A stretch of 64,000 nucleotides of DNA from Pseudofrankia inefficax (GTDB taxonomy: Bacteria; Actinomycetota; Actinomycetes; Frankiales; Frankiaceae): NCBI RefSeq assembly GCF_000166135.1, contig NC_014666.1, positions 7,936,001 to 8,000,000 on the forward strand, given 5' to 3'. Within the stretch, counting starts at the first letter, position 1; each line of letters opens with the position of its first letter. Below are positions 1-64,000 of this stretch, piece by piece. The translations under genes and the position numbers were made by a program. Under the pieces are notes generated by a model. The model had not been told where the DNA came from and searched no databases. It worked only from the letters and a program-made list of their open reading frames with translations.

Positions 1-178
1 ACTCGACCGCCTTCGCCGACCGCGGCGCCACGCCGGCCTCGATCAGCTGCTGCGTTCTCCAGCCATGCAGGCAGGACTCGGACATGCCCAGCGACGCGGC
101 GACCTGCGCCACGGAGCGGCCCGAGGCGACCAAGTCCAAGGCACGACGGCGGACCTCCGGCGGATACGGCTTCGGCAC
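1..178 (-). CDS. IS3-family transposase OrfA, N-terminal part (cut by window edge)
   Basis: The reading frame starts at a GTG (178-176) with GGAGG nine bases upstream and runs off the left edge after 59 codons. The visible protein starts MPKPYPPEVRRRALDLV and continues with a helix-turn-helix around SVAQVAASLGMSESCL, followed by a Trp. This is the typical DNA-binding N-terminus of IS3/IS911 OrfA, which binds the element ends and is normally fused by frameshifting to the OrfB integrase. Only OrfA is in view, so whether the element is complete cannot be judged. No terminal inverted repeat was identified just right of the start. Confidence 0.75.
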   Translation of the reverse strand, partial: MPKPYPPEVRRRALDLVASGRSVAQVAASLGMSESCLHGWRTQQLIEAGVAPRSAKAVE

Positions 179-984
179 GATCAACAGCCTCCAACAAGCA
201 GGCAGCCGAACCGCCGAACTCCTCACAGGCGTGTCCGCAGAACAGGGGCAACATCAGTCCGGCCCACATCCACCAGGTTCGAGCCGGCTCTGCGTTTTGA
301 AGGACGTAGACGTCGGTTCCTCGCGTACTCCTCTCCAACTCGCTCGCCAGGCCCGCACCATCTGGCAGTGCTGACACGTCCTGGCTTTGTCAGTGCTGCT
401 CCCACCCTCCCCGGCACCACCCGGACCAGGCTGCCCCCAGCTACAATCAGCCTGCTGCGACAGGCCAAAGGCGAAGGTCTTTCACCCCCACTCGAAACAC
501 AGCGCCTCGTGGCGCACAAAGCCAAACAAGAACGTCAGACCCACCACCGCAGCCATGATCACCGTGACTGCGTGAAACGCAAGACCACGCGCCTCAACCC
601 GCGGCGGCGCGGTCACCGCGCACGACCCGGGAGCTCGAAACCAGCCTCCAGGACCAGCGTCCCGACGGAAAGCGCCTGGTCAGCGCTACAACCTTCTACA
701 GCGTGCCCCGCCGGGGGCACGCTGTAAATGATCTTCGTCTGAATATTTGTGCTGGTAAAACAGGGTGAGCGATATCGCGGCTAACCCTGGCCGCTCAGGC
801 CCGCAGGGGACCGCATCGGTCGCCACCAGCGGTTTTGCTGACCACGAGCAGGCGCAGGTCCGTGCCCTACGGGGGTAACCCCAGCAAGCACCTTGACGGC
901 CGGCCCGAAACGCCGACCTACTTCAGCCGCCAGCTGGCGCAGGATGCTGTTGCTCGACTCGTCACAAGAGAGCCCTATTACGCT
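179..984. other. Gene-poor stretch with one hairpin and a startless ORF
   Basis: I find no convincing gene. Open frames here have unlikely composition. On the minus strand at about 795-975 a frame reads ESSNSILRQLAAEVGRRFG and onwards in protein-like fashion. It lies directly behind stops and lacks a start codon, so it looks like a gene remnant that I cannot assign. The only other structure is the perfect hairpin at 698-725. Confidence 0.5.
698..725. terminator. Perfect 12-bp stem-loop
   Basis: ACAGCGTGCCCC and GGGGCACGCTGT form a perfect 12-bp stem with a 4-base loop. There is no T-tract on either side, so it is a terminator-like hairpin rather than a classical intrinsic terminator. It may terminate transcription leaving the IS3 region or the kinase on either strand. 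Confidence 0.45.
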
Positions 985-2319
985 TCAGTGCGGCTTCGGG
1001 GTCTTGGTTCGGGGTGACGCCCGTTGCTGCTGACCGTGCAAACCGGCCTTCGGTTGCGGGGCCGGGGGAAGGCCGGCTGAGCTCGGATGGACTGCGGCCG
1101 ATGGTCCCGGGCCGTGTGCATCAGGGTCGGTCTCGGGCGACGGCCTTGCGGGTGCCGCGGGATCGGTGATCTGATCGTCCACCTGGCCCGTTCCCGTAAC
1201 GCTCGTCGGGCCAGTCGTCGCCGGGGCGGGCGTCCCGGAGCCGGGGGAGGCCGGCCCCGCGGAGACCGGCCGCGGCGCCGGGGCCGCTCCGGAACCGTCC
1301 CGGGGCGCCTGCGCGATGAGCGCGGTTCCCGTGATGGCAAGTGCGGCGACCACTCCGGCAGCCGGGAGCAGGACGCGCTGCCTGCGAGGACGGGGCGCGG
1401 GTAGCCGTGGCGGTCGGGGATCGAGCCACCGGCCGGACGCGGTCGGGATCGAGCCCGCACGGGCGCGCGGCGATGCGGCGGTGAGTTCGTAAGCCAGGGA
1501 GGTTTCCCGGAGCTCGGCCAGGAGTTCCGCCGCGGTGGGGCGGCGCGCCGGAGCCTTGTCCAAAGCCGCGGCTACCAGACGGCGCAGGCCATTGGGGATG
1601 TCAGACAGGTCCGGGACGGAGTTGACGGTCCGGTAAAGCACAGCCTCGGCGGGACCGTCACCGAACGGCGCACGCCCGGTCGAGGCGAAGACCAGCGTGA
1701 GCGCCCACGAGAAGATGTCGACCTTGGACGTCGGACGGCCCCCGTCCAGCAGAAGTTCGGGGGCTATGTAGCCGACGCTTCCCAATACCAGACCGGACGC
1801 TGTCACGGTTTCCGGCAGGCCGGCCACAATGCCGAAATCGATGATCTTCGGGCCGTCGTCGGCCAGCATGATGTTGCTGGGTTTCAGGTCCCGGTGCACG
1901 ACCCCCACCTCGTGGACGGCACACAGCGCCTCGGCCGTGCCGACCGCCAGGGCGCGCAGCCGGCGGCCGGACAGCGGCCCATCCGCCGGGACCGAGGCCG
2001 CCAATGTCGGCCCCCGCACATACTCGGTCGCCAGCCAAGCCGGCTCGCCGAGCGGGTCGGCGTCCAGCAGTGTCGCGACCCGCGGGCTGTCGATCGCAGC
2101 GACGGCCACCACCTCCCGGGCGAACCGCCGCCCCAGCGCCAGGTCGGAGGCGAGGTCGTCACGAAGCACCTTGACCGCGGCCAGCCGTCCCGCCGCATCC
2201 GAACCGAGATACACCGTGCCCATGCCACCGCTGCCGAGCCGAGCCCTCAGCCGATAGGGGCCGACGGCCGTCGGATCGTTGGCCCGCAGTGCCTTACGGA
2301 TCTCGCCAGTCGGGACCAT
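985..2319 (-). CDS. Membrane-anchored Ser/Thr protein kinase
   Basis: Eukaryotic-type (Hanks) kinase of 444 aa. Residues about 20-275 form the kinase domain: glycine loop GSGGMG (29-34), ATP-anchoring Lys50 in AAVKVL, catalytic HRDLKPSN (142-149) and DFG (161-163). A Pro/Ala-rich linker leads to one transmembrane segment (about 316-336) and a roughly 105-residue Pro/Ser/Thr-rich extracellular tail. No PASTA repeats are seen, so the external ligand is not the usual peptidoglycan type. The ATG at 2319 was chosen because GAGGGG lies just upstream; an in-frame extension to 2382 lacks such a site. It should phosphorylate cytoplasmic proteins on Ser/Thr; the targets are unknown. It stands alone, facing degraded DNA. 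Confidence 0.9.
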   Translation of the reverse strand: MVPTGEIRKALRANDPTAVGPYRLRARLGSGGMGTVYLGSDAAGRLAAVKVLRDDLASDLALGRRFAREVVAVAAIDSPRVATLLDADPLGEPAWLATEYVRGPTLAASVPADGPLSGRRLRALAVGTAEALCAVHEVGVVHRDLKPSNIMLADDGPKIIDFGIVAGLPETVTASGLVLGSVGYIAPELLLDGGRPTSKVDIFSWALTLVFASTGRAPFGDGPAEAVLYRTVNSVPDLSDIPNGLRRLVAAALDKAPARRPTAAELLAELRETSLAYELTAASPRARAGSIPTASGRWLDPRPPRLPAPRPRRQRVLLPAAGVVAALAITGTALIAQAPRDGSGAAPAPRPVSAGPASPGSGTPAPATTGPTSVTGTGQVDDQITDPAAPARPSPETDPDAHGPGPSAAVHPSSAGLPPAPQPKAGLHGQQQRASPRTKTPKPH

Positions 2320-2759
2320 CAGACCCCTCGCTCGCAGCGCACTCGATCGTCGCTTCCCGCACCCCTTGACCTGCCCGACCACCGCTCAATGTGGTGCGAA
2401 TACCCACACGCCGGACAGTAAAACGGCGGCCAGGAGACGCGCACCGGTGGCCGGTGGGAGAGTCCTCTCGCGTTCGCCGACCCAGCCCCACCTGGCAATC
2501 CCTAAGGCCCTCCAGCCCGCTCGCCCGGAACTCCCCGGCCTCCGGAAGACCCTCATTAGCGGCTTGCTCGGCGGCGACGGCCCGTCGTGTTCAGCTCGGA
2601 CGGGAAACGAGGTGTAGGGCGCGCGGAGTGGGGCAGGCAGGCGGTACCGGTCCACCCAGCCCTCGACGGCCACCGTCAGAGGGACGCGAAGGTCGTCGCC
2701 CCAGGCGACTCGCGGCTTCCTGGGAGCACGGACCGCCATGTCACATCGGAGGCATCACT
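2320..2759. other. Intergenic; duplicated leader of the DUF6131 gene
   Basis: No gene is seen. From about 2630 onward the sequence resembles the region upstream of the paralogous small gene at 40797-40952. Shared blocks include GAGGTGTAGGGCGCGC, GGGACGCGAAGGTCGTC and the stretch just before the ribosome-binding site. The leader was therefore duplicated with the gene and may hold its promoter. Confidence 0.5.
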
Positions 2760-2915
2760 ATGATTGCCGCAGGCATCATTGCCCTGCTCCTCGGGTTCCT
2801 GTTTGGAATCCCGATTCTCTGGACGATCGGCATCATCCTGGTCGTCGTCGGCCTCGTCCTACTCGTGCTCGGCCAGACCGGGCGTGCGGTGGGGGGCCGT
2901 AGGCACTATTTTTGA
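2760..2915 (+). CDS. Small two-helix membrane protein, DUF6131 type (copy A)
   Basis: A 51-residue, almost wholly hydrophobic protein beginning MIAAGIIALLLGF, with two predicted membrane helices joined by a short IPILWTIG turn and a basic tail GRAVGGRRHYF. The pattern matches the DUF6131 family of tiny actinobacterial membrane proteins; function is unknown. Start ATG has GGAGG seven bases upstream. A nearly identical paralogue lies at 40797-40952 on the other strand. The two copies share their upstream leader and a structured palindrome about 61 bases after the stop, so the duplicated unit is larger than the gene. Confidence 0.8.
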   Translation: MIAAGIIALLLGFLFGIPILWTIGIILVVVGLVLLVLGQTGRAVGGRRHYF

Positions 2916-2976
2916 CAGACACAGGTCCGCGCGCGCCGGCACCCCCAACCCGTCGTGCGCGGCCCATTTTCCCAGC

Positions 2977-3053
2977 GCCAGCGCGAATCGACGTGGACGA
3001 GGTTTCTCGACCCGCGGGTTAGATTCTCCTCGTCCACGTGGATTCGCGCTGGC
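2977..3053. repeat. Long palindrome downstream of DUF6131 copy A
   Basis: Arms 2977-3001 and 3029-3053 are 25 bp and pair with a single mismatch. The 27-base loop contains a smaller palindrome, ACCCGCGGGT. A related palindrome (arms 40659-40671 and 40724-40736) follows the paralogous gene. Between copies the outer stem changes one T-A pair to C-G and one G-C to G-T, so pairing is kept. It could be a terminator, a stable 3-prime UTR structure or a small RNA. Confidence 0.7.
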
Positions 3054-3184
3054 GTGTATGGGGCGAGCTTACGGTCTCGACGCGGAGGGTCTACAGCGAG
3101 CCAGCGAGCGACCATTAGATCCCGGCTATCTCGATGCGGCGCATACAGGCTAAACCCTGGGTCGGCGGCGCTGCTGCCGGTCTG

Positions 3185-3355
3185 ACATCGGCGCGATCAT
3201 CGCCCTGTTGATCTTGTCATGTGCGACGGCGCGTTTGGACTGCTGTGCGTAATCGGGACGCACCGGTGCCGTGCCCGAGGCTCCGTAGCCGCGCATGTCC
3301 GGGCAGACCACGGTGTCTGTGTCCAGGTCCAGGGCCGGATCCGAGGACGCAGCCC
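3185..3355 (-). pseudogene. Alpha/beta-hydrolase fragment (dehalogenase-like)
   Basis: Read on the minus strand, this stretch encodes DTDTVVCPDMRGYGAS followed by YAQQSKRAVAHDK. That resembles the segment around the second beta-strand and oxyanion region of fluoroacetate/haloalkane dehalogenase-like hydrolases (usual form PDLRGYG..SKRAMA.D). There is no start codon, nucleophile motif or C-terminal half. It is a remnant next to two other remnants. Confidence 0.5.
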
Positions 3356-3367
3356 AGCACCCGGGGC

Positions 3368-3600
3368 CTATGCGGCGACCGCGGTGAGCACCTCGTCCCA
3401 GTCACGGAGGAGCCTGCCGAGGCCGTAACGGTCGGGCGCCGCCTGGCGGGCCTTCTCGCCGTAGGCGCGGGCGAGGTCGAGATCGGCGGTGAAGTGGCGG
3501 GCGGCGTCGGCGAGGACGTCCGGGTCGGTGGACGGCACGCCGGCTCCGGGCGGTACGGCCTCGTACGCGTAGGTGGTCGCGAGCGCCACCACCGGCTACT
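3368..3600 (-). pseudogene. C-terminal fragment of a glycosyltransferase
   Basis: The minus-strand frame contains EAVPPGAGV, DPDVLADAARHF, AYGEKARQAA and finally RLLRDWDEVL before the stop at 3368. This is the characteristic end of GT4/GT-B family glycosyltransferases. The N-terminal donor and acceptor domains are absent: homology breaks off near 3600, where IS66-like sequence begins, so insertion or deletion linked to that element probably removed the rest. Not expected to be functional. Confidence 0.55.
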
Positions 3601-3649
3601 GGCGCCCGCGAGCGCGATCGTCTGCCAGAACACGACGGCCGCTGGTGGG

Positions 3650-3800
3650 CCGCCGGTGAGGGTGCGTAGGCAGCCGGAGACCTTCTGACCGAGCTTGCGC
3701 AGGTCGCGCCCGGAACCGTTGTTATCGGGTGGGACGCGCCGGTCGAGGGCGAGACGCAGGTAGTCGTCCTGCCCGTCGATCAGCCGGTGCGCCCGCGCGT
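3650..3800 (-). pseudogene. IS66-family transposase, C-terminal remnant
   Basis: Minus-strand translation gives YLRLALDRRVPPDNNGSGRD and then QKVSGCLRTLTGG. The DNN..(E)RD and SG..RTLTGA signatures are those of the IS66 TnpC C-terminal region. No start and no flanking orfA/orfB are present, and similarity stops abruptly at about 3650. It abuts the glycosyltransferase fragment and probably marks an old insertion. Confidence 0.6.
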
Positions 3801-3812
3801 TCCGCGTGCGGA

Positions 3813-4721
3813 CTAGCTAGAGAGCGCGCCGGACGCCCGAAGGGCGGGACGCAGACCCCGGGATGCCGTGGTGAGGGCCCCGACGGAGGCTCCGATCGCT
3901 GTGACCAGGACCAGTCCGACGAAGATCAGCCCGGGGGCTGCGACACCCTCGGTGTGCGCGGTTCGCAGCATCAGGACCACGGCTGCCGTGGATGCCGCGG
4001 TAGCGAGGGTCAGCAGCGCGGCGACGGGAAGTGCCAGCAGTCCGGGTAAGCGCAGCGCGCGGGCCGGCGGCGCGGCTCGGGTGGTCGCGAGCGCTGGCCC
4101 GACGCCGGCGGCGACCAGGGCACACACGAACCCAAGCGTCCAGACGACCAGGCCGCCGACGAACAGCCCGGAGAAGTGCGGGTTCTGCGCGATCGGCGGA
4201 TATGTCTGCCGCCAGGCGACGAGCCCGGCGAGCCCCAGCAGATCCAGCACGACCGCCAGCGCCGCGACCAGCAGCGGACGGATGATCGACCATTCGCCCC
4301 GGCGGGCGGCCACCAGGAAAACCCGTAGCACGGGAACCGACGCGATGACGATCAACACGGCGCTCATCGCGATGGCGACCAGCGACGCGTTGAGCAACGG
4401 AAGTACACCCGCCGGCACGTGTGCGGGTTCCGGGTCCAACAGTGCCCGGTTGATGGCCGGCGTCACGAGAAAGCCGGCACACCAACAGACCCAGGTGGTG
4501 ACGACCGTCGCCTGTAGTCGCCGGCGAACTCGTTCCGCGCCCTCGGCCGGCACTATCGCCCGGCTCCACGCGCGAGCGGCACCCCCGATCAGGTCAAGGA
4601 CGGTCTGTGGGCCGACCTCGGTGTCCTGCACCAGGCCACGGATCTCCTCGCCGTACCGTTCCCGAAACGACGGCGGATAGCAGGACAGCGCCATCGAGGC
4701 GATCCTGCGGGCCGCGTTCAC
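3813..4721 (-). CDS. Multi-pass membrane protein paired with a PadR regulator
   Basis: A 302-aa protein. The first 60 residues are soluble and start MNAARRIASMALSCYPPSFRERYGEE in spirit (a PPSFRERYGEE motif is visible), as in small permease-associated proteins next to PadR regulators. They are followed by about six hydrophobic helices. Start is a GTG overlapping the upstream PadR stop by four bases (GTGA), so the two are translationally coupled. It may be an effector controlled by that regulator, perhaps an export or envelope function. No catalytic motif is visible and the substrate is unknown. Confidence 0.8.
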   Translation of the reverse strand: MNAARRIASMALSCYPPSFRERYGEEIRGLVQDTEVGPQTVLDLIGGAARAWSRAIVPAEGAERVRRRLQATVVTTWVCWCAGFLVTPAINRALLDPEPAHVPAGVLPLLNASLVAIAMSAVLIVIASVPVLRVFLVAARRGEWSIIRPLLVAALAVVLDLLGLAGLVAWRQTYPPIAQNPHFSGLFVGGLVVWTLGFVCALVAAGVGPALATTRAAPPARALRLPGLLALPVAALLTLATAASTAAVVLMLRTAHTEGVAAPGLIFVGLVLVTAIGASVGALTTASRGLRPALRASGALSS

Positions 4722-5035
4722 GCCGTCGCCGTGTCAAGACGGGACAGGCCGGTCCAGGCGAGCGACCGCATCGCCGTCAGCCGCTCGCGCAGCACCGCCG
4801 CACCCGCCGCGGTGATCCGATACGGCCGGCGCCGCTGCTCCCCTGCCATCGCCTGGACGAACCCGCGTTCCTCCAGCCGAGACAGCGCCCCGTATAAGGT
4901 GCCGGGCCCGAGCGTCACCCCAGCCTGCTCCGCGATGTCCGCCGTCATCGCGTACCCGTGCTTCGGCCCGCCGGCCAGACTGGTCAGGATCAACACCGCC
5001 GGATCCGCCCAGCCCACCTCATCCTTACGCCGCAT
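4718..5035 (-). CDS. PadR-family transcriptional regulator
   Basis: A 105-aa winged-helix protein. The segment around residues 12-75 contains LTSLAGGPKHGYAM, a recognition helix near GVTLGPGTLYGALSRLEE and the wing at RRRPYRIT, which are PadR hallmarks. PadR proteins are usually dimeric repressors released by ligands or phenolic/antibiotic stress. Start ATG has GGAGGTCGT upstream. It is first in a two-gene operon with the membrane protein at 3813-4721 and probably autoregulates it. An imperfect ACGT-rich element lies between 5045 and 5075, but I could not define an operator. Confidence 0.9.
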   Translation of the reverse strand: MRRKDEVGWADPAVLILTSLAGGPKHGYAMTADIAEQAGVTLGPGTLYGALSRLEERGFVQAMAGEQRRRPYRITAAGAAVLRERLTAMRSLAWTGLSRLDTATA

Positions 5036-5283
5036 ACGACCTCCGTCTCACGTAGTACGCGAAACGTAGGACAGGTCGACGCGGCCGTCAAGGACCGACC
5101 CGGGCCGGCCGGGCGAGCGCTCGCGGGTCGAACGGCCAGCCGCGCCGCCTCCCGACCGGGCGATCGTCCCGGTGTCTGCCGCCGTTTCGCCCACATCGAG
5201 GGGGCCTGCCCCACGCGTCTGAGCGCTTTGCTGTTCGGCGTGTCGGAAGTCCGATAGTTCCTGGTAGGCGAATAATCCGCGCC

Positions 5284-5892
5284 ATGGCTCATCCGCGACG
5301 GTTCGCCCTCGCCGCCGTGTTCGTGCTCGCGCTGGCGGGCTGCACCCTGCCGGGATCGACTGCCTCCGGGTCGACCAGTAGCCCGACCAGTGCCGACTCG
5401 GCCCAGCCCGGACCGCTGGTCGACTCGACGGCGACCTCAACCGTCTACCCGGCGCACTGTCAGGCGAGGGACAACAACGAAGAGCCCGACCCGACCTGCA
5501 CACCCGGCGCGCTGAACCCCGCGGTCACCCAGGCCACGATCGGCTCAACGATCTGCAAGTCCGGCTGGACGGCCACGATCCGCCCGCCCACGTCCTACAC
5601 CAACACGATCAAACGTGAGGCGATCGCCGCATACGGCGACTACGCCGGCACCGCGATGGGCAACTACGAACTCGACCACCTGATCTCCCTGGAGATCGGT
5701 GGATCCCCGACCGCGGTCGCGAACCTGTGGCCCGAGAAGGGAGAACACAACGACAAGGACCCCGTCGAGAACGCCGCCAAGCGCGCCGTCTGCTCCGGCC
5801 AGATGAGCCTTGCTGACGTCCAACAGCAGATCGCCACCAACTGGGTCGCCCTCGGCCACGAACTCGGCGTCACGGGCATCCCCGCCACCTGA
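5284..5892 (+). CDS. Secreted lipoprotein with an HNH-like nuclease domain
   Basis: A 202-aa protein with a lipoprotein signal peptide: basic start, hydrophobic core and lipobox LAGC with Cys20 as lipidation site. A Ser/Thr-rich spacer follows. The C-terminal part carries YELDHLISLEIGG (Asp131-His132), then NLWPE and a KDPVEN segment near 158-163. This DH...N...N layout resembles the beta-beta-alpha metal (HNH-like) nuclease fold seen in a family of small exported proteins. Four cysteines in the mature part could form disulfides. I infer an outer-face nuclease or nuclease-derived protein; activity is not shown. No operon partner is evident. Confidence 0.7.
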   Translation: MAHPRRFALAAVFVLALAGCTLPGSTASGSTSSPTSADSAQPGPLVDSTATSTVYPAHCQARDNNEEPDPTCTPGALNPAVTQATIGSTICKSGWTATIRPPTSYTNTIKREAIAAYGDYAGTAMGNYELDHLISLEIGGSPTAVANLWPEKGEHNDKDPVENAAKRAVCSGQMSLADVQQQIATNWVALGHELGVTGIPAT

Positions 5893-6610
5893 GTCGAGGA
5901 CCTTCGGACAGCGCACGGCGCCTGTCGGGCGGTTGCAGCCGGGAGTTGGCTGGCGCTCCGGCCGCCGAGCCAACCCGCGGGGACGATTCGCTCGGACTAC
6001 TGTAAAAGGGCCGGCAGTCTCCATCCCCCCCCGTAGGTGGCTGCCTGTCTCGGATTTTCGGGGCCTCGACGGTCCGTGTCCGCGGCCAACCCGACAGCGC
6101 GGGCGCGACGCCGACCGACCCTGGCAGCGTCGATCAACCGTCTGATGGCAGACTCGGCGCGCAGCGGAGTTCCCAGAGCACAGGGACTTGTCTCAGCGGA
6201 CCCCCTCGTCTGGGAACTCCGCTGCCCGTTCTGGCTAATACTCGGTCCTTCGCCGAGCGTTGACCCGGCTCCCGTCGGAAGCGTCGCGTCGGCCTGCCGC
6301 CATCTCGACCTCGCCAGGGCGGTCTCCTGTCCCGGTCTCTGTTCTGTATTGATCCGGGACGAACTCCGGGGGCGGGTTCGCAGACTGGGTGACGATGCAA
6401 GGCCGGTGGACCGACCTGGTCGTGGCCTTGCCCGAGGTGGCCGTGGACAACCGGACTACCGGGCTGGATAACGTCGCCATGATCGTGGGGCGAGTCGGAA
6501 GATGGGGACGATATGCGGCTGGCATAGGATTTCTGGTGTCCCCTGGACCGTCTCTTGGCAAGGCGGCTGCCGACACCCAACGTCGGCCAGTGGTGGGAGG
6601 ATCAGGCGCT
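5893..6610. other. Intergenic region upstream of the TIR gene
   Basis: No gene is supported. The frame of the downstream TIR gene stays open back to 6389, but its added residues have no recognisable domain and no ribosome-binding site. The notable structure is the perfect 17-bp inverted repeat at 6161-6225. Confidence 0.5.
6161..6225. repeat. Perfect 17-bp inverted repeat
   Basis: GCAGCGGAGTTCCCAGA (6161-6177) recurs as its exact reverse complement at 6209-6225, separated by 31 bases. It lies about 390 bases upstream of the TIR gene. Possible roles are a terminator for the lipoprotein gene, a miniature transposon-like remnant or a regulatory palindrome. No target duplication was identified. 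Confidence 0.7.
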
Positions 6611-7339
6611 GTGTCCGACAGGGGCGCCGCAGGCAGGCGGCCAGCGCCAGAGTGGGATTTTTTCATCTCCTACACGGGCGCGGACCTGGCGTGGGCCGAG
6701 TGGGTCGCCTGGCATTTGGAGGATGCCGGTTACCGGGTGCTGGTTCAAGCGTGGGACTTCGTGCCTGGGTCTAACTGGTCGGTGCGCATGCAGGAGGGCG
6801 TCACCAAGGCGGAACGCACCATAGTGCTGCTCTCCGCCGCCTACCTGGATTCGGTGTACGGCCAGGCCGAGTGGCTGGCCGTACAGGCTGCCGACCCCTT
6901 GGGGTTCACCCGTAGGCTGCTGCCCATCAGGGTGGAAGAGTGTCCGCGTCCCGTCCTGCTTGGACAGATCGTCTCGTTCGACCTGTTCGGCCAGTCACCG
7001 GAGGCAACCCGCCTTCATCTGCTCGGCAATATCGCCGCCGCGCTCGCGGGACGCGCGAAGCCGGCGGTCGCACCGACCTTCCCTCGCCACAGACGACCGA
7101 GCCTGCTATCAGGCAAGCCGGACATCGCCCGCTCGACATCTCCAGCCCCCGCCGCCCAGCTGGCCCCCGTGCGCCCAGCGGAGCCATCCCGGCGGCGACC
7201 GGTGGACTCCGGCGTCAGACCGGATCGCGCGGCGCAGGACCCGACGACCCGACACCCTGACCACGGGCGCAGCGACAGCTACGCCCAGACCGCCGGACAT
7301 GTGGATACGGAACCGGCCGGCGCGCGGCCACCTCGATGA
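6611..7339 (+). CDS. TIR-domain protein (N-terminal half of a split TIR-WD40 gene?)
   Basis: A 242-aa protein. Residues about 14-146 form a TIR domain: WDFFISYTGAD (beta-A), YRVLVQAWDFVPG, a SAAYLDS strand followed by YGQAEW with a Glu (87) where TIR NADases carry the catalytic Glu, and the terminal VSFDLFG strand. A Pro/Arg-rich linker follows. The GTG at 6611 was chosen because GGGAGG precedes it and the domain begins at once. The next gene (7361-8116, membrane helix plus WD40 repeats) is in the same frame, separated only by TGA at 7337-7339 and seven codons. TIR domains fused to sensor repeats occur in bacterial immune proteins; a defence role here is inference. Confidence 0.85.
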   Translation: MSDRGAAGRRPAPEWDFFISYTGADLAWAEWVAWHLEDAGYRVLVQAWDFVPGSNWSVRMQEGVTKAERTIVLLSAAYLDSVYGQAEWLAVQAADPLGFTRRLLPIRVEECPRPVLLGQIVSFDLFGQSPEATRLHLLGNIAAALAGRAKPAVAPTFPRHRRPSLLSGKPDIARSTSPAPAAQLAPVRPAEPSRRRPVDSGVRPDRAAQDPTTRHPDHGRSDSYAQTAGHVDTEPAGARPPR

Positions 7340-7360
7340 CCGAGACTCGCGTGGCCGCGT

Positions 7361-8116
7361 ATGGCGGCAACCTTGCCTGCCGCCTCCGGCGACAAGCGCC
7401 GCTGGGCCAGCCTGCTGCGCCACCGTCGGATCCTCGCCCCGCTTACGGTCGTCATGGCCGCTGCTATCACCGCCGCCGCGCTGATCGCCACAGTTCCGGG
7501 CCACCGACGGGAAGGCGAAGCCTCCCAGCACACCACGACCCTGTCACCGCCTCCTGCTGTGGACTGGTCCAGCACCACCCTGCCGCCCGGCCCCACCAGC
7601 GCGGTGAGCTCGGTGGCGTTCTCCCCGGACGGACACACCCTCGCCGCCGGCACCTACGAGGGATTGAAATTGTGGGACGTCACCCAACCGGCCCACCCCA
7701 AACCCATCGGGAATCCGAACAACTCGCTCCACCCGCTGCTCTCGGTCGCGTTCTCCCCGAACAGGCACACCCTGGCCGCAGCCGTAGGTCCCGGCCCCAC
7801 CGGCTCCGACACCTACGGCTCGGTGTGGCTGTGGAACATCAGCGACCCCGCCCACCCCACCCGGCTTGACACACCGACCGGCGCCGATCCGCTGGTGACC
7901 TCGGTCGCGTTCTCTCCGGACGGACACACCCTGGCCGCCAGCGCCGGCGGCCAGGTCGGCGGGGTCTGGCTGTGGAACGTCGTCAACCCGACCCACCCCG
8001 TGCAATTAAAGGCACTGCCCACCAGCCTGCCCTACTCGCTAGCGTTCTCCCCGGACGGGCGCACCCTGGCCGTCGGCTGCAGCGACGACACAACGCGTCT
8101 GTGGACAGCGGATTAA
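7361..8116 (+). CDS. Membrane-anchored WD40-repeat protein
   Basis: A 251-aa protein with a basic N-terminus, one transmembrane helix (about 24-45), a Pro/Thr spacer and four WD40 units, each with the AFSPDGHTLA type core and a closing LW(D/N). Four repeats cannot close a standard seven-blade propeller, so the protein may be truncated or pair with another. It shares its frame with the TIR gene upstream. Its ATG lacks a clear ribosome-binding site, which fits the idea that it was once the C-terminal half of a TIR-TM-WD40 protein. WD40 domains mediate binding; no enzyme activity is expected. Confidence 0.8.
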   Translation: MAATLPAASGDKRRWASLLRHRRILAPLTVVMAAAITAAALIATVPGHRREGEASQHTTTLSPPPAVDWSSTTLPPGPTSAVSSVAFSPDGHTLAAGTYEGLKLWDVTQPAHPKPIGNPNNSLHPLLSVAFSPNRHTLAAAVGPGPTGSDTYGSVWLWNISDPAHPTRLDTPTGADPLVTSVAFSPDGHTLAASAGGQVGGVWLWNVVNPTHPVQLKALPTSLPYSLAFSPDGRTLAVGCSDDTTRLWTAD

Positions 8117-8901
8117 AGAACCCCGCGGGCCTCGCACGACGGCGTTAACAAACCGAAATGCTCGTCCTCGACACCGTCCACACGATCGACGACTTCTACC
8201 TCGGCCTGGTACGACTCCCCCGCCCCTGACACGACCGAAAGTGCCGAACCTCTGTGACGTAACGCTGCCACTCCTTGACCCGCTGCCGCTCCCAGATTCA
8301 CGAACTCGGCGGCGGCGGCGGGAGGCTATCCACCTCGCGGAGTCGGTCCCCCGAGAAATGCACCCGGAAAGGTGAGCCACCGGCCCACGACGGGCCATAA
8401 ATGGCACAGCCAGATAGCGCCGACAGAACGGCGCTATCCCGCCTGAACTCCTGTCGACGGCTGGGCCGCGTGCGACTCGATCCCCAGCAGGAGCAGCGCC
8501 TGCTCGACCACTCCTCCCGGAGAACTCGCGCCGGGAGTCTGATCCCCGGTGCCGGCCGGAGGGTCGCGGAGATCCGGGATTTCCTGCTGCATTCGGCGAG
8601 TGTACGCGCGCCAACGGCACGCCCGCAGTACAGCGACTTCGGGTGGACGGCACATGGGCGCAGTGCAGATTATTCACGACCAAGCCGGCATTCGATCCGC
8701 GACGTCTTCGGCGCCTCCCCCGGCTGACAACGCCGTCCATTTGGTCCATTTGAAGGGGCCGCCGCTCGGCGCCGACCCCTCCGCCCATGGTCGGAAGCGA
8801 TAAGGAGGAAACAAGCGCGAAGGGGAGCGGCGGGGTGGGCGATCACGGCGCGGCCATGACATGGCGTCTGACCATGTCGCTCCCGCGCGGGCGCGACATG
8901 C
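8117..8901. other. Gene-poor stretch after the WD40 gene
   Basis: No confident gene. A 23-codon frame at 8158-8229 reads MLVLDTVHTIDDFYLGLV and ends in LPRP. It is protein-like but too short to assign, and may be a remnant. Other open frames look like compositional shadows. Confidence 0.45.
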
Positions 8902-9621
8902 TCATGGCGCCCCCGCGGACGCCGCGCGCATCACCTGGGCGAGGACGGCCGCGTCCCCGCCTGGCAGACGCGCCACGGCGTCCCGGACCCAGGTCACGCC
9001 CGCGAGCAGGTATCCCTCAGGCCGGAAGTAGGCCTGACCATCGGCGGCGAGCGTCTCCAGGATGGGCCAGACCGCCGAGTCGCGGCAGAAGGGGCCAAAC
9101 GGAATCGGTCGGACGGCCCAGTCGAGCACCCGGTAGCCGCGACGGCCCGCCTCCGAGAGCACTCCTAGCGGGTCGGATATCGATGAGATCATCAGCATCG
9201 CCAGATCGAACGGACAGCCGAGGATCCGGCGAGTGACGGCCGCTCCCCGCGCCCCGCCGTGCAGCCCCGGCCCGTCGGGGCGCCGCGCCTCCGCCGGCAG
9301 GTAGGGCGGGTTGGCGACGACGCAGCGCTCCTTCGCACGGGCGGCGTATTCGAAGAAGTCACCGAACTCGACGGAGTAGTTCGCGGGACCCTTCCGATCG
9401 GCCAGCCGGCGAGCCGCCCGGTACGCACCTGGGTCGCGTTCGTAGCCGCGGACCGGAACGCTCGACTCGGACCGGTCAATCGCCTCCAGCAGCGGGATAC
9501 CCGTGCCCACACCCAGCTCCGTCACCCCGTCCGCGAGGTAACGGCGCAAATCCCCGCGGCACAGAAGACGCTCAACGCACCACGCGTAGAACCCTGACTC
9601 CACCGGGTCGTAGAAGACCAT
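8902..9621 (-). CDS. HemK-like SAM-dependent methyltransferase (copy 1)
   Basis: A 239-aa class I methyltransferase. It starts with MVFYDPVESGFYAWC, has the SAM-binding loop ELGVGTGIP around residues 36-44, an acidic residue after the second strand (RGYERD) and the VANPPYLP motif near residue 105. NPPY is typical of enzymes that methylate amide or exocyclic amino groups (HemK/PrmC, N6-adenine). A paralogue at 19051-19767 has the same layout. The substrate is unknown; length is shorter than PrmC and it lacks the PrmC N-terminal helical domain. It is read toward the WD40 gene and has no operon partner. Confidence 0.8.
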   Translation of the reverse strand: MVFYDPVESGFYAWCVERLLCRGDLRRYLADGVTELGVGTGIPLLEAIDRSESSVPVRGYERDPGAYRAARRLADRKGPANYSVEFGDFFEYAARAKERCVVANPPYLPAEARRPDGPGLHGGARGAAVTRRILGCPFDLAMLMISSISDPLGVLSEAGRRGYRVLDWAVRPIPFGPFCRDSAVWPILETLAADGQAYFRPEGYLLAGVTWVRDAVARLPGGDAAVLAQVMRAASAGAP

Positions 9622-9756
9622 GCCGCTCCAGCCGTCGCCCGGCCCCGAGCACGGTCTTCCCCGGGGGTAAACGCATTGGGTGCGTGCTCAAGACCGCGGG
9701 CAGCGCACCGTCACGCGCCCACCGTCCCGTACCCGCATGACCCGCCGCCAAGCTCT

Positions 9757-9979
9757 TCCACGCGACCCGCTCGTCCGGCAGCTGCTCGGTGATCGCCGCG
9801 TCGAACTCACGGTCCTGGCCACCCACCTTGACGTGCCAGTGCGTGTGGGTCGCGTCGAGCTGCTCGATCGACTCCACCCCGGTCATGAAGTGCGGAAACG
9901 ACTCGAACTGGGTCCACTGGTTGTAGGCGGTACGCACCGGCACGCTTACGTCGATCGACTCCGCGACTGTGGTCGCCGT
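9757..9979 (-). pseudogene. Truncated SRPBCC-family gene with a lost start codon
   Basis: The translation is almost identical to the N-terminal half of the intact SRPBCC protein at 45087-45545 (AYNQWTQFESFPHFM, DREFDAAITEQLPDERVAWKS). The position of the intact gene's ATG reads ACG here (9979-9977) while the GAGGAGAG ribosome-binding site is kept. Homology ends at about 9757, just after the WKS codons; beyond that the frame continues into unrelated sequence. About 60 bases upstream are also shared with the intact copy. It is a partial duplicate that has probably lost function. Confidence 0.8.
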
Positions 9980-10126
9980 CAGAACTCTCCTCTTGTCGCT
10001 GATCCGGACCACCACGGCGTTCCAACGGCCGGCCATCGACAACACCCGAAGCGCCGGATCGCCGTGACGACAGATGAATCGCCCACACCCCCGGGAAACC
10101 TAGGCCGCACCCACCTGATTGTCCGG

Positions 10127-10149
10127 GTTACCCGATCAACACCGGGTAC
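10127..10149 (+). promoter_or_regulatory. Sigma-B/F-like promoter of the csbD-type gene
   Basis: GTT (10127-10129), 14 bases, then GGGTAC (10144-10149). This matches the general-stress promoter pattern of actinobacteria. It lies about 48 bases before the start codon of the CsbD-like gene, itself a typical stress-regulon member. Confidence 0.6.
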
Positions 10150-10197
10150 AGGCGCATCAGAGCCGCGCACGAGCGGCCCGTGACGAAGGAGTCCCCG

Positions 10198-10368
10198 ATG
10201 AGCGTGATCGACAAGGCGAAGAACTCCCTGCAGCGCCTCACCGGACGCGGCAAGCGCACCGCGGGCCGGGTCAGCGGCAAGCCAGGTATGGAGGCTCGCG
10301 GCTCCGCGCGGAAGATCGGCGGCGACGTCAAGCAGGCTGGCGAGAACCTCAAGGACGCCGCGCGCTGA
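10198..10368 (+). CDS. CsbD-like general stress protein
   Basis: A 56-residue, Lys/Gly-rich hydrophilic protein (start MSVIDKAKNSLQRLTGRGK, end AGENLKDAAR) with the amphipathic helical look of the CsbD family. These are small abundant proteins induced by general stress, with unknown molecular role. GAAGGAG precedes the ATG. It is monocistronic, behind a sigma-B-like promoter at 10127-10149. Confidence 0.75.
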   Translation: MSVIDKAKNSLQRLTGRGKRTAGRVSGKPGMEARGSARKIGGDVKQAGENLKDAAR

Positions 10369-10568
10369 CTCTCACGAGGCGGGCGCGGCAACGTCCGAGA
10401 ATTCGCGGCGTCCGGCCGTGGTCGTAGCCGCGCCCGCGCGCAGGGAAAAATCCGCCAGCCCCCTGCTGTGACCGTCTACACAGGGGCCGCCCCATCTCGC
10501 ATTGCGCGGACCGCCAGCCAGCCTGGCCCAGCTGGTGTGGACGCCACACGACGGTCCTCGTCTCCGAA

Positions 10569-11675
10569 TCAACCGGCTTTGGCGAGTTCGTGTCGGACTG
10601 TGTCGGCTAGTTCGTTCCAGCTGGTGGTGAACTTCTGTATTCCTTGGTTTTCGAGTTCGGTGACGACGTCGTCGTAGTAGATGCCGACTTCAGCGAGGGC
10701 GGCGAGTTGTTGCGTGGCGTGGTCGTAGGTTCCGGTGATGGTGTCGCCGTGCACGTGGCCGTGGTCGGCGAACGCTTCGAGTGTCGCCCCGGGCATCGTG
10801 TTGACGGTGCCTTCGGCGACGAGGCCCTCGACGTAGCGGGTGTCGGGATAGTCCGGGTTCTTCACGCCGGTCGAGGCCCACAGCGGGCGTTGGGGGGTCG
10901 CGCCGGCGGCGGCCAGGTCGCGCCAGCGGTCGGTGGCGAGGGTGGCGTGGTGGACCTGGTAGGCGAGGCGGGCGTTGGCGAGCGCGGCCTGTCCTTTCAG
11001 GCTGCGCGCGGTGTCGGTGTTCAGGGCGTCGAGGCGGGCGTCAACCTCGGTGTCGAACCGGGAGACGAAAAACGAGGCAACGGAATGGATGCCAGACAGC
11101 GGCACCCCGGCGTCGCGGGCCTGGTCGAGACCGGTGAGGTAGGCGTCGATGACGGCCTGGTAGCGGTCGAGGGAGAAGATCAGGGTGACGTTGACGCTGA
11201 TGCCCGCCGCGATGGTGGCGGTGATCGCGGGCAGGCCCTGTTCGGTGGCGGGAATCTTGACCAGAACGTTGGGCCGGTCGACGGCGTCGGCCAGCGTGCG
11301 GGCGGCGGTGATGGTGGCTTCGGTGTCGCGGGCTAGCCGGGGGTCGACCTCGATCGACACACGTCCGTCCACACCGCCGCTGGCCTCGAAGACCGGCTGG
11401 AACGCGTCGCAGGCGGTGCGCACGTCGTCGGTGGTGATCTGAAAGATCGCGTCGTCGACGGTGGCGTGCACGTCGGCGAGTGCGCGTAGCTGGTCGGTGT
11501 AGCGGTCGCCCTTGGCCAGCGCCGAGGCGAAGATCGTCGGGTTGGTCGTGACGCCGACGACGTGGCGGCGCTCGATCAGGTGTTGTAGCTCGCCGCCGGC
11601 GAGCAGTTCGCGCGACAGGTCGTCAAGCCAGACGGACACGCCGTGTGCGGACAGTTGGGCCAGGGGCTTGTTCAT
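10569..11675 (-). CDS. tal: Transaldolase
   Basis: A 368-aa protein, usual for actinobacterial TalB/TAL-type transaldolases. TTNPTIF near residue 45 and the Schiff-base lysine in NVLVKIPAT near residue 137 are clear, as are SVASFFVSR and the C-terminal WASTGVKNP strand. It moves a dihydroxyacetone unit between sedoheptulose-7-phosphate and glyceraldehyde-3-phosphate in the non-oxidative pentose phosphate pathway. ATG start with GTAGGAG upstream. It lies 33 bases downstream of transketolase on the same strand, so the pair forms a two-gene operon within a stress island, perhaps serving NADPH supply. Confidence 0.95.
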
Positions 11676-11708
11676 GGCGCTCCTACCTGGTGGGGAGGCG
11701 TGTGGCGG

Positions 11709-13949
11709 TCAGGCGGGGCGGTCGGCCGCGCCGCCGGCGGTCGGTGCGAAGCCGGCGGGGTGGCCGCCGGGGCGGGCGCCGTGGGCGGCGTCGCGCAGGC
11801 TTTCGTGCGCGGCCGCGACGATGGCGTCGGTGGTGAGGCCGAGCTCGCGGTAGAGGGTCTGGTAGTCGGCGGAGGCGCCGTAGTGTTCGACGCTGATGCT
11901 GCGCCCGGCGTCGCCGACGAGGCGTTCCCAGCCGGTGGCGACGCCGGCTTCGACGCTGACCCGCGCCGCGACGGCGGGCGGCAGCACCTGGTCGCGATAG
12001 TCCCGGCCCTGGGCGGCGAACCATTCGACGCAGGGCATCGAGACGACCCGGGTGCCGACGCCGGCGTCTTCGAGGGCGACGCGGGCCTGGAGTGCGAGGT
12101 GTACCTCGGATCCGGTCGCGATCAGGATGACCCGCAGGTCACGGTCGCTGTCGGCGAGGACGTAACCGCCTCGGGCGGCACCCGCCGCGGCGGCGTAGCC
12201 GTCCGGGCCGCGGTCCAGCACGGGCAGGTTCTGGCGCGAGAGGATCAGGCCGGCGGGCCGGTCGGTGTGTTCCAGGACGGCCTGCCAGCACACGGTGACC
12301 TCGTTGGCGTCCGCCGGCCGCACGACGTCGAGGCCGGGGATGGCCCGCAGCGCGGCGAGGTGCTCAACCGGCTGATGGGTCGGCCCGTCCTCGCCCAGGC
12401 CGATCGAGTCGTGCGTCCAGATGTAGATCGCCGGCAGGCGCATCAGCGCCGCGAGCCGGACAGCGGGACGCATGTAGTCCGAGAAGCACAGGAACGTGCC
12501 GCCATAGGGCCGGGTCAGCGACTGCAGCGCGATGCCGTTGAGCGCCGCGCCCATCGCGTGTTCACGGATACCGAAATGCAGGGTCCGCCCATACGGCCCG
12601 CCCGGCCAGGCATCGGTCTGGCCGCCCTCCGGGATGAAGGACGGCGCGCCGGTCATGGTCGTGTTGTTCGACTCGGCAAGGTCGGCCGATCCGCCCCACA
12701 GCTCAGGCAGGACATCGGCGAGCGCGGTGAGGACCTCGCCGCTGGCCTTCCTCGTCGCCATCCCCATCGGATCGGCCTCGAAGGTCGGCAGGGCCTGGGT
12801 CCAACCATCAGGAAGCTTCCGCGCCCGCAACCGGTCGAGTAGTTCGGCCCGGTCGGGCTGCCCGTCACGCCACTTCTCGTAGTCAACATTCCAGCGCTCG
12901 CGGGCCGCACGACCACGCTCGCCGACCCGACGCGCATGGTCGAGCACGTCAGGCTCGACGGTGAAGCTCTCGTCGGGCGGGAAGCTCAACAGACGCTTCG
13001 TCGCGGCGACCTCGTCGGCGCCGAGCGCGGCCCCGTGCGCCTTACCGGTTCCCTGAGCGTTGGGAGCGGGCCAGGCGATGATCGTGTCAAGGACGATCAG
13101 TGACGGCCGCGTCGTCTCGGCCTGGGCGGCGTCGATCGCGGCGCGCAGGGCATCGACGTCCTCGACGTAACCGTCGGACGTGCGCCACTCGACGGTCTGG
13201 ACGTGCCAGTGGTACGCGGCGTACCGGGCAGCGACGTCCTCCGAGAAGGAGATGTCGGTGTCGTCCTCGATCGAGATGTGGTTACGGTCGTAGAAGACGA
13301 TCAGGTTCCCGAGCTCCTGCCGCCCGGCCAGGGAGCTGGCCTCGCTGGACAGGCCTTCCATCATGTCGCCGTCGGAGGCCAGCACGTAGACGTGATGGTC
13401 GAACGGGCTCGTACCGGGTGGTGCGTCCGGATCGAGCAGCCCCCGCTCACGGCGGGCCGCCATCGCCATCCCCACCGCCGCGCCGAAGCCCTGGCCGAGC
13501 GGCCCGGTGGTGATCTCCACGCCTCGGGTGTGCCGGAACTCTGGGTGTCCCGGGGTCTCCGAGTTCCACGTCCGGTACGCCTCCAGGTCGTCCAGCTCCA
13601 GGCCGTAGCCGGACAGGTATAGCTGGATGTAGAGCGTCAGGCTCGTGTGGCCGCAGGAAAGCACGAACCGGTCCCGGCCCAGCCACTGGTCGTCCGCCGG
13701 GTCGTGACGCAGCACGTCCTGGAACAGCAGGTACGCCAGCGGAGCCAGGCTCATCGCCGTGCCCGGATGGCCGTTGCCGACCTTCTGCACCGCGTCGGCG
13801 GCCAGCAGCCGGATCGTGTCGACCGACCGGATGTCGAGGTCGGTCCAGCCGACCCGCTCGGCCCGCGGCCACGACAGCGGCAAGGTCCGGCGCAGTTCCT
13901 GCCACCCGTCCGGCCGGCGGTCGTCCTGCGGCTGGGTTCCTGTACTCAT
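11709..13949 (-). CDS. tkt: Transketolase
   Basis: A 746-aa thiamine-diphosphate enzyme that transfers two-carbon ketol units between sugar phosphates. Visible motifs include VGNGHPGTAMSL near the N-terminus, the GDG-type ThDP/metal site in LASDGDMMEGLSSEA, the catalytic region FGIREHAMGAA and HDSIGLGEDGPTHQP. The open frame extends upstream to 14093, but the ATG at 13949 (GAAGGG upstream) matches the usual N-terminus; the preceding codons look non-coding. First gene of an operon with transaldolase. It lies inside the redox/stress block, not with the oxidative pentose-phosphate genes. Confidence 0.95.
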   Translation of the reverse strand: MSTGTQPQDDRRPDGWQELRRTLPLSWPRAERVGWTDLDIRSVDTIRLLAADAVQKVGNGHPGTAMSLAPLAYLLFQDVLRHDPADDQWLGRDRFVLSCGHTSLTLYIQLYLSGYGLELDDLEAYRTWNSETPGHPEFRHTRGVEITTGPLGQGFGAAVGMAMAARRERGLLDPDAPPGTSPFDHHVYVLASDGDMMEGLSSEASSLAGRQELGNLIVFYDRNHISIEDDTDISFSEDVAARYAAYHWHVQTVEWRTSDGYVEDVDALRAAIDAAQAETTRPSLIVLDTIIAWPAPNAQGTGKAHGAALGADEVAATKRLLSFPPDESFTVEPDVLDHARRVGERGRAARERWNVDYEKWRDGQPDRAELLDRLRARKLPDGWTQALPTFEADPMGMATRKASGEVLTALADVLPELWGGSADLAESNNTTMTGAPSFIPEGGQTDAWPGGPYGRTLHFGIREHAMGAALNGIALQSLTRPYGGTFLCFSDYMRPAVRLAALMRLPAIYIWTHDSIGLGEDGPTHQPVEHLAALRAIPGLDVVRPADANEVTVCWQAVLEHTDRPAGLILSRQNLPVLDRGPDGYAAAAGAARGGYVLADSDRDLRVILIATGSEVHLALQARVALEDAGVGTRVVSMPCVEWFAAQGRDYRDQVLPPAVAARVSVEAGVATGWERLVGDAGRSISVEHYGASADYQTLYRELGLTTDAIVAAAHESLRDAAHGARPGGHPAGFAPTAGGAADRPA

Positions 13950-14110
13950 CTGGACGGCCCTTCGAAGGGGTGCACGCGACGCGTCGCTACCCGCATCGGC
14001 GGGTGCGCGCGGACAATTACGAACACCGCGATGGTGAACCGCGGCCGGGTGACGCGGTCGGTGGCGCCCTACCCGATCAGCCGGCCCAGACACCCGCCGG
14101 TGCGGCGCGC

Positions 14111-15301
14111 TCAGATCTTCTTGTTGGCCTCATGCGGCCCGGCCCATTCGAGGAAGATGACAGTGGCGTCGTCCTGAAGCCGGCCGCCATGGTGGTCGAT
14201 CAACGCGCGCATCAGACGGCGCAGGGTTTCCGGGACCGCCAGCCCGTCGGCGTGGTGCCGCACGACGAAGTCCACGAACCGGGACAGTCCAAACTCTCGG
14301 CCGGTCGCGTCGCGTGCCTCGGTCACGCCATCGGTGTAGAGCAGCAACCGGTCGCCCGGTTCGAGTTGCTCCTGGCACACCGTGGCGTCCAGGCCCAGGT
14401 CCATACCCAACGGGTAAGCCGGCGGGCAGGGCAGCGAGCTGACCCACCGCCCACCCCGGATCACGACAGGCGGATGGTGGCCGTAGTTGACCCAGCTGAG
14501 CTGCCCGCTGCTCGTGTCGAGGTCAGCCAGGATGGCCGTGACGAACCGGCCGGAGCCGAACTGCTCGACGAGCACCCGCTCGATCTCACGGCCGATCGTG
14601 ACCGGGTCGGCGTTCTGCCGCCGGAAGGCACGGCACGCGGCCACCGAGAGGTTCGACGCCAGACCGGCCGCGGTGTCGTGCCCCATCGCGTCGAAGACCG
14701 CGATGTGGACGATGTCCCCGGCGACCGCGTAGTCGAAGGCGTCGCCGCCGACCTCGTACGCCGGCTCCATCGCCGCGCCGACGACGACCCGCCGGTTGGC
14801 GAACGAGGACGGAGGCATCAGATGCCACTGCATCTCCGCCGCGACCGTCATCGGCTGCCGGCGAATCAGGCGGGCGTACGAGTCACTGACCTCCCGTTTA
14901 CTCACCAGCAGAAGGCCCACGAGCGCGGCCAGCTCACGCAGCGCCGTCGCGGCGGCGTCGTCCCCGGAAGGAAGCTCGGCCCGCAGCACCCCCAGACGCT
15001 CCGTCCCGTCCAGGAGCGGCGCCCAGTGCACCACCCGGCCGTCATCCCCGGGCGCGGAGGCGACCACCGTACGCACGTCCCGGAACGCGCGGCCCGGCAG
15101 CGAACTGTCGACACCGAACTCCTGGCCATTCCCACCGGCATCAAGCCCTCGGCCCGTCAACTCCCGCAGCACCTGACCGCGAAGGTCCACAACGTAGAGC
15201 TGTACCTGCGCCAGATTAGCCTCGGCCGCGTGCTCGGCGACCAGTTCAGGCAACTGCTCGAAAACCGCCACCCGTCCCAGATCGAGCAGACCGCCCAGCA
15301 T
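14111..15301 (-). CDS. PP2C-type (SpoIIE) phosphatase with N-terminal sensory region
   Basis: A SpoIIE/RsbU-like Ser phosphatase. The N-terminal 150 residues resemble a GAF-like sensor (FEQLPELVAEHAAEANL). Then comes the phosphatase domain with the metal-binding aspartates in YEVGGDAFDY and VFDAMGHDTAAG, and LLLYTDGVTEARD and LQDDATVIFLEW near the end. Such enzymes dephosphorylate STAS anti-anti-sigma proteins and switch on stress sigma factors. Start uncertain: I chose ATG 15301 with GGGGA upstream; GTG 15331 or ATG 15526 are alternatives, but the extra codons to 15526 are unlike protein. It is transcribed away from the hemerythrin gene at 15605. Confidence 0.8.
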   Translation of the reverse strand: MLGGLLDLGRVAVFEQLPELVAEHAAEANLAQVQLYVVDLRGQVLRELTGRGLDAGGNGQEFGVDSSLPGRAFRDVRTVVASAPGDDGRVVHWAPLLDGTERLGVLRAELPSGDDAAATALRELAALVGLLLVSKREVSDSYARLIRRQPMTVAAEMQWHLMPPSSFANRRVVVGAAMEPAYEVGGDAFDYAVAGDIVHIAVFDAMGHDTAAGLASNLSVAACRAFRRQNADPVTIGREIERVLVEQFGSGRFVTAILADLDTSSGQLSWVNYGHHPPVVIRGGRWVSSLPCPPAYPLGMDLGLDATVCQEQLEPGDRLLLYTDGVTEARDATGREFGLSRFVDFVVRHHADGLAVPETLRRLMRALIDHHGGRLQDDATVIFLEWAGPHEANKKI

Positions 15302-15533
15302 GCGGTTCCCCGGAGCAAACACCGCCACCACCCGTCGGACACCGACTCCTTCACGAGCCGGACCAGCCCGTACGGACACGTAGACCTTCACCGGCGACCA
15401 GCAGCCGCCATTCCGGCCTCCCTCACCGTACGCGTCGGCAGCAGAGGACCTCAACCTCCGCCACGCGGGACCAACCTCCGTCTCGCCGTAACCAGGCCAA
15501 ACGAGCGTCAGCCAATGCTCGACCATCGCCGAG

Positions 15534-15558
15534 GTTTGGGAGCCGGGCCTGCGGGGAG
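15534..15558 (+). promoter_or_regulatory. Stress-type promoter of hemerythrin copy 1
   Basis: GTTT (15534-15537), 15 bases, GGGGAG (15553-15558), about 47 bases before the GTG start. The same layout with related flanks (GGGGAGGGG, CGCT) lies upstream of hemerythrin copy 3 on the other strand, so the element was kept after duplication. Confidence 0.5.
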
Positions 15559-15604
15559 GGGGCGCTCCAAAGAACACCCCGCGACGCAGGGACTCGGAGG
15601 AATC

Positions 15605-16105
15605 GTGTCGACTGACGCAATCGTCCTGCTGAAAGCGGATCACAAGGAGATCAAGGCGGTTTTCAAGCAGTTCCAGGAGACGGGCGAGGGCGCCTCCGCC
15701 ACGAGGGGCAAACTCGTCACGAAAATCATCGAGCTGCTCACCGTACACACATATATCGAGAACGAGGTCATGTACCCGGAGGTACGCAACCTGCTGCCGG
15801 AGCTGGAGGACGACATCCTCGAGTCCTACGAGGAGCACCACGTCGCCGACGTGCTCGCCATGGAGCTCGCCGCCCTCCGGCCCGATGCCGAACGATTCAC
15901 CGCCAAGACCACCGTCCTCATCGAAAATGTGACCCACCACACCGACGAAGAGGAAACGGAGTGGTTCCTGAAGGTACGGGAGAAGCTCGGCCGCAAGCAG
16001 CTCTCCGAAATCGGACAGCGGCTGCTAGAGGCGAAGGAAAAGGCCCCCCACAGCCCGGTACAGCCCAGCGCCGTCAAGAAGACGCTTGACGCCGTCATCA
16101 AATAG
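15605..16105 (+). CDS. Hemerythrin HHE-domain protein (copy 1)
   Basis: A 166-aa four-helix protein binding a non-heme di-iron centre. Candidate ligands lie in LLKADHKEI, HTYIENEVMYPE, EEHH and ENVTHHTDEEE, matching the H...HxxxE...H...HxxxE order of HHE domains. The family binds oxygen or NO or stores/repairs iron; here a role in redox stress is inferred. GTG start with GGAGGAA upstream. Two close paralogues exist at 20124-20624 and 41363-41863. The two-TM gene at 16163 follows after 57 bases and may be cotranscribed. The C-terminal tail after the fourth helix is Lys-rich. Confidence 0.88.
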   Translation: MSTDAIVLLKADHKEIKAVFKQFQETGEGASATRGKLVTKIIELLTVHTYIENEVMYPEVRNLLPELEDDILESYEEHHVADVLAMELAALRPDAERFTAKTTVLIENVTHHTDEEETEWFLKVREKLGRKQLSEIGQRLLEAKEKAPHSPVQPSAVKKTLDAVIK

Positions 16106-16162
16106 CCGGCTGGCAGGCCCGAACACCCGGCCGAGCCGAACGACGACCGAAGGTAGATGTTG

Positions 16163-16444
16163 ATGGAGAGCAAGGACACGGCGGTCGACGACGACGATCG
16201 CCCCGCCCCTGGCAGCCTCACCGAGCAGTTCGCGGCCCGACCCGAGGCGACCGCGGGCACGCGGGCGGCCCAGCGAGGAAACGCCGGCTCCTGGGTCGCC
16301 GTCTCGATGATCATTCTGGGTTTCGCGCTTGGAGCCTGCGCCCTGCCCACGCACTGGCTGATCCTATGGATCTTGACCGGCGTCGCCCTCGTGGTCGGCG
16401 GCATCCGGGCGCTGACCTCGCGGATCATGGAGCAGGCCCACTGA
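16163..16444 (+). CDS. Small two-helix membrane protein (HGxxPAAW-like), copy 1
   Basis: A 93-aa protein with a hydrophilic, acidic N-terminal 45 residues containing LTEQFAARPEAT, a RGNAGSWVAVS junction and two transmembrane helices, ending in SRIMEQAH. The junction resembles the HG..PAAW signature of a family of actinobacterial two-TM proteins of unknown function. ATG 16163 is preferred over 16157 because GAAGG then sits nine bases away. A paralogue at 46041-46340 shares the C-terminus IMEQAH and the FAARPEAT motif. It probably sits in an operon with the hemerythrin upstream. Confidence 0.75.
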   Translation: MESKDTAVDDDDRPAPGSLTEQFAARPEATAGTRAAQRGNAGSWVAVSMIILGFALGACALPTHWLILWILTGVALVVGGIRALTSRIMEQAH

Positions 16445-16560
16445 CACCCCGGCAGGCGCTCTGACGCCGGAGATGGCAGCCTGCCCTCCCCGATACCCGG
16501 AGTGGCGACCCGCGTTCTGACGAACCCCGTTCAGCTGCAGCGATCGGAGAGGTGCAGGCG

Positions 16561-17769
16561 ATGAAGGCGTTGACGTGGCAGGGCAAGCGGGACGTGCGGG
16601 TGGAGGAGGTGCCGGACCCGCGGGTGAGTGAGCCGACGGACGCGGTCATCCGGGTCACGTCCACCGCGATCTGCGGTTCGGACCTGCATCTTTACGAGGT
16701 GCTCGGGATGTTCCTGCGGCCGGGGGACATTCTCGGTCACGAGGCGATGGGCGTGGTCGAGGAGGTCGGGCCGGAGGTGACGGGCCTGCGGCCTGGTGAC
16801 CGGGTGGTGGTGCCGTTCAACATCTCCTGCGGTAATTGCTGGATGTGCGACCGGCAGCTGTACGCGCAGTGTGAGACCACTCAGGTTCGGGAGACCGGTA
16901 AGGGTGCCGCGCTGTTCGGCTATACCGCGCTGTACGGGGCTGTGCCGGGCGGGCAGGCCGAGTATCTGCGGGTTCCGCAGGCGCAGTTCGGCCCGTTGAA
17001 GGTGCCGGACGGGCCGCCGGATGAGCGGTTTCTCTACCTGTCCGACATCCTGCCGACCGCGTGGCAGGCCGTCGCCTACGCGGACGTGCCCGACGGCGGG
17101 ACGCTGGCGGTGCTCGGGCTGGGCCCGGTCGGCCAGATGTGCGTACGCGTCGCCCGGCACGTGGGAGCCGGCGGGGTCCGGGCCGGCGCGCCGCGGGACG
17201 TCCGGGTGATCGGGGTGGACCGGGTGCCGGCGCGCCTCGGGCTGGCCGCGCGGCACGCTGAGGTTCTCGACCTCAGCCAGGGAGGCGACGTCGCGGACCG
17301 TCTGATCGAGCTGACCGGCGGGCGGGGGCCGGACGCCGTCGTGGACGCGGTCGGCATGGAGGCCCACGGAGCGCCGCTGGGGAAGGCCGCGCAGACCGCC
17401 GTCGGCCTGCTGCCGGACCTGCTGGCCCGGCCGCTGACCGAACGGTTCGGCGTCGACCGGCTGACCGCGCTGCACACCGCGATCCGGGCGGTCCGCCGCG
17501 GTGGGACCGTGTCGCTGTCCGGCGTCTACGGCGGTGAGGTCGACCCGATGCCGATGATGGACCTGTTCGACAAGGGCGTGCAGCTACGGATGGGACAGGC
17601 CCACGTACGCCGCTGGACTGAGCAGATACTCCCCCTGCTGACCGACAGCGACGTACTGGGCGTCGACGACTTCGCGACGCACCGCCTGCCGCTCACGGAC
17701 GCCCCGCACGCCTACGAGATCTTCCAGAAGAAGCAGGACGACTGCGTCAAGGTCGTCCTGAAGCCCTAG
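16561..17769 (+). CDS. Zinc-dependent alcohol dehydrogenase (formaldehyde dehydrogenase-like)
   Basis: A 402-aa medium-chain dehydrogenase. Catalytic zinc ligands are expected in ICGSDLHLY and GHEAMGVVEEVG; the structural zinc loop has CGNCWMCDRQLYAQC. The Rossmann motif is LGLGPVGQMCVRVA. The overall layout matches glutathione-independent formaldehyde dehydrogenase-like enzymes that oxidise small aldehydes or alcohols with NAD(P). ATG 16561 is chosen, with GGAGAGG upstream; a GTG nine bases earlier lacks spacing. It ends with a 4-base tail-to-tail overlap with the iron redox enzyme on the other strand. The natural substrate is not evident. Confidence 0.9.
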   Translation: MKALTWQGKRDVRVEEVPDPRVSEPTDAVIRVTSTAICGSDLHLYEVLGMFLRPGDILGHEAMGVVEEVGPEVTGLRPGDRVVVPFNISCGNCWMCDRQLYAQCETTQVRETGKGAALFGYTALYGAVPGGQAEYLRVPQAQFGPLKVPDGPPDERFLYLSDILPTAWQAVAYADVPDGGTLAVLGLGPVGQMCVRVARHVGAGGVRAGAPRDVRVIGVDRVPARLGLAARHAEVLDLSQGGDVADRLIELTGGRGPDAVVDAVGMEAHGAPLGKAAQTAVGLLPDLLARPLTERFGVDRLTALHTAIRAVRRGGTVSLSGVYGGEVDPMPMMDLFDKGVQLRMGQAHVRRWTEQILPLLTDSDVLGVDDFATHRLPLTDAPHAYEIFQKKQDDCVKVVLKP

Positions 17770-18836
17770 CCGGCCGGGCGCAGCGATGAGCGGCCGGTGT
17801 TCCAGGCGTCGAGGATGGCGGTGGAGCACCGGCCCTCAACGGCCATGATCGCGCGTGCGCCGAACAGGATGTCGTCGGTGAGGGCTGGTTCGGCCTGTGC
17901 GAGGCCCTGGGCGAGCTGTTCGGCGGCGACGTGCTGGTGGTGGGCGTCCGCGACGACGTGTACCTCGAAGAAATGCCGGGCGTCGGCACCGAGGCCGTGG
18001 CGGCGAAGGGCTGCGGCGTAGGTGCCCATCGGTTCGACGGAGGTCATCTCGAAGATGGCGAGGTGGCCGATCAGTGCCGCGCGTAGGCGGCGGTGCAGGC
18101 CGAAGAACGTCGGGAGGTTCACAGTGGCGAGGGTGGTGGCGGGGATCCGGTCGAGGTAGTGGCCGTAGCTCGGGTCGAGGCCGAGCGTCAGCATGGTCAC
18201 GCCGAAGAGGTTCTGGTGGGCGTCGGGCGCTCGGCCGTTGCCGTACTCGTCCATCTGGATCTCGATCAGGGCGGCCTTCGCGTAGCCGGACAGCCGGGGA
18301 ATCGCCCACGAGTGCGGGTCGGCTTCCTTGAGCTGCAGCAGCGAGCGGTGGATGGCGAACTCGCGGAACTGGTCGAGCGAGCCCTCCTCGGCGAGGTAGC
18401 GCGACAGGGACGGCCCGGTCGAGCAGCCGATGATCTCTTGGAGGGCGGCGGGCACCTCGGACGGGCCGACCCCCTCGCACGGGGCGGCGCCGACCTGGGC
18501 GGCGAGCTGCCTCAGCCGGGTCTCCAGGTCGTTCTCCAGCTGGGCGCGCAGCGTGAGCAGGGTCGGTTCCCACTCCCACCGGTCGTCCACGCCCGCGAAG
18601 CCCCGGTAGTGCAGCTCGTAGAGGCAGTAGAGCGTAAGTGCGGCGTCCTCGCCGAGAAGCGGGTCGTCATCGGGCGCCGGCCACCCCGTGGGTGAGTGCG
18701 CGGGTCTGGCCAGCTGGCGCAGCAAGAACTCGCTCAGGGTCCCTCGCGCGGCTGGCAGCGCGCCCGGGGCCAGCTCGCGGGTTTCCAGCACGGTGCCATA
18801 CCGGACCGGCCGCGTCGCCGTGCCGGCGCTTGACAC
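17766..18836 (-). CDS. Iron-containing redox enzyme (heme-oxygenase-like fold)
   Basis: About 356 aa, all helical, resembling the iron-containing redox enzyme family with a heme-oxygenase-like di-metal fold (Haem_oxygenas_2). Likely metal ligands lie in LYELHYRGF, QMDEYGNG, EMTSVEP and FFEVHVVADAHH. Such enzymes use O2 for oxidative C-C or N chemistry; the substrate here is unknown. The start is unsure: GTG 18836 begins the conserved part, but the frame is open to 19022 and neither start has a good ribosome-binding site. A broken, frameshifted C-terminal copy is at 31975-32225. It is convergent with the alcohol dehydrogenase. Confidence 0.78.
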   Translation of the reverse strand: MSSAGTATRPVRYGTVLETRELAPGALPAARGTLSEFLLRQLARPAHSPTGWPAPDDDPLLGEDAALTLYCLYELHYRGFAGVDDRWEWEPTLLTLRAQLENDLETRLRQLAAQVGAAPCEGVGPSEVPAALQEIIGCSTGPSLSRYLAEEGSLDQFREFAIHRSLLQLKEADPHSWAIPRLSGYAKAALIEIQMDEYGNGRAPDAHQNLFGVTMLTLGLDPSYGHYLDRIPATTLATVNLPTFFGLHRRLRAALIGHLAIFEMTSVEPMGTYAAALRRHGLGADARHFFEVHVVADAHHQHVAAEQLAQGLAQAEPALTDDILFGARAIMAVEGRCSTAILDAWNTGRSSLRPAG

Positions 18837-19050
18837 GTGGCCAGTGCCATGGTCAGCAATCTTCGTGTGCACAGGTCGGGAATGCCCGGCCCGGAAGGGC
18901 GTAACCCCGCCGCCGGTCGTGCGGGGCGGGCGCGGAAATCCCGTCGTAACAAGCGGGGTTGGGGTCGGCGTGGCGGGTAGGTCGCCGGGCGACATGGCGG
19001 CGTCCAGGGTGGCTTGCGTCATCCCGCCGGCGGAGGTCAGGAGTGCTGGT

Positions 19051-19767
19051 ATGCCGTTCTTTGATCCGATCGAGTCGGGGTTCTACGCGTCCTGCCTGGA
19101 GAACCTGCTGGCCGACATTAGGCTCGGGCCGGTCCTGACCGACGGGCTGGTGGAGCTCGGCGCGGGCACCGGCATCCCGATGGTCGAGGCGCTGCGGCGC
19201 CAGGAATCGACGGTGGCCGTGCGTGGCTTCGAGCTGGACGAGCGCTCGCAGCGCGTGGCCGCGAGCGTCGTGGAGAAGTCGGGGCTGGCGAACTACCAGG
19301 TCGTGCACGGCGACTTCTTCGACGGCGCCCACGCCGGGAACGAGCGATGCGCGGTCGCGAACCCGCCCTACCTCCCGGCCCCGGGTGACGCGCCGGAGCT
19401 GTGGGGCGGCGACACCGGTGCCGAGATCTCCCGGCGGGTGCTGTCCGAAGGTTTCGAGACCGTCCTGCTGCTGGTCTCGTCGATCTCCGACCCGGTCGGC
19501 CTGCTGGCCCATGCTCGGGCGGCCGGCTACCGGGTGTCGGATTGGATGGCCCGGCCCATCGTCTTCGGCGCCTTCACGCGCGACAGCCAGGTCAGTCGCC
19601 GGGTTGGTGAGCTGGCCCGAGACGGCCACGCGTTCTTCACCCCCGAGACCTATGTGATCGCCGGCGTCACCTGGGTCGCCGGCCCGGCGGGCCCTGACGA
19701 CATTGAGGCGCTCACCCAGGTACTGACAGCCGGCCACGCATCCGCCATCGGCGGCGCGGCGGCCTGA
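19051..19767 (+). CDS. HemK-like SAM-dependent methyltransferase (copy 2)
   Basis: A 238-aa paralogue of the protein at 8902-9621: MPFFDPIESGFYASC start, SAM loop ELGAGTGIP, RGFELDE acidic strand and VANPPYLP catalytic motif. ATG with GGAGGTCAGGAG upstream. Copies 1 and 2 keep the same order of motifs and the same SSISDP segment in the second half, so they probably act on related substrates; these are unknown. A DUF2945-like gene on the other strand ends 14 bases beyond. Confidence 0.8.
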   Translation: MPFFDPIESGFYASCLENLLADIRLGPVLTDGLVELGAGTGIPMVEALRRQESTVAVRGFELDERSQRVAASVVEKSGLANYQVVHGDFFDGAHAGNERCAVANPPYLPAPGDAPELWGGDTGAEISRRVLSEGFETVLLLVSSISDPVGLLAHARAAGYRVSDWMARPIVFGAFTRDSQVSRRVGELARDGHAFFTPETYVIAGVTWVAGPAGPDDIEALTQVLTAGHASAIGGAAA

Positions 19768-19781
19768 CGACGACCAGCCGG

Positions 19782-20006
19782 TCAGCGCGAACGGGTCTTA
19801 CGCCGGATCTTCGTCAATGCGCCAGGCCTGTGCACGGCCTCACCACCATTGTCGCTGCGGACAAGATATTGCGGCTCCTCCGCGCTGGCCCGGACCGACC
19901 GACCGCCGGCCTCCGTGTCCGCGGTGAGCTCGCGGATGACCTCTCCGGACGCGGTGCCCCCATGACTGGACCAACAGACACGATCCCCCTTGGCGAACGT
20001 CGCCAT
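19782..20006 (-). CDS. DUF2945-like small basic protein
   Basis: A 74-aa protein beginning MATFAKGDRVCWSSHGGTA, a short SH3/Tudor-like beta-barrel of the DUF2945 (HVA1-like) type, with the typical KGDRV.W.SHGG..G.V and a closing HRPGALTKI. Function is unknown; homologues are often associated with stress and desiccation loci. The ATG at 20006 was chosen for the GGAGGGG before it; the frame is open to 20081. It follows hemerythrin copy 2 on the same strand (117-base gap), so the two may be cotranscribed. Confidence 0.75.
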   Translation of the reverse strand: MATFAKGDRVCWSSHGGTASGEVIRELTADTEAGGRSVRASAEEPQYLVRSDNGGEAVHRPGALTKIRRKTRSR

Positions 20007-20123
20007 GGTTCCCCTCCGTTCGTCTCGCTTCCGGGTGTTCCACCCGGAGCCCACACCCAAGCCGCCGCGGATACGGTGCACCGCAGCGAACAGGCGCTCC
20101 GGTCGCCGTCCCCGGCAGCACGA

Positions 20124-20624
20124 CTACGCGAAATAGGCCTCGATGGTCTTCCTGACGGCGCCGGGCGCGACCGGGCCGCGCGGAGCCTGCTCTTTGGCCT
20201 CCAGCAGTCGCTGCCCGATCTCGGAGATCTTCGCGCGGCTGAGCCTCTCGCGAACCGTCGGGAACCAGCGCTCCTCCTCTTCGTCGATGTGGTGGGTCAC
20301 GTTCTCGATCAGAACGGTGGCTTTGGCGGTGAAGCTGTCGGCGTCGTGGCGCAGAGCCGCGAGCTCCATCGTGAGGAGATCCGCGACGTGGTGCTCTTCG
20401 TGGGACTCAAGGACTTCCTCCCGAAGCTCGGGTAGGAGGGCCTGGACCTCCGGATACACAACCTCATTTTCGACATAGGTGTGCACTGTGAGCAGTTCGA
20501 TGATGTTCCGTGCGACCGCGCCCCTCGCGGCAGAAGTTCCTCCACTCGCTTCGTCGAAGCGCTCGAAAGCAGTCCTGATCTCTTCGTGATCCACTTTCAG
20601 GAGAACAAGCGCATCCGTCGACAT
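20124..20624 (-). CDS. Hemerythrin HHE-domain protein (copy 2)
   Basis: A 166-aa protein, same length as copies 1 and 3, start MSTDALVLLKVDHEEIRTAF. Metal-ligand motifs are kept: HTYVENEVVYPE, EEHHVADLL and ENVTHHIDEEE. It is the most divergent of the three. ATG with GGAGGAAG upstream. I found no stress-type promoter like those of copies 1 and 3, so it may be regulated differently. It stands divergent from the epimerase gene. Confidence 0.88.
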   Translation of the reverse strand: MSTDALVLLKVDHEEIRTAFERFDEASGGTSAARGAVARNIIELLTVHTYVENEVVYPEVQALLPELREEVLESHEEHHVADLLTMELAALRHDADSFTAKATVLIENVTHHIDEEEERWFPTVRERLSRAKISEIGQRLLEAKEQAPRGPVAPGAVRKTIEAYFA

Positions 20625-20897
20625 CGACTTCCTCCACGCTCGCCGCGTCAGTCACCGGCGTCAGGCTGACACTCGCGGTTTGCCCGCGCCGCGCGGGGCA
20701 GGGCGACGGAGAGGCCGCCAGAAGGATCACGCGTGTCGCCCGCCCGGCTCGCGGTCGTACGCACAGCTGAGGCGGCCCCCTACGAGGTGGCCGACGTGGA
20801 TGCGGATACGTCTCCGACGACCAAGCCAACTTCGGCTGTCGACCCGGTGCGCGCCGTGGCCAGCTCGGACACACGGACATCCGCTACGGAGGTCGCC

Positions 20898-21971
20898 ATG
20901 GACATCTCCAGGTCCGGTGCCGCGAGGGTCGTCGTCGTGGGTGCCTCGGGCAACGTCGGGACCGGCGTCCTGGCAGCGCTCGGAGGCTCCGCCCACGTCG
21001 CTGACATCACCGCGCTCGCCCGCCGGCCACCGACCCGGCCCGGCCCGAAGATCTCGTGGAGGGCCGCCGACATCACGGGCGATGACCTCGCGGGCGTGTT
21101 CGCCGGGGCCGACGTGGTGATCCACCTCGCGTGGCTCTTCCAGCCCACGCACGACCCGGCGGCTACGTGGCGGACGAACGTCCTCGGCAGCGCGCGCGTG
21201 TTCGACGCTGTCGCCCGGGCGGGTGTGCCGGCGTTGGTGGTCGCCTCGTCGGTGGGGGCCTACTCGCCGGGACCCCCGGACGACCGGGCTGTCGAGGAGG
21301 ACTGGCCGACCGACGGCTGGCCGGGGGCCGCCTACACGCGCGAGAAGGCCTACGTCGAGCGGCTCCTTGACGTCTTCGAACGCGATCATCCCCGCGTGCG
21401 CGTCGTCCGGCTCCGCCCGGGTTTCATCTTCCAGCGGCCGGCGGCCAGCCAGCAGCGACGCCTGTTCATGGGACCGTTCGTGCCCGGCGGGCTCGTCCGG
21501 GCCGCCACGGTGCCTCTCGTTCCCGACATCGCCGGGCTGAGGTTCCAGGTCGTACACGCAGACGACGTGGCGGAGGCCTACGGTCTCGCGGCGGAGCGTG
21601 ACGTGCGCGGGGCGTTCAACATCGCTGCGGAGCCCGTCGTCGACTGCCGCGTGCTCGCCGACCTCCTGGATGCCCGGGCCGTGCGGATGCCACCGCGGGC
21701 CGTCCGCGCCGCGCTCGTTGGCGCCTGGCGCCTGCACCTCGTGCCCACCGACCCGGGCCTGTTCGACGCGGTGATGCGTCTGCCCGTCATGAGCACCGCC
21801 CGAGCCAGGGCCGAACTCGGTTGGGCGCCCCGACACAATTCGCTCGCCGCGCTGAGGGACTTCCTCGCCGGACTGCAGGAGGGCGCGGGAGCCAGCACCG
21901 CGGCCCTCGCGCCCGCCACGCTGACGGGTCGCGCGGGCGAAGTGCTCACCGGCGTCGGCGGTCGCGCCTGA
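20898..21971 (+). CDS. NAD-dependent epimerase/dehydratase family protein
   Basis: A 357-aa extended short-chain dehydrogenase. The N-terminal cofactor site is VVVGASGNVGTGVL; the catalytic YxxxK appears as YTREK after VASSVGAYSPG. The C-terminal half has the substrate-binding HADDVAEAY strand. ATG 20898 has GGAGGTCGCC directly upstream; the frame is open further but has no better start. Substrate probably a nucleotide sugar or other NAD-linked alcohol; not determinable here. A fragment of a similar Rossmann start occurs at 44687-44806. Confidence 0.85.
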   Translation: MDISRSGAARVVVVGASGNVGTGVLAALGGSAHVADITALARRPPTRPGPKISWRAADITGDDLAGVFAGADVVIHLAWLFQPTHDPAATWRTNVLGSARVFDAVARAGVPALVVASSVGAYSPGPPDDRAVEEDWPTDGWPGAAYTREKAYVERLLDVFERDHPRVRVVRLRPGFIFQRPAASQQRRLFMGPFVPGGLVRAATVPLVPDIAGLRFQVVHADDVAEAYGLAAERDVRGAFNIAAEPVVDCRVLADLLDARAVRMPPRAVRAALVGAWRLHLVPTDPGLFDAVMRLPVMSTARARAELGWAPRHNSLAALRDFLAGLQEGAGASTAALAPATLTGRAGEVLTGVGGRA

Positions 21972-22071
21972 CTCCCTCGGTGCCGGCCGACAGAACTCGA
22001 AAGTTCTGAGGGCCGAGGGTATGGCGTGCGGCGCCGGGCAGGGACCAAGCGACCTTGAAGGAGGACAGCTC

Positions 22072-22803
22072 ATGGCGGACAAGCTGACCGGCCAGCGGAT
22101 CGCGTTCCTGGTGGCGCCTGAGGGTGTGGAGCAGGTGGAACTCACCGAGCCGTGGCAGGCGGTGCGCGATGCTGACGGCGTCGCGGTACTGGTCTCGACC
22201 AAGGAAGGCAGGGTCCAGGCGTTCAACCATCTGGCCGAAGGCGACACGTTCGCGGTCGACGAGACGGTCGAAGGGGCGGATCCGGGATCCTTCGACGCGC
22301 TGGTGCTGCCGGGCGGCGTCGCCAATCCGGACTTTCTGCGTTGGCAGCCGGGCGTCGGGGCGTTCGTCCGTTCGTTCTTCGACGCCGGCCGGCCAGTCGC
22401 GGTGATCTGCCACGGTCCGTGGACGCTGATCGACGCGGACGTCGTGCGCGGGCGGCGGCTGACGAGCTGGCCGAGCCTTCGGGCCGATCTGACCAACGCC
22501 GGCGCGACCTGGGTAGACGACGAGGTCGTCATCGACCAGAGCGGACCGAACGTCCTGGTCAGCAGCCGCAAGCCAGCTGACCTCAAGGCGTTCACCCACG
22601 CACTCGTCGACGAGTTCGCCCACCCGGGCCGTGGTCGGACCCAGCCAGCCTTCGCCGGCGTCTCCGACCAGGACGCAATACGCCAGGTAGCCGGCCAGAC
22701 CTCCGCCGATCTCCACGCCGCTGACGTGTTCGCGCGCGAGTCCGACGGTTCGCTCACCGCCACCGAGGCCGCCAAGGCCGACGGCGACGACCTGACCCCC
22801 TGA
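22072..22803 (+). CDS. DJ-1/PfpI family protein
   Basis: A 243-aa protein with a type 1 glutamine amidotransferase-like fold. The nucleophile elbow AVICHGPW contains the reactive Cys (about 119), with LVLPGGVANPDFLR before it. It resembles PfpI/YhbO general stress proteins that act as deglycases or chaperones. The last 60 residues form an extra, polar tail (ATEAAKADGDDLTP end). ATG has GAAGGAGG upstream. Followed by catalase after 86 bases on the same strand, so a shared transcript is plausible. The C-terminal domain of that catalase has the same fold. Confidence 0.88.
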   Translation: MADKLTGQRIAFLVAPEGVEQVELTEPWQAVRDADGVAVLVSTKEGRVQAFNHLAEGDTFAVDETVEGADPGSFDALVLPGGVANPDFLRWQPGVGAFVRSFFDAGRPVAVICHGPWTLIDADVVRGRRLTSWPSLRADLTNAGATWVDDEVVIDQSGPNVLVSSRKPADLKAFTHALVDEFAHPGRGRTQPAFAGVSDQDAIRQVAGQTSADLHAADVFARESDGSLTATEAAKADGDDLTP

Positions 22804-22889
22804 CGCCGGCCCATCAGGCAGGGACCTTGCTCCCCCGCTGACAACACCAGTCGGCTCGTCCTCGCGGCGCGAACCCCGAACGGAGTCCC

Positions 22890-25001
<2,112 letters not shown>

Positions 25002-25019
25002 CCCGACGGCGGCGACACG

Positions 25020-25766
25020 GTGGCCAACCTGTACATCGGGACCTCGGGCTGGAGCTACGACCACTGGGACGGCGTCCTCTACCCGCCGGGGACACCGCCG
25101 CGGGACCGGCTGGGCATCTACTGCGCCCAGTTCGACACGGTCGAGCTGAACGCCAGCTTCTACCGCTGGCCGACCGACGCCACGTTCGCCTCCTGGCGAC
25201 GACGCCTGCCCGCCGGATTCACGATGTCCGTGAAGGCGCCTCGCGGGCTCACCCACGGCAAGCACCTCCACGGACCCGAAGCCTGGACCGCGCGGATCCG
25301 CCGTGGCTGGCACGAGCTGGGCGAACACCGCGCCGTCGTGCTGACCCAGCTGGACGTCCGCCAAACCCGCGACGACGCCCGCCTGGAGTACTTCCTCGCC
25401 GGCGTCCCCCGGTGGATGCGGCTAGCCGTGGAACTGCGCCACCACAGCTGGCACCACGAAGACGTCTACCGACTGCTCGAACGCCACCAGGCAGCCTACT
25501 GCGTCCTGAGCGGCGCCCACCTGCCGTGCGTCCTGCGGGCCACCGCCCCCTTCGTCTACGTCCGACTCCACGGGCCCGACCATGACGCCCTCTACGCCGG
25601 CTCTTACAGCGACGACGACCTGCGGTGGTGGAGCGACCGGCTCCTGGAATGGCACGCCCACGGTCTCGACGTCTACGCCTACTTCAACAACGACGGCCAC
25701 GGCCACGCCGTCCGCAACGCCCTAACCCTGCGCGACCTGTGCGCCAGCCGCCTACCACCAGGCTGA
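25020..25766 (+). CDS. DUF72 (YecE-like) protein, copy 1
   Basis: A 248-aa TIM-barrel-like protein of the DUF72 family: start ANLYIGTSGWSYDHW, then FDTVELNASFYRWP, KAPRGLTHGK and the C-terminal YAYFNNDGHGHAVRNA. The family is widespread and of unknown biochemical role. GTG start immediately after catalase (18 bases), so probably cotranscribed. It belongs to a different subgroup from the two longer DUF72 paralogues at 28607 and 43221. Confidence 0.88.
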   Translation: MANLYIGTSGWSYDHWDGVLYPPGTPPRDRLGIYCAQFDTVELNASFYRWPTDATFASWRRRLPAGFTMSVKAPRGLTHGKHLHGPEAWTARIRRGWHELGEHRAVVLTQLDVRQTRDDARLEYFLAGVPRWMRLAVELRHHSWHHEDVYRLLERHQAAYCVLSGAHLPCVLRATAPFVYVRLHGPDHDALYAGSYSDDDLRWWSDRLLEWHAHGLDVYAYFNNDGHGHAVRNALTLRDLCASRLPPG

Positions 25767-25878
25767 AGCACCCACGCGCCCAGAATCCCACCCGGACACG
25801 CTCCTCGCCACGGTGTTGCCCGGGGCGAGCGGGGAAGGGCACCGCGAGACATCACGAACGCACCCGAGGAGGACCCTC

Positions 25879-26241
25879 ATGTCCGTCACCCCCTTCAAGG
25901 ACCTCCCGCTGGCGGACCGCAAGCGTGCCTGGAACGGCGCGGCGGCAGAGAAGCGGGTCCGCCGCTGGGCCAGCGCGCAGGACACCCCGAACAGCAAATA
26001 CCGCCAAGCGCACGTCTGGTACGACGGCCAGCACAAGGACGAGTTCACCGCCTACAAACTGCTCATCGCCGACGTCATCGAGGGCGAACTCACCGTCGTC
26101 CCACGCGGCGTGATGGCGGCCGCGGCGGTCATGCAGGGCTCCCGTGGCGGCGTCAACCTCCCCGAGGCCGACATCACCCGGGCGAGGAACCACCTGGCCA
26201 AGTACTACAAGAAGATGGGCGACGACGCCCCCTGGCAGTAA
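25879..26241 (+). CDS. Conserved hypothetical protein (120 aa)
   Basis: Start MSVTPFKDLPLADRKRAWNG, middle HVWYDGQHKDEFTAYKL, end NHLAKYYKKMGDDAPWQ. It is basic and likely helical; the C-terminal pattern resembles segments I associate with phage-derived hypothetical proteins, but I cannot name a family with confidence. ATG has GAGGAGG upstream. It follows DUF72 copy 1 after 112 bases. A weak stress-type element (GTT-N13-GGGGAA) lies at about 25814-25837. Confidence 0.65.
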   Translation: MSVTPFKDLPLADRKRAWNGAAAEKRVRRWASAQDTPNSKYRQAHVWYDGQHKDEFTAYKLLIADVIEGELTVVPRGVMAAAAVMQGSRGGVNLPEADITRARNHLAKYYKKMGDDAPWQ

Positions 26242-26383
26242 CCACCCAAGCCCCGCCCGGGCATGGTCAATCCTGGTCGGCCTGGCTGCGGTGAGCGTCC
26301 CGCGCTGGGTGCGCGGATCGATTCTGACCGCGGTTGGTCGTCGATGCCCGGTTTACTCGCCCTCGGCCGGGAATGGCACCTTC

Positions 26384-26539
26384 ATGTTGATTGACATTGT
26401 CGTCGCCATCATCATCGTCGCGATCGCCGCCGCTCTGGGCCTGACCGTGCACCCCGTTCTGTGGGTGATAGCCATCGCCGCCGTGCTGTGGCTGGTCGGC
26501 CGCCGCGGAATCAGTGGCCGCAACCGCTCGCGGCTATAA
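26384..26539 (+). CDS. Tiny two-helix membrane protein
   Basis: A 51-residue hydrophobic protein (start MLIDIVVAIIIVAIAAALGL, end GRRGISGRNRSRL) with two predicted membrane helices and a strongly basic C-terminus. The size and topology recall the DUF6131 proteins in this window, but the sequence differs. There is only a weak ribosome-binding site. A strong terminator hairpin follows at once, supporting a real transcript. Function unknown. Confidence 0.6.
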   Translation: MLIDIVVAIIIVAIAAALGLTVHPVLWVIAIAAVLWLVGRRGISGRNRSRL

Positions 26540-26544
26540 ACCAC

Positions 26545-26587
26545 AGGCGGCGCACTCCCGGGAACAACCCCCGGGAGTGCGCCGCCT
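26545..26587. terminator. Strong bidirectional terminator hairpin
   Basis: Arms 26545-26562 and 26570-26587 are perfectly complementary over 18 bp with a 7-base loop. It sits between two convergent genes (ends 26539 and 26607), the ideal place for a shared terminator. No T-run follows. Confidence 0.85.
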
Positions 26588-26606
26588 CGCTGTCTCGACC
26601 GGCCCG

Positions 26607-27323
26607 TTATTGCAGGATGCCGACGCCGCGGGCGATGACCAGGATCGAGGTCAACAGCGCGGCGATCGACTCCAGCGCCATGAGCAGCTTCGCTCTGCTG
26701 GTGAGCGGCATCGTGTCGGTGGGGCTGAACGCGGTCGAGTTGGTGGTCGAGACGTACAGGTAGTCGATGAAGCTTGGCACCCAGCCGGAGGTGCGGCTGG
26801 AGCTGCGGGCGACCTCGGCGATCGTGTCGTGGTTCTCGTCCTGGGAGAAGCGGAAGTCCGCCGGTGGGAGCGCGGACCGGTCGGACTGGGTGCGGGCCAC
26901 CGGTCCGCCGCGGTCGAGTTCCCAGAACGCGAGCCCGAACACGATGATGTTCGTCAGCCACACCTGCAAGGCGCCGAGCAGGAGCGGGCGGCCCTGCTGG
27001 ACATGCTCCGCGACGAGATCGCGGATGAGCAGTCCGAGCGCGACGAGGTTCGTCAGCGCGATCAGCCCGACCAGGCCCAGGGAGATCGCCCGTGACCAGC
27101 GGGTCTGTCTGGCCATCCGGCGTGGGTTGACCGCGACGAGGCTCGCGAGCAGACCGCCTTCCAGGATCGGGATGATCAGCCGCGGGCCGAGGATCAGCTG
27201 GGCCGGGAGCAGCGCGTAGATACCAATCGCGACGGCAGTCGCGATTGCCGCCGGCAGGCGCCTCACCGCGGCGCGCACCGCCCGGCGTCGCTGGCATGGC
27301 CCGCCCTCTCCTGTCTTGTTCAC
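26607..27323 (-). CDS. DUF1345-family membrane protein
   Basis: A 238-aa protein with about five to six transmembrane helices, starting MNKTGEGGP. The C-terminal motif SFIDYLYVSTTNSTAFSPTD, and nearby polar residues in membrane helices, are typical of DUF1345, which resembles a voltage-gated-channel-like pore region. Function is unproven. GTG start with GGAG upstream. It stands alone, convergent with the preceding small gene. Confidence 0.8.
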   Translation of the reverse strand: MNKTGEGGPCQRRRAVRAAVRRLPAAIATAVAIGIYALLPAQLILGPRLIIPILEGGLLASLVAVNPRRMARQTRWSRAISLGLVGLIALTNLVALGLLIRDLVAEHVQQGRPLLLGALQVWLTNIIVFGLAFWELDRGGPVARTQSDRSALPPADFRFSQDENHDTIAEVARSSSRTSGWVPSFIDYLYVSTTNSTAFSPTDTMPLTSRAKLLMALESIAALLTSILVIARGVGILQ

Positions 27324-27501
27324 CGCCGACTCCGCGGTCGGCGGCGGCCCGCGAATCCGTCATTCAGCTCAGATCGCCCACCACTATGCCATCCGGAGGA
27401 GTTCCTGGCACAGCACCACGACCAGTACCAACCTGGCCTTCCGGGCGTCTACGCCCGCGCACCCCTGGGGCGCCGACGAGACCGGGATGACCACGACGGG
27501 T

Positions 27502-28452
27502 CTATCGCAGCAGGGGCAGGACCTCCTCGGCGAGGAAACGGATGCCGCCGTCCTGGTCGGGGCCCATCTGGGAGATGTAGACCTCGTCGAATCCGGCGTC
27601 GAGGTAGGGCCGGATCGCGTTGGCGGCGTGCTCGGCGTCCGGCCCGCAGGCGATGGCGTTCGCGGTCGCCTGCGGGCTGGAGGCGTCGTTGAGTGCCTCG
27701 AAGGACTGCCAGGTCGGAAGGTCCTGCGCGGCCTGGCCGCCGGCGCCCTCGAAGCCCCACCGCTGGTGCGCGGTCTCGACGGCTTCCTTCATGGTCGGCG
27801 CCCAGCAGATCTTGACGCCGGCCTGGGTGCGGCCTTTCCCACCGTTGTCCCGGTAGGTGCGGAGCCCCTCGGCGTCGGGCCGCACGGACATCCAGCCGTC
27901 GCCGACCCGGCCGGCGAGCTGCGTCGCCTGCTCGCCGAAGCCGCTGACGTAGATCGGCGGTGGGCTGTCGGGACGGCTGAAGATCTTGGCGTTGTGGACG
28001 GTGAAATAGCGGCCCCCGTGGGTGACGGTGTCCCCGGTCCATAGCTGGCGGATGACCTCGATCGCTTCTTCGAGCCGGGCGTGGCGGGAACTGACCGGCG
28101 GCCACGCGTCGCCAAGGATGTGCTCGTTGAGCGCCTCACCGGAGCCCACGCCGAAGGTGAACCGGCCCGGGGCGAGCGTGGCGACGGTCTCGGTCACCTG
28201 CGCCAGGATCGCCGGGTGGATGCGGAACGTCGGGCAGGTCACCGCCGTCGTCATCCGTAGCTCGGTGGTCGCGGCGATCGCGCCGAGCACGCTCCAGACG
28301 AACGGGCTTTGGCCCTGGCTGGACTGCCAGGGGTGATAGTGGTCGGAGATCCAGATCCGGTCGAATCCGGCTGCCTGCGCGGCTTGGGCGGAGCGGACGA
28401 TCTCCGGTGGGCTCAGTTCCTCGTCCGACAGAAAGTAGCCGAACTCAGTCAT
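27502..28452 (-). CDS. F420-dependent LLM-class oxidoreductase (copy 1)
   Basis: A 316-aa luciferase-like monooxygenase fold of the TIGR03557-type, F420-using branch. It starts TEFGYFLSDEEL; SDHYHPW, TTAVTCPTFRIHP and LGVGSGEALNEH-type (here FGVGSGEALNEH) segments are the F420-binding family signatures, related to F420-dependent glucose-6-phosphate dehydrogenase. The substrate is unknown. Related genes: intact at 54526-55503 and a decayed piece near 33925. Presence implies the host makes coenzyme F420. It is divergent from DUF72 copy 2. Confidence 0.9.
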   Translation of the reverse strand: MTEFGYFLSDEELSPPEIVRSAQAAQAAGFDRIWISDHYHPWQSSQGQSPFVWSVLGAIAATTELRMTTAVTCPTFRIHPAILAQVTETVATLAPGRFTFGVGSGEALNEHILGDAWPPVSSRHARLEEAIEVIRQLWTGDTVTHGGRYFTVHNAKIFSRPDSPPPIYVSGFGEQATQLAGRVGDGWMSVRPDAEGLRTYRDNGGKGRTQAGVKICWAPTMKEAVETAHQRWGFEGAGGQAAQDLPTWQSFEALNDASSPQATANAIACGPDAEHAANAIRPYLDAGFDEVYISQMGPDQDGGIRFLAEEVLPLLR

Positions 28453-28533
28453 AGGACCCGCCTACCCGCAGACCGTCGCCGCATTCCCCCGGTCCGCCTG
28501 AAACGCAAGCGTCCTGCCCGGCTCGGGTTGTTG

Positions 28534-28556
28534 GTTGTCGCGGGTCCCGTGGGGAA
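28534..28556 (+). promoter_or_regulatory. Stress-type promoter of DUF72 copy 2
   Basis: GTT (28534-28536), 14 bases, GGGGAA (28551-28556), followed by CGCG. The same GGGGAACGCG block with GTT 14 bases earlier precedes the hemerythrin-like gene at 42342. About 50 bases before the start codon. Confidence 0.5.
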
Positions 28557-28606
28557 CGCGTCAGCGGAGAGCCAATTCCGGGGGCGGCGATCGGATGAGG
28601 TGCAAC

Positions 28607-29482
28607 GTGGGCAAAATCCTGGTCGGGACGGCGTCCTGGACGGACCGGACCCTGATCGACTCCGGCTGGTATCCCCCGGAAGCCAAGACGGCCGAGCAGC
28701 GGCTGCAGTACTACGCCCGCCAGTTCCCCCTCGTCGAGGTCGACGCGACCTACTACGCACCACCGAGCGCGACCGCCGTACGCGCCTGGGTCGCCCGCAG
28801 CCCCGCGCACTTCACCTTCAACATCAAGGCGTTCTCGCTGCTCACCGGGCACCCGACCCGGCCCGCCGCGCTCTATGCCGACCTGCGCGACCGGGTCCCG
28901 TCCGGCCGCAGGAACCTCTACGCCCGCGACCTCGCCGACGACATCGTTGACGAGGTGTGGACCCGGTTCCTCGCGGCGCTGCGCCCACTCGCCGACGCGG
29001 GGAAGCTCGGCGCGATCCTGTTCCAGTTCCCGCAGTGGTTCCCGATCGGCGCCGCGAACAAGAGGTACCTCCTGGAATGCCAGGACCGCTGCGCGCCGCT
29101 ACCCGTCTGCGTCGAGTTCCGCAACCGCACCTGGATGGAAGAACGCAACCAGCACGAGACACTGGATTTCCTCGCGTCCTACGCCCTGCCCTACGTCTGC
29201 GTCGACATGCCCCAGGGATATCCCACCTCCATCCCACCGGTCGTGGCCGCGACCGCCGACCTCGCCGTCGTCCGGTTCCACGGCCACAGCGACAAATGGA
29301 CCAGCAAGGACATCCACGAACGGTTCGGCTACCGCTACAGCGACGACGAGCTACACGCCTGGGCACCCCGGCTCCGTCAGCTCGCCGAGAAGGCCGACAC
29401 CACCCACGTACTCATGAACAACTGCTACACCGACTACGCCCAGACCAACGCCCGTCAGCTCATCGACCTCCTGGCCGACTGA
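28607..29482 (+). CDS. DUF72 (YecE-like) protein, copy 2
   Basis: A 291-aa DUF72 protein: GKILVGTASWTDRTLIDSGW start, VEVDATYYAPPS, AILFQFPQWFPIG, CVEFRNRTWM and the end MNNCYTDYAQTNARQL. It is very similar over its full length to copy 3 (43221-44096, same length). The GTG at 28607 was chosen by that match; ATG 28595 is an alternative. Function unknown. The sequence behind it is IS debris, so it is the last intact gene of this block. Confidence 0.88.
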   Translation: MGKILVGTASWTDRTLIDSGWYPPEAKTAEQRLQYYARQFPLVEVDATYYAPPSATAVRAWVARSPAHFTFNIKAFSLLTGHPTRPAALYADLRDRVPSGRRNLYARDLADDIVDEVWTRFLAALRPLADAGKLGAILFQFPQWFPIGAANKRYLLECQDRCAPLPVCVEFRNRTWMEERNQHETLDFLASYALPYVCVDMPQGYPTSIPPVVAATADLAVVRFHGHSDKWTSKDIHERFGYRYSDDELHAWAPRLRQLAEKADTTHVLMNNCYTDYAQTNARQLIDLLAD

Positions 29483-29575
29483 ACGACCGCGGGCGCCCGA
29501 GTAGACGGGGTGGAACGGTCGCGGCCTGGGCAAGGTCAGGGACGTGCGTCGAGCACGGAGACCGCCGCTGTCCGT

Positions 29576-29957
29576 GCTCAGGGGCCAAGCTCAGCTCGAC
29601 GAGCTATCGACCGCCTGCCCGGAGATGATCGACCTCACCGGCCTGATCCGCGGCTTCGCGGACCTCCTGCACCCCCGCGCCGCAAAAATGCCAAAGCCCT
29701 CACCGAATGATCACCACGGCACGCGAAGCCGACCTGCCTCACCTGCACGCCTTCACCCGCGGCCTGGACTTCGACCGCGCCGCCGTCACCGCCGCCCTCA
29801 CCCTGCCCCACCACAACGGCGGGACCGAAGGCGTCAACACCAAAACCAAACGGATCATGCGCCAGATGCACGGCCGCGCCGGCTTCACCCTCCTACGCCA
29901 CCGCATCCTGCTCAGCTAACCCTCCGTCACCACCGAAAGTGGAACAGAGCCGTTTAC
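29576..29957 (+). pseudogene. ISL3-family transposase, C-terminal remnant with end repeat
   Basis: The plus strand reads ACPEMIDLTGLIRGFADLLH, then after a frameshift near 29705 FTRGLDFDRAAVTAALTLP, and GVNTKTKRIMRQMHGRAGF before the stop at 29919. These are the last 110 residues of an ISL3-type transposase, including the conserved C-terminal end. The following bases up to about 29957 hold a sequence resembling an ISL3 terminal repeat (GGCTCTGTTCCACTTTCGG on the minus strand). The rest of the transposase is missing on this strand. Confidence 0.65.
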
Positions 29958-29989
29958 GGCACAGTCCCTCGAGCGGCGCAGGGGCGCCG

Positions 29990-30900
29990 CCGGCGCCGGG
30001 GACGGCGCGCGGCCGGCGGCGCGCAGCGGGCGTAGGTAGGCCAGGACGACCGCTTGGCTGCCGGTGTAGCCAGCCCCGCGGATCTCGCGGAACAGCAGGC
30101 TGCCGTTGGTGACCCCGGCATCGAATCGCTCATGCAGGTAGGGCTTGTAAGCGTCCAGGACGCCGCGTCGCCCGTCGCGGGCTTTGGCCAGGACGTCCTC
30201 GGCCGAGGCGGCCCGGTCGTAGCGGCGCACGGTCTCCTTCGCCAGCCCGGTCTGGCGTTTGATGGCCTTGATGCCGAGGCCCTGGGCCTTGAGCTCCTGC
30301 ACGACGGCGTGGCGTTCCCGCTGGTGGCGGACCCCTGTCACGGCGCTCGAACTGCTCGGCGCGTACCACCGCCTTCGCCTCGCCCTCGGCCGGCGCCGGC
30401 CGTTCCGGTGGCGGCGCCATCTCGGCGCCGGGTTCACGCAGGTGGGTCCGGTAGCGGGCGACGGTCTTCTCGACGTAGCCGGCCAGGTTGTGCCACAGAT
30501 TCCACCTGTCCGCGATTTGGACGGCGTCGGGGGCGCCGATGCGCGCGCCCTCGGCGTAGGCGCCGCCCCTGTCGCGGCAGAAGGTTTCGGTACCGGGATG
30601 CGCTTCGAGCTAGGCGGCGAACGTCCCGGCCTCCCGGTCGACGAGCAGGTCGATCGGCTGGCCCGTGGCGACATCGACGAGCACTGTGCCGTAGGTGTGA
30701 CCGCGCGGACTTGCCGCAGCGCCGTCGGCAGATGTTGCGGCAGCGCGGCTCGGTCCGGATCGCCTTCGAGCTTTAGCCCTTGTCGGCCAGGACGTGGTCG
30801 GGCTTGGTCCTCCGCTGCCGTTGAGGTCGAACAGGACGGCTCGGACAAGATCGGTCACGGAGCCGGCCCACCCAGTCTTACGCCCCGATACCAAGATCCG
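29990..30900 (-). pseudogene. ISL3-family transposase, broken by stops and frameshifts
   Basis: On the minus strand, fragments in order are GTVLVDVATGQPIDLLVDRE, a [23 protein letters not shown], then in other frames [19 protein letters not shown] (helix-turn-helix), [12 protein letters not shown] and LFREIRGAGYTGS, ending at YLRPLR. This is the core of an ISL3 transposase including its DDE-region start, with at least one stop and two frameshifts. The C-terminal part is missing; that part appears on the opposite strand next door. Confidence 0.65.
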
Positions 30901-31062
30901 TGTGCGCTGGGCTCCGGCGGCGCGCCAAACGTCCGGCGGGCCGACTACCGCCGACCTGTCGATCAGGTGGCGGCTCGGCCGGAAATCTGCACCCAGCGAT
31001 GCATATTCCATGGCCTGGGCAGGGTAGGTACTGGCCGGTAGCCAGTAAGGGGGTTGAGCGGG

Positions 31063-31400
31063 GTGAGAAGCAGGCATGGCAAGGTCGACGACCTCGGCTA
31101 TCCGGCGTTCGGCATGGGTGCGGCCGCTGATCTCCTCGATGTGGAGCCGGCGTTCCTGCGCGCGCTCGGCCACCAGGGTCTCCTCAACTCGCACCGGTCC
31201 CAGGGCGGGCATCGTCGCGACTCGCGCGCCGACCTCGCTCTGGCCGCTCGAGCGCACGAGATCGTCGACGACGGACACACCGTCGCCGCCACGTGCCGTA
31301 TCGCCCTGATCGAACGGAAGTCGCGGCCACCCGCGCCGAGCTCGAGCGAGACCGCGCCCGGCGTAGGGGGCGGCCGTCGGGTTCCGCGCAGGACGGGTGA
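31063..31400 (+). pseudogene. MerR-family regulator with a frameshift
   Basis: From GTG 31063 (AAGGGGG upstream) the frame gives YPAFGMGAAADLLDVEPAF, LRALGHQGLL, SQGGHRRDS and VAATCRIALIE: a MerR helix-turn-helix and wing. After about 31312 the expected coiled-coil continues in another frame as TEVAATRAELERDRARRRG up to a stop at 31400. In the original frame, an unrelated tail runs to 31446. Either a genuine single-base frameshift mutation or a sequencing error. MerR proteins of this type regulate stress genes by distorting promoters. Confidence 0.6.
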
Positions 31401-31545
31401 GCAGAACATGATCGTGCTGGTCGCCTTGCGGAACGAATCGTCGTGATGCCTCGGTGACGGCGCCGCCTTGCCTGGCCGCGCCGGGTGTCTGGATTGCTTG
31501 TTGATGATCGGCAGCTTCAGCTGACAGGCTTGGTGGAGGCGGGCC

Positions 31546-31932
31546 ATGTGGTTGGCGGTGCACGCCGGCCGAATTGGATCGATCGGCGTGGTGTACCTGC
31601 GGGGCGAGCTGGATCTGGCAACCCAGCCGCAGCTGGAACAAGGACTCAGATCGCTCGTCGAGGCGGGTTGCTGGCAGCTCGTTGTGGACTTCGAGGCGAT
31701 CCAATTCGCCGACCTGGGCGGTCTGGGCGTCCTCATTCGGGTGCGCCGCCGGCTGCGAGCGGGCGGCGGTTGGCTACGCCTGGCCGCGCCGCCGCCCGGT
31801 GTCCTGCGGCTTCTCGCCCTGACCGACCTGGATCTCCCGGTCTACCCGGACGTGTACGCGGCGATTACCGATGCCGACCGCATGCCGGTCGTGAGGCCAC
31901 GAGGAGACGGCGACCTCGACCAGACGTGGTAG
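31546..31932 (+). CDS. STAS-domain anti-anti-sigma factor
   Basis: A 128-aa protein with a STAS fold: VVYLRGELDLATQPQLEQ, then LVVDFEAIQFADLGGLGVL. The residue pattern D-x-A-D-L-G-G-L around residue 56 is the site where SpoIIAA/RsbV-like antagonists carry the phosphorylatable Ser or Thr; here no Ser/Thr sits at the usual position (FADLGGLG), so regulation by phosphorylation may be lost or different. GGAGGCGGGCC precedes the ATG. It could work with a SpoIIE phosphatase such as that at 14111. Confidence 0.8.
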   Translation: MWLAVHAGRIGSIGVVYLRGELDLATQPQLEQGLRSLVEAGCWQLVVDFEAIQFADLGGLGVLIRVRRRLRAGGGWLRLAAPPPGVLRLLALTDLDLPVYPDVYAAITDADRMPVVRPRGDGDLDQTW

Positions 31933-31974
31933 CCGGCCAGGGCGCCGCTGGCGCGTCATGGCGCCGCGGCTGGG

Positions 31975-32225
31975 TCAGACGACGCGTAGCAAGGAGCGGC
32001 CGGTGCGCCAGGCGTCGTGGATGGCGGACGAGCATCGGTCCTCGACGGCCATGACGGAGCGTGCGCCGAACAGGATGTCGCCAGCGAGCGGCTGGCTCGG
32101 CCCGGGCCAGGCCGCCGGCGCGTTGTTCGGCGGCGACGGCCTGGTGGCGGGCGTCGGCGACGACGTGGACGTCGAAGAACTGGCGGACTTCGGAGCCGAG
32201 GACCCGTCTGGCCTGGTCGGGGAGG
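31975..32225 (-). pseudogene. Decayed C-terminal copy of the iron-containing redox enzyme
   Basis: Minus-strand translation gives RQFFDVHVVADARHQAVAAE and, in a shifted frame, DILFGARSVMAVEDRCSSAI and WRTGRS up to the stop at 31975. This matches the last 85 residues of the intact enzyme at 17766-18836 (FFEVHVVADAHHQHVAAE; DILFGARAIMAVEGRCSTAI). A frameshift lies near 32095 and the N-terminal three quarters are gone. A remnant. Confidence 0.75.
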
Positions 32226-32267
32226 CCGGTCTGGCCCCCGGTAATGGTGGCCCGGGGGCCAGACCGG
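32226..32267. terminator. Perfect 16-bp stem-loop
   Basis: CCGGTCTGGCCCCCGG (32226-32241) is exactly complementary to 32252-32267 with a 10-base loop. It sits at the ragged end of the redox-enzyme remnant and 17 bases beyond the end of the gene at 32284, in the right place to terminate the hsp20 transcript. No T-run. Confidence 0.65.
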
Positions 32268-32283
32268 CGCGCGAATCGACGTG

Positions 32284-32643
32284 TTAGGGGATATTCCTCC
32301 CGGGTCGTGGGTGGCTGCTGTGCCTCCTTTCGCTATGCCGCCGCGTCGATGTCGAGGTCGGTCTGATGGGCGGCGCCCGCTGCCCGGGTCGGCGTTGGGG
32401 GCGGCGGGCGACCGGCGGTCCGGATGGCTGAGGGTGGGGACAGCCCGCGCCCGGTGGTGGTCCGGGCGACGGTGGCCGCGGAGCAGCTGGCTGCCTGGGC
32501 CTGCCTGTCGGGACGTCGCTGTCCCAGCTGGCCGAGATGATCGCGTCGAACTCGGCCTGGAGCAGGTCGGGGTCGGCGCAGATCAGGTCGGCCAGCTGCG
32601 CCTCGACCGGACGGACCGGCGCCGCCCCCTGGAGGGTCGTCAT
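32284..32643 (-). CDS. Hypothetical protein downstream of hsp20
   Basis: A 119-aa frame. The first 45 residues are convincing: VEAQLADLICADPDLLQAEF followed by DAIISASW, a motif I associate with short actinobacterial hypothetical proteins. The rest is Pro/Arg-rich and may be partly out of frame. It starts 15 bases after hsp20 and ends before the 32226 hairpin, consistent with a two-gene transcript. No clear ribosome-binding site. Function unknown. Confidence 0.45.
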   Translation of the reverse strand: MTTLQGAAPVRPVEAQLADLICADPDLLQAEFDAIISASWDSDVPTGRPRQPAAPRPPSPGPPPGAGCPHPQPSGPPVARRPQRRPGQRAPPIRPTSTSTRRHSERRHSSHPRPGRNIP

Positions 32644-32658
32644 CGGTCCCGCCCCGGG

Positions 32659-33090
32659 TCAGGCGTTGATGGCCTGGCGGTCGTCGCTGGACGTCTCGAT
32701 CGCGATCTTCCTCGGCTTGGCCTTCTCAGCGACCGGGATACGCAGGGTCAGCACGCCGGCGTGGTAGCTCGCGGTGATCTTCTCGGTGTCCAGGTTGTCA
32801 CCCAGGATCAACTGGCGGCTGAACACACCGCGGGGCCGCTCGGCGACCAGGACCTCGCCATTCCCCTTCAGCGCCGGGCGTTCGGCCCGCACGGTCAGCA
32901 CGTTGCGTTCGACGTCCAGATCCACGGTGGCGGGGTCCACGCCGGGCAGATCGAACTCCGCCACGAACTCCTCGCCCTCGCGCCACGCGTCGATCGGCAT
33001 CCCGCTCGGCCGGGCCACCGTGCCCAGGGTGCCGAACACCTGCTGGCTCAGCCGGTCCAGCTCCCGGAACGGGTCGGTGCGCACCAACAT
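32659..33090 (-). CDS. Hsp20/alpha-crystallin family small heat shock protein
   Basis: A 143-aa protein with start [20 protein letters not shown], an alpha-crystallin domain ([38 protein letters not shown]) and the [11 protein letters not shown] strand before a short C-terminal extension. It holds unfolding proteins in oligomers under heat or oxidative stress. Divergent from the HspR-like regulator at 33243, with a palindrome at 33133-33165 between them, so repression by HspR is likely. Confidence 0.92.
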
Positions 33091-33132
33091 CGGAACTCCA
33101 CCTCCACGATCACGATCTACAGATCAGAGCGT

Positions 33133-33165
33133 TAGGTCATCCACTTATCTGTGGTGGCTGACCTA
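33133..33165. promoter_or_regulatory. Operator-like palindrome between hsp20 and hspR-like gene
   Basis: TAGGTCATCCAC (33133-33144) pairs with GTGGCTGACCTA (33154-33165), 11 of 12 bases, spacer 9. An AT-rich TTTTTATATA stretch follows, which could hold the regulator's promoter. It differs from the classical HAIR box, so binding by the MerR protein is inferred from position. Confidence 0.55.
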
Positions 33166-33242
33166 GATTTTTATATAGCACCGGTGGCAGACTGAGGCAA
33201 GCCCCGGGTCGGACGTCCGGGTGGAATCCCCGGAGGTGCCCC

Positions 33243-33581
33243 GTGAGACCGTCCGACGTCGACCCGGCCCAAGGGGTGTTCGGGATCTCGGTGGCCGCCG
33301 ATCTGGTCGGCATGGACCCCCAAAGCCTGCGACTGTACGAACGACGCGGGCTGCTGGAGCCGGCCCGCACCGACGGCGGGACCCGCCGCTACAGCAGCGA
33401 CGACCTCGCCCGGCTACAACGGATCGGGTACCTGCTCGCGGCTGGCCTGAACCTCGCCGGGATCGCCAAGGTCCTCGAGCTGGAGACCGAGAACGCACGG
33501 CTACGCGCCGCACTCGAACTGACGCATGACGCGGACATGGCGCGGACGTCTCCCCTAACCCGCCCTCGAAGCGTGGACTGA
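33243..33581 (+). CDS. HspR-like MerR-family heat shock repressor
   Basis: A 112-aa MerR protein: GVFGISVAADLVGMDPQSLR helix-turn-helix, LYERRGLLEPART, GGTRRYSSDDLARLQRI and a dimerisation coiled coil LELETENARLRAALEL. The layout is that of HspR, the repressor of dnaK and hsp20 operons. GTG start with GGAGGTGCCCC upstream. Divergent from hsp20, which it presumably controls through the palindrome at 33133-33165 together with itself. Confidence 0.88.
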   Translation: MRPSDVDPAQGVFGISVAADLVGMDPQSLRLYERRGLLEPARTDGGTRRYSSDDLARLQRIGYLLAAGLNLAGIAKVLELETENARLRAALELTHDADMARTSPLTRPRSVD

Positions 33582-34449
33582 CGCGGAAGGAGGATCGCGC
33601 CCCCGCCGATCGGTCTTCCCGTGTCGCTCGCCCAAACCAGCGTGGTGACCATACTGAGTTGCGACTACGGCGGCCATTGACCATCTACTGGCCAGTCGTG
33701 ACCGTGGCTGGCCGTCTATCGGCGATCCCACAGGGGCCCCCTCGACACCCGGGTAAGATCATCATCCCGTCACGGTGACGATATTCTCGCTGCTCCCGGG
33801 GGTTCTCCTGGGGTTACCAGGGCACGAGGGTGTGCCGTCCCAGGAGAAGAAGCCGCCCGTGGGTCCGTCGTCTGGTAGCAGGGCGAGGCGGTAGCTCCCG
33901 TCGCGCCCTCCGCCGGACCAACGGATCTTGACCCCGGCCTGAGTGCCACCGGCCCACCGGCCTTGCGTAAGTCCGGAGCCCGTAGGCGTCGGGCCGCAGC
34001 CCGCGTTCGCCGAGTGGTTCTCGATCCCATCTACCGCTATTAGATCAGGACCGCCGGTATCTGTCCGCCCACCGCGACCAGGCATCGGCCCGATGTGCAG
34101 CCGAGATCGCTAGGGACGTCATGCTCAGCCGGACGGCGGCGGCTGTTCCGCCGCGGTGTGCGTGCCGGTCACCGATCGCGACGATTCCCCGCCCCGCTCT
34201 CGTCAGCGACACCGTGTGCGCACGATGAGGGGACCTGGGGCACCACTCCAAGCAGAAGCAGCAGCCGCTCGACCAGATCATCCGGTTCAAGCGTGCATTC
34301 CCGACTCGTTCCGGTTGCCATACCGCATCCCGCTTCACTGATTCCGTCGCGATTCTGTGCCATTTCTGCCAATCCTTTGTGGTTTGCGAGGTGCCGCTGC
34401 CAGCGGGCCGGCCCAAAACTTATTCTGGCGTCCGTAGGGGCCGCCGACT
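33582..34449. other. Gene-poor stretch before the gas vesicle operon
   Basis: Minus strand at about 33925-34015 gives LRPDAYGLRTY and, after a frameshift, GTQAGVKIRW. Both match the LLM oxidoreductase at 27502 (RPDAEGLRTY, RTQAGVKICW), so this is a decayed copy. A 64-codon minus-strand frame at 34169-34363 (LEPDDLVERLLLLLGVVPQV) is possible but unproven. Nothing else is supported. Confidence 0.5.
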
Positions 34450-34472
34450 GGATCTCCGACGATCGGAGATCC
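34450..34472. promoter_or_regulatory. 23-bp perfect palindrome upstream of the gas vesicle operon
   Basis: GGATCTCCGA, spacer CGA, TCGGAGATCC: perfect 10-bp arms. It ends 13 bases before a stress-type promoter (34486-34510) and about 110 bases before gvpO. Position and symmetry suggest a binding site for a dimeric activator or repressor of the gas vesicle operon. Confidence 0.65.
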
Positions 34473-34485
34473 ATTCCGGTTCAGG

Positions 34486-34510
34486 GTTTCCGGAGCGTCT
34501 GAACGGGGAC
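34486..34510 (+). promoter_or_regulatory. Stress-type promoter of the gas vesicle operon
   Basis: GTTT (34486-34489), 15 bases, GGGGAC (34505-34510). It fits the same pattern as the other stress promoters in this window and lies about 70 bases upstream of the first gvp start codon. Confidence 0.5.
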
Positions 34511-34580
34511 GCAGATCGGGCGGTCGTTATCTGCCGCCGTATCCGCCCCTGACCCCGATCCCAGCAGGCGAAGTGATCGC

Positions 34581-34907
34581 GTGACAGCTCCCCGACGCGA
34601 CGAGCGGTCCGATCTGGGCCGACGACCCGGCCACGCGGCCCGCGGCGGTGGCGGCACGATGATCGGTGTCGTCCACTCCGCGCTCGCGCAGTTCGCCGAG
34701 CTCACCGGGCAGGAGCCGGAGCGCGTGAGCGGTATGCGGGCGGCCGAGGACGGCTGGTCCCTGCTCGCCGACGTCGTCGAGCTCGAACGGATTCCCAGCA
34801 CGACGAGTGTGCTCGCGACCTACCGGGTGGACGTCGACGAGGACGGCAACCTGCGTGGGTACGAGCGGTTGCGCCGCTTTGTCCGCGGCGCCGTCGACCC
34901 GACTTAG
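34581..34907 (+). CDS. gvpO: Gas vesicle protein GvpO
   Basis: A 108-aa protein. After a 25-residue basic start, the GvpO core follows: ALAQFAELTGQEPERVSGMR, GWSLLADVVELERIPSTTSV, LATYRVDVDEDGNLRGYER. GvpO is a non-structural factor for vesicle formation and in haloarchaea influences gvp expression. GTG start. First gene of a plus-strand operon that continues to 40556; as in Streptomyces, gvpO comes first. A gap of 79 bases follows, holding a GGAGG but no recognisable start. Confidence 0.9.
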   Translation: MTAPRRDERSDLGRRPGHAARGGGGTMIGVVHSALAQFAELTGQEPERVSGMRAAEDGWSLLADVVELERIPSTTSVLATYRVDVDEDGNLRGYERLRRFVRGAVDPT

Positions 34908-34986
34908 GAGGACTTCACCTGGACTTCGCGTTCCCCGTTCCCGGCTCCTCGGCGAGCGGCCTTCCGAGTAGTTTCCCGGCGGCGTG

Positions 34987-35484
34987 ATGACCGAACCTGT
35001 GCTGACCTCGCACCGGCCCGTCCGGCAGTGGACCGGACCGCGCAGCGACACTCTCGCCGATGTGCTGGAGCGTGTGCTCGACAAGGGCGTGGTGATTGTC
35101 GGCGATGTGGTCGTCAGCGTGTTGGACGTTGAGCTGCTCACTCTCAGGCTCCGGTTGTTCATCGCGTCCGCTGACACCGCCCGGGAGATGGGCCTCGACT
35201 GGTGGCTGAATGATCCCTTCTTCTCTTCCAAGGCTCCCGCGCGCAGGTCCGAGCAGGGAGCGGATGACCTGGCCGAGGAGAACCGTCAACTGCGCGAGCG
35301 CCTCGACAAGCTGGAACGCGCGTTGGGCCACCACGAACGGCCCGCCGCCCTGGCGGGAGCGCGGAACGAGCGGGACGTGTTGGAGGGCCAGGTCTTGGGC
35401 GAGGCCGAGCCGGCCCGCCGGGCCAGCGTGGGCGGTGACCAGACCGGGGCGCCCGAAGACCGGACTGAATCGAGGAGACCGTGA
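34987..35484 (+). CDS. gvpJ: Gas vesicle protein, GvpJ-like
   Basis: A 165-aa member of the GvpA/J family. Residues about 22-66 hold the core LADVLERVLDKGVVIVGDVV, VLDVELLTLRLRLFIASADT, then GLDWWLNDPFFSS, the extension that marks the minor GvpJ-type proteins. A polar helical tail (about 100 residues) follows with AEENRQLRERLDKLERAL, a coiled coil. GvpJ proteins are minor components that help nucleate or shape the vesicle. ATG 34987 is chosen; GTG 34984 directly before is possible. Its stop overlaps the next start (TGATG). Confidence 0.85.
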   Translation: MTEPVLTSHRPVRQWTGPRSDTLADVLERVLDKGVVIVGDVVVSVLDVELLTLRLRLFIASADTAREMGLDWWLNDPFFSSKAPARRSEQGADDLAEENRQLRERLDKLERALGHHERPAALAGARNERDVLEGQVLGEAEPARRASVGGDQTGAPEDRTESRRP

Positions 35485-36593
35485 TGGGGCCGGTGGGGCC
35501 GGTGGTCGGCGGTGCTCGCGCGCTCGCGGCAAGGCTCGCTCCTGACGTTCTCGACGAGGCCGTGGCGGACGCACGGGTGCAGGCCCGCGTGCGGCTGGTC
35601 GCGGCGCTGGCGGATGAGATCGTCGCCGCGGCGCTCGCCACTGACACCGCGCCAGACCTCGCCCGCCGCCCGCCGCGGGACCAGGCGCCCACCGAGACGC
35701 TCCCCAGCCGTCCGACAAGCGGACGGCCCGCGCCGGCCGAGCCAGTCGCGGAATCGATGGCTACGCCGACTGCCGAGCCGCAGGTCGACGCGACGCCCGC
35801 CCGTACCGGGCTGTACGCCTACGGGATCACCGACGCCGCGGCCACCACCGGCGACATCATCGGGCTCGACGACCAGACCCCGGTGGAGACGGTGCGGGTC
35901 GGCCCGGCCGCGCTGGTCACCTCGACGATCGACCTGGACCTGCTCGCGGGCCTGGAGCAGGAGGTCTCGGAGGCGGGGCAGCTCTCCGAGTCTGGTCGCC
36001 TCGCCGACCTCGCCGGCCGCCACGACCGGGTCATGCGCATGCTCCTCGACCGAGGGCCCGTGCTGCCGCTGCGGTTCGGCACTGTCCTGCCGGACCGGTC
36101 GCGGGCCGAGCGGCTGCTGCGGGCGTCGGCCGATGAGCTGGCCGTCGAGCTGGACCATGTCCGCGACCATCACGAGTGGGGCCTGCGAGTCACGCCTCCA
36201 GACGAAGGCGTCGCCCGCGAACAGGCCGACGACACGCCGGAAGCGAGTCCACCCACGGAGGGGAGCGCTGCCGGAACCGCCTACCTGTCCGCCCGGCGCG
36301 ACGAACTGCGCGTCGCCGCGCTGCGAGAGGAACGTCTGACTGGTCTGACCCGGCGCGTCCACGGTGAGCTCGCCGCTCTCGCGTCGGATGTGGCGATGCG
36401 GTCTGGCCGTCCGGGTGCTGGCCGGCTCAACGCGGCTTACCTGGTGGCCAGCGCCGCGGAGGACGTCTTCCTCGACGCGGCCGACACCGCGACGCAGGAG
36501 CTGGTGGACGCGGGGTGCGAAGCCCGCTTCACCGGCCCCTGGCCGCCCTACTCGTTCGTCCGGCTGACCCTCGGGGAGGCCTCTCATGACTGA
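35484..36593 (+). CDS. gvpL: Gas vesicle protein GvpL/GvpF family with N-terminal extension
   Basis: A 369-aa protein. The GvpF/L domain spans about 107-369: GLYAYGITDA start, VLPLRFGTVLPD (a family hallmark), a central helical region, AGRLNAAYLVASAAEDVF and the ending TGPWPPYSFV. The first 100 residues are extra: an Ala-rich helical part (DEAVADARVQARVRLVAALA) and a Pro-rich linker, as if a small helical gene was fused on. GvpL/F proteins bind GvpA and help assembly. Start overlaps the gvpJ stop by one base; the next gene starts inside its last codons, so translation is coupled. Confidence 0.88.
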   Translation: MGPVGPVVGGARALAARLAPDVLDEAVADARVQARVRLVAALADEIVAAALATDTAPDLARRPPRDQAPTETLPSRPTSGRPAPAEPVAESMATPTAEPQVDATPARTGLYAYGITDAAATTGDIIGLDDQTPVETVRVGPAALVTSTIDLDLLAGLEQEVSEAGQLSESGRLADLAGRHDRVMRMLLDRGPVLPLRFGTVLPDRSRAERLLRASADELAVELDHVRDHHEWGLRVTPPDEGVAREQADDTPEASPPTEGSAAGTAYLSARRDELRVAALREERLTGLTRRVHGELAALASDVAMRSGRPGAGRLNAAYLVASAAEDVFLDAADTATQELVDAGCEARFTGPWPPYSFVRLTLGEASHD

Positions 36594-36969
36594 GCTGGCC
36601 CGCCAGGTCGCGTCGACGGCGGGAGCGACGAATGCTGGGCGCCCCGGTCGCCGTGCGTCGCTTGGCTCCGGGCGCGGGCTGTCCGATCTCCTGGACAGGC
36701 TCGTGGACAGCGGCGCTGTGGTCACTGGCGACGTGATCATCGGCCTGGCCGGCGTCGACCTGATCCGGCTCGACCTGCGGCTGCTCCTGATCGGCGCGCA
36801 GAGCGCGATCGAGGCCGGCGCAGGGGCCGAGCTCCGACCCGGACCGGCGCCGCCAGGCCGGCCGCGGCCGGACCACGCGGGTGAGGTGGTCGAGGGGGCG
36901 GTCGTCCGTCCTGCCGGGGCGGACCGCCGCCAGACCGGTCCGGCGGCCGGCGGGAGGGCCGAGCCGTGA
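36586..36969 (+). CDS. gvpS: Gas vesicle protein, GvpS/GvpJ-like minor structural protein
   Basis: A 127-aa GvpA-family protein. The core is [20 protein letters not shown] followed by [20 protein letters not shown] (about 31-75). The less hydrophobic [11 protein letters not shown] variant is that of GvpS/M-type minor proteins rather than the main shell protein. A Pro/Gly/Ala-rich tail follows. ATG overlaps the gvpL stop by eight bases; its own stop overlaps the gvpK GTG. Confidence 0.82.
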
Positions 36970-37478
36970 CGAAGCGAGGGCGCGCGGTCCGCCTGACCGC
37001 CGACCCGCAGGAGGTTGGGCGCGGGCTCGGACAGGTCGTCGTCGTGCTCCTCGAGCTGCTGCGGGACCTGCTCGAACGCCAGGCGGTGCGCCGGGTCGAC
37101 AGCGGCACGCTGCCGCCGGCGCAGGTGGAGGAGCTCGGCCAGGCGCTGATCGAGGTGCGGGACGCGATCGCGCAGGTGCGGGACTCCCTCGGAGTGAGCG
37201 CCGAGCAGACCCGGGCGGCGACCGCGCGAGCCCGGGAGCTGGTCGGGGACTGGCCGCCCGCCGACCTCGCCGCCGACGTCGAGCCGGCCTCTGGCGCCTC
37301 CCGCGGCGCGGCCGCCGGCGGTGGCGGCGAGCGCCGGTCGAACCACGCCGGTGGCCACGGCACGCGCCGCCGGCCCAGCGGAACTCCGGCCATCGGCCGC
37401 CTGCTCGAAGCCGGCCGGTGGCGCCACGAGCAGGGGCGGCCCGCGGCCGGTGTCCGCGGCCCGGCGCCGCCCGGATAG
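36966..37478 (+). CDS. gvpK: Gas vesicle protein GvpK
   Basis: A 170-aa protein with the GvpK core in the first 85 residues: [39 protein letters not shown] and the helix [15 protein letters not shown]. The last 80 residues are a low-complexity Gly/Ala/Arg extension not found in short GvpK proteins. GvpK is a conserved minor protein needed for vesicle formation. GTG start overlapping the gvpS stop (GTGA). Confidence 0.9.
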
Positions 37479-37486
37479 GACAGGTC

Positions 37487-37987
37487 ATGACGGTCGCGAC
37501 GCAGTCGATCGGCCGGGCCCCGCGCCCGAGCAGCCTCGCGGACGTGCTCGAGGTGGTCCTCGACAAGGGGATCGTCATCGACGCGTACGTGCGGGTCGCG
37601 TTGGTCGGCATCGAGATCCTCACCATCGACGCCCGCATCGTCATCGCGAGTGTCGACACCTACCTGCGCTTCGCCGAGGCGGTGAACCGACTGGACCTGC
37701 AGTCGCGCGAGAAGGAGCAGGTCACCGGCGTCCCCGGGCTTGTCCGGTCGGTCAGCGAAAGCGGTTCACGGTACAAGGCGAAGGGCGCGTTGGAAGGGGT
37801 CAAGGACACCGCGCAGGACTTCGTCGCGTCGCTGCGCGGAGACGGCGACGAGGACCGCGACGAGTTCGCGGTGAGGCGGGACAGCAGGGCCGAGCTCACT
37901 AGCGGTGCCGCGGACCGCGGCCTGCCGCCGGGCCGTGGGGCTCCCGCGGACCGGGCCGGAGCCCGGTCAGGCTCGGACGGGGCCTGA
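37487..37987 (+). CDS. gvpA: Major gas vesicle shell protein GvpA
   Basis: A 166-aa protein whose residues 15-70 are the best GvpA match in the cluster: [40 protein letters not shown] and [17 protein letters not shown]. Canonical GvpA is about 70-145 aa; the hydrophilic tail of about 95 residues ([16 protein letters not shown] and an acidic/Arg-rich end) is long. GvpA subunits form the ribbed, gas-permeable shell. ATG with AGGACAGG upstream, eight bases after gvpK. It being sixth instead of second in the operon is unusual. Confidence 0.88.
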
Positions 37988-37988
37988 C

Positions 37989-38777
37989 ATGGCCGCGCTG
38001 CTGCTCTACGCGGTGGTCCGTGCGGGGCATCCGCTCGCCGACCCGCCGCCGCTGGGCGTGGGCGAAGCGCCAGGGCCGGTCCGGCTGATCCGCCGGGGCG
38101 ACGTCGCTGCCGTCGTGAGCGCTGTCCCCGAGCCGGTGAGCCTCGCCGACCGGGACGCGGAACGCCACCTCGACATCCTTCTCGACCTACTTGCCGACGG
38201 CCCGGTCATCCCGCTGCGGCTGGGATCGGTCGCGCCGGACGAGGACGCCGTCCGTGACGAGGTCCTCGGCGAGCTGGCTCCGGACCTGAGCACACGGCTC
38301 GACGCGCTCGACGGCTTCGTCGAGGTGCACGTCGACGCGGACGAGGACGAGCTGACGGCGATCCGGGCAGTGCTGGCGACGGATCCGTCGCTCGCCGGGG
38401 CCCGGGCCGCCGCCAGGGACGCGGCCGACGTCCAGGTCCGTATGTCGATCGGTGAGCAGGTGGCGGACCGCGTCGTCACCCGCCGGGCCGAGAAGGCGGA
38501 GACACTCCTCGAGGAGCTGCGCCCGTTCGCCGTCGGGGACACCGGCCGAGGGCCGATGGGCGGACCGGAGGACCCCGTCCTGCGCTGGGCGTTCCTCGTC
38601 CGGCGCGACCCGGAGCCCGGCCACCGTGACCTTGCGCGTTTCGACGAGGCCGTCGAACGCGCCCGCCGTGACCATCCCGAGCTCGTGATCGGGTACGTCG
38701 GCCCACTGCCCGCCTTCCACTTCCTGGGTCCCGTCGAGACCGCCGACGAGCCCCAGGCCAGCAGGTGGGGCTGGTGA
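37989..38777 (+). CDS. gvpF: Gas vesicle protein GvpF
   Basis: A 262-aa GvpF/L family protein without extension: start AALLLYAVVRAGHPL, DGPVIPLRLGSVAPDE (hallmark), the helix RMSIGEQVADRVVTRRAEKA, VLRWAFLVRRD and the ending YVGPLPAFHFLGPVE. GvpF contacts GvpA on the gas-facing side during assembly. ATG one base after the gvpA stop, thus coupled. It is a second member of the family beside gvpL, as in other clusters. Confidence 0.9.
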   Translation: MAALLLYAVVRAGHPLADPPPLGVGEAPGPVRLIRRGDVAAVVSAVPEPVSLADRDAERHLDILLDLLADGPVIPLRLGSVAPDEDAVRDEVLGELAPDLSTRLDALDGFVEVHVDADEDELTAIRAVLATDPSLAGARAAARDAADVQVRMSIGEQVADRVVTRRAEKAETLLEELRPFAVGDTGRGPMGGPEDPVLRWAFLVRRDPEPGHRDLARFDEAVERARRDHPELVIGYVGPLPAFHFLGPVETADEPQASRWGW

Positions 38778-38814
38778 GCCAACAGGCCCGCCACCGGGCC
38801 GGAAGGAGAGCACG

Positions 38815-39546
38815 ATGAACGTCAAGGTGATGCTGGCCGGTGGGGTCGGCTACCTCCTCGGCAGGACCAAGAAGGGCAAGGCCGCCCTGAAGTTCGCGCT
38901 GTGGGCCGGCGGGCACGACGCCAACGTCAAGGACCTCGCCCGCGCACAGGCGCTGAAGTTCCTCGACAGCGACGAGGGCCGGAAGCTCGTGGCCCAGCTG
39001 CGCGGGCCGATACTCGCCGGTGGCAGGAAGGCTGCCCTGTCGGTATACGAGCGTCGCGTCGGGTCGCTGACCGAGAACCTCTCGCACCGCACCGCCGAGT
39101 TGCGGCACTCGCTCGACGAGACGCCCGCCGAGCTGGGCGGAATGGCCGGCACGCTCACCGGCACGCTGAACGACACCCTCAGCCGGTGGAGCACGCCCCA
39201 CGGCGAGGAGCCCGACGGCGACGCGCCCCGCGCGCAGTCCGAGCAGGCGACGGCGGACTCCGACGAGGAGCGAGAGCAGGAGACGGCCGCTGCCGAGGGC
39301 CGCGAAGCGGCCAGCGGCGAGACGCCCGACAGCGAGGCCGTCGACAGCGGCGCTGCCGCGTCCACGGAAGAACCGGACAGCCCGCGGGCGGCCGAGGGTC
39401 GTCCGGTGCCACGCCGACAGGCCGCGCTGGCCGGGAGCCGCCGGCCGCCGTCCCGCCACCCCGGCGTGCGACCGGCGTCCGAGCGACCCGAACCGGCGTC
39501 GGTAGCGAGCAGGAAGCGAGCCCGAGCCGCCTCGCCGGCCCGGTAG
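38815..39546 (+). CDS. YtxH-like gas vesicle cluster protein
   Basis: A 243-aa protein. It begins MNVKVMLAGGVGYLLGRTKK, a short hydrophobic/Gly-rich segment like YtxH-type membrane-associated stress proteins, then a helical part with LARAQALKFLDSDEG and a long acidic/Arg-rich disordered tail. A protein of this kind accompanies actinobacterial gas vesicle clusters next to an SRPBCC protein; its role is unknown and I give no gvp letter. ATG with GGAAGGAGAG upstream. Confidence 0.75.
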   Translation: MNVKVMLAGGVGYLLGRTKKGKAALKFALWAGGHDANVKDLARAQALKFLDSDEGRKLVAQLRGPILAGGRKAALSVYERRVGSLTENLSHRTAELRHSLDETPAELGGMAGTLTGTLNDTLSRWSTPHGEEPDGDAPRAQSEQATADSDEEREQETAAAEGREAASGETPDSEAVDSGAAASTEEPDSPRAAEGRPVPRRQAALAGSRRPPSRHPGVRPASERPEPASVASRKRARAASPAR

Positions 39547-39560
39547 GAGGTCGATCGATC

Positions 39561-40556
39561 ATGACAGCGGCGGACACCGACCGGCACGCAGGCGGCCTCG
39601 CGGGCGCGCTCCTGCATGACCAGGCGACCGAACAGCTGATGCGGGAGGTGAAGAGCTTCCTCGCCGCCGAAGGGCAGAAGGCCGTCCGGCAGGTAGGCGA
39701 AAAGCTCGGATCCGCGACAGGCGGGCTGGGCCCGGCCGGCGAAGGGATCAAGAAGATCGCCGCCGGCGAGTCGCCGGGCAAGGCAGCGACGTCGACCGCG
39801 CTGAGCATGCTGAAGGAGAAGGTGAAGGGCGCCATCGGTCTCGGCGGCGGCGTAGGCAGCGCGGGCGGTTCGGGTGAGGCCGGACCCCCGAAGGTCACCC
39901 ACATCGCGGAGAGCCTGGACGTCGCGGTGCCCGTCTCCACCGCCTACGACCAGTGGACCCAGTTCCAGGAGTTCCCGAAGTTCATGAAGGGCGTCGAGGG
40001 CGTCGACCCGAAGAGCGAGACCGAGCAGAACTGGCGGGTGAAGGTCTTCAAGTCCCGCCGGACCTGGCAGGGCAAGACCCTCGAGCAGATCCCCGACCGC
40101 CGGATCAAGTGGACTACCGAGGGCGGTAAGGGCACCACCAAGGGCACGGTCACCTTCCACCCGCTGGCCGACGACCTGACCCGCGTCGTGCTGACGATGG
40201 AGTACTACCCGAGCGGATTCATGGAGAAGATCGGCAACATCTGGCGGGCAGGAGGCCGCCGCGCCCGCCTCGACCTGAAGAACTTCCGCCGCTTCATCAC
40301 CATCCAGGGCGAGGCCACCGGTTCCTGGCGCGGCGAGATCCGCGACGGCGAGGTCATCCACCAGCCCGACGAGGAACCTTCCGGCGCCGAGCCCCGGGAG
40401 GACACCCAGGCTGACACGCCCGAAGCAACATCCCAGCAAGAGGGCGAAGAAGGCGAACCCGCGGACAACCCGGACCAGGAAGACCCGGGCAGCCAGACAG
40501 CGCAGAGCGCGCAGCCCAAGGAAGATCAAGGCGCTGGCAAGTCCGAGGACGCCTGA
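39561..40556 (+). CDS. SRPBCC-domain protein of the gas vesicle operon
   Basis: A 331-aa protein: helical N-terminus (LLHDQATEQLMREVKSFLA), Gly-rich hinge, then an SRPBCC/START-like domain at about 110-270 (ESLDVAVPVSTAYDQWTQFQ, EQIPDRRIKWTTEGG, GTVTFHPLADDLTRVVLTME, FRRFITIQGEATGSWRGEI) and an acidic tail. The domain is of the same family as the stand-alone protein at 45087 and its pseudogene at 9757. SRPBCC pockets bind hydrophobic ligands. GGTAGGAGG precedes the ATG. Last gene of the operon. Confidence 0.85.
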   Translation: MTAADTDRHAGGLAGALLHDQATEQLMREVKSFLAAEGQKAVRQVGEKLGSATGGLGPAGEGIKKIAAGESPGKAATSTALSMLKEKVKGAIGLGGGVGSAGGSGEAGPPKVTHIAESLDVAVPVSTAYDQWTQFQEFPKFMKGVEGVDPKSETEQNWRVKVFKSRRTWQGKTLEQIPDRRIKWTTEGGKGTTKGTVTFHPLADDLTRVVLTMEYYPSGFMEKIGNIWRAGGRRARLDLKNFRRFITIQGEATGSWRGEIRDGEVIHQPDEEPSGAEPREDTQADTPEATSQQEGEEGEPADNPDQEDPGSQTAQSAQPKEDQGAGKSEDA

Positions 40557-40658
40557 GGACTCGCGGCGGTGCTTGGTGGCTCACATGATGCGTCGCTTCG
40601 CTCTGCACGGAAGCGATCCCAGAACGTGTCGTGCGCGGTCTGGCCCTGCTCCATACAC

Positions 40659-40736
40659 GCCAACGCGAACCTACATGGACGAGAAAGAATCTACCCCGCA
40701 GGTCGAGGGGGCTCGTCGGCAGTGGTTCGCGCTGGC
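40659..40736. repeat. Palindrome downstream of DUF6131 copy B
   Basis: Outer arms 40659-40671 and 40724-40736 (13 bp, one G-T) pair; the inside is less symmetrical than in copy A (2977-3053). The spacing to the gene's stop, about 60 bases, is the same in both. Read in the gene's direction the outer stem keeps pairing although a base pair has changed, which supports selection on structure. Confidence 0.65.
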
Positions 40737-40796
40737 GCTGGGAAGTGGCTGCGCACGACGGTTTCAGGGGGTGCCGGCGTGCGCGAATCGGTTCTG

Positions 40797-40952
40797 TCAG
40801 AAATAGTGCTTACGGCCGCCCACGGCGCGCCCGGTCTGGCCGAGCACGAGCAGGACGAGGCCGACGATGACCAGGATGATACCGATCGTCCACAGAATCG
40901 GGATTCCGAGCAGGAACCCGAGGAGCAGGGCGATGATGCCTGCGGCAATCAT
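40797..40952 (-). CDS. Small two-helix membrane protein, DUF6131 type (copy B)
   Basis: A 51-residue protein almost identical to copy A at 2760-2915 (start MIAAGIIALLLGF, basic end GGRKHYF); the few differences are conservative. The ribosome-binding site GGAGGCATCACC and about 150 bases of leader also match. It lies convergent with the gas vesicle operon, which ends 240 bases away. Function unknown. Confidence 0.8.
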   Translation of the reverse strand: MIAAGIIALLLGFLLGIPILWTIGIILVIVGLVLLVLGQTGRAVGGRKHYF

Positions 40953-41362
40953 GGTGATGCCTCCGATGTGACGGTGCCGCCCCCGTGCTTCCAGGAAGCT
41001 GCGAGTCGCGAGGGGTGACGACCTTCGCGTCCCCTGACGGTTGGTCGTCGGGGGCCGGGGGACCGGTATGGGCTGCCTGCCCCCTGCGGCGCGCCCTACA
41101 CCTCGGCCCACCTGCCGATCTCCTTCGGGGCCCTCCAGCCCGCTCACCCGGGCCTCTCCGACCTACCGGAACAGCCTGGGCAGCTGCTGGTTTGACGGAG
41201 ACGAGCCGCCGTGTTCAGCGCTGACGGGTCACTGATCGCCCCCACCACGACCGCACCGGCAACGCCGACGCCGACGCCGACGGGGCAGGCTCGACTGTGG
41301 GTATCGCCGGGGCGCGCCGATGGCGTCAGGCCCGGGTGGGTCGCTTGGTCGACGTGCCGCGA
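40953..41362. other. Intergenic; leader of DUF6131 copy B
   Basis: No gene seen. The part up to about 41100 is the duplicated leader shared with copy A. A short CCGACG tandem (about 3.5 units) occurs near 41265-41285. The rest shows nothing notable. Confidence 0.5.
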
Positions 41363-41863
41363 CTACCTAAGGACGGCGTCGACAGTCTTCTTGAGCGCGC
41401 TCGGCGCGGCGAGGCTGTGCGGGGCCTTCTCCTTGGCCGCCAGCAGCCGTTCGCCGATCTCGGAAAGCTGGCGGCGGCCGAGCTTCTCACGGACCTGGGG
41501 AAACCACTCCGTTTCCTCTTCCTCGATGTGGTGGGTGACGTTCTCGATGAGGACCGTCGTCTTCGCGTCGAACCGCTCGGCCTCGGGGGCCAGGGCGGCG
41601 AGCTCCATCGCGAGCAGGTCCGCGACGTGGTGCTCCTCGTAGGACTCGAGGATGTCCTCGGTCAACTCGGGTACCAGGCCGCGTACCTCCGGGTACATGA
41701 CCTCGTTCTCGATGTAGGTGTGCACCGTGAGCAGTTCGATGATCTTGTCGACGAGCTTGCCCTTCGTCGCCGTGGCGCCCTCCCCCGCCTCCTGGAACCG
41801 CTTGAACGCGGCCTTGATCTCCTTGTGGTCCGCCTTGAGGAGCACGATCGCATCTGTCGACAT
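41363..41863 (-). CDS. Hemerythrin HHE-domain protein (copy 3)
   Basis: A 166-aa protein very close to copy 1 at 15605: MSTDAIVLLKADHKEIKAAF start, HTYIENEVMYPE, EEHHVADLL and ENVTHHIEEEETEWF. All expected iron ligands are present. ATG with GGAGGAA upstream and a stress-type promoter at 41911-41934. Together with copy 2 and the hemerythrin-like protein at 42342 the window holds four such proteins, an unusual load. Confidence 0.88.
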   Translation of the reverse strand: MSTDAIVLLKADHKEIKAAFKRFQEAGEGATATKGKLVDKIIELLTVHTYIENEVMYPEVRGLVPELTEDILESYEEHHVADLLAMELAALAPEAERFDAKTTVLIENVTHHIEEEETEWFPQVREKLGRRQLSEIGERLLAAKEKAPHSLAAPSALKKTVDAVLR

Positions 41864-41910
41864 GATTCCTCCAGAATCGGTTGCGGTTCGGGCGCCAGAC
41901 GTAGCGCCCC

Positions 41911-41934
41911 TCCCCCAGGTCACGACCTTCAAAC
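41911..41934 (-). promoter_or_regulatory. Stress-type promoter of hemerythrin copy 3
   Basis: On the minus strand GTTT (41934-41931), 14 bases, GGGGGA (41916-41911), about 48 bases before the start. Its flanks align with the promoter of copy 1 (15534-15558). Confidence 0.5.
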
Positions 41935-42266
41935 TCGATCTCCAGTCGCCATGAAAAACATGCGATCAACCGTCGATAGCCTGCGACCTTCCTGATCCGG
42001 AAACGTTCGGAGAGAACGGCCACCCTAAAGTAGGTGTGCTCGTAACGGACAGCTCTGACCGTCAGGGCCGCCGCGGGAATGTGAGATGAATTGATCACGG
42101 CCGAGCGGGGCCCGGCCGCGCCAGGGCAGGCCCGACAAGAGGGACGCCCGGCGCGGGCGCGGTCGACAGGTGACCCAGGACGTGTCGGGCCGGCCCGGGA
42201 GCCGCGCGAGCGAGGCTTCGTAGGCAACCACGAGCGGCATCTCACCAGAATGCCCAGCTACCGGCG

Positions 42267-42289
42267 GTTGGGAACGTAGGACAGGGGAA
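42267..42289 (+). promoter_or_regulatory. Stress-type promoter of the hemerythrin-like gene
   Basis: GTT (42267-42269), 14 bases, GGGGAA (42284-42289) followed by CGCGACA. The -10 region is the same GGGGAACGCG block as upstream of DUF72 copy 2. Confidence 0.5.
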
Positions 42290-42341
42290 CGCGACAAGTA
42301 CGGACTAATCGGCTGGAAATCCAGCGAGAGGAGTCACGACG

Positions 42342-42908
42342 ATGAGTGACGCCGACGTCGAGCGCGCCCGCGCCGCCGTGCTGCCCGAGGATGACGTGGT
42401 GGGGATGCTACTCAACCAGCATGCTCGTATCCGTGACCTGTTCGCGGAGGTGCGGACGGAGTCGGGTCAGCACAAGCAGCACGCATTCGACGAGCTGCGG
42501 GCCCTGCTCGCGGTGCATGAGACCGCCGAGGAGATGATCGTGCGGCCGGTCACCACCCAGGTCGACAAGTCGGTCGCCGACGCCCGCGACCACGAGGAGG
42601 ACGAAGCCGGCCACGTGCTGCGGGCGCTGGAGAAGATGGACGTCAACAGCGCCGAGTTCGACCGTGAGCTGGCCGAGTTCGAGCAGGCCGTCTCCCATCA
42701 TGCCGAGCACGAGGAAAGCGAGGAGTTCCCGCGGGTACGCGGGGTCCGTAACGAGGAGGAGCTCGAGAAGATGGGCCGGCGGCTGCGCACAGCCGAGAAG
42801 ATCGCCCCAACACATCCGCACCCGTCGACGGCCGGTTCCACCGCGGCGCAGTGGACGGTCGGACCCATCGTGTCGATCATCGACCGCGTCCGCGACGCCG
42901 TGCGATAG
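42342..42908 (+). CDS. Hemerythrin-like protein with extended C-terminus
   Basis: A 188-aa protein of a second HHE subgroup: LLNQHARIRDLFAEVRTESG, LLAVHETAEEMIVRPV, DHEEDEAGHVLRALEKMD and HHAEHEESEEFPRV supply the ligand set. The C-terminal 50 residues (HPHPSTAGSTAAQWTVGP) are extra. It differs from the three 166-residue copies. ATG with GAGAGGAG upstream and its own stress-type promoter. Divergent from copy 3, so the pair may be induced together. Confidence 0.88.
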   Translation: MSDADVERARAAVLPEDDVVGMLLNQHARIRDLFAEVRTESGQHKQHAFDELRALLAVHETAEEMIVRPVTTQVDKSVADARDHEEDEAGHVLRALEKMDVNSAEFDRELAEFEQAVSHHAEHEESEEFPRVRGVRNEEELEKMGRRLRTAEKIAPTHPHPSTAGSTAAQWTVGPIVSIIDRVRDAVR

Positions 42909-43220
42909 CCGCACGGCCAGCGAGACCAGGTCTGCCGGTTTGGACGGCCGAGGCCGGCGCCGTGCTTCGCTCGTCTTCTCATCGGCGAGCGGACCGGACG
43001 CCGGCCTCACCCACGTCCACCGCGCCTGGTGGCCCAACCGCTCGGTCAAGCGGCGCGACCGGACAGCCGCCGGGGCCTGAGCCACATGGGGCAGGCCTAC
43101 TGGGATGTCCGTCTCACTACCGGCAGCGATCGGGAGTCAGCCCGGCCGAGCAGCACGTTCACAGCTTCCTGGAAATCCCGCCATTCGCCGCCGTCGCGAC
43201 TCTCGGCTGCGCCGTCCGGA
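42909..43220. other. Intergenic, nothing recognised
   Basis: The stretch separates two convergent genes. I see no gene, remnant or strong hairpin in it. Confidence 0.45.
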
Positions 43221-44096
43221 CTAATCGGCCAGCAGATCTGCCAGTTGCCGGGCGTTGACCTGGGCGTAGTCCGTGTAGCAGTTGTTCATCAGCACGTGAG
43301 TGGTATCCGCCTGCTCGGCGAGCTCGCGTAGCCGGGGCGCCCATTCCCGTAGCTCCGCGTCGCCGTACCGGTAGCCGAACCGTTCGTGGATGTCCTTGCT
43401 GGTCCACCTGTCGCTGTGGCCGTGGAAACGCATGACGGCGAGGTTCGCCGTCGCCGCGACAACGGGCGGGATCGACGTGGGATAGCCCTGGGGCATGTCG
43501 ACGCAGACGTACGGCACGGCGTAGGAGGACAGAAAGTCCAGTGTCTCGCGCTGGTTGCGGTCCTCCATCCACGTCCGGTTGCGGAACTCCACGCAGACCG
43601 GGAGCGGCGCGCAGCGGCGCTGGCATTCGAGGATGTACTTCTTGTTCGCCGATCCGATCGGGAACCACTGCGGGAACTGGAACAGGATCGCACCGATTTT
43701 CCCCGCCCGCGCCAACGGCTGCAGCGTCACGAGGAACCGATCCCATACCTCATCGACCAGATCCGCGGGAAGGTCTCGGGCGTAGAGGTTCTTGCGATCG
43801 GACGGCACCCTGTCGCGCAGATCGGCGTACAGCGCGGCCGGCCGGGTCGGATGCTGGGTCAGCAGTGAGAACGCCTTGATGTTGAAGGTGAACTCGGCCG
43901 GGCTGCGCTCCACCCACGCGCGCACGGCGTTGTCGCTCGGCGGCGCGTAATACGTGGCGTCGACCTCGACCAGCGGGAACTGGCGCGCGTAATAGCGCAG
44001 CCGCTGCTCCGCCGTCTTCGCCTCCGGCGGATACCAGCCGGAATCGATCAGAGTCCTGTCCGTCCACGACGCCGTCCCGACGAGAATCTTTCCCAT
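43221..44096 (-). CDS. DUF72 (YecE-like) protein, copy 3
   Basis: A 291-aa protein with the same length and near-identical motifs as copy 2: GKILVGTASWTDRTLIDSGW, VEVDATYYAPPS, FQFPQWFPIGSANKK, FRNRTWMEDRNQ and MNNCYTDYAQVNARQL. ATG start. It follows the acidic small protein at 44104 by seven bases, so the two are an operon. Function of DUF72 is unknown. Confidence 0.88.
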   Translation of the reverse strand: MGKILVGTASWTDRTLIDSGWYPPEAKTAEQRLRYYARQFPLVEVDATYYAPPSDNAVRAWVERSPAEFTFNIKAFSLLTQHPTRPAALYADLRDRVPSDRKNLYARDLPADLVDEVWDRFLVTLQPLARAGKIGAILFQFPQWFPIGSANKKYILECQRRCAPLPVCVEFRNRTWMEDRNQRETLDFLSSYAVPYVCVDMPQGYPTSIPPVVAATANLAVMRFHGHSDRWTSKDIHERFGYRYGDAELREWAPRLRELAEQADTTHVLMNNCYTDYAQVNARQLADLLAD

Positions 44097-44103
44097 GTCC
44101 AGC

Positions 44104-44397
44104 TCACTGCCACCGTGATCGGGTCTTCTCCGCGTCCTCGTACGGATCGACGTCAGGGACTTCCTGAGAAAGCTGCTCGTCCAGCGACGAGCCGGCCCGT
44201 CCTTCCGTGGCCGTCGGCCGCGCCCGGGTCCCAGCGCTCAGCCGGTCGGGCGCTTCCCAGTCATCATCGAGCGGGTCGCGGCCCGCGTCGGTGTCGCCCA
44301 GGTCATCGCTGTCCAGGCTCTCCTCGACGCTCAGCGGCACGTCGTCAAGAACGCCAGCCTGGTCGTCATCCGCGGAACGCTTCTCTGTCTCGGTCAT
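44104..44397 (-). CDS. Small acidic protein of unknown function
   Basis: A 97-aa very acidic, probably disordered protein: start MTETEKRSADDDQAGVLDDV, middle SVEESLDSDDLGD, end VDPYEDAEKTRSRWQ. No domain is recognised. ATG with GAGAGGCAG upstream. It precedes DUF72 copy 3 with a 7-base gap. It resembles short DUF-type proteins that travel with stress genes, but I cannot name it. Confidence 0.65.
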   Translation of the reverse strand: MTETEKRSADDDQAGVLDDVPLSVEESLDSDDLGDTDAGRDPLDDDWEAPDRLSAGTRARPTATEGRAGSSLDEQLSQEVPDVDPYEDAEKTRSRWQ

Positions 44398-44686
44398 CGC
44401 TGCCTCTCGCTCCCAGACAAGGGCTTTGATCGGCGGGCGGCCCGGGGGCAGGATCCGCCGTCTGAGGGTCCGGTGCCCTCGCTCCGCCGACGGCAACCGG
44501 CGGCGGGCGCCCGACCAGCAAGCCGGTTCTAGGGCATGCCGCGCGAGAATGCGTCGCCTCCGACAGATCGCCGCCAACCCGCCAGCGTGAAGATCGTGCT
44601 CAAATCCCAGCTCGCCAGCCTCATGCTCAAGGCGGCGGGGACCCCGCCGGCGGCGTTGATCGTCGCGGGATGAGGATCCGTGCGCT
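44398..44686. other. Intergenic
   Basis: No gene is supported. A 28-codon frame at 44587-44673 (VKIVLKSQLASLMLKAAG) looks protein-like but is too short to call. Confidence 0.4.
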
Positions 44687-44806
44687 ATGCGCGTAGCGAT
44701 CGTCGGAGCCACCGGGAACATCGGCCACGCCCTGCTGTGCACCCTGCTAGCAGGCACGCCGGCTGGCCCGCCACGCGAGTCAGGCAGGCCCAGCAGGTGC
44801 TGCTGA
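44687..44806 (+). pseudogene. Rossmann-fold N-terminal fragment (epimerase-like)
   Basis: The frame begins MRVAIVGATGNIGHALLCTL, the nucleotide-binding start of NAD-dependent epimerases, and then runs into a stop after 39 codons with unrelated residues. Directly behind it, in other frames, lie RQAQQVLLTKHRALLEQTAR and CVQDLAPTEVLVTALLADPD with GSHLRDGERRF up to a stop near 44969, another unassigned protein remnant. The region 44687-44970 is therefore a patchwork of broken genes. Confidence 0.6.
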
Positions 44807-45086
44807 CCAAACACCGTGCCCTGCTCGAACAGACCGCCCGGCAGGCGCCCCTGGGACGGCCCGCTGCGTCCAGGATCTCGCGCCGACCGAGGTGCTGGTC
44901 ACCGCTCTGCTCGCCGATCCCGACGGTTCGCATCTACGCGACGGGGAGCGTCGCTTCGACGCGCCGTGAGGCATCCAGGTCGGGATGGGTTCGGGTAGCT
45001 GGGCGCGGCCTCGTCGAGTCAGGGCTCAGCTCAGAGTCATGCCTGGGCGCCGACCGGCCCGGTCGGCGCCCAGGCGTCTGAGGCTG

Positions 45087-45545
45087 TTACGGCCGGTCGA
45101 CCTGGCCGCGCCACGCACCGGACTCGGTACCGCGCTGCTCGATGAACGCCTTGAAGCGCTTCAGATCGGCCTTGACCCGTCGGTCATCCGCACCTACCAC
45201 CGAGCCGACCTTCTCGGCCACACCTTCGGGCTGCCAGTCCAGCTGGACCGTCACCCGGGTCTGGTCCGCGGCCAGCCGGTGGAAAGTCACCACACCGGCG
45301 TGGGTCGGCCCATCCGTGCTCTTCCACGCGACCCGCTCGTCCGGCAGCTGCTCGGTGATCGCCGCGTCGAACTCCCGGTCCTGGCCGCCGACCTTCACAT
45401 GCCAGTGGGTGTGCGTGTCGTCGAGCTGCTCGATCGACTCCACACCGTTCATGAAGTGCGGGAACGACTCGAACTGGGTCCACTGGTTGTAGGCCGTGCG
45501 AACCGGTACCGCGACGTCGATCGACTCCGCGACTGTGGTGGCCAT
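45087..45545 (-). CDS. SRPBCC-family protein
   Basis: A 152-aa stand-alone SRPBCC/START-like protein: ATTVAESIDVAVPVRTAYNQ, WTQFESFPHFM, EQLPDERVAWKS, VVTFHRLAADQTRVTVQLDW and the terminal helix DLKRFKAFIEQRG. It is the intact relative of the pseudogene at 9757-9979 and is related to the domain in the gas-vesicle protein at 39561. The hydrophobic pocket suggests ligand binding; the ligand is unknown. ATG with GAGGAGAG upstream. Confidence 0.85.
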   Translation of the reverse strand: MATTVAESIDVAVPVRTAYNQWTQFESFPHFMNGVESIEQLDDTHTHWHVKVGGQDREFDAAITEQLPDERVAWKSTDGPTHAGVVTFHRLAADQTRVTVQLDWQPEGVAEKVGSVVGADDRRVKADLKRFKAFIEQRGTESGAWRGQVDRP

Positions 45546-46040
45546 CAGATCTCTCCTCCTGTCGCTGATCTAGACCACCCCGGCCTTCCCCCGCCGGCCA
45601 GCGACAACACCAGCCGAGGGGTGCCGTTCGGAACGCGACGGTCGCGAAGCATCGCAAGATGGCCAGCCGTGCGGCTTCCGGGGCGGCCCGGACCAGCGCC
45701 GAACTGCGGTGTCGCTGGGGAGCGCGGCCGCCGTACCCACTGGGCTGCGGACGATCTGATTAACGCAGCCCGCAGACGGGTACTGCGCCCTCACTGACAT
45801 CGGAGGTTTACGACGGCTCTCATTCTGCCGCCTCTGCCTTTCGGCGGTTTGGGCTTGCTTTCCACGCGAGCCGTCTGGGGGCGGTCAGAAACCCCGACCC
45901 GCCCGCTGCGTCTAATCAGTCGGGGGGCCGTGCCGGAATTCCGGACGTCGGCGCTGTCAGATAGAGCCAGGCCCGTCTTGAACTGTTCACCTACGCCCGC
46001 ATGTGCCACTGCACGAGCGGCCACGACCGGAAGGTGCGAA
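45546..46040. other. Intergenic, nothing recognised
   Basis: The bases next to 45545 match the leader of the 9757 pseudogene. Beyond that I see no gene, remnant or strong structure. Confidence 0.45.
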
Positions 46041-46340
46041 ATGGTCGGGACGACCGAAACCGATGACAAGGCCGTGGCCACCGGCCAACATCCGGAGCGC
46101 CACGATGGCAGCCTCGCCGCGCAGTTCGCGGCCCGCCCAGAGGCAACTGACGGACCTCGGGCACCGTACCGAGGGAACGCAGGGTCCTGGGTCGCGGTCT
46201 CCCTGATCATTGTCGGGTTCGCGCTCGGCGCGGTCGCTCTCCCGGTCCACTCACTGATCCTCTGGATCGCCACAGGCCTGGTCCTGATAGCAGGCGGTGT
46301 ACTGGCGCTCAGCTCGCGAATCATGGAGCAGGCGCACTAA
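46041..46340 (+). CDS. Small two-helix membrane protein (HGxxPAAW-like), copy 2
   Basis: A 99-aa paralogue of the protein at 16163-16444: polar N-terminus with LAAQFAARPEATDG, RGNAGSWVAVS, two transmembrane helices and the same IMEQAH end. ATG with GGAAGG upstream. Copy 1 follows a hemerythrin gene; this copy follows an SRPBCC region on the other strand and precedes a broken phosphoesterase. Function unknown. Confidence 0.75.
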   Translation: MVGTTETDDKAVATGQHPERHDGSLAAQFAARPEATDGPRAPYRGNAGSWVAVSLIIVGFALGAVALPVHSLILWIATGLVLIAGGVLALSSRIMEQAH

Positions 46341-46370
46341 TGCCCGAGTGCGAGGCCCACCGGTGAGCGC

Positions 46371-47100
46371 GAGGCCCTTCTGACCGAGCTGCGCGATGTC
46401 GCCCCGACCCTGGTCGCGATCTGCGGCGACCTGACCCAGACCGCGCGGGCGCAGGAATTTCAGGCCGCCCGCGTTTTCCTCGACGCCCGCTCCGGCGCTC
46501 GTCGTGCCCGGCAACCACGACCTGCCTGGATGGCCGGTCTGGACCCGGCTTGCCCAGCCGTGGCGACCGTGGCGACGGCACATCGGCACCGATCCACGCG
46601 AGGCCACGACGTACGCGGCCGAGGGGTTGATCGGTGTAGGAGTCACCACCGCCCGGCGAGGAAGCGTGCATCTCGACTGGTCGCGAGGCCGGATCAACCT
46701 CCGACAGGTCGACACGACCGTCCAGGCGTTCGAGGACGCCCCCGACTGCGACCTGCGGGTGCATGTCGCGCACCATCCGTTTCTGCTGACCGGGTCGGGC
46801 GTCAGCCGCGGCTTGGTGGGCCGGTCCCAGCTGGCCCTGCGACAGCTGCGCCGGCGCGCGGACCTGCTGCTCGGCGGCCATCTCCACCAGGCCTACAGCG
46901 GCGTGGTCGACGGCCTGGTCGTCGCGCAGTGCGGCACCACATTCTCCAACCGGCTCAAAGGCGAACCGAACAGCTACAACGTCATCGACGCCGAGGGCGA
47001 CCGAATCTCGATCTCGACCCGGCGATGGAACGGCGACCGATTCGACACCGACCAGCACTGGCAGTACACCCGTCACGACCACACCTGGGCCCCTGCCTAG
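46371..47100 (+). pseudogene. Calcineurin-like metallophosphoesterase, frameshifted and N-truncated
   Basis: Frame one gives EALLTELRDVAPTLVAICGD and LTQTARAQEFQAARVFLDA; near 46490 it shifts and continues as VVPGNHDLPGW up to the stop at 47100. GDL, GNHD, VAHHPFLL and GGHLHQAY metal-site motifs are present, but the first motif (DxH, usually near residue 10) is missing because the N-terminus is cut. The C-terminal 198 codons alone are open from an ATG at 46504, but that protein would lack key metal ligands. Probably inactive. Confidence 0.75.
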
Positions 47101-47217
47101 CCTTCGGAGCGACTCGGTCGGGCTGCCTGTGGTTTTTCATCCGCATGCTGTGGGAATGCGCCGTCCAACACCGATCACGGGACCCGCCAACGGGCGGGCG
47201 ACGGCACGGTCCTGGAC

Positions 47218-48240
47218 ATGCAGGTAAGGCGGTTCGCGTTGGCCGTTGTCGAGCTGAGGGGGCGGCCGGCGCCGCGGACTCGGACGAGAAGAAGGTCGCG
47301 CCAGGCACAGCGTTCAGCTGTCTGTCGGGAGTCCGTGGTGACCGCGGCGGATGGGGTGCGGCTGCATGTCGAGGAGACCGGACCACCGGACGCGGAACTC
47401 ACGGTGGTGTTCGTGCACGGCTTCTGCATGACCTCCGACGCGTGGGTCTTCCAGCGACGGGGCCTGGCTGATCTGGGACGCCTGGTTTGCTACGACCAGC
47501 GCGCCCATGGCCGCTCCGGCCCGTCCGAGGCCGGGCAGTGCACCATCACGCAGCTCGCCGACGACCTGTACCGGGTGCTGAACGACCGGGTGGCGACGGG
47601 GCCGGTCGTACTCGTCGGCCATTCCATGGGTGGCATGACGATCCTCGGTCTCGCCGACGCACATCCGGATCTGTTCCGCGACCGGATCGTCGCGGTCGCC
47701 CTGCTGTCGACCAGTGCCGGCGAACTGCCGCGGCTGGCGTTCGGGCTGCCCGCCGCGATGACGACGGCGGTACGGCACGTCCTGTCGCCGATGGCCGTAG
47801 GCCTGCGCCACACGCCGTCAGTACTGGAACGGCTGCGTGGCAAGGGCGGCACGGTGTCGCGGGCGCTGACCCGGCGGTTCGGGTTCGGCCCGGACGCCGT
47901 GCCGGAGTCGACCGTCGACCGCCTGGAGAAAATGATCGCGGCGACGCCGGTCCCCGTCCTCGGCGCGTTCCTTTCGACCCTGCTAGACCATGATCGCCTA
48001 GAGGCCGTCGGGGCGTTACGCGCACTGCCGACCCTGCTGCTCGTCGGAGACGCCGACGTCATGACGCCGATCGAACACAGCAAGGTTCTGGCCGACGCCC
48101 TCCCGGACGCCGAACTCGCCATCGAGAAAGGCGCCGGGCACGCGGTGATCCTCGAACGCCCAGACGCCGTCAACGCCCACCTCCGAGCCCTCGTCCACCG
48201 GGCACAGCACGCGACCCGCCGCCCCAACCGCGCCTCCTGA
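47218..48240 (+). CDS. Alpha/beta hydrolase
   Basis: A 340-aa hydrolase fold: VVFVHGFCMTSDAW (oxyanion strand), DQRAHGRSG, nucleophile elbow VGHSMGGMT with Ser, acid in LLVGDADVMTP and catalytic His in EKGAGHAVILE. The cap between is helical. Such proteins are esterases, lactonases or peroxidase-like enzymes; the substrate is unknown. ATG 47218 is the furthest start; a GTG about 40 codons in is possible because the first part is Arg-rich and unlike the family. Confidence 0.85.
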   Translation: MQVRRFALAVVELRGRPAPRTRTRRRSRQAQRSAVCRESVVTAADGVRLHVEETGPPDAELTVVFVHGFCMTSDAWVFQRRGLADLGRLVCYDQRAHGRSGPSEAGQCTITQLADDLYRVLNDRVATGPVVLVGHSMGGMTILGLADAHPDLFRDRIVAVALLSTSAGELPRLAFGLPAAMTTAVRHVLSPMAVGLRHTPSVLERLRGKGGTVSRALTRRFGFGPDAVPESTVDRLEKMIAATPVPVLGAFLSTLLDHDRLEAVGALRALPTLLLVGDADVMTPIEHSKVLADALPDAELAIEKGAGHAVILERPDAVNAHLRALVHRAQHATRRPNRAS

Positions 48241-48295
48241 CAGAAGACAGCCCTTCTCGCCTACACCGTCGGACGGACATCAGGGAGTGGCTCGA

Positions 48296-48712
48296 ATGAA
48301 TGGTCGCGCAAAGCCGCGGCGCGGTTCGTGGGCACGGAACGTCACCCGGGTCGCTGCGGGTGCCGCGATGGTGACCGCCGGGACCGGCCATCTCTCGTTC
48401 GCCCGCGAGGACTTCCAGGCTCAGGTCCCCGACTGGGTTCCGCTGGACAAGGACACGACCGTCCTCGCCTCCGGCGTCGTCGAGATCGCCATGGGCGCGG
48501 CCCTGATCGGCCTCCCACGCCACCGGCGTCTCGTCGGCGCGACCTTGGCCGCCTTCCTCGTCGCTGTCTTTCCGGGCAACATCAGCCAGTACACCGGTCA
48601 CCGCGACGGACTCGGTCTCGACACCGACCGCAAACGCGCGGTCCGTCTGCTGTTCCAACCATTGATGGTCGCCGTGGCGTGGTGGTCCACCCACGACAGC
48701 GGCGCGTCCTGA
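48296..48712 (+). CDS. DoxX-like membrane protein
   Basis: A 138-aa protein with four transmembrane helices: VTRVAAGAAMVTAGTGHLSF, a LASGVVEIAMGAALIG helix, LAAFLVAVFPGNISQYTGH and a final LLFQPLMVAVAWWS. The PGN..QYTGH.DG loop is typical of DoxX-like proteins tied to redox and oxidant resistance in actinobacteria. ATG with GGGAG upstream. It follows the hydrolase after 55 bases on the same strand. Confidence 0.8.
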   Translation: MNGRAKPRRGSWARNVTRVAAGAAMVTAGTGHLSFAREDFQAQVPDWVPLDKDTTVLASGVVEIAMGAALIGLPRHRRLVGATLAAFLVAVFPGNISQYTGHRDGLGLDTDRKRAVRLLFQPLMVAVAWWSTHDSGAS

Positions 48713-48891
48713 ACGGACGATCACGGCCCGACCCGGGCGCCGGCGACCGACCCCTGTCCAACCGCCCCACCGTCGTCCTAGCGGCCGCCCCACCGTCGCT
48801 GTTGGCCCCAGCGACCGCCACATTCCTGAGCCATGTGCGACGTTGCGCCAAAGTGGGATTTAGGCGGACCCGCGCGGGCAAGTGGGGGTTC

Positions 48892-49437
48892 GTGAAGACG
48901 ATTCGGGCCTCCGCTCAACACGTCGCCGATCAGGTTGCGGGCCTCGTCCGCTCGGAGGCGGGCGAGTACTCCGGTGCAGAACCCCGTCCGCTCGGTGGCT
49001 ACGTCGTCACCCTCGCGGCCTACGGAGGGCTCTGCGCCTCCATGGTCGGGGTCGCGAAGCTGGCCGGCGCCACACCCCCCGAACGCACCAGCCCCGCGGA
49101 TCTTCTGCTGATCGCGACCGCGACGCACAAGCTCAGCCGGATCCTCACCAAGGATCCGGTCACGAGTCCGCTGCGGGCGCCGTTCACCCGCTTTCGCGGC
49201 GTCTCCGGTCCCGCCGAGCTGACCGAGGACGCCCGCGAGTCCCCCTCCCTGGTGCACAGCACCGGAGAACTGCTGACCTGCCCGTTCTGCACGGCGCAGT
49301 GGGTGGCGACCGGATTCTTCTTCGGGCTCGTCGTCGCCCCGCGCTTCACCAGGCTGGCCGCCTCCGTCTTCACCGCCGTCGCCGGAGCCGACGTCCTCCA
49401 GTTCGCCTACAGCCGCCTCGAACAGACCGCCGAATAG
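48892..49437 (+). CDS. DUF1360-family membrane protein
   Basis: A 181-aa protein with a hydrophilic start, one helix (TLAAYGGLCASMVGVAKLAG), the cytosolic ATATHKLSRILTKDPVTSPL and a TCPFCTAQW Cys pair before two final helices (ATGFFFGLVVAPRFTRLAAS). This is the DUF1360 pattern. GTG 48892 chosen by the family start. CPFC could bind a metal or form a disulfide. Function unknown. The antiporter operon starts 114 bases on. Confidence 0.78.
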   Translation: MKTIRASAQHVADQVAGLVRSEAGEYSGAEPRPLGGYVVTLAAYGGLCASMVGVAKLAGATPPERTSPADLLLIATATHKLSRILTKDPVTSPLRAPFTRFRGVSGPAELTEDARESPSLVHSTGELLTCPFCTAQWVATGFFFGLVVAPRFTRLAASVFTAVAGADVLQFAYSRLEQTAE

Positions 49438-49551
49438 GACCAGCCGGGTGGTCGTCCGGACTGGGAGAGGACGCGGCGTCGAGACGCACGCTGGGTGGGC
49501 CGGCAGGCGCGATGCTGGGCGGCAGGGCGGCGGACACGGAGTGAGGCGGGC

Positions 49552-50103
49552 GTGAGGCGGGACCGACGGTGGATCGGCGCCGCGGTGTGGGTGTTCGTCG
49601 GCGCCGCGGTCTGGTTGGTCTCCCTGGCGTCCCTCGCCGCGGTGTCGGTAGCCGAGTGTGTCGCCGCGCTGGTGGCGGGCGTTCTCGGCGCGACGGCCGC
49701 GGCCCTGGGCCGTCGCGCGATCGGACAGGCCGGCCCGGGCTCCGACGCAAGGGGGCGGCGGGAGCCGCACCCGCGGGCTCGTTGGCGGCTGGTGGCCCGG
49801 CTGCCGGCCGCTGTCCTGGCCGATACGGGACGCGTCTTCGTCCAGGCGGCGCGGCGCGACTCCGTCGGCGGGCTTCGGGTCCTGTACCTCGACGCGGCCG
49901 GCGAGGGCGCCCATGCCGCGAGAAATCGCGTCGCGGCCACGATGCTGCTCGGGGTCACGCCTGGCACCTACGTCACCGACGTCGACCGCGACACGGGCGT
50001 CGTGACGATCCACGCGCTCGTCCCGCCGTCGGCGACCGAACGCGCCCTGGATCGGTCGGCGACCGGACCGCCGGCCGATGGCGAACGAAGGGAGACACGG
50101 TGA
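49552..50103 (+). CDS. mnhE: Mrp/Mbh-type antiporter subunit E (MrpE/MnhE-like)
   Basis: A 183-aa protein with two N-terminal membrane helices (GAAVWVFVGAAVWLVSLASL and the following VAALVAGVLGATAAA) and a cytosolic domain (RNRVAATMLLGVTPGTYVTD) with the MnhE signature. First gene of a seven-gene operon to 53906. GTG start at 49552. Subunit E is small and helps assemble the antiporter. Confidence 0.85.
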   Translation: MRRDRRWIGAAVWVFVGAAVWLVSLASLAAVSVAECVAALVAGVLGATAAALGRRAIGQAGPGSDARGRREPHPRARWRLVARLPAAVLADTGRVFVQAARRDSVGGLRVLYLDAAGEGAHAARNRVAATMLLGVTPGTYVTDVDRDTGVVTIHALVPPSATERALDRSATGPPADGERRETR

Positions 50104-50357
50104 GCGGATTCGGCTGGTGCGCCTGCGCGCTGCTGATCGGCGGGGTCGGCCCGGCGGTGGTGCTCGCGTCCCGGGGCGACGCGGCCCGACGGATGGTCGG
50201 CCTGCAGCTCGGATCCGCGGTGACGGTTCTGCTGTTGATGCTGCTGGCGCAGGCGTTCGGTCAGCCGTCCTATCTGGTGGTGCCGTTCGTGGCGGTGCCG
50301 TTGTCGGTCGCGGGGACCTTCGTGTTCACCCGGCTGCTCCCGTCGCGGCGGTCCTGA
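50100..50357 (+). CDS. mnhF: Mrp/Mbh-type antiporter subunit F (MrpF/MnhF-like)
   Basis: An 85-aa protein with three transmembrane helices: CALLIGGVGPAVVLASRGDA, LQLGSAVTVLLLMLLAQAFG and VPLSVAGTFVFTRLLP. Size, topology and place between E and G fit MrpF. GTG start overlaps the mnhE stop (GTGA). Confidence 0.78.
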   Translation: MSGFGWCACALLIGGVGPAVVLASRGDAARRMVGLQLGSAVTVLLLMLLAQAFGQPSYLVVPFVAVPLSVAGTFVFTRLLPSRRS

Positions 50358-50659
50358 TGCACGTCGGGGCGCTGTGCTGTGTCGCCGTCGGCACCGGGGT
50401 GATCGTCGTGACCGCGATGCTGGCGCTGGTGACCAGGGGCCGGTTCTTCGTCCGGCTGCATCTGGTGACGCCGGTGACGTCGTTGGCCGGGCCGCTGATC
50501 GGCCTGGGGCTGGTCCTGGAGAACGGTCTCGGCTTCACCGCGGCGCAGATCGCCGTGATCGTGCTCGCGTTGGCGGTGGCCAGTCCGGCGATGCAGGCGG
50601 CGACCGCCCGGCTCGGGGCGATCGAGGCGGGCAGCGCGGCCCCGGAGCCGGCCGAGTGA
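50357..50659 (+). CDS. mnhG: Mrp/Mbh-type antiporter subunit G (MrpG/MnhG-like)
   Basis: A 100-aa protein with three helices; FFVRLHLVTPVTSLAGPLIG with R and H is the MrpG motif, flanked by VIVVTAMLALVTRG and VIVLALAVASPAMQA. ATG overlaps the mnhF stop by one base (TGATG). The C-terminus is Ala/Glu-rich. Confidence 0.82.
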   Translation: MHVGALCCVAVGTGVIVVTAMLALVTRGRFFVRLHLVTPVTSLAGPLIGLGLVLENGLGFTAAQIAVIVLALAVASPAMQAATARLGAIEAGSAAPEPAE

Positions 50660-50901
50660 GCGCGCTCGACGTGCTGCTGCCCGCGGTGCTGACGCTGCTG
50701 GTCGTGGGCGCGTTGGCGGTGGTGCTGACCGACGACCCGGCGAGGCAGGCGGTCACTCTCTCGGTCTATGGGCTGCTGCTGACGATCCTGTTCGTGCTGG
50801 TCCAGGCGCCTGACGTCGCGTTGAGCCAGGTGGCGGTCGGGACGGCGGTGGTGCCGCTGCTGATCCTGCTCACCCTCCGCAAGATCCGGAGCCGGCGTTG
50901 A
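50656..50901 (+). CDS. DUF4040 (MbhD-like) subunit
   Basis: An 81-aa three-helix protein (LLPAVLTLLVVGALAVVLTD, LSVYGLLLTILFVLVQAPDV, TAVVPLLILLTL). It matches the DUF4040/MbhD segment that in classical Mrp antiporters is part of the C-terminal region of the large subunit MrpA. Here it is a separate gene, as in archaeal Mbh complexes. The VQAPDVALSQ stretch carries the conserved Asp. GTG start, overlapping upstream and downstream genes. Confidence 0.8.
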   Translation: MSALDVLLPAVLTLLVVGALAVVLTDDPARQAVTLSVYGLLLTILFVLVQAPDVALSQVAVGTAVVPLLILLTLRKIRSRR

Positions 50902-51668
50902 GTGGCGAGGCGGCCGGCCGGGGGCGGCGCGCCCGGTTGGCGATCTTCTGCGTGGGTGGCGCGGGGGTGGCTGTGCTGTTCGGGCTGGCGGTCTTCGGGC
51001 TGCCGGCGCCGGGTGGGGACGACCATCCCTACCGGGATCGGGCGGTGCCGGCGGCGGTGTCGCACGGGACCGCGAACGTGGTGTCGTCGGTCAATTTCGA
51101 CCTGCGCGCGATGGACACCCTCGGGGAGGAGGCGATCCTGTTCGCGAGCGTGCTCGGGGTCGCGGCGCTGGCGCGTCCCACCACCGGGGAGAACGAACGA
51201 CGGCTGCGTGCCCCGCGCGAGCAGGTCCTGGACGCCGCCCGGGCGACGGCGGCGGTGTTCTTCCCGGTGACGCTGGTCGTCGGGCTGGATGTCGTCCTGC
51301 ACGGCGCGCTGACCCCGGGCGGCGGTTTCCAGGGCGGGGTGATCCTGGGCACCGGCATCCATCTCGTCTACATCGCCGGCGGCTACCGGGCGCTGCTGCG
51401 GGTCCGCCCGCTGGACGTGTTCGAGCACGGCGAGGCGGTCGGCATGGGCGCGTTCGTCGCCGCCGGTGTCGCCGCGCTGCTCGTCGGCGGGTCGTTCCTG
51501 GGCAACGTCGTGCCGACCGGCCGGCTGGGGAGCCTGACCTCGTCGGGAACCGTCGAGCTGCTCAGCCTCGCGGTGGGGGTGGAGGTCGCCTCGGCGGTCG
51601 TCGTCCTGCTCGCCGCTTTCCTGACCCAGCTCCTCGAGATCGGCGACCGCCCGGAGGCCGACCAGTGA
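50898..51668 (+). CDS. mnhB: MbhE-MnhB fusion subunit of the antiporter
   Basis: A 256-aa protein. Residues about 15-90 resemble MbhE/the end of MrpA: a first helix, NVVSSVNFDLRAMDTLGEEA and LFASVLGVAALARP. Residues about 110-250 are MnhB: VLHGALTPGGGFQGGVILGT, GTVELLSLAVGVEVASAVVV. So two Mrp modules are fused in one gene. The start is a TTG overlapping the previous stop (TTGA); no better start exists. Confidence 0.82.
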   Translation: MSGEAAGRGRRARLAIFCVGGAGVAVLFGLAVFGLPAPGGDDHPYRDRAVPAAVSHGTANVVSSVNFDLRAMDTLGEEAILFASVLGVAALARPTTGENERRLRAPREQVLDAARATAAVFFPVTLVVGLDVVLHGALTPGGGFQGGVILGTGIHLVYIAGGYRALLRVRPLDVFEHGEAVGMGAFVAAGVAALLVGGSFLGNVVPTGRLGSLTSSGTVELLSLAVGVEVASAVVVLLAAFLTQLLEIGDRPEADQ

Positions 51669-52015
51669 TCAGATACGCGTATCTCGTCGCGGTGGCGATC
51701 ATGCTGATCGGCGCGTTCGGGATGGTCCGGGCCAAGAACCTGATCAGTCTCGTCACCTGCCTGTCCGTCGCGCAGTCGGGCACCTACGTGCTGCTCGTCG
51801 CGGTCGGGTTCCAGCGCGGCGCGCCGGCGCCGGTGTTCGGCGAGCCGGCGAGCCCGCCGACGATCAGGGTCACCGACCCGCTCGTGCAGGCGATGGCGCT
51901 GACCGACGTCGTCGTCTCCGCGACCGTCACCGCCCTGCTGCTCGCCCTGACGATCCAGGTCGCGAAGACGCACGGGACGATCGACCCGGACGAGCTGTCC
52001 TCGCTGCGCGGCTGA
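51665..52015 (+). CDS. mnhC: Antiporter subunit C (MnhC/MrpC, NuoK-like)
   Basis: A 116-aa NuoK-like protein with three helices: IRYAYLVAVAIMLIGAFGMV, NLISLVTCLSVAQSGTYVLL and the last DVVVSATVTALLLALTIQVA. LVQAMALTDVVV is the conserved segment with the buried polar residues of NuoK. GTG start overlapping the mnhB stop (GTGA). Confidence 0.88.
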   Translation: MIRYAYLVAVAIMLIGAFGMVRAKNLISLVTCLSVAQSGTYVLLVAVGFQRGAPAPVFGEPASPPTIRVTDPLVQAMALTDVVVSATVTALLLALTIQVAKTHGTIDPDELSSLRG

Positions 52016-52040
52016 GCCGCGGGCAGACCGACGCCGTGCC

Positions 52041-53906
52041 ATGAGCTGGGCCGATCCCGCGCACCTCGCGCCGCTGACCGTCGCGCTGCCGCTGTTCGTC
52101 GCGGCCTTGGTCGTCGGCCTGCACCGCTGGCTGCCACGGTGGGCGCTCGACGGCCTGACGCTGCTGGGCGCCGCCGGGGCTGGGCTGATGGCGCTGCGGC
52201 TGGCGTTCGCCGCGGCCCACGCACCTGTCGTCGCATGGATCGGCGGCTGGACCCCGGTCGACGGGTACAGCGTCGGGATCGTCCTCGTCGCCGACCGGGC
52301 GGGCGCCTGCGCGGCCGTGGGCGCGGCGGTGCTGGTGTGCGCGTCGCTGATCTACGGCTGGCGGTACTTCGACGCCGTCGAGGGCCGCTACCACGGCCTC
52401 GTGCTGCTCCTGCTCGCCGGTATGGAGGGCTTCGCGCTCACCGGGGACCTGTTCGACCTGTTCGTGTTCTTCGAGCTGATGGGCGCGGCGTCCTACGCGC
52501 TGACCGGCCTGAAGATCGAGGACCCGCCCGCCGTGCAGGGCGCGCTGTCGTTCGGCGTCGTGAACAGCCTCGGCGCGTACATCGGGCTGATGGGCATCGC
52601 GCTGCTCTACGGCCGGACCGGGACGGTGACGCTGGCGAACCTGGGCCCGGCGCTGGGCCGCCATCCCGCCGACGCGCTGACCCTCGCCGCGTGCGCCGCG
52701 GTCCTGACCGCGTTCCTGGTCAAGGCGGCGGCGGTGCCGTTCCACTTCTGGCTCGCGGACGCGCACGCCGTCGCGCCGAGCCCGGTGTGTGTGCTGCTGT
52801 CCGGGGCGCTGGTGCCGCTCGGCCTTTACGGCGCGTTCCGGGTGTACTGGACGACGTTCAGCACGGTTCTCCCGCCGGGGCACATCCGGGTCGTGTTCCT
52901 CGTCCTGGGCACGGTGACGGCGCTGGTCGGCGCGGTCATGTGCCCGTTGCAGCGGCATGCGAAGCGGCTGCTGGCCTACTCGACGATCGCCCACGTCGGC
53001 CTGCTGCTGCTCGCCGCCGGCTGCCTGACCGGGATCGGCACCGCCGGCGCCGCGATCTACGTCGCCGGGCATTCGGCGGTGAAGGCGGCGCTGTTCCTGA
53101 TCGTCGGGACGCTGCTCAACCGCTACGGCACCGTCGACGAGCACGATTTGCACGGCCGGGGGCGTGCCATGCGGGTGCTGCCCTGGCTCGCCGTCGCCGG
53201 GGGCCTGGCCCTGGCCGGGCTGCCGCCGTTCGCTACCGCGCTGGGAAAGCAGTTCGGTGAGGAGGCGGTCGGCGAGGTCGGCCAGCCGTGGCTGGCCGCT
53301 GTGTTCGTCGTCGTGTCGGCGCTGACCGGGGGCGCCGTGCTGCGCCTGGCCGGACGGGTGTTCTTCGGCTTCGGCCCCCGTCCCGAGACCTCAGTCGACC
53401 CGGAGGAGACCAGCGGCGCCGAAGAACCGGAGGCGGCGACCTCGACGATCCGGGTCACGATGCTCGTCCCGATCGTCGTGCTGCTGGCGGTCGCCCTGGT
53501 CCTCGGGGTCCTGCCCGCGACAGGCGGCGCCGCCGGGCGGCTCGCCGCGGCGTTCACCGACCCCGCCGGCTACGCGACCTGGGTACTGCACGGGCACGCA
53601 CCCGCAGGACGACCCGACCCGACGACGGCGAACAACGTCGGCGCGGGCTGGACCATCGCCGGGATCCTCGCTGGCGGCCTGTCCACGCTGCTGGCCTTGG
53701 CGTTCGCTGCCTGCGCGCTGTGGCTGCCGGCCGCGGCGCGGCGATCGGAGCCGGTGCGGGCCGCACTCCAGGGCCTCGACGGTGCCAGCCGGCTCGTCGT
53801 CGGTCCGCTGCGCCGGGCACATTCCGGCCATGTCGGTGACTACGTCGCGTGGCTGATCAGCGGCGTCGCGGCCCTCGGCACGCTGCTCGGCCTCGCGGCC
53901 CACTGA
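52041..53906 (+). CDS. mnhD: Antiporter subunit D (MnhD/MrpD, NuoN/L-like)
   Basis: A 621-aa integral membrane protein with about 14-16 helices and the proton-conducting transporter fold. DLFDLFVFFELMGAASYALT carries the key Glu in helix 5; AFLVKAAAVPFHFWLADAHA the helix 7 Lys; GHSAVKAALFLIVGTLLNR the helix 12 Lys region. It is the only large antiporter-like (NuoL/M/N) subunit in the operon; the N-terminal NuoL-like half of MrpA is not present. The last helices (AHSGHVGDYVAWLISGVAAL) extend beyond the core. Confidence 0.92.
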   Translation: MSWADPAHLAPLTVALPLFVAALVVGLHRWLPRWALDGLTLLGAAGAGLMALRLAFAAAHAPVVAWIGGWTPVDGYSVGIVLVADRAGACAAVGAAVLVCASLIYGWRYFDAVEGRYHGLVLLLLAGMEGFALTGDLFDLFVFFELMGAASYALTGLKIEDPPAVQGALSFGVVNSLGAYIGLMGIALLYGRTGTVTLANLGPALGRHPADALTLAACAAVLTAFLVKAAAVPFHFWLADAHAVAPSPVCVLLSGALVPLGLYGAFRVYWTTFSTVLPPGHIRVVFLVLGTVTALVGAVMCPLQRHAKRLLAYSTIAHVGLLLLAAGCLTGIGTAGAAIYVAGHSAVKAALFLIVGTLLNRYGTVDEHDLHGRGRAMRVLPWLAVAGGLALAGLPPFATALGKQFGEEAVGEVGQPWLAAVFVVVSALTGGAVLRLAGRVFFGFGPRPETSVDPEETSGAEEPEAATSTIRVTMLVPIVVLLAVALVLGVLPATGGAAGRLAAAFTDPAGYATWVLHGHAPAGRPDPTTANNVGAGWTIAGILAGGLSTLLALAFAACALWLPAAARRSEPVRAALQGLDGASRLVVGPLRRAHSGHVGDYVAWLISGVAALGTLLGLAAH

Positions 53907-54046
53907 CCGCCTTGGCCCCGCCGGGTACTGTAGGCAGTCGGCTCGCCTTGCAACACAGCAGGAATGACCGGCAACTGCGCGCTGTCGGGCGGCTGGCGCA
54001 GGGGCATGGCGTGAGGCGTCCCGATCGTCGCTGACGAAGGAGCGGT

Positions 54047-54490
54047 GTGGCGAACTCGCTTTCCGAGTCGGTGATTCCGATCGAGGTGCTCCTCGTCCAG
54101 GACGACCCCGGCGACGTGTTCATGGCCCAGGCCGCGTTCGACGACCACAAGGTCATGAACAACCTGCACGTGGTCGCCGACCGCGTGGCGGCGCTGAGCT
54201 TCCTGCGCGGCCAGGGCGAGTACCGCGACAGGCCGCGGCCGGATCTGATCCTGCTCGATCTGAACCTGGGAGACAGTCGACAGCTCCTGGCCGAGGTGCG
54301 GTCCGACGACGAGCTGCGCCACCTCCCGGTCGTGGGCCTGACCTCCTCCAAAGCGGAACAGGAAGCGCTCCGCGACGACCTGCACGCCGACGCCTACATG
54401 ACCAAGCCGGTCGACTTCGAACGGTTCGTCGACGTCGTCTGCCGTCTCGACGCGTTCTTCCTCAGCGTCGTCCGCCTTCCCCGCCGCTGA
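54047..54490 (+). CDS. Stand-alone response regulator receiver protein
   Basis: A 147-aa single CheY-like receiver. Acidic pocket QDD at 18-20, phospho-acceptor Asp71 in LLDLNLGD, Thr99/Ser100 in VGLTSSKAE and Lys120 in TKPVD. No output domain, as in Rcp1-type regulators that work with phytochrome or other hybrid kinases. GTG with AAGGAGCGG upstream. No kinase gene is next to it. Confidence 0.88.
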   Translation: MANSLSESVIPIEVLLVQDDPGDVFMAQAAFDDHKVMNNLHVVADRVAALSFLRGQGEYRDRPRPDLILLDLNLGDSRQLLAEVRSDDELRHLPVVGLTSSKAEQEALRDDLHADAYMTKPVDFERFVDVVCRLDAFFLSVVRLPRR

Positions 54491-54525
54491 CCCTCACCCC
54501 GTCACCGCGCGGCGACGGCCTTTCC

Positions 54526-55503
54526 TCATGCGAGGGAGGCGGCGCCGGCGCGGGAGCGCAGAGGGCCGGCCAGTTCGGAGTGGAAGAAGTCCAGGAAGTC
54601 GTCCGGGTCGGGGCCGGCGTTGAGCAGGACCAGCGTGTCGAACCCGGCGTCGAGGAACTGGTCGGCGACCGCGAGATGGCGGGCCGGGTCCGGGCCGCAG
54701 GCGAAACGTTCGGCCACGTCGTGCTCGGTGATTGTCGTCGTCGCGGCGGCGAAGTTCACTGGGTTGGGCAGTTCGCTCATCACCTTCCAGCCGGTCAGCG
54801 CCCAGCGGGTGGTTTCCAGCGCGGCCCGGGCCGCGGTCGTCTCGTCGGGCGCGTAGGCCAGCGGGATCTCGGCGTAACGCGGACCGTCGCCACCGGCGGC
54901 GCGGTAATGGTCGACGATGGCGGCCTTCGGCTCGGTCGCGAACAGCGCGTCGCCGCATTCGGCGGCCAGCCGGGCTGACGGCTCGCCGCTGGCCGCGACG
55001 GCGATCCGCGGTGGAACCGGCGGCAGGTCGAAGACCCGGGCGTCCTCCAGGCGCAGGTAGCGGCCTTCGTAGGACTGGTAGCCGCCGCTCCACAGCAGCC
55101 GGATGATCTCGATCGCCTCGCGCAGCATCGCGTGTCGCCGCGTCACCGCCGGGTAGCCCTGGCCCACCACGTGCTCGTTGAGGCGCTCCCCCGAGCCGAG
55201 CCCGAGCATGAAGCGGCCATCGGAGAGCAGGGCGACCGTCGCCGCGGCCTGCGCGATCACCGCCGGGTGGTAGCGGATCGTCGGGCAGGTCACCCCGGTC
55301 GCGAGCCCGATGCGGTCGGTGGCCTGCGCGATCGCGCCGAGCAGCGACCAGGTGAAGGCCGAGTGTCCCTGACTGTCGAGCCAGGGATGGAAGTGGTCGC
55401 TGAGCTCGACGAAGTCGAAGCCGGCGGCCTCCGCGGCGACGGCCTGCCGGATGATCTCCTTCGGCCCGAACGGCTCGGTCGCCAGTTTGTAGCCGATCCG
55501 CAT
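54526..55503 (-). CDS. F420-dependent LLM-class oxidoreductase (copy 2)
   Basis: A 325-aa protein related to copy 1 at 27502. Start MRIGYKLATEPFGPKEIIRQ, SDHFHPWLDSQGHSAF, TGVTCPTIRYHP and LGLGSGERLNEHVVG are the F420-binding LLM signatures, as in F420-dependent glucose-6-phosphate dehydrogenase-like enzymes. ATG with GGGAGAGC upstream. Convergent with the receiver gene. Substrate unknown. Confidence 0.9.
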   Translation of the reverse strand: MRIGYKLATEPFGPKEIIRQAVAAEAAGFDFVELSDHFHPWLDSQGHSAFTWSLLGAIAQATDRIGLATGVTCPTIRYHPAVIAQAAATVALLSDGRFMLGLGSGERLNEHVVGQGYPAVTRRHAMLREAIEIIRLLWSGGYQSYEGRYLRLEDARVFDLPPVPPRIAVAASGEPSARLAAECGDALFATEPKAAIVDHYRAAGGDGPRYAEIPLAYAPDETTAARAALETTRWALTGWKVMSELPNPVNFAAATTTITEHDVAERFACGPDPARHLAVADQFLDAGFDTLVLLNAGPDPDDFLDFFHSELAGPLRSRAGAASLA

Positions 55504-55705
55504 CGAAGCTCTCCCTCCGCCGGTCGCGTGCCTGGATGGCACTCCCTAGCCGCCACCGTTCCCAGCAGGAGCGTGGGAAATCAGGTCTGGGATGGGGCGC
55601 CGGGTGGCCATCGCCGCGCGGCATGCGCCAGCGGCTCGGACACACGACACGGGCCGTATCGGTCAGCAGGCGTCAGGCCGGCCGCGCGGGGGAAGATGAC
55701 CGATC

Positions 55706-56254
55706 ATGACGGGCGCGGACGAGGCAGCGTCGGGCGACGACCGGACACCGCCGGACGGGGGTTCCGGCCGCGAGCGCGGCGAGTCTCCGGAGGCGCGGCG
55801 TAACCGGAACTGGGGGGAGATCCTCCAGGAGCTGCGGGTCGTGCAGACCGGGGTGCAGCTGATCACCGCTTTTCTGCTCGCGCTGCCGTTCCAGAGCCGG
55901 TTCGCGACGCTGACCCGTTCCCAGCAGTCGCTGTACCTCGCCGTCGTGAGCCTGTCCATCCTCGCGACCGGCCTGCTGGTGACCCCGGTCGGGCTGCATC
56001 GCGCAATGTTCCGCAAGAAGGAGAAGGAAACCCTCGTCATCGTCGCCAACCGCCTCGCGCAGGCCGGTCTGGCCGTGTTCGCCGTCGCGGTCGCCGGCGT
56101 CGCGGCCCTCATCTTCGACGTCACGCAGGGCCGCACCGCCGGCGCCGTCGCCGGCGGAGTCACGCTGCTGCTGCTCGGAACGCTGTGGGCCGGCGTGCCC
56201 GCCATGATCCGGTCGACGCAGGCGGAAGCGGAGGAACAGCCCCGGCCGCGCTGA
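55706..56254 (+). CDS. DUF6328-family membrane protein
   Basis: A 182-aa protein: a hydrophilic, acidic start of 35 residues, then ILQELRVVQTGVQLITAFLL, LPFQSRFATLTRSQQSLYLA and further helices to about residue 165, four in all. The LQELRV.QTGVQ..TAFLL..PF pattern is that of DUF6328. Function unknown. ATG start; no operon partner on this strand. Confidence 0.78.
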   Translation: MTGADEAASGDDRTPPDGGSGRERGESPEARRNRNWGEILQELRVVQTGVQLITAFLLALPFQSRFATLTRSQQSLYLAVVSLSILATGLLVTPVGLHRAMFRKKEKETLVIVANRLAQAGLAVFAVAVAGVAALIFDVTQGRTAGAVAGGVTLLLLGTLWAGVPAMIRSTQAEAEEQPRPR

Positions 56255-56287
56255 TCGGGGGAGGGCAGGTCTTGCCCCGACCGGCTG

Positions 56288-57193
56288 CTACGCCTGGGCC
56301 GGTGTGCTGACGTCGACAGGGTTGACCCGCAGCGCCCTCTCTTCGCGGCGGCGGACCTGGAGGCGGCCGTCCCGCGCGCGCACCTCGTACCGCGGCTGCG
56401 GGCGGGTCGCCGGCCCGCGTCGGACCGCGCCGGTGCCGAGCGCGAAGCGGCTGCCGTGCCAGGGGCAGACGACACAGTCGCCGTCGCGCTTGCCTTCGGA
56501 CAGCGAGCCGCCACGATGGGTGCACCGGTCGGCCAGCACCACGATCCGGCCCTCCAGGCGAGTCACCAGCAGCGGGACCCCGCCGACGTCGACCCGTCGC
56601 GGGACGTCGGTGACGTCGGCGGCGGACCCGGCGTCCGTCCATTCGGTCGGACCGGCCTGGAAGGCTGTGGTGTCCACGCCGACACCCTGCGCGTAGGCGA
56701 GATGACCGCCAAGCCAGCCGCCGACACCGAGCACGCCGGCCCCCGCCAGGCCGGCGAGACGCCCGGACCTGCCCTGCCGGCGCTGCCACCACGACAGGGC
56801 GTAGGCACTCAGGCCGACGGCGTTGGACGCCGCGTGCACGACACCGACACGGCGTTCCGCCTCCTGCGTGTCCAGCCAGTCCGACCAGCCCGCCAGCGCC
56901 GCCGGCCCGGCCGCGAGCAATCCGAGGCCGACAAGTCGCCGCGCGCCACGGCGAGCGTCGGGTCCCCCGACCAGGTCCAGGGCGGTGGCGCTCAGGAGGG
57001 TGCCGGCCGGCACCAGCACGGCGGCCGGGTGCAACGGATGACCGAGCTGGCGGCCGCTCAGCAGATCGCGCAGCCGCTCTGAGGACAACGTCCGCGACCA
57101 GAAGCCGGCGAGCCGCTCGGCGAGGGGGTCGATTACTCGCGCTCCTTCGACTGCCTCGACGAGCCGTTCGGTCCGCGGGCCGGCCATGTCCAC
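56288..57193 (-). CDS. Rieske iron-sulfur protein with DUF2231 membrane domain
   Basis: About 301 aa. The N-terminal half has four transmembrane helices (LVGLGLLAAGPAALAGWSDW; AGAGVLGVGGWLGGHLAYAQ) of the DUF2231 type. The C-terminal half is a Rieske [2Fe-2S] domain with CTHRGG and CPWHGS, the two Cys and two His ligands. It should pass electrons at the membrane, probably in a defence or respiratory side route. GTG 57193 has GAGGGG upstream; ATG 57187 is an alternative, and the frame is open to 57268. It overlaps nothing; the HAD gene ends 51 bases upstream of it. Confidence 0.88.
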   Translation of the reverse strand: MDMAGPRTERLVEAVEGARVIDPLAERLAGFWSRTLSSERLRDLLSGRQLGHPLHPAAVLVPAGTLLSATALDLVGGPDARRGARRLVGLGLLAAGPAALAGWSDWLDTQEAERRVGVVHAASNAVGLSAYALSWWQRRQGRSGRLAGLAGAGVLGVGGWLGGHLAYAQGVGVDTTAFQAGPTEWTDAGSAADVTDVPRRVDVGGVPLLVTRLEGRIVVLADRCTHRGGSLSEGKRDGDCVVCPWHGSRFALGTGAVRRGPATRPQPRYEVRARDGRLQVRRREERALRVNPVDVSTPAQA

Positions 57194-57243
57194 GTCCGTT
57201 CCCCTCTCTTCGCGCGGCGTCGACGTCTGCTCCCAAACGGCGC

Positions 57244-57945
57244 CTACCCGTTGGAATCCCGCGCACACTTCAGCAGCCGGCCGATCGGGGAGTCGTCGAG
57301 GTGGGCCAGCAGGTCGTCCGGACCTGTGTAGACGGCGCTCGCTCCGGCCTCGGTGAGCTCGTCGGCGCCGATCCCACCGGTCAGGACGGCCACACAGCCC
57401 AGGCCCGCCCGCCTGGCGGCCAGGACGTCCCAGCGGCTGTCGCCGACCATCACCGCGTTCGCCGGGTCGGCACCCGAACGCTCCAGCGCGACCTCGAGGA
57501 TGTCCGGCGCCGGTTTCGAGCTGTCCGCGTCGGCCGGCGACGTCACCGCGCTCAGACAGTCCTCCACGTCGAGCGCGGAACGCAGCGCACGCAGCTCGGC
57601 GGCGGGCGCTGACGTCGCCAGCACGACCCGAACGCCGCGGCGCGCGACCTCGCGGACCAGCTCGCGAGCCCCCGGCAGCGGCTGGATCAGGCCGATGAAC
57701 GGACGGTAGTGCTCGCTGCGCGCGGCGGTCAGGATCTCGTCCCGGGCGCGGTCGCGGTCCGGGAGCAGGGCGTCGAGCAGCCGGTCGGAACCCATGCCGA
57801 TGTGACGGTGGATCGCCGCCATCGTCGGATGGTGGCCCTCCTGAGCGAAGGCGCGCGACCAGGCGATGGTGTGGCCGTAGTTGGTGTCGGTGAGCGTGCC
57901 GTCCAGGTCGAACAACACAGCACGAACGGGATCTGTCACAGCCAT
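57244..57945 (-). CDS. HAD-superfamily phosphatase
   Basis: A 233-aa HAD hydrolase of the phosphoglycolate phosphatase-like group. Motif I VLFDLDGTLTDTNYG, motif II LATSAPAAEL, the Lys in SSKPAPDILEVAL and motif IV VMVGDSRWDVLAAR are all present. A helical cap lies between motif I and II. It dephosphorylates a small phosphate ester, not determinable here. ATG start. Probably cotranscribed with the Rieske gene downstream. Confidence 0.9.
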   Translation of the reverse strand: MAVTDPVRAVLFDLDGTLTDTNYGHTIAWSRAFAQEGHHPTMAAIHRHIGMGSDRLLDALLPDRDRARDEILTAARSEHYRPFIGLIQPLPGARELVREVARRGVRVVLATSAPAAELRALRSALDVEDCLSAVTSPADADSSKPAPDILEVALERSGADPANAVMVGDSRWDVLAARRAGLGCVAVLTGGIGADELTEAGASAVYTGPDDLLAHLDDSPIGRLLKCARDSNG

Positions 57946-58006
57946 GGCCCTACCCCGCCGACCGGCGAATACCTCCCGGATTGCGGCAGGTCCGCGCGGA
58001 CGGCGC

Positions 58007-58753
58007 TCACGGGACGAGAGTGCGTAGCGTGTCGCCGAAGCCGCCGGCGGCCCTGGCGTCGCGGCGAGCGCTGGTGACGACCCGCGGGCCGCGGGTCCGT
58101 AGGACGCGGTGGCCGGTCGCGACCAGGGCGTCGACGAGGCCGTGGTCCTCGGCGACGGCCAGCGGTGGGTAGCCGCCCGCCCGCTGGTACGCCAGGGCCG
58201 TCACTCCGAGGTTGGCGCCGTGAACGTGTGGGTGACCTGGACGCCGGTGGTAGTGGCGCGCGAAGACTCCCGGCAGGTCGGGCGAGTGCTCGCTCCAGTC
58301 GACGACCTTGATCTCGCCGACGACGGCGTCGGCCCCGCGAGCCGCGAGCGCGCACTGCCAGGTCAGCCACCCGGGTGGCACGACGCTGTCGGCGTCGGTC
58401 GTGGCCAGCCACGTGCCGGCCAGGTCGTCGGGCCAGCCGGCGAGGATCTCCCGCAGACCCGCCGCGCGGGCGAGGCCGACGTTACGACCGGTGACGCTGA
58501 TCGACCGAACCCGAGGTGGACGGGCCCGGCCGGCGGCGGCCAGTACCGCGGCCGTCCGCGCCGCCGACCGCACGACGAGCCCTGTCTCGTCGGTGCAGGC
58601 ATCGAGGACGACGACGATCTCGACGGGGACCGGTGTCGCGATCGCGGCGACGATCAGCCCTCCCAGACAGGCCGGCAGCAGGTCCTGCTCGTTGTGGGCC
58701 GGAACGGCGACACCGATGCGGCGCACCCGGCGGCTGCGCCTATGCCTGGTCAT
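58007..58753 (-). CDS. Glycosyltransferase family 2 protein
   Basis: A 248-aa GT-A fold enzyme: RIGVAVPAHNEQDLLPACLG, VVVLDACTDETG, then the DxD-like TTDADSVVPPGWL and the acceptor part YHRRPGHPHVHGANLGV with AVAEDHGLVDAL. It uses a nucleotide sugar to modify an unknown acceptor. Last gene of the four-gene minus-strand operon; ATG 58753 overlaps the methyltransferase by 14 bases. Confidence 0.88.
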   Translation of the reverse strand: MTRHRRSRRVRRIGVAVPAHNEQDLLPACLGGLIVAAIATPVPVEIVVVLDACTDETGLVVRSAARTAAVLAAAGRARPPRVRSISVTGRNVGLARAAGLREILAGWPDDLAGTWLATTDADSVVPPGWLTWQCALAARGADAVVGEIKVVDWSEHSPDLPGVFARHYHRRPGHPHVHGANLGVTALAYQRAGGYPPLAVAEDHGLVDALVATGHRVLRTRGPRVVTSARRDARAAGGFGDTLRTLVP

Positions 58754-59360
58754 GCGGGCCGCGGGTGACGAACACGTCGAGCAGGAAGTCACGCTCCACG
58801 TGCTGGGACACCCGGGTCAGCCCGTCGGCGGCGGCGAGGGTCTCGTGCACGTCGTCGCCGGTCAGCGGGTATTCGGCGACCGGATGCCGCCAGTGCACGG
58901 CGACGAGGCAGCCGTCCGGGTCAAGCGACTGGGTCGTGGCCGCTACGACGCGGTCGAGGTCGTGGCGCTCGAAGTAGTAGCCGATCTCGCTGAGCACGAC
59001 GAGGTCGAAGGTCTGTGTGGGCCACTGCTCCGGCACGACCAGCCGCCGGATCTCGACGTGATCGAGGGCGGCGACCCGCTGGCGCGCCGCGGCGAGCGGT
59101 GCCTCGACGATGTCGGTGGCCAGCAGCCGGTCGCACCGTGCCGCGAGCAGGCCGGTGAGCACTCCGATCGAGCAGCCTGGCTCGAACGCGGACCGGAATC
59201 GGGGGTTCGGCAGCGCGGCGAGGGTGAGCGCGTACTTGCGTTCCTCGTACCAGCGGGACGCGAAGCCCCACGGGTCGTCGGCGGCGGCGTACATCCGCTC
59301 GAAGTAGTCCAGCCGGACGCCGGGAGCACGAGCGGTGTCGCCCGAGAGGCCGTCGCTCAC
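58740..59360 (-). CDS. SAM-dependent methyltransferase (NodS-like)
   Basis: A 206-aa methyltransferase: DYFERMYAAADDPWGFASRW at the start, as in NodS-type N-methyltransferases, SAM loop FEPGCSIGVLTG, DIVEAPLAAARQR and VVLSEIGYYF. The frame is open far upstream, but GTG 59360 overlaps the PIG-L stop (GTGA), the operon rule here. Third of four genes. Confidence 0.88.
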   Translation of the reverse strand: MSDGLSGDTARAPGVRLDYFERMYAAADDPWGFASRWYEERKYALTLAALPNPRFRSAFEPGCSIGVLTGLLAARCDRLLATDIVEAPLAAARQRVAALDHVEIRRLVVPEQWPTQTFDLVVLSEIGYYFERHDLDRVVAATTQSLDPDGCLVAVHWRHPVAEYPLTGDDVHETLAAADGLTRVSQHVERDFLLDVFVTRGPHDQA

Positions 59361-60184
59361 CGCGCCCTCCCCCGTGCCGACAACGCGGCGGGCCAGCCGT
59401 CGCCGGCGCCCCGGAGGCGAGCGGGAAGGAAGAGGGTCTCCTCGTCGCGTAGCAGCCGGGCGAGCGTCGCGGGGGTCAGGATCGTCTCGTCTCCGGGCTG
59501 GTCGGACAGTGGTTCCACCTGGCTGCGGAAACACGCGGCGGCCCGGCGCTTGGCCTGGGCCACCCGCGGTGGCAGCCGGACCTGGACGGCCCGGTCCCAG
59601 GGCACGCGAGGGTCGCCCGGAGTCGCCCAGTGCCAGGTCCACACCGGGTACTCGACCAGCGGGACCCGGCGAGCGAGGCAGGCGCGGGCCGCGGCGGCAC
59701 CGACCGCGTCGTGATCGGGATGCCCGTCCGCGGCGAACGTGGCCAGGCAGGTCATGCCCGGGCGCAGCAGCTCCTCGATCAGGCCCGCGACCTGGTGGAC
59801 GTGGCGGTCGACCGTGCCGTCCGGGATGCCGAGGCGGTGGACCTCGACGTCCGCCAGGCCGAGTTCGGCGAGCGCGTCCCGCCGCTCCCGGGCCCGCCTG
59901 CCGACCAGCTCCGTGGGTCGCACCGTCGGCGATCTCGGATGGGACGCGTCGCCGTCGGTCACGGCCACGACGGTCACTGTCGCCCCCGCGGCGCGCGCCA
60001 GGGCCATCAGGCCACCGACGCCCAGCGTCTCGTCGTCCGGATGCGGCGCGACGACGAGCAGGTCGGCTGTCCCGTCGATCCCGATGCTCTGGCACAGGGT
60101 TGGCCAATCCAGGGACGGCCAGCTCCGCGCGGACAGCCAGGTCTGCCAGACCGCTTCGGCGGTGCCCGCCTCGGTCAGCACCAT
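59357..60184 (-). CDS. PIG-L family deacetylase
   Basis: A 275-aa LmbE-like zinc deacetylase. LLVVAPHPDDETLGVGGLMA gives the metal-binding His/Asp pair; DGHPDHDAVG the third ligand. The family removes acetyl groups from N-acetylglucosaminyl compounds, as in mycothiol synthesis and antibiotic pathways. Start overlaps the end of the upstream dehydrogenase by ten bases. Second in the operon. Confidence 0.9.
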   Translation of the reverse strand: MVLTEAGTAEAVWQTWLSARSWPSLDWPTLCQSIGIDGTADLLVVAPHPDDETLGVGGLMALARAAGATVTVVAVTDGDASHPRSPTVRPTELVGRRARERRDALAELGLADVEVHRLGIPDGTVDRHVHQVAGLIEELLRPGMTCLATFAADGHPDHDAVGAAAARACLARRVPLVEYPVWTWHWATPGDPRVPWDRAVQVRLPPRVAQAKRRAAACFRSQVEPLSDQPGDETILTPATLARLLRDEETLFLPARLRGAGDGWPAALSARGRAR

Positions 60185-61314
60185 CCCGGCTCCCCGGCGG
60201 CGACCAGGCCGCCAAGCGTGGCCAGATCCCGCTCCGCGTGGCTCTGCCGCAGGTAGATCGTCAGGTCCTCGACCCGTCGCGCGTGCTCCAGATCGCCCAC
60301 CAACGGCCCGGGGCCCAGCGCTCGCCCCACTCGGCGCAGGACCTCGTCCGCCGCTCGCTCCACCACCGCCCGTACGCGCAGAGCCCGGCGCTGCGCCTGG
60401 CCGGCCTCGTCGCCCGGGTCGGCGTCGATCTGGGCGGCGGCCTCGCGCAGCAGGCTGGCCGCGGCGCCGAGTTCCGCGTCCACCGCGCCGAGGTGCGCCA
60501 GCGCGTGCGGGTCAAGCTCACGGCGGCCCGCGGCCCCGGACAGCGCCCGCGCGACACCGACCGCACCGCCGAACCAACAGGCGGCGACCCCCACCGCGCC
60601 ATGCCAGAAACCGGGCCGCTCGAGATAGGCGCCCGGCGGCCCGACGGGCCTGGCCGCCACCTCGTCGAACGTCACCGTCGACGTGCCGGACGCTCGCATC
60701 CCGCTGAACGCCCACGCATCGTCCGCCACCCGAACCCCCGGCTCCGCCAACGAGACCGCGAGCAACCGGTTCCCGTCGGCAGCGGCGGCGGTGACCAGCG
60801 CGTGCGTGAGAAACGGTGCGCCGGAACACCAGGCCTTCGCTCCGGACACCCGCCACGACGCGTCCGGCGCCACCCGGCCAGGACCTGCTTCCGGCCCAGC
60901 TGACGACGTCGGTGCCGCCGAGAGCGTCGCGGCCGGGTGCTCGGCGGCCCACACGCCCCAGCACGCTTCCTGCCCGGCCCAGCTGGCGGTCGCCCCGCCG
61001 TCGTCGAGCTCGGCGAGGATCGCCACCGCGTCGGCGTGCGCCTCCACCAGGCGGCCCAGCGTCACATCCGCCGCGCACGTCCTGGCGAACGCGGCGAACC
61101 GGGCCGCGCTGTCACCACTTCCCGGCAACGGCAGATCGCCGATCCAGCCCGCGCGGACGGCAGCGGCCAACGCCGTCCCGACCTCCGCCGACGACGGGCG
61201 GCCAGTCGGCGCCGGGCCTTCGAGATCATCGTTGGTCCGGCCAGCGGACGAGGCCGGGCCGGGGAACACCGAGAGGCTCCCAGGAGGCGGCGGGAGCTGT
61301 CTCAACGTCGTCAT
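60175..61314 (-). CDS. Acyl-CoA dehydrogenase-like flavoprotein
   Basis: A 379-aa protein with weak but clear acyl-CoA dehydrogenase features: SWRVSGAKAWCSGAPF, GMRASGTSTVTFDEV (flavin-region strand) and the C-terminal helical bundle ending in DLTIYLRQSHAERDLATLGG. The usual catalytic Glu is not obvious, so it may act as a monooxygenase-like or oxidase variant. First gene of the operon; ATG 61314. In this setting it may desaturate or oxidise a sugar- or amine-containing metabolite. Confidence 0.82.
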   Translation of the reverse strand: MTTLRQLPPPPGSLSVFPGPASSAGRTNDDLEGPAPTGRPSSAEVGTALAAAVRAGWIGDLPLPGSGDSAARFAAFARTCAADVTLGRLVEAHADAVAILAELDDGGATASWAGQEACWGVWAAEHPAATLSAAPTSSAGPEAGPGRVAPDASWRVSGAKAWCSGAPFLTHALVTAAAADGNRLLAVSLAEPGVRVADDAWAFSGMRASGTSTVTFDEVAARPVGPPGAYLERPGFWHGAVGVAACWFGGAVGVARALSGAAGRRELDPHALAHLGAVDAELGAAASLLREAAAQIDADPGDEAGQAQRRALRVRAVVERAADEVLRRVGRALGPGPLVGDLEHARRVEDLTIYLRQSHAERDLATLGGLVAAGEPGWC

Positions 61315-61660
61315 GCCCGTCCCCTAGCCGGCCGGACGCTGGCCAAACCGAACGGCCGCTCCGAACTCTCGGCCTTCTCCGGCCAGATCACTACCCGGCC
61401 TCTATCGCGATGTAGAAGGAATGGGCCGCCGACGTGCGGATTCATGCTGTTTGACGGCCAATAGGTCGGGTAGCGACCGGGTCGAGACGTGTATCCGCGC
61501 AATGGCCGTCGTTCCCCTTTCATGACTGGACTACGGGCTGGGCAGGCCGAAGGTCGGGCGACTGTCCACGCCCCGGATCGCCTGGCGCGTGGCTGGGGCG
61601 ATTTCCCGGCTACGCGCGGTGTACTGATCCGACGGATTTGACGTGGAGAGGAATCACCTC
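61315..61660. other. Divergent intergenic region before the ThDP enzyme
   Basis: No gene. It holds a stress-type promoter at 61449-61473 on the plus strand. The long leader of about 190 bases to the start codon shows nothing else I can define. Confidence 0.45.
61449..61473 (+). promoter_or_regulatory. Stress-type promoter upstream of the ThDP enzyme
   Basis: GTTT (61449-61452), 15 bases, GGGTAG (61468-61473). It is the closest -10 match to GGGTA in this set besides that of csbD. It lies 188 bases from the start codon at 61661, so its link to that gene is less sure. Confidence 0.45.
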
Positions 61661-63454
61661 GTGGCGCAGACAGTCGCGGACATTCTGCTGGCCCGGTTGC
61701 GGGAGTGGGGCGTCCGCCAGGTGTTCGGCTATCCGGGCGACGGCATCAACGGGCTGCTGGCGGCGTGGGGCCGGGCGGACAATGATCCGCAGTTCGTGCA
61801 GGCCCGCCACGAGGAGATGGCCGCGTTCGAGGCGGTCGGTTTCGCGAAGTTCAGCGGCCAGGTGGGGGTGTGCGCGGCCACGAGCGGCCCGGGCGCGATT
61901 CATCTGCTCAATGGCCTGTACGACGCGAAGCTCGACCATGTTCCGGTCGTGGCGCTGGTCGGTCAGACCGAGCGTTCCGCGATGGGTGGTTCCTACCAGC
62001 AGGAAGTCGACCTGCTCAGCCTCTACAAGGACGTCTGTAGCGACTATGTGCAGATGTGCACGGTCCCGAAGCAGCTGCCCAATCTGCTGGACCGGGCGAT
62101 CAGGATCGCGCAGCAGGAGCACGCCCCGACCGCGATCATCTTCCCTTCGGACGTGTTCGACCTTCCGTATGAGGCACCGGAGCACGCGTTCAAGCAGGTT
62201 CCGTCCAGCGTCGGGACGACACCGGCGACGGTGACGCCTGATGCGGCGGGCCTGCAGCGTGCCGCGGACATCCTCAACGCCGGCGAGAAGGTCGCGCTGC
62301 TGGTGGGCCAAGGCGCCCGTGGCTGCGCCCAGGAGCTGACCGAGCTCGCCGAGCTGCTCGGCGCGGGCGCGGCGAAGGCGCTGCTCGGTAAGGACGTCCT
62401 GTCCGACGAGCTGGGGTGGGTGACGGGCTCGATCGGCCTGCTGGGCACGACGGCGTCGGAGAAGATGATGCGGGGCTGCGACACGCTGCTCACGGTCGGC
62501 TCGAACTTCCCGTACACGCAGTTCCTGCCGGACTTCGGCCAGGCGCGCGGCATCCAGATCGACCGCTCGGCCAAGTGGATCGGCATGCGCTATCCGTACG
62601 AGCTGAACCTGGTCGGCGACGCGAAAGCCACGCTGCGCGCCCTCCTACCGCTGATCGTCCGTAAGGACGACCGCGGCTGGCGGGAGACGATCGAGAAGAA
62701 CACCGCCTCCTGGTGGAACACCTGTGAACGCCAGGCCATGACGGGCGCCGACCCGGTCAACCCCATGCGCATCTTCCACGAGCTCTCCCCGCGGCTGCCC
62801 GGTAACGCGATCGTGGCGGCCGACTCGGGCAGCGCCGCCAACTGGTACGCGCGCCATCTTCGTTTCCACGGGAACATCCGCGGCTCGCTGTCCGGAACCC
62901 TGGCGACGATGGGCCCCGGGGTTCCGTACGTGATCGGCGCGAAGTGGGCGCACCCGGACCGGCCGGGAATCGCGCTCGTCGGCGACGGCGCCATGCAGAT
63001 GAACGGCCTTGCCGAGCTGATCACGGTCGCGCACTACTACCACCAGTGGACCGACCCCCGGCTGGTCGTCGCGATCCTGCACAACAACGATCTCAACCAG
63101 GTCACCTGGGAGATGCGCGCGATGGAGGGCTCCCCGAAGTTCGCCGAGTCCCAGAACCTGCCCGACGTCGACTACGCCGGCTTCGCCCGGTCACTCGGCC
63201 TGATCGGCCTGTCGGTGTCCACGCCCGACGCGGTCGGCCCCGCCTGGGACGAGGCGCTGACCGCCGACCGGCCGGCGGTCCTCGACATCCGCTGCGACCC
63301 CGACGTCCCGCCGATCCCGCCGCGGGCGACCGCCGAGCAGGCCCTGAACACGGCCAAGGCCGTCCTGCACGGCGACGAGAACCGGTGGGGATTCGTCCGC
63401 CAGGGCGTCAAGGACAAGGTCCAGCAGTACCTGCCCGGCACGAAGGAGAACTGA
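61661..63454 (+). CDS. Thiamine-diphosphate enzyme, pyruvate oxidase/dehydrogenase (PoxB)-like
   Basis: A 597-aa ThDP enzyme. The N-terminal domain has VFGYPGDGINGLL and the catalytic Glu in ARHEEMAAFEAVG; the central FAD/nucleotide-like domain has LLVGQGARG; the C-terminal ThDP-binding motif is GDGAMQMNGLAELI...NND. This fits the pyruvate oxidase/acetolactate synthase-like group, most similar to PoxB-type enzymes making acetate or acetyl phosphate from pyruvate. GTG 61661 has GAGAGGAA upstream; GTG 61643 is poorer. The next gene follows after one base. Confidence 0.9.
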   Translation: MAQTVADILLARLREWGVRQVFGYPGDGINGLLAAWGRADNDPQFVQARHEEMAAFEAVGFAKFSGQVGVCAATSGPGAIHLLNGLYDAKLDHVPVVALVGQTERSAMGGSYQQEVDLLSLYKDVCSDYVQMCTVPKQLPNLLDRAIRIAQQEHAPTAIIFPSDVFDLPYEAPEHAFKQVPSSVGTTPATVTPDAAGLQRAADILNAGEKVALLVGQGARGCAQELTELAELLGAGAAKALLGKDVLSDELGWVTGSIGLLGTTASEKMMRGCDTLLTVGSNFPYTQFLPDFGQARGIQIDRSAKWIGMRYPYELNLVGDAKATLRALLPLIVRKDDRGWRETIEKNTASWWNTCERQAMTGADPVNPMRIFHELSPRLPGNAIVAADSGSAANWYARHLRFHGNIRGSLSGTLATMGPGVPYVIGAKWAHPDRPGIALVGDGAMQMNGLAELITVAHYYHQWTDPRLVVAILHNNDLNQVTWEMRAMEGSPKFAESQNLPDVDYAGFARSLGLIGLSVSTPDAVGPAWDEALTADRPAVLDIRCDPDVPPIPPRATAEQALNTAKAVLHGDENRWGFVRQGVKDKVQQYLPGTKEN

Positions 63455-63455
63455 C

Positions 63456-63920
63456 GTGACCGTGGCCGCGGATCTCCCGGACGTCGCGCAGACCGTGCTG
63501 GCGGACGTCCGGTCGGGGCGGTTCGAACGCAGCCTGTCGGCGTTGACCGCCGTCGGCGCCGCCGTGACGGCCGGGGAGATCTACCTGTCGCACGACGGGG
63601 CGAGTTTCGGCAACAAGATGATGTGGTGGCCGATCGTGATCGTCCCGGCGGCGATCCCGGCCGGGATCGCCGCGGTGTTCTCCCGGCGGGCCGCCCGGAC
63701 CGTGCTGCCGCTGGCGTCGGCCGCGATCGTCGTGAACGGACTGCAGGGCACCTACCTGCACTGGCGCGGAGTGCGGCAGCGGCCCGGCGGCGTCACCCGC
63801 TACAACCTGGAGTCCGGTCCGCCGGTGTTCGCGCCGCTGCTGGCGTCGGTCGTGGGCGGGATGGGGCTGCTCGCCTCGGTCCTGCGCCGTGAGGGACACC
63901 CGCCGCAGGGAGACCGGTAG
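63456..63920 (+). CDS. Membrane protein preceding a gluconate 2-dehydrogenase subunit
   Basis: A 154-aa protein with four transmembrane helices: LSALTAVGAAVTAGEIYLSH, MWWPIVIVPAAIPAGIAAVF, VLPLASAAIVVNGLQGTYLH and PLLASVVGGMGLLASVLRR. No family is named with confidence. GTG start one base after the ThDP enzyme and directly next to the gluconate-dehydrogenase-like gene, so probably one operon; it could anchor or serve that enzyme. Confidence 0.7.
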   Translation: MTVAADLPDVAQTVLADVRSGRFERSLSALTAVGAAVTAGEIYLSHDGASFGNKMMWWPIVIVPAAIPAGIAAVFSRRAARTVLPLASAAIVVNGLQGTYLHWRGVRQRPGGVTRYNLESGPPVFAPLLASVVGGMGLLASVLRREGHPPQGDR

Positions 63921-64000
63921 ATGCCGTTCCGAGCACCGGACCAACACGGCGTCACCCCGCAGCGCAAGGGCCGTTTCCCCGGCTTCAACGTCCTCGACAG
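63921..64000 (+). CDS. Gluconate 2-dehydrogenase subunit 3 family protein (start only)
   Basis: The first 26 codons read MPFRAPDQHGVTPQRKGRFP and then GFNVLD before the window ends. The TPQ.KGR.P...VL pattern is that of the gluconate 2-dehydrogenase subunit 3 family, a small subunit of membrane FAD-GMC dehydrogenases. ATG at 63921, immediately after the preceding stop. Truncated by the window edge. Confidence 0.65.
   Translation, partial: MPFRAPDQHGVTPQRKGRFPGFNVLD

What the first reader, a model, noticed from the sequence alone, without database searches (positions are those of the whole stretch)
6611..8116. TIR and membrane WD40 halves in one frame, split by a single TGA
The TIR gene (6611-7339) and the TM-WD40 gene (7361-8116) share a frame with only TGA 7337-7339 plus seven codons between them. 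The WD40 half lacks a clear ribosome-binding site. TIR-(TM)-WD40 single proteins are a plausible ancestral layout. So either a nonsense mutation has split an immunity-type effector, or the stop is functional (readthrough, or two proteins from one mRNA). The WD40 part has only four blades, which also hints at decay or partner assembly.
Basis: partly seen in the sequence, partly recalled or inferred. Interest (0 to 1): 0.62.

Follow-up and report, generated by a model that had tools for sequence, protein, structure and literature searches.

The report
Broken copy of bacterial TIR-WD40 receptor
In this Frankia-type soil bacterium, one of a large family of presumed immune proteins that join a TIR enzyme domain to a WD40 sensor in one chain has been cut in two by small DNA changes in its floppy linker; it looks like ordinary gene decay in one copy among many intact ones.

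Summary
A TIR_2 ORF (GTG 6611 to TGA 7337-7339) and a TM-WD40 ORF (7361-8116) share a frame. Only the first has a Shine-Dalgarno site. About 30 relatives in Frankiaceae, 13 of them in this genome, carry TIR and WD40 in one uninterrupted ORF, most often with seven blades. The closest relative, from the same genus (G006), is an intact 708-residue TIR-linker-TM-WD40(7) protein. No relative found has a stop at this place or a conserved two-gene layout. Six alignment schemes agree that the TGA lies in a segment (7325-7395) out of phase with that relative, between indels of about -10 and +1 nt. So the break is a frame-disturbed linker, not just one nonsense change. The WD40 half has four eroded blades, modelled as part of a seven-blade ring; its start lacks a ribosome-binding site and lies 21 nt past the stop; a response-regulator gene fragment follows it. 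Best reading: a disrupted copy of a lineage-expanded TIR-WD40 family. The TIR half probably still folds and could be expressed alone. Readthrough, or assembly of two four-blade halves, is not excluded, but little favours either.

The parts
6595..6600 (+). Shine-Dalgarno-like GGGAGG, 10 nt before GTG 6611
   Evidence: sequence; duplex with anti-SD -10.2 kcal/mol
6611..7339 (+). TIR half, 242 aa, ends at TGA 7337-7339
6659..7006 (+). TIR_2 domain (residues 17-132)
   Evidence: Pfam PF13676 E 3.9e-34; AF2 model pLDDT 83 with PDB TIR matches up to Z 18
6869..6871 (+). GAG codon of Glu87, the candidate NADase catalytic Glu (YLDSVYGQAEW motif)
   Evidence: nearly invariant in 30 aligned sequences; role from knowledge of TIR NADases
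7127..7324 (+). low-complexity linker, in phase with the intact relative
7325..7395 (+). frame-disturbed segment, out of phase with the intact relative, between indels of about -10 and +1 nt; contains the TGA and ATG 7361
   Evidence: six scoring schemes agree on the phase at the TGA; shuffle test 2/2000
7337..7339 (+). TGA that ends the TIR half
7361..8116 (+). TM-WD40 half, 251 aa, same frame, no Shine-Dalgarno site
7430..7495 (+). predicted single transmembrane helix (ILAPLTVVMAAAITAAALIATV)
   Evidence: sequence reading; region 58% identical to that of the intact relative
7604..7681 (+). WD40 blade 1
7736..7840 (+). WD40 blade 2, eroded, with an insertion
7895..7981 (+). WD40 blade 3
8033..8110 (+). 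WD40 blade 4
8167..8226 (+). orphan 3' end of a response-regulator gene directly downstream
   Evidence: 19/19 residues identical to a REC protein in the same genus

Best explanation
This is a disrupted copy of a lineage-expanded family of one-chain TIR-linker-(TM)-WD40 proteins. Intact members probably work as receptor-effectors: the WD40 propeller binds a ligand and clusters the TIR domains, which then cleave NAD+ or make a nucleotide signal (inferred). In this copy the disordered linker acquired about -10 and +1 nt indels, which put about 71 nt out of phase, and a TGA now ends translation after the TIR half. The order of the events is unknown. The TIR half keeps its start site and its conserved residues and may still be made as a short soluble protein without its anchor and sensor. 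The WD40 half is probably translated poorly or not at all and is decaying. Shown: the split, the intact relatives, the phase shift, the missing RBS and the blade erosion. Inferred: loss of the original function, and the biochemical role.
For: An intact 708-residue relative in the same genus has TIR, TM and 7 blades in one ORF (66% identity in the TIR half). About 30 further loci have TIR and WD40 fused, 13 of them in this genome; the window is the only same-frame split. Under six scoring schemes the stop segment is out of phase with the relative; it aligns there better than all but 2 of 2000 shuffles. No SD before 7361. Blade scores are 34, 19+2, 34 and 36 bits against 49-61 in the relative. 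The four-blade model superposes on part of 7-bladed propellers (WDR5, 154 residues, 1.5 A). dN/dS against the relative is about 0.33 in TIR, 0.54 in TM and 0.68 in WD40 (from dN and dS). The window's TIR has more unique changes than the relative's (21 v 7 with outgroup L041). Debris of a response-regulator gene follows at 8167. Two other family members are also frame-broken (L087, L049).
Against: The WD40 frame is open for 251 codons with coding-like GC3 of 0.87, so decay is recent or some constraint remains. The comparison rests on one close relative, which is not at the same genomic place. Four- and five-blade fused members exist (L073, L119, L088), so a low blade number alone does not prove decay. 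The relative-rate result varies with the outgroup. Some diverged but unbroken members score lower per blade than this one.
Confidence: 0.78

Rival explanations
1. A true two-gene system: the TIR protein and a separate membrane-anchored 4-blade WD40 protein are both made from one mRNA by termination-reinitiation, and the WD40 half assembles in pairs.
For: Same strand, 21-nt gap and open frame. TM dN/dS below 1. The 4-blade model matches 6r5y, an 8-bladed propeller made of two 4-bladed fragments (Z 22.4).
Against: No SD before 7361. Reinitiation at about 20 nt is almost abolished in tested pairs (PMC10666635). The better placed ATG 7336 leads out of frame. No relative found has this layout. Blades are eroded.
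Confidence: 0.1
2. The TGA is read through at low level, giving a full-length TIR-TM-WD40 protein (programmed or tolerated recoding).
For: The frame is the same on both sides. The base after the TGA is C, a context known to be leaky (own knowledge). A hairpin holds the TGA in its apical loop (z -2.7).
Against: The stop is not conserved in any relative found. The RNA downstream folds as expected by chance (z -0.2), and 156 of 5815 sampled stretches of the window fold as well as the hairpin. The hairpin's left arm is absent in the relative. The WD40 half is itself eroded.
Confidence: 0.06
3. Sequencing or assembly error created the stop.
For: A single wrong base would be enough to make a stop.
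Against: The genome is one contig rated 100% complete. The sequence around the stop has no long homopolymer. The phase shift relative to the relative involves several nucleotides, not one homopolymer slip.
Confidence: 0.04
4. The split freed a working stand-alone TIR protein (TIR-only effector), and only the WD40 part is a remnant. This is compatible with the best explanation.
For: The TIR half keeps its SD, start, fold and all invariant columns, Glu87 included. Short TIR frames occur in this genome (143 and 159 codons).
Against: No measure of selection after the split is possible with one relative. The TIR branch is faster than that of the intact copy with most outgroups.
Confidence: 0.25

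Closest known systems
Intact TIR-linker-TM-WD40(7) protein of the same genus (G006:C1, locus L040 292-2418 -, 708 aa)
   Same: Same domain order, 66% identity in the TIR half, 58% in the TM region, conserved start and linker motifs (RPDRAAQDP, PDHGR)
   Different: One ORF, seven near-identical blades, no stop; non-syntenic place
Frankiaceae TIR-WD40 single-chain family (about 30 loci found here)
   Same: TIR_2 followed by a WD40 array; candidate catalytic Glu kept
   Different: Uninterrupted; most have about 7 blades and many lack a TM
Bacterial TIR NADases (SPARTA TIR-APAZ, AbTir)
   Same: Predicted fold (Z up to 17.8 to SPARTA entries, 16.3 to AbTir 7uxu) and the conserved Glu
   Different: 12-18% identity; different partner domains; activity untested
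6r5y, an 8-bladed propeller formed by two 4-bladed WD40-type fragments
   Same: The four-blade arc superposes (Z 22.4, 1.6 A, 38% identity)
   Different: There the assembly is solved; here assembly is unknown and the blades are irregular

Membership tests
TIR_2 domain family (PF13676) | profile match above the curated cut-off and TIR fold | tested here: met
   118 bits against 28; AF2 model with TIR matches up to Z 18
Enzymatic TIR NADase | catalytic Glu in the alpha-C region | tested here: met
   Glu87 is 90% or more conserved in 30 aligned sequences
Enzymatic TIR NADase | NAD+ cleavage | not testable with these tools
   needs an enzyme assay
WD40 repeat proteins (PF00400) | repeated WD40 motif above cut-off | tested here: met
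   70 bits against 27, four blades
WD40 repeat proteins (PF00400) | closed propeller (usually 7 blades) | tested here: inconclusive
   four blades; the model fits part of 7-bladed rings and also a two-fragment 8-bladed ring; closure by pairing not tested
Single-chain TIR-(TM)-WD40 family | TIR and WD40 in one uninterrupted ORF | tested here: not met
   TGA 7337-7339; about 30 relatives are uninterrupted
Translationally coupled gene pair | overlap or very short gap, or RBS, before the second gene | tested here: not met
   21 nt gap, -3.0 kcal/mol; distance effect from PMC10666635
Programmed stop-codon readthrough | in-frame stop conserved among homologues | tested here: not met
   no homologue found carries it
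Programmed stop-codon readthrough | stimulatory RNA structure | tested here: inconclusive
   downstream z -0.2; hairpin around the stop z -2.7, not exceptional in the window

The most novel reading that the evidence does not exclude
A one-chain TIR receptor has been converted into two working proteins: a soluble TIR enzyme, and a membrane-anchored four-blade WD40 fragment that closes by pairing into an eight-bladed ring, made by reinitiation or leaky readthrough.
Probability: 0.07. Interest if true: 0.5.

Novelty: new member of a known kind. Interest (0 to 1): 0.17.

Why it matters
As decay it matters little: one copy among many intact ones. It does point to an expanded family of TIR-WD40 (some TIR-TM-WD40) proteins in Frankiaceae for which the searched open-access library gave no study. 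The intact members are plausible receptor-effectors with one cytoplasmic TIR and, in the TM version, an outward WD40 propeller (topology inferred from positively charged residues before the helix).

Tried and rejected
NCBIfam gave no family. PADLOC gave only weak TIR-level matches. Rfam gave none in 5000-10000. No sigma-70-like promoter or relevant terminator at 5900-8700. Synteny with the intact relative was tested and absent. The idea that ATG 7336 (ATGA overlap) starts the WD40 protein was rejected: its frame gives a 177-aa ORF without WD40. A conserved two-gene arrangement was looked for in the fetched loci and not found. RNA structure downstream of the stop as a readthrough signal: no excess. 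The open-access library gave no paper describing TIR-WD40 fusions in Frankia; it lacks most subscription journals.

Full report
What is there. The window is G000:C1:7936001-8000000 of a single-contig genome of 8,815,781 bases, the length given for Pseudofrankia (Frankia) inefficax EuI1c in PMC9680954. On the + strand a TIR ORF starts at GTG 6611 behind GGGAGG and stops at TGA 7337-7339. Seven codons later, in the same frame, ATG 7361 starts a 251-residue ORF with one predicted transmembrane helix and four WD40 blades, ending at 8116. The start of the second ORF has no ribosome-binding site: anti-SD pairing is -3.0 kcal/mol against -10.2 for the first. An ATG overlapping the stop (7336) opens another frame without WD40.

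What the relatives look like. A search of 97 related genomes found the closest TIR at G006:C1:2042886-2043602, same genus, 66% identity, in an open frame of 713 codons. Its 708-aa ORF is TIR, proline-rich linker, the same TM segment (58% identity) and seven near-identical WD40 blades. In the home genome 30 places match TIR_2, and 13 of the loci checked have WD40 blades downstream in the same ORF; most of these arrays are clear, but a few (for example L108, one hit) are weak. Across all fetched loci about 30 distinct loci are fused. The window's locus is the only one with the WD40 in a separate, same-frame ORF. Two others, L087 (G006) and L049 (G021), are frame-broken inside the WD40 array. So the fused chain is the normal state, and breaks recur in this expanded family.

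How it broke. DNA alignment with the intact relative (71% identity) runs in phase from 6611 to 7324. It is then out of phase from 7325 to about 7395, and in phase again from 7397 through the TM. Under all six scoring schemes the TGA sits in the shifted segment. The fit of the stop-bearing 40 nt to the relative in the shifted phase is matched by 2 of 2000 shuffles. The net change is about -9 nt, made of about -10 and +1. The stop is therefore not simply a mutated sense codon of an otherwise aligned frame. Substitutions also distinguish the segment from the relative, so a point change may have contributed; the order cannot be resolved with one relative. There is no synteny with the relative, so this is a homologue, not a proven orthologue.

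Is either half still under selection? Pairwise with the relative, dN and dS are 0.131/0.402 in TIR, 0.416/0.511 in the tail, 0.288/0.534 in the TM region and 0.444/0.652 in WD40. The WD40 figure is not strictly orthologous because blades evolve in concert. The TIR half keeps all invariant columns, and Glu87, in an alignment of 30 sequences. Its AF2 model (pLDDT 83) matches SPARTA TIR domains (best Z 17.8) and the NADase AbTir (7uxu, Z 16.3). Its branch is faster than that of the intact copy with several outgroups (21 v 7 with L041) but not all. Its blades score 34, 19+2, 34 and 36 bits against 49-61 in the relative. The four-blade part is modelled with good confidence (pLDDT 87) and superposes on part of seven-bladed rings, and on 6r5y, an eight-bladed ring built of two four-bladed fragments. 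So pairing is physically possible but not shown.

Expression of the second half. Reinitiation efficiency was reported to be almost abolished at about 20 nt in six tested gene pairs (PMC10666635); here the gap is 21 nt without an SD. RNA downstream of the stop folds no better than shuffles (z -0.2). A hairpin places the TGA in its loop (z -2.7), but 156 of 5815 sampled stretches of the window fold as well, and the relative lacks its left arm. Directly downstream, 8167-8226 encodes the last 19 residues of a response regulator, identical to those of an intact gene elsewhere in the genus, so the 3' flank is gene debris.

Verdict. The most likely story is ordinary decay of one copy of a lineage-expanded TIR-WD40 family (0.78), possibly leaving a stand-alone TIR protein (0.25, compatible with the first). 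Readthrough, a true two-gene system or a sequencing error are each at or below about 0.1. The function of the family (receptor-effector that consumes NAD+ on ligand binding) is inferred from its domains.

Noticed in passing
window 8167-8226 (+): Orphan 3' end of a response-regulator gene (19/19 residues identical to an intact REC protein in G003; 94% DNA identity over 65 nt in G002); a distant intact relative lies at 54077-54487 of the window.
   Followed up: partly
G006:C1:5103119-5103673 (L087) and G021:C26:93512-94090 (L049): Two other TIR-WD40 genes whose WD40 array continues in another frame after the first blade, so breaks recur in this family (assembly errors not excluded).
   Followed up: partly
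home genome, 30 TIR_2 places: Large expansion of TIR domains, 13 joined to WD40 arrays of varied blade number; some open frames reach 1300-2000 codons.
   Followed up: partly
window 7322-7360: Hairpin (9-bp perfect arms 7323-7331 / 7351-7359 plus an inner stem) with the TGA in its loop; left arm not present in the intact relative. Unexplained, perhaps chance.
   Followed up: partly
L089, + strand, 1229-codon frame starting near 2804: A large ORF within a few kb of the intact TIR-TM-WD40 gene of G006 carries a TM segment 44% identical to that of the window protein.
   Followed up: no

Follow-up and report, generated by a model that had tools for sequence, protein, structure and literature searches.

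An MrpA-less Mrp-family operon in Pseudofrankia inefficax with a possibly relocated ion-coupling carboxylate

The operon and its genes

The DNA analysed here, referred to as the window, is a stretch of 64,000 nucleotides from Pseudofrankia inefficax (NC_014666.1). A seven-gene operon lies at positions 49552-53906 of the window on the plus strand, in the order MnhE, F, G, MbhD, MbhE-MnhB fusion, MnhC and MnhD, and its neighbouring genes overlap or sit close together: adjacent genes from E through C overlap by 1-4 bases, and D starts 25 bases past C. A reading of the sequence alone (the sequence-only reading) had given this order, the coordinates, the strand and a D subunit of 621 aa, all of them correctly. 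The features are as follows.

49552..50103, plus strand: MnhE/MrpE-like subunit, 183 aa, GTG start; PF01899, 26.3 bits, slightly below the cut-off of 27
50100..50357, plus strand: MnhF/MrpF-like subunit, 85 aa; MrpF_PhaF PF04066, 29.1 bits (cut-off 23.3)
50357..50659, plus strand: MnhG/MrpG-like subunit, ~100 aa, ATG at 50357; PhaG_MnhG PF03334, 24.9 bits (cut-off 23.4)
50656..50901, plus strand: MbhD/DUF4040, 81 aa, a piece of the MrpA C-terminal domain; PF13244, 64.3 bits (cut-off 27.2)
50898..51668, plus strand: MbhE-MnhB fusion, 256 aa, TTG start; MnhB PF04039, 74.7 bits (cut-off 22.5), and MbhE PF20501, 25.0 bits (cut-off 27)
50934-51179 and 51240-51602, plus strand: MbhE part and MnhB part of the fusion
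51665..52015, plus strand: MnhC/MrpC-like subunit, 116 aa; Oxidored_q2 PF00420, 65.4 bits (cut-off 26.1)
51905..51907, plus strand: codon of MnhC Asp81, invariant in clade X (defined below)
52041..53906, plus strand: MnhD/MbhH-like antiporter subunit, 621 aa; Proton_antipo_M PF00361, 176.9 bits (cut-off 21.5)
52815..52817, plus strand: codon of MnhD Pro259, at the LysTMH8 position
53655..53900, plus strand: MnhD C-terminal extension of TM15, short helix and TM16, NuoL/MrpA type

All seven genes match Pfam families, with only the MNHE and MbhE scores slightly below their cut-offs. None of the seven proteins reaches a curated NCBIfam cut-off among the models listed (for MnhD, the best 25 of 74). 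Sequence matches in the PDB were obtained for four of the six subunits searched, those from MnhF to MnhD. The best match of MnhD is 6cfw_H (MbhH, E 2e-49), and its model has a pLDDT of 93.4; MnhC matches 6u8y_G (MbsG, best), 6cfw_G and 7qru_C. The sole PDB match of MnhF is 6u8y_B, at E 0.14, and the PDB sequence search gave no related chain for MnhG. MnhE homologues occupy the same place in clade-X loci, and the alignment retains the His131e and Pro114e equivalents. MnhG, MnhF and MnhE, as assigned from sequence, appear the least secure of the subunits.

The proposed fusion of MbhE to MnhB is borne out by phmmer matches to MbsE (6u8y_E, E 1.9e-17 over residues 56-234) and MbhE (6cfw_E, E 3.4e-6), and by an AlphaFold model (pLDDT 81) whose best PDB match is again 6u8y_E (Z 17.9, residues 33-247). 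In the domain search of 50656-51668, MbhD and MnhB scored above their cut-offs and MbhE slightly under, and MbhD is indeed a separate gene for this MrpA C-terminal piece.

The length given for MnhD holds, but a plain MnhD it is not, since its last ~80 residues form a NuoL/MrpA-type TM15-helix-TM16 tail (model helices 539-568, 570-593 and 598-620). NuoL chains align up to residue 604 of the model, MrpD chains only to ~517. Of 76 clade-X rows, 55 have the tail filled and the remaining 21 are cut off at locus edges or in pieces; among 27 canonical MrpD rows, 1 has it.

MrpA and hydrogenase in the whole genome

The absence of the MrpA N-terminal channel, noted by the sequence-only reading for the operon, extends to the genome. 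In the single-contig 8.8-Mb genome, PF00361 matches four places; the three outside the operon pass the NCBIfam cut-offs for NuoL, NuoN and NuoM, so a search for a stand-alone MrpA or NuoL gene elsewhere returned only NuoL, M and N. One antiporter-like subunit is thus left outside nuo, and a second one like the MbsH' of MBS is missing. Methylobacterium fujisawaense (L083) and Legionella santicrucis (L086) likewise have four PF00361 places per genome, of which three lie in a cluster and the fourth is the clade-X operon. The genome search found no hydrogenase beside the operon, as had been claimed: PF00346 matches at one place only, 7.72 Mb and close to nuoLMN, and PF00374 in a single gene at 3.30 Mb. 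The window therefore lacks the NiFe-hydrogenase-like (49-kDa) module of MBH and MBS clusters.

The operon and genome fit group 3 Mrp in the sense of Haja and Adams 2021 (no mrpA, at least one mrpD); Ito et al. 2017 define group 3 differently, by irregular gene order (PMC5703873). Group 3 operons without MrpA have been published, among them one in Pyrococcus that stands alone, as has the joining of MbhE to MnhB, in MbsE (PMC8415708), so the gene content of the window operon is of a known kind.

A separate clade

The window D subunit falls in a separate clade, here called X, which holds 31 of the 72 tree rows and occupies one side of a branch with SH-aLRT 100. The tree sampled 31 of 76 clade-X D rows and 10 or 11 rows from every other group. 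Loci were sorted by script first and then by hand (L068 and L047 to X, six 'Y?' loci to Y), giving 76 clade-X loci in six bacterial phyla. D rows with <150 filled D columns were excluded. L109 and L116, with two D domains within one ORF, were counted in both Y_D and Y_D2, and one L131 antiporter ORF filed as MrpD groups with MrpA in the tree. Among the named loci, the D gene is in pieces only at L047, L075 and L099. Residue counts below ignore gaps and cover the rows that carry a residue at the column in question, and the canonical Mrp rows are actinobacterial only. Among the papers listed by searches of the open-licence PMC literature, we found no description of clade X or its residue swaps. 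The operon very probably encodes an MrpA-less Mrp-family (CPA3) complex of its own clade.

Its distribution is patchy. Matches at E<1e-50 occur in 19 of 393 genomes of the class, and among 35 genomes of the same family only in the window's own. Mobile carriage finds little support, as only 1 of 72,556 plasmid records, a 1.16-Mb Streptomyces replicon, has a relative at E<=1e-15. The patchy spread may reflect accessory inheritance.

Residues lost, kept and gained

The residue swaps of clade X go back to a single inherited change and do not count as dozens of separate events. The TMH8 lysine of MrpD (LysTMH8) is Lys in all 23 canonical MrpD rows, all 24 MrpA rows with a residue there and 19 of 22 MBH/MBS-like rows; it is Lys in 0 of 73 clade-X rows, the window having Pro259. 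Asp35 of MrpF is likewise Asp in 21/21 MBH/MBS-like loci and in 0/73 clade-X rows. The window MnhF has Arg30 at the Mrp Asp29/32 position and Gln36 at the Asp35/38 position. Glu stands at the Asp35 position in 19 of the 73 rows, so an acid remains there, and Asn in 7/7 multi-D loci, which makes this Asp less universal than published. An Asp35Leu mutant is inactive, and substitutions of Asp35 proved strongly deleterious in E. coli; in B. subtilis, for which the replacements were limited to Glu and Asn, they did not (PMC7419157).

The first sodium-loading site of MrpA, Glu687, has been called strictly conserved (PMC9568556). Its equivalent (Glu687/706) is Glu in 29/29 canonical rows versus 0/74 clade-X rows, and this canonical site is missing from the window, whose MbhD has Gln58 and Gly62 at the positions of the key Glu in MBH and MrpA, respectively, with no acid at either. 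The MBH-type Glu is retained in 24 of 74 clade-X MbhD rows, the window not among them.

Other ion-path residues are kept. The Glu145/Lys228 pair of MnhD (Glu137/Lys219 in MrpD) is retained in 74/74 clade-X rows each, as in canonical Mrp, and the window also retains MnhD Lys403. In clade X, MbhE retains Asp73 in 75/76 rows and Glu77 (the Glu780/796 equivalent) in 76/76, the MnhC Thr is retained in 74/74, and the Phe of the MnhB PGGGF motif in 76/76.

One acid is new. MnhC Asp81, adjacent to a barrier described in the literature for the sodium path, is Asp in 74/74 clade-X rows and in 0/51 rows outside. Of the clade-X loci, 68 can be scored at all four positions, and all 68 combine the presence of the MnhC Asp with the absence of MrpF-Asp35, LysTMH8 and Glu687. 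In 13 single-D loci added later, the MnhC Asp was present and LysTMH8 and Glu687 were lost in 13/13 each; the MnhC Asp was present in 0/7 multi-D loci.

These patterns bear on three alternatives. If the operon encoded an Na+/H+ antiporter of the usual stand-alone group 3 type, like mrpEFGBB'CD of P. furiosus, with the changes as tolerated drift, it would share the identical subunit set, with MrpA and redox module both missing (PMC8415708), and the retention of the second site (SLS2, Glu780), the Glu/Lys pair and the PGGGF Phe fits this reading. We nevertheless consider it unlikely: the Glu687 and MrpF Asp35 positions are noncanonical in every scored clade-X row, LysTMH8 is lost throughout, drift leaves the fixation of a new Asp unexplained, and the P. 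furiosus Mrp is itself reported to share several highly conserved ion-path residues with MBH and MBS.

A complex that conducts protons or senses pH but has given up transport of a second cation, its sodium module a scaffold without ligands, would account for the loss of the MrpF entry Asp and for the replacement of Glu706a, His37c and His40c, which are three of the four ligands of the published double cavity; both His also vary in canonical actinobacterial rows. In the window, MnhC Gln37, Tyr41 and Asp81 correspond to alignment columns 35, 39 and 79. (The His37/His40 pair of MrpC was dropped as a clade diagnostic for this same variation, Asn/His, in canonical rows.) Every sodium-module subunit remains, however, the exit carboxylates are nearly invariant and a bare proton leak would be costly to the cell, so that we regard such a complex as quite improbable.

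A decaying, non-functional Mrp remnant would explain why several canonical residues are lost, and we give it hardly any weight. The seven genes are all open, six of them overlapping head to tail, and the same operon with many invariant positions recurs across phyla; in MnhD, 25 columns are invariant across 46 sequences, which argues against decay.

Neighbouring genes and the docking question

Flanking ORFs were clustered for 58 clade-X loci (the window and 57 named loci), 37 of which extend for 4 kb or more in both directions. A luciferase-like monooxygenase is encoded near 9/58 loci including the window (6 by stricter clustering) and a formate-dehydrogenase-like gene near 6/58 (5 by stricter clustering); both are absent from the later single-D loci (0/13), and formate-dehydrogenase-like matches were found at 3/7 multi-D loci. 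Homologues of the 49-kDa subunit and of NuoH each occur at 0/58 clade-X loci versus 14/23 and 18/23 MBH/MBS-like loci. In a Pfam scan of 217 flanking ORFs of 34 loci, none of the families listed (25 of 121; 25 of 176) occurs in >4, and a family's absence from these shortened lists carries no weight. A fixed redox partner was rejected because neighbour recurrence was low in the clustering and among the Pfam families listed, and no partner gene recurs widely at the 58 clade-X loci.

The operon might alternatively encode a membrane arm on whose MnhD tail an unlinked redox or other energy-input partner docks, as in MBH and MBS. The tail matches NuoL/MrpA TM15-16, the MbhI N-terminus and MbsH' TM15-16 are placed in the hydrogenase-anchoring module (Table 2, PMC8415708), and formate-dehydrogenase-like genes lie near some loci. 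Against this, the tail aligns with none of 19 second D subunits of MBH/MBS-like loci, and the neighbourhoods hold neither a widely recurring partner nor, at the later loci, the formate dehydrogenase; such docking seems a poor prospect.

Proposed mechanism and significance

The best overall explanation is an MrpA-less Mrp-family complex of its own clade, most likely a stand-alone cation/H+ exchanger with a moved coupling carboxylate, to which as a whole we assign a probability of about 0.55. As for assembly, site location and direction of transport, we infer the following. The seven subunits would form one MrpA-less complex in which the proton-motive force powers secondary cation/H+ exchange. 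The single MnhD channel would carry the protons via the retained Glu145/Lys228 pair. MnhC Asp81, invariant in the clade, would have taken over the place of coupling carboxylate held elsewhere by MrpA-Glu687/706 and MrpF-Asp35/38, and would adjoin the retained exit site of MbhE Asp73/Glu77 and the MnhB PGGGF motif, while the MnhD tail would substitute for the MrpA end cap. MnhC Asp81 could instead be structural, and taken by itself we put cation/H+ exchange with a relocated site at slightly below even odds.

Coupling in Mrp antiporters and complex I is disputed, and the competing models are mutually exclusive (PMC9568556). Clade X removes MrpA and several residues central to these models, yet the operon is retained across phyla. 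We propose, tentatively, that in clade X protons would be coupled to another ion, or to no ion at all, and that the clade would thus provide a natural mutant set for this dispute; expression of a clade-X operon would reveal which model parts are needed. A changed ion has precedent in a reported Ca2+/H+-exchanging Mrp (PMC5703873). Automatic 'Na+/H+ antiporter subunit' labels on clade-X operons in Streptomyces, Methylobacterium, Acidobacteria or Legionella may misname the ion.

Comparison with known systems

One of the closest published gene sets, the stand-alone Mrp of P. furiosus (PF1147-53, group 3), resembles the window in lacking both the N-terminal channel of MrpA and an energy-input module, in its single D subunit and in the order E-F-G-B-B'-C-D, but has MbhD and MbhE fused and MnhB separate (PMC8415708). 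Several of its ion-path residues, compared with the window by description only, are reported as shared with MBH and MBS; the window departs from that set and from canonical Mrp, with the Glu137, Lys219 and Glu780 equivalents retained. The window MnhD has a tail, whereas the account of this Mrp in PMC8415708 gives no MbsH' TM15-16 equivalent.

P. furiosus MBS (6u8y) has the same MbhE+MnhB fusion in MbsE, and a redox module and second antiporter subunit MbsH' that the window lacks. The window has homologues of mbhA-H from P. furiosus MBH (6cfw) in identical order; it lacks the hydrogenase module and has lost LysTMH8, the acids of MrpF and the Glu of MbhD. The description 'Mbh-like' in the sequence-only reading thus applies to the architecture and the nearest solved chains (6cfw_H, 6u8y_G and 6u8y_E) and fails for the active-site chemistry, where MrpF Asp35 and LysTMH8 are lost. 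Judged by its sequences, the operon is more than an Mbh module stripped of the hydrogenase, because its D subunit belongs to a separate clade and residues kept by MBH/MBS are lost.

NuoL of complex I shares the TM15-helix-TM16 tail with the window MnhD; in the window the inter-TM helix is just ~24 residues in the model, there is no quinone module and the core is of MrpD type. Canonical Mrp of groups 1 and 2 (6z16, 7qru and 7d3u) shares homologues of MrpB, C, D, E, F and G and the MrpA C-terminal domain with the window, which lacks the 14-TM N-terminal channel of MrpA, Glu687/706, Asp35/38 and LysTMH8 and carries the extra Asp in MnhC.

Operon architecture and subunit identities

The operon comprises seven genes on one strand, with neighbours from MnhE to MnhC sharing 1–4 bases and a 25-base gap between MnhC and the start of MnhD.

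Features of the operon and its surroundings
48328–49437, + strand, DUF1360 protein, upstream of the operon
49552–53906, + strand, operon: MnhE, MnhF, MnhG, MbhD, MbhE-MnhB fusion, MnhC, MnhD
54526–55542, − strand, luciferase-like (PF00296) monooxygenase
55706–56254, + strand, DUF6328 membrane protein, downstream of the operon
56288–57268, − strand, DUF2231 membrane domain fused to a Rieske [2Fe-2S] domain

All seven identities are Pfam assignments; the scores of MnhE and MbhE lie slightly below the cut-offs, and among the models listed none of the seven proteins reaches a curated NCBIfam cut-off. PDB sequence searches, which covered the fusion, MnhD, MbhD, MnhC, MnhF and MnhG, backed the first four, returned a sole match at E 0.14 for MnhF and found no related match for MnhG. 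The best solved match of the fusion model (pLDDT 81) is MbsE of the Pyrococcus furiosus MBS (Z 17.9, rmsd 3.5, 197 residues), followed by Dietzia MrpA (Z 15.2), and MrpB/MbhF chains align with its second half only. The MbhE half proposed by the sequence-only reading falls just under the Pfam cut-off, but the PDB sequence and model matches to MbsE agree with it.

PF00361 occurs in four places in the genome, which is a single 8.8-Mb contig: the window MnhD and three proteins at 7.709–7.713 Mb, identified as NuoL, NuoN and NuoM by scores above their NCBIfam cut-offs. MrpA was thus not found by the PF00361 search of this one-contig genome. The only PF00346 gene lies at 7.72 Mb, close to the NuoL/NuoN/NuoM genes, and the only PF00374 gene at 3.30 Mb. 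Given these results, the earlier description of an operon without the NuoL-type half of MrpA stands, and it holds genome-wide. Whole-genome searches for four other loci of clade X (described below) gave four PF00361 places each for L083 and L086 (three clustered, one at the clade-X operon), and 11 and 6 for L062 and L066.

Group 3 Mrp is defined by the absence of mrpA in the account of Haja and Adams (PMC8415708), which reports a stand-alone group 3 Mrp from P. furiosus and names Microbacterium sp. TS-1 as carrying a group 3 cluster. The operon's architecture is therefore of a known kind and not new in itself.

A clade of single-D loci

Genome contigs were scanned with the fusion protein, and the best 80 of 474 matches were taken as named loci; 19 of 393 genomes of the class, window included, had a match at E<1e-50. 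Gene maps fall into two layouts. Clade X, to which the window operon belongs, has the order E-F-G-mbhD-mbhE/mnhB-C-D with a single antiporter subunit (D) of roughly 570–630 aa, and Y typically has a D of ~490 aa followed by a second D. Because homologues of NuoH (18/23 Y loci, 0/58 X loci) and of the 49-kDa subunit (14/23 and 0/58) are present, the Y loci look like MBH/MBS-type respiratory clusters. Two of these, L109 and L116, have both D matches within one ~1045-aa open frame.

Having a single D is part of the definition of X and so cannot count as separate evidence, unlike the tree, in which a branch with SH-aLRT 100 separates the 31 sampled X rows from Y, canonical MrpD and MrpA. X loci occur in Actinomycetota, Pseudomonadota, Acidobacteriota, Planctomycetota (3), Myxococcota (2) and Chloroflexota (1, on one short metagenome-derived contig).

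Among 58 X loci scored for flanks, homologues of the PF00296 monooxygenase lie near nine, window included. A formate-dehydrogenase-like molybdopterin oxidoreductase lies near the operon at six (L045, L049, L066, L076, L077, L087), some also with Fer4 and NrfD genes. At L049, L066, L076 and L077 it forms two adjacent ORFs, a split that a selenocysteine TGA could produce. A NiFe-hydrogenase large-subunit homologue flanks only one of the 58 (L056).

Residue changes and their possible meaning

Residues at alignment columns (published numbering in brackets; X counts reflect a common single origin, not independent events)
Column; clade X; Y; canonical (actinobacterial Mrp)
MrpF 34 (Asp35 A. flavithermus, Asp38 B. 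pseudofirmus); Asp 0/73 (Gln 23, Glu 19, Asn 14, others); Asp 21/21; Asp 10/10
MbhD 61 (MrpA Glu706/687); Glu 0/74; Glu 0/23 (Gly); Glu 29/29
MbhD 57 (Glu in MBH); Gln 49, Glu 24, Ala 1 (window Gln); Glu 23/23; Gln 29/29
MnhD 258 (LysTMH8); Lys 0/73 (Glu 48, Ser 10, Pro 4, others; window Pro); first D Lys 19/22, second D Arg 12 and Lys 7 (n=19); Lys in MrpD 23/23, MrpA 24/24
MnhC 79 (window Asp81); Asp 74/74; Asp 0/23; Asp 0/28

In all 68 X loci scorable at four positions, Asp35, LysTMH8 and Glu687 are absent and the MnhC Asp is present; MnhC columns 35 and 39 are Gln and Tyr (74/75 each). Equivalents of MnhD Glu137 and Lys219 (74/74 each), MnhC Thr75 (74/74), MrpE His131 (62/62) and, in MbhE, Glu780/796 (76/76) are kept, as are the MbhE Asp (75/76) and the Phe of MnhB PGGGF (76/76). 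LysTMH12 is present in the window, yet in just 19 of 56 X rows with that column. By alignment, from which the numbering is inferred, the MnhC Asp corresponds to MrpC residue 76, adjoining Ile77. It may stand in for the lost site, and would be placed between the kept MnhD Glu/Lys pair and the kept exit site.

Of 396 genomes in a phylum survey with the fusion profile, 47 gave matches at E<1e-30; from these came 20 hand-picked check regions, genomes used before being excluded: 13 single-D loci and seven with three or four D genes. The single-D loci have the MnhC Asp (13/13) and a tail Asp/Glu (13/13), and have neither LysTMH8 Lys (0/13), Glu687 (0/13) nor MrpF Asp35 (0/12; Gln 7, Glu 5). Seven of them form a more distant set, with His 4 and Gln 3 at MnhC column 35 and Trp 4, Tyr 2 and His 1 at column 39. 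Multi-D loci have no MnhC Asp (0/7), mostly retain LysTMH8 Lys (18/23) and carry Asn at Asp35 and Gly at Glu687 (7/7 each). Since they too are without Asp35 and Glu687, neither alone suffices, and the marker of clade X is the MnhC Asp with LysTMH8 loss. The seven multi-D loci are L179–L185, clusters from Actinomycetota that have an MbhE-MnhB-type fusion and carry their D genes 3' of mrpC. The clade and its putative residue chemistry are new; searches of open-licence papers found no description of clade X or its residue swaps.

Comparison with known systems

The model of the 621-aa MnhD (pLDDT 93.4, pTM 0.94) has a 14-TM-type core followed by helices at 539–568, 570–593 and 598–620. This tail aligns with an MrpA segment in 28/29 MrpA rows, in 1/27 canonical MrpD rows and in 0/19 second-D rows of Y; the MrpA core is described as lengthened by a lateral helix, with two TM helices as anchor (PMC9568556). 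The fusion resembles MbsE of the P. furiosus MBS in modelled structure (Z 17.9). The MnhD match to E. coli NuoL (residues 6–604; 7zci_L, Z 40.4, rmsd 3.0, 522 residues) includes most of the tail, whereas that to canonical MrpD (4–518; 7qru_D, Z 44.2, rmsd 1.9, 481 residues) stops before it.
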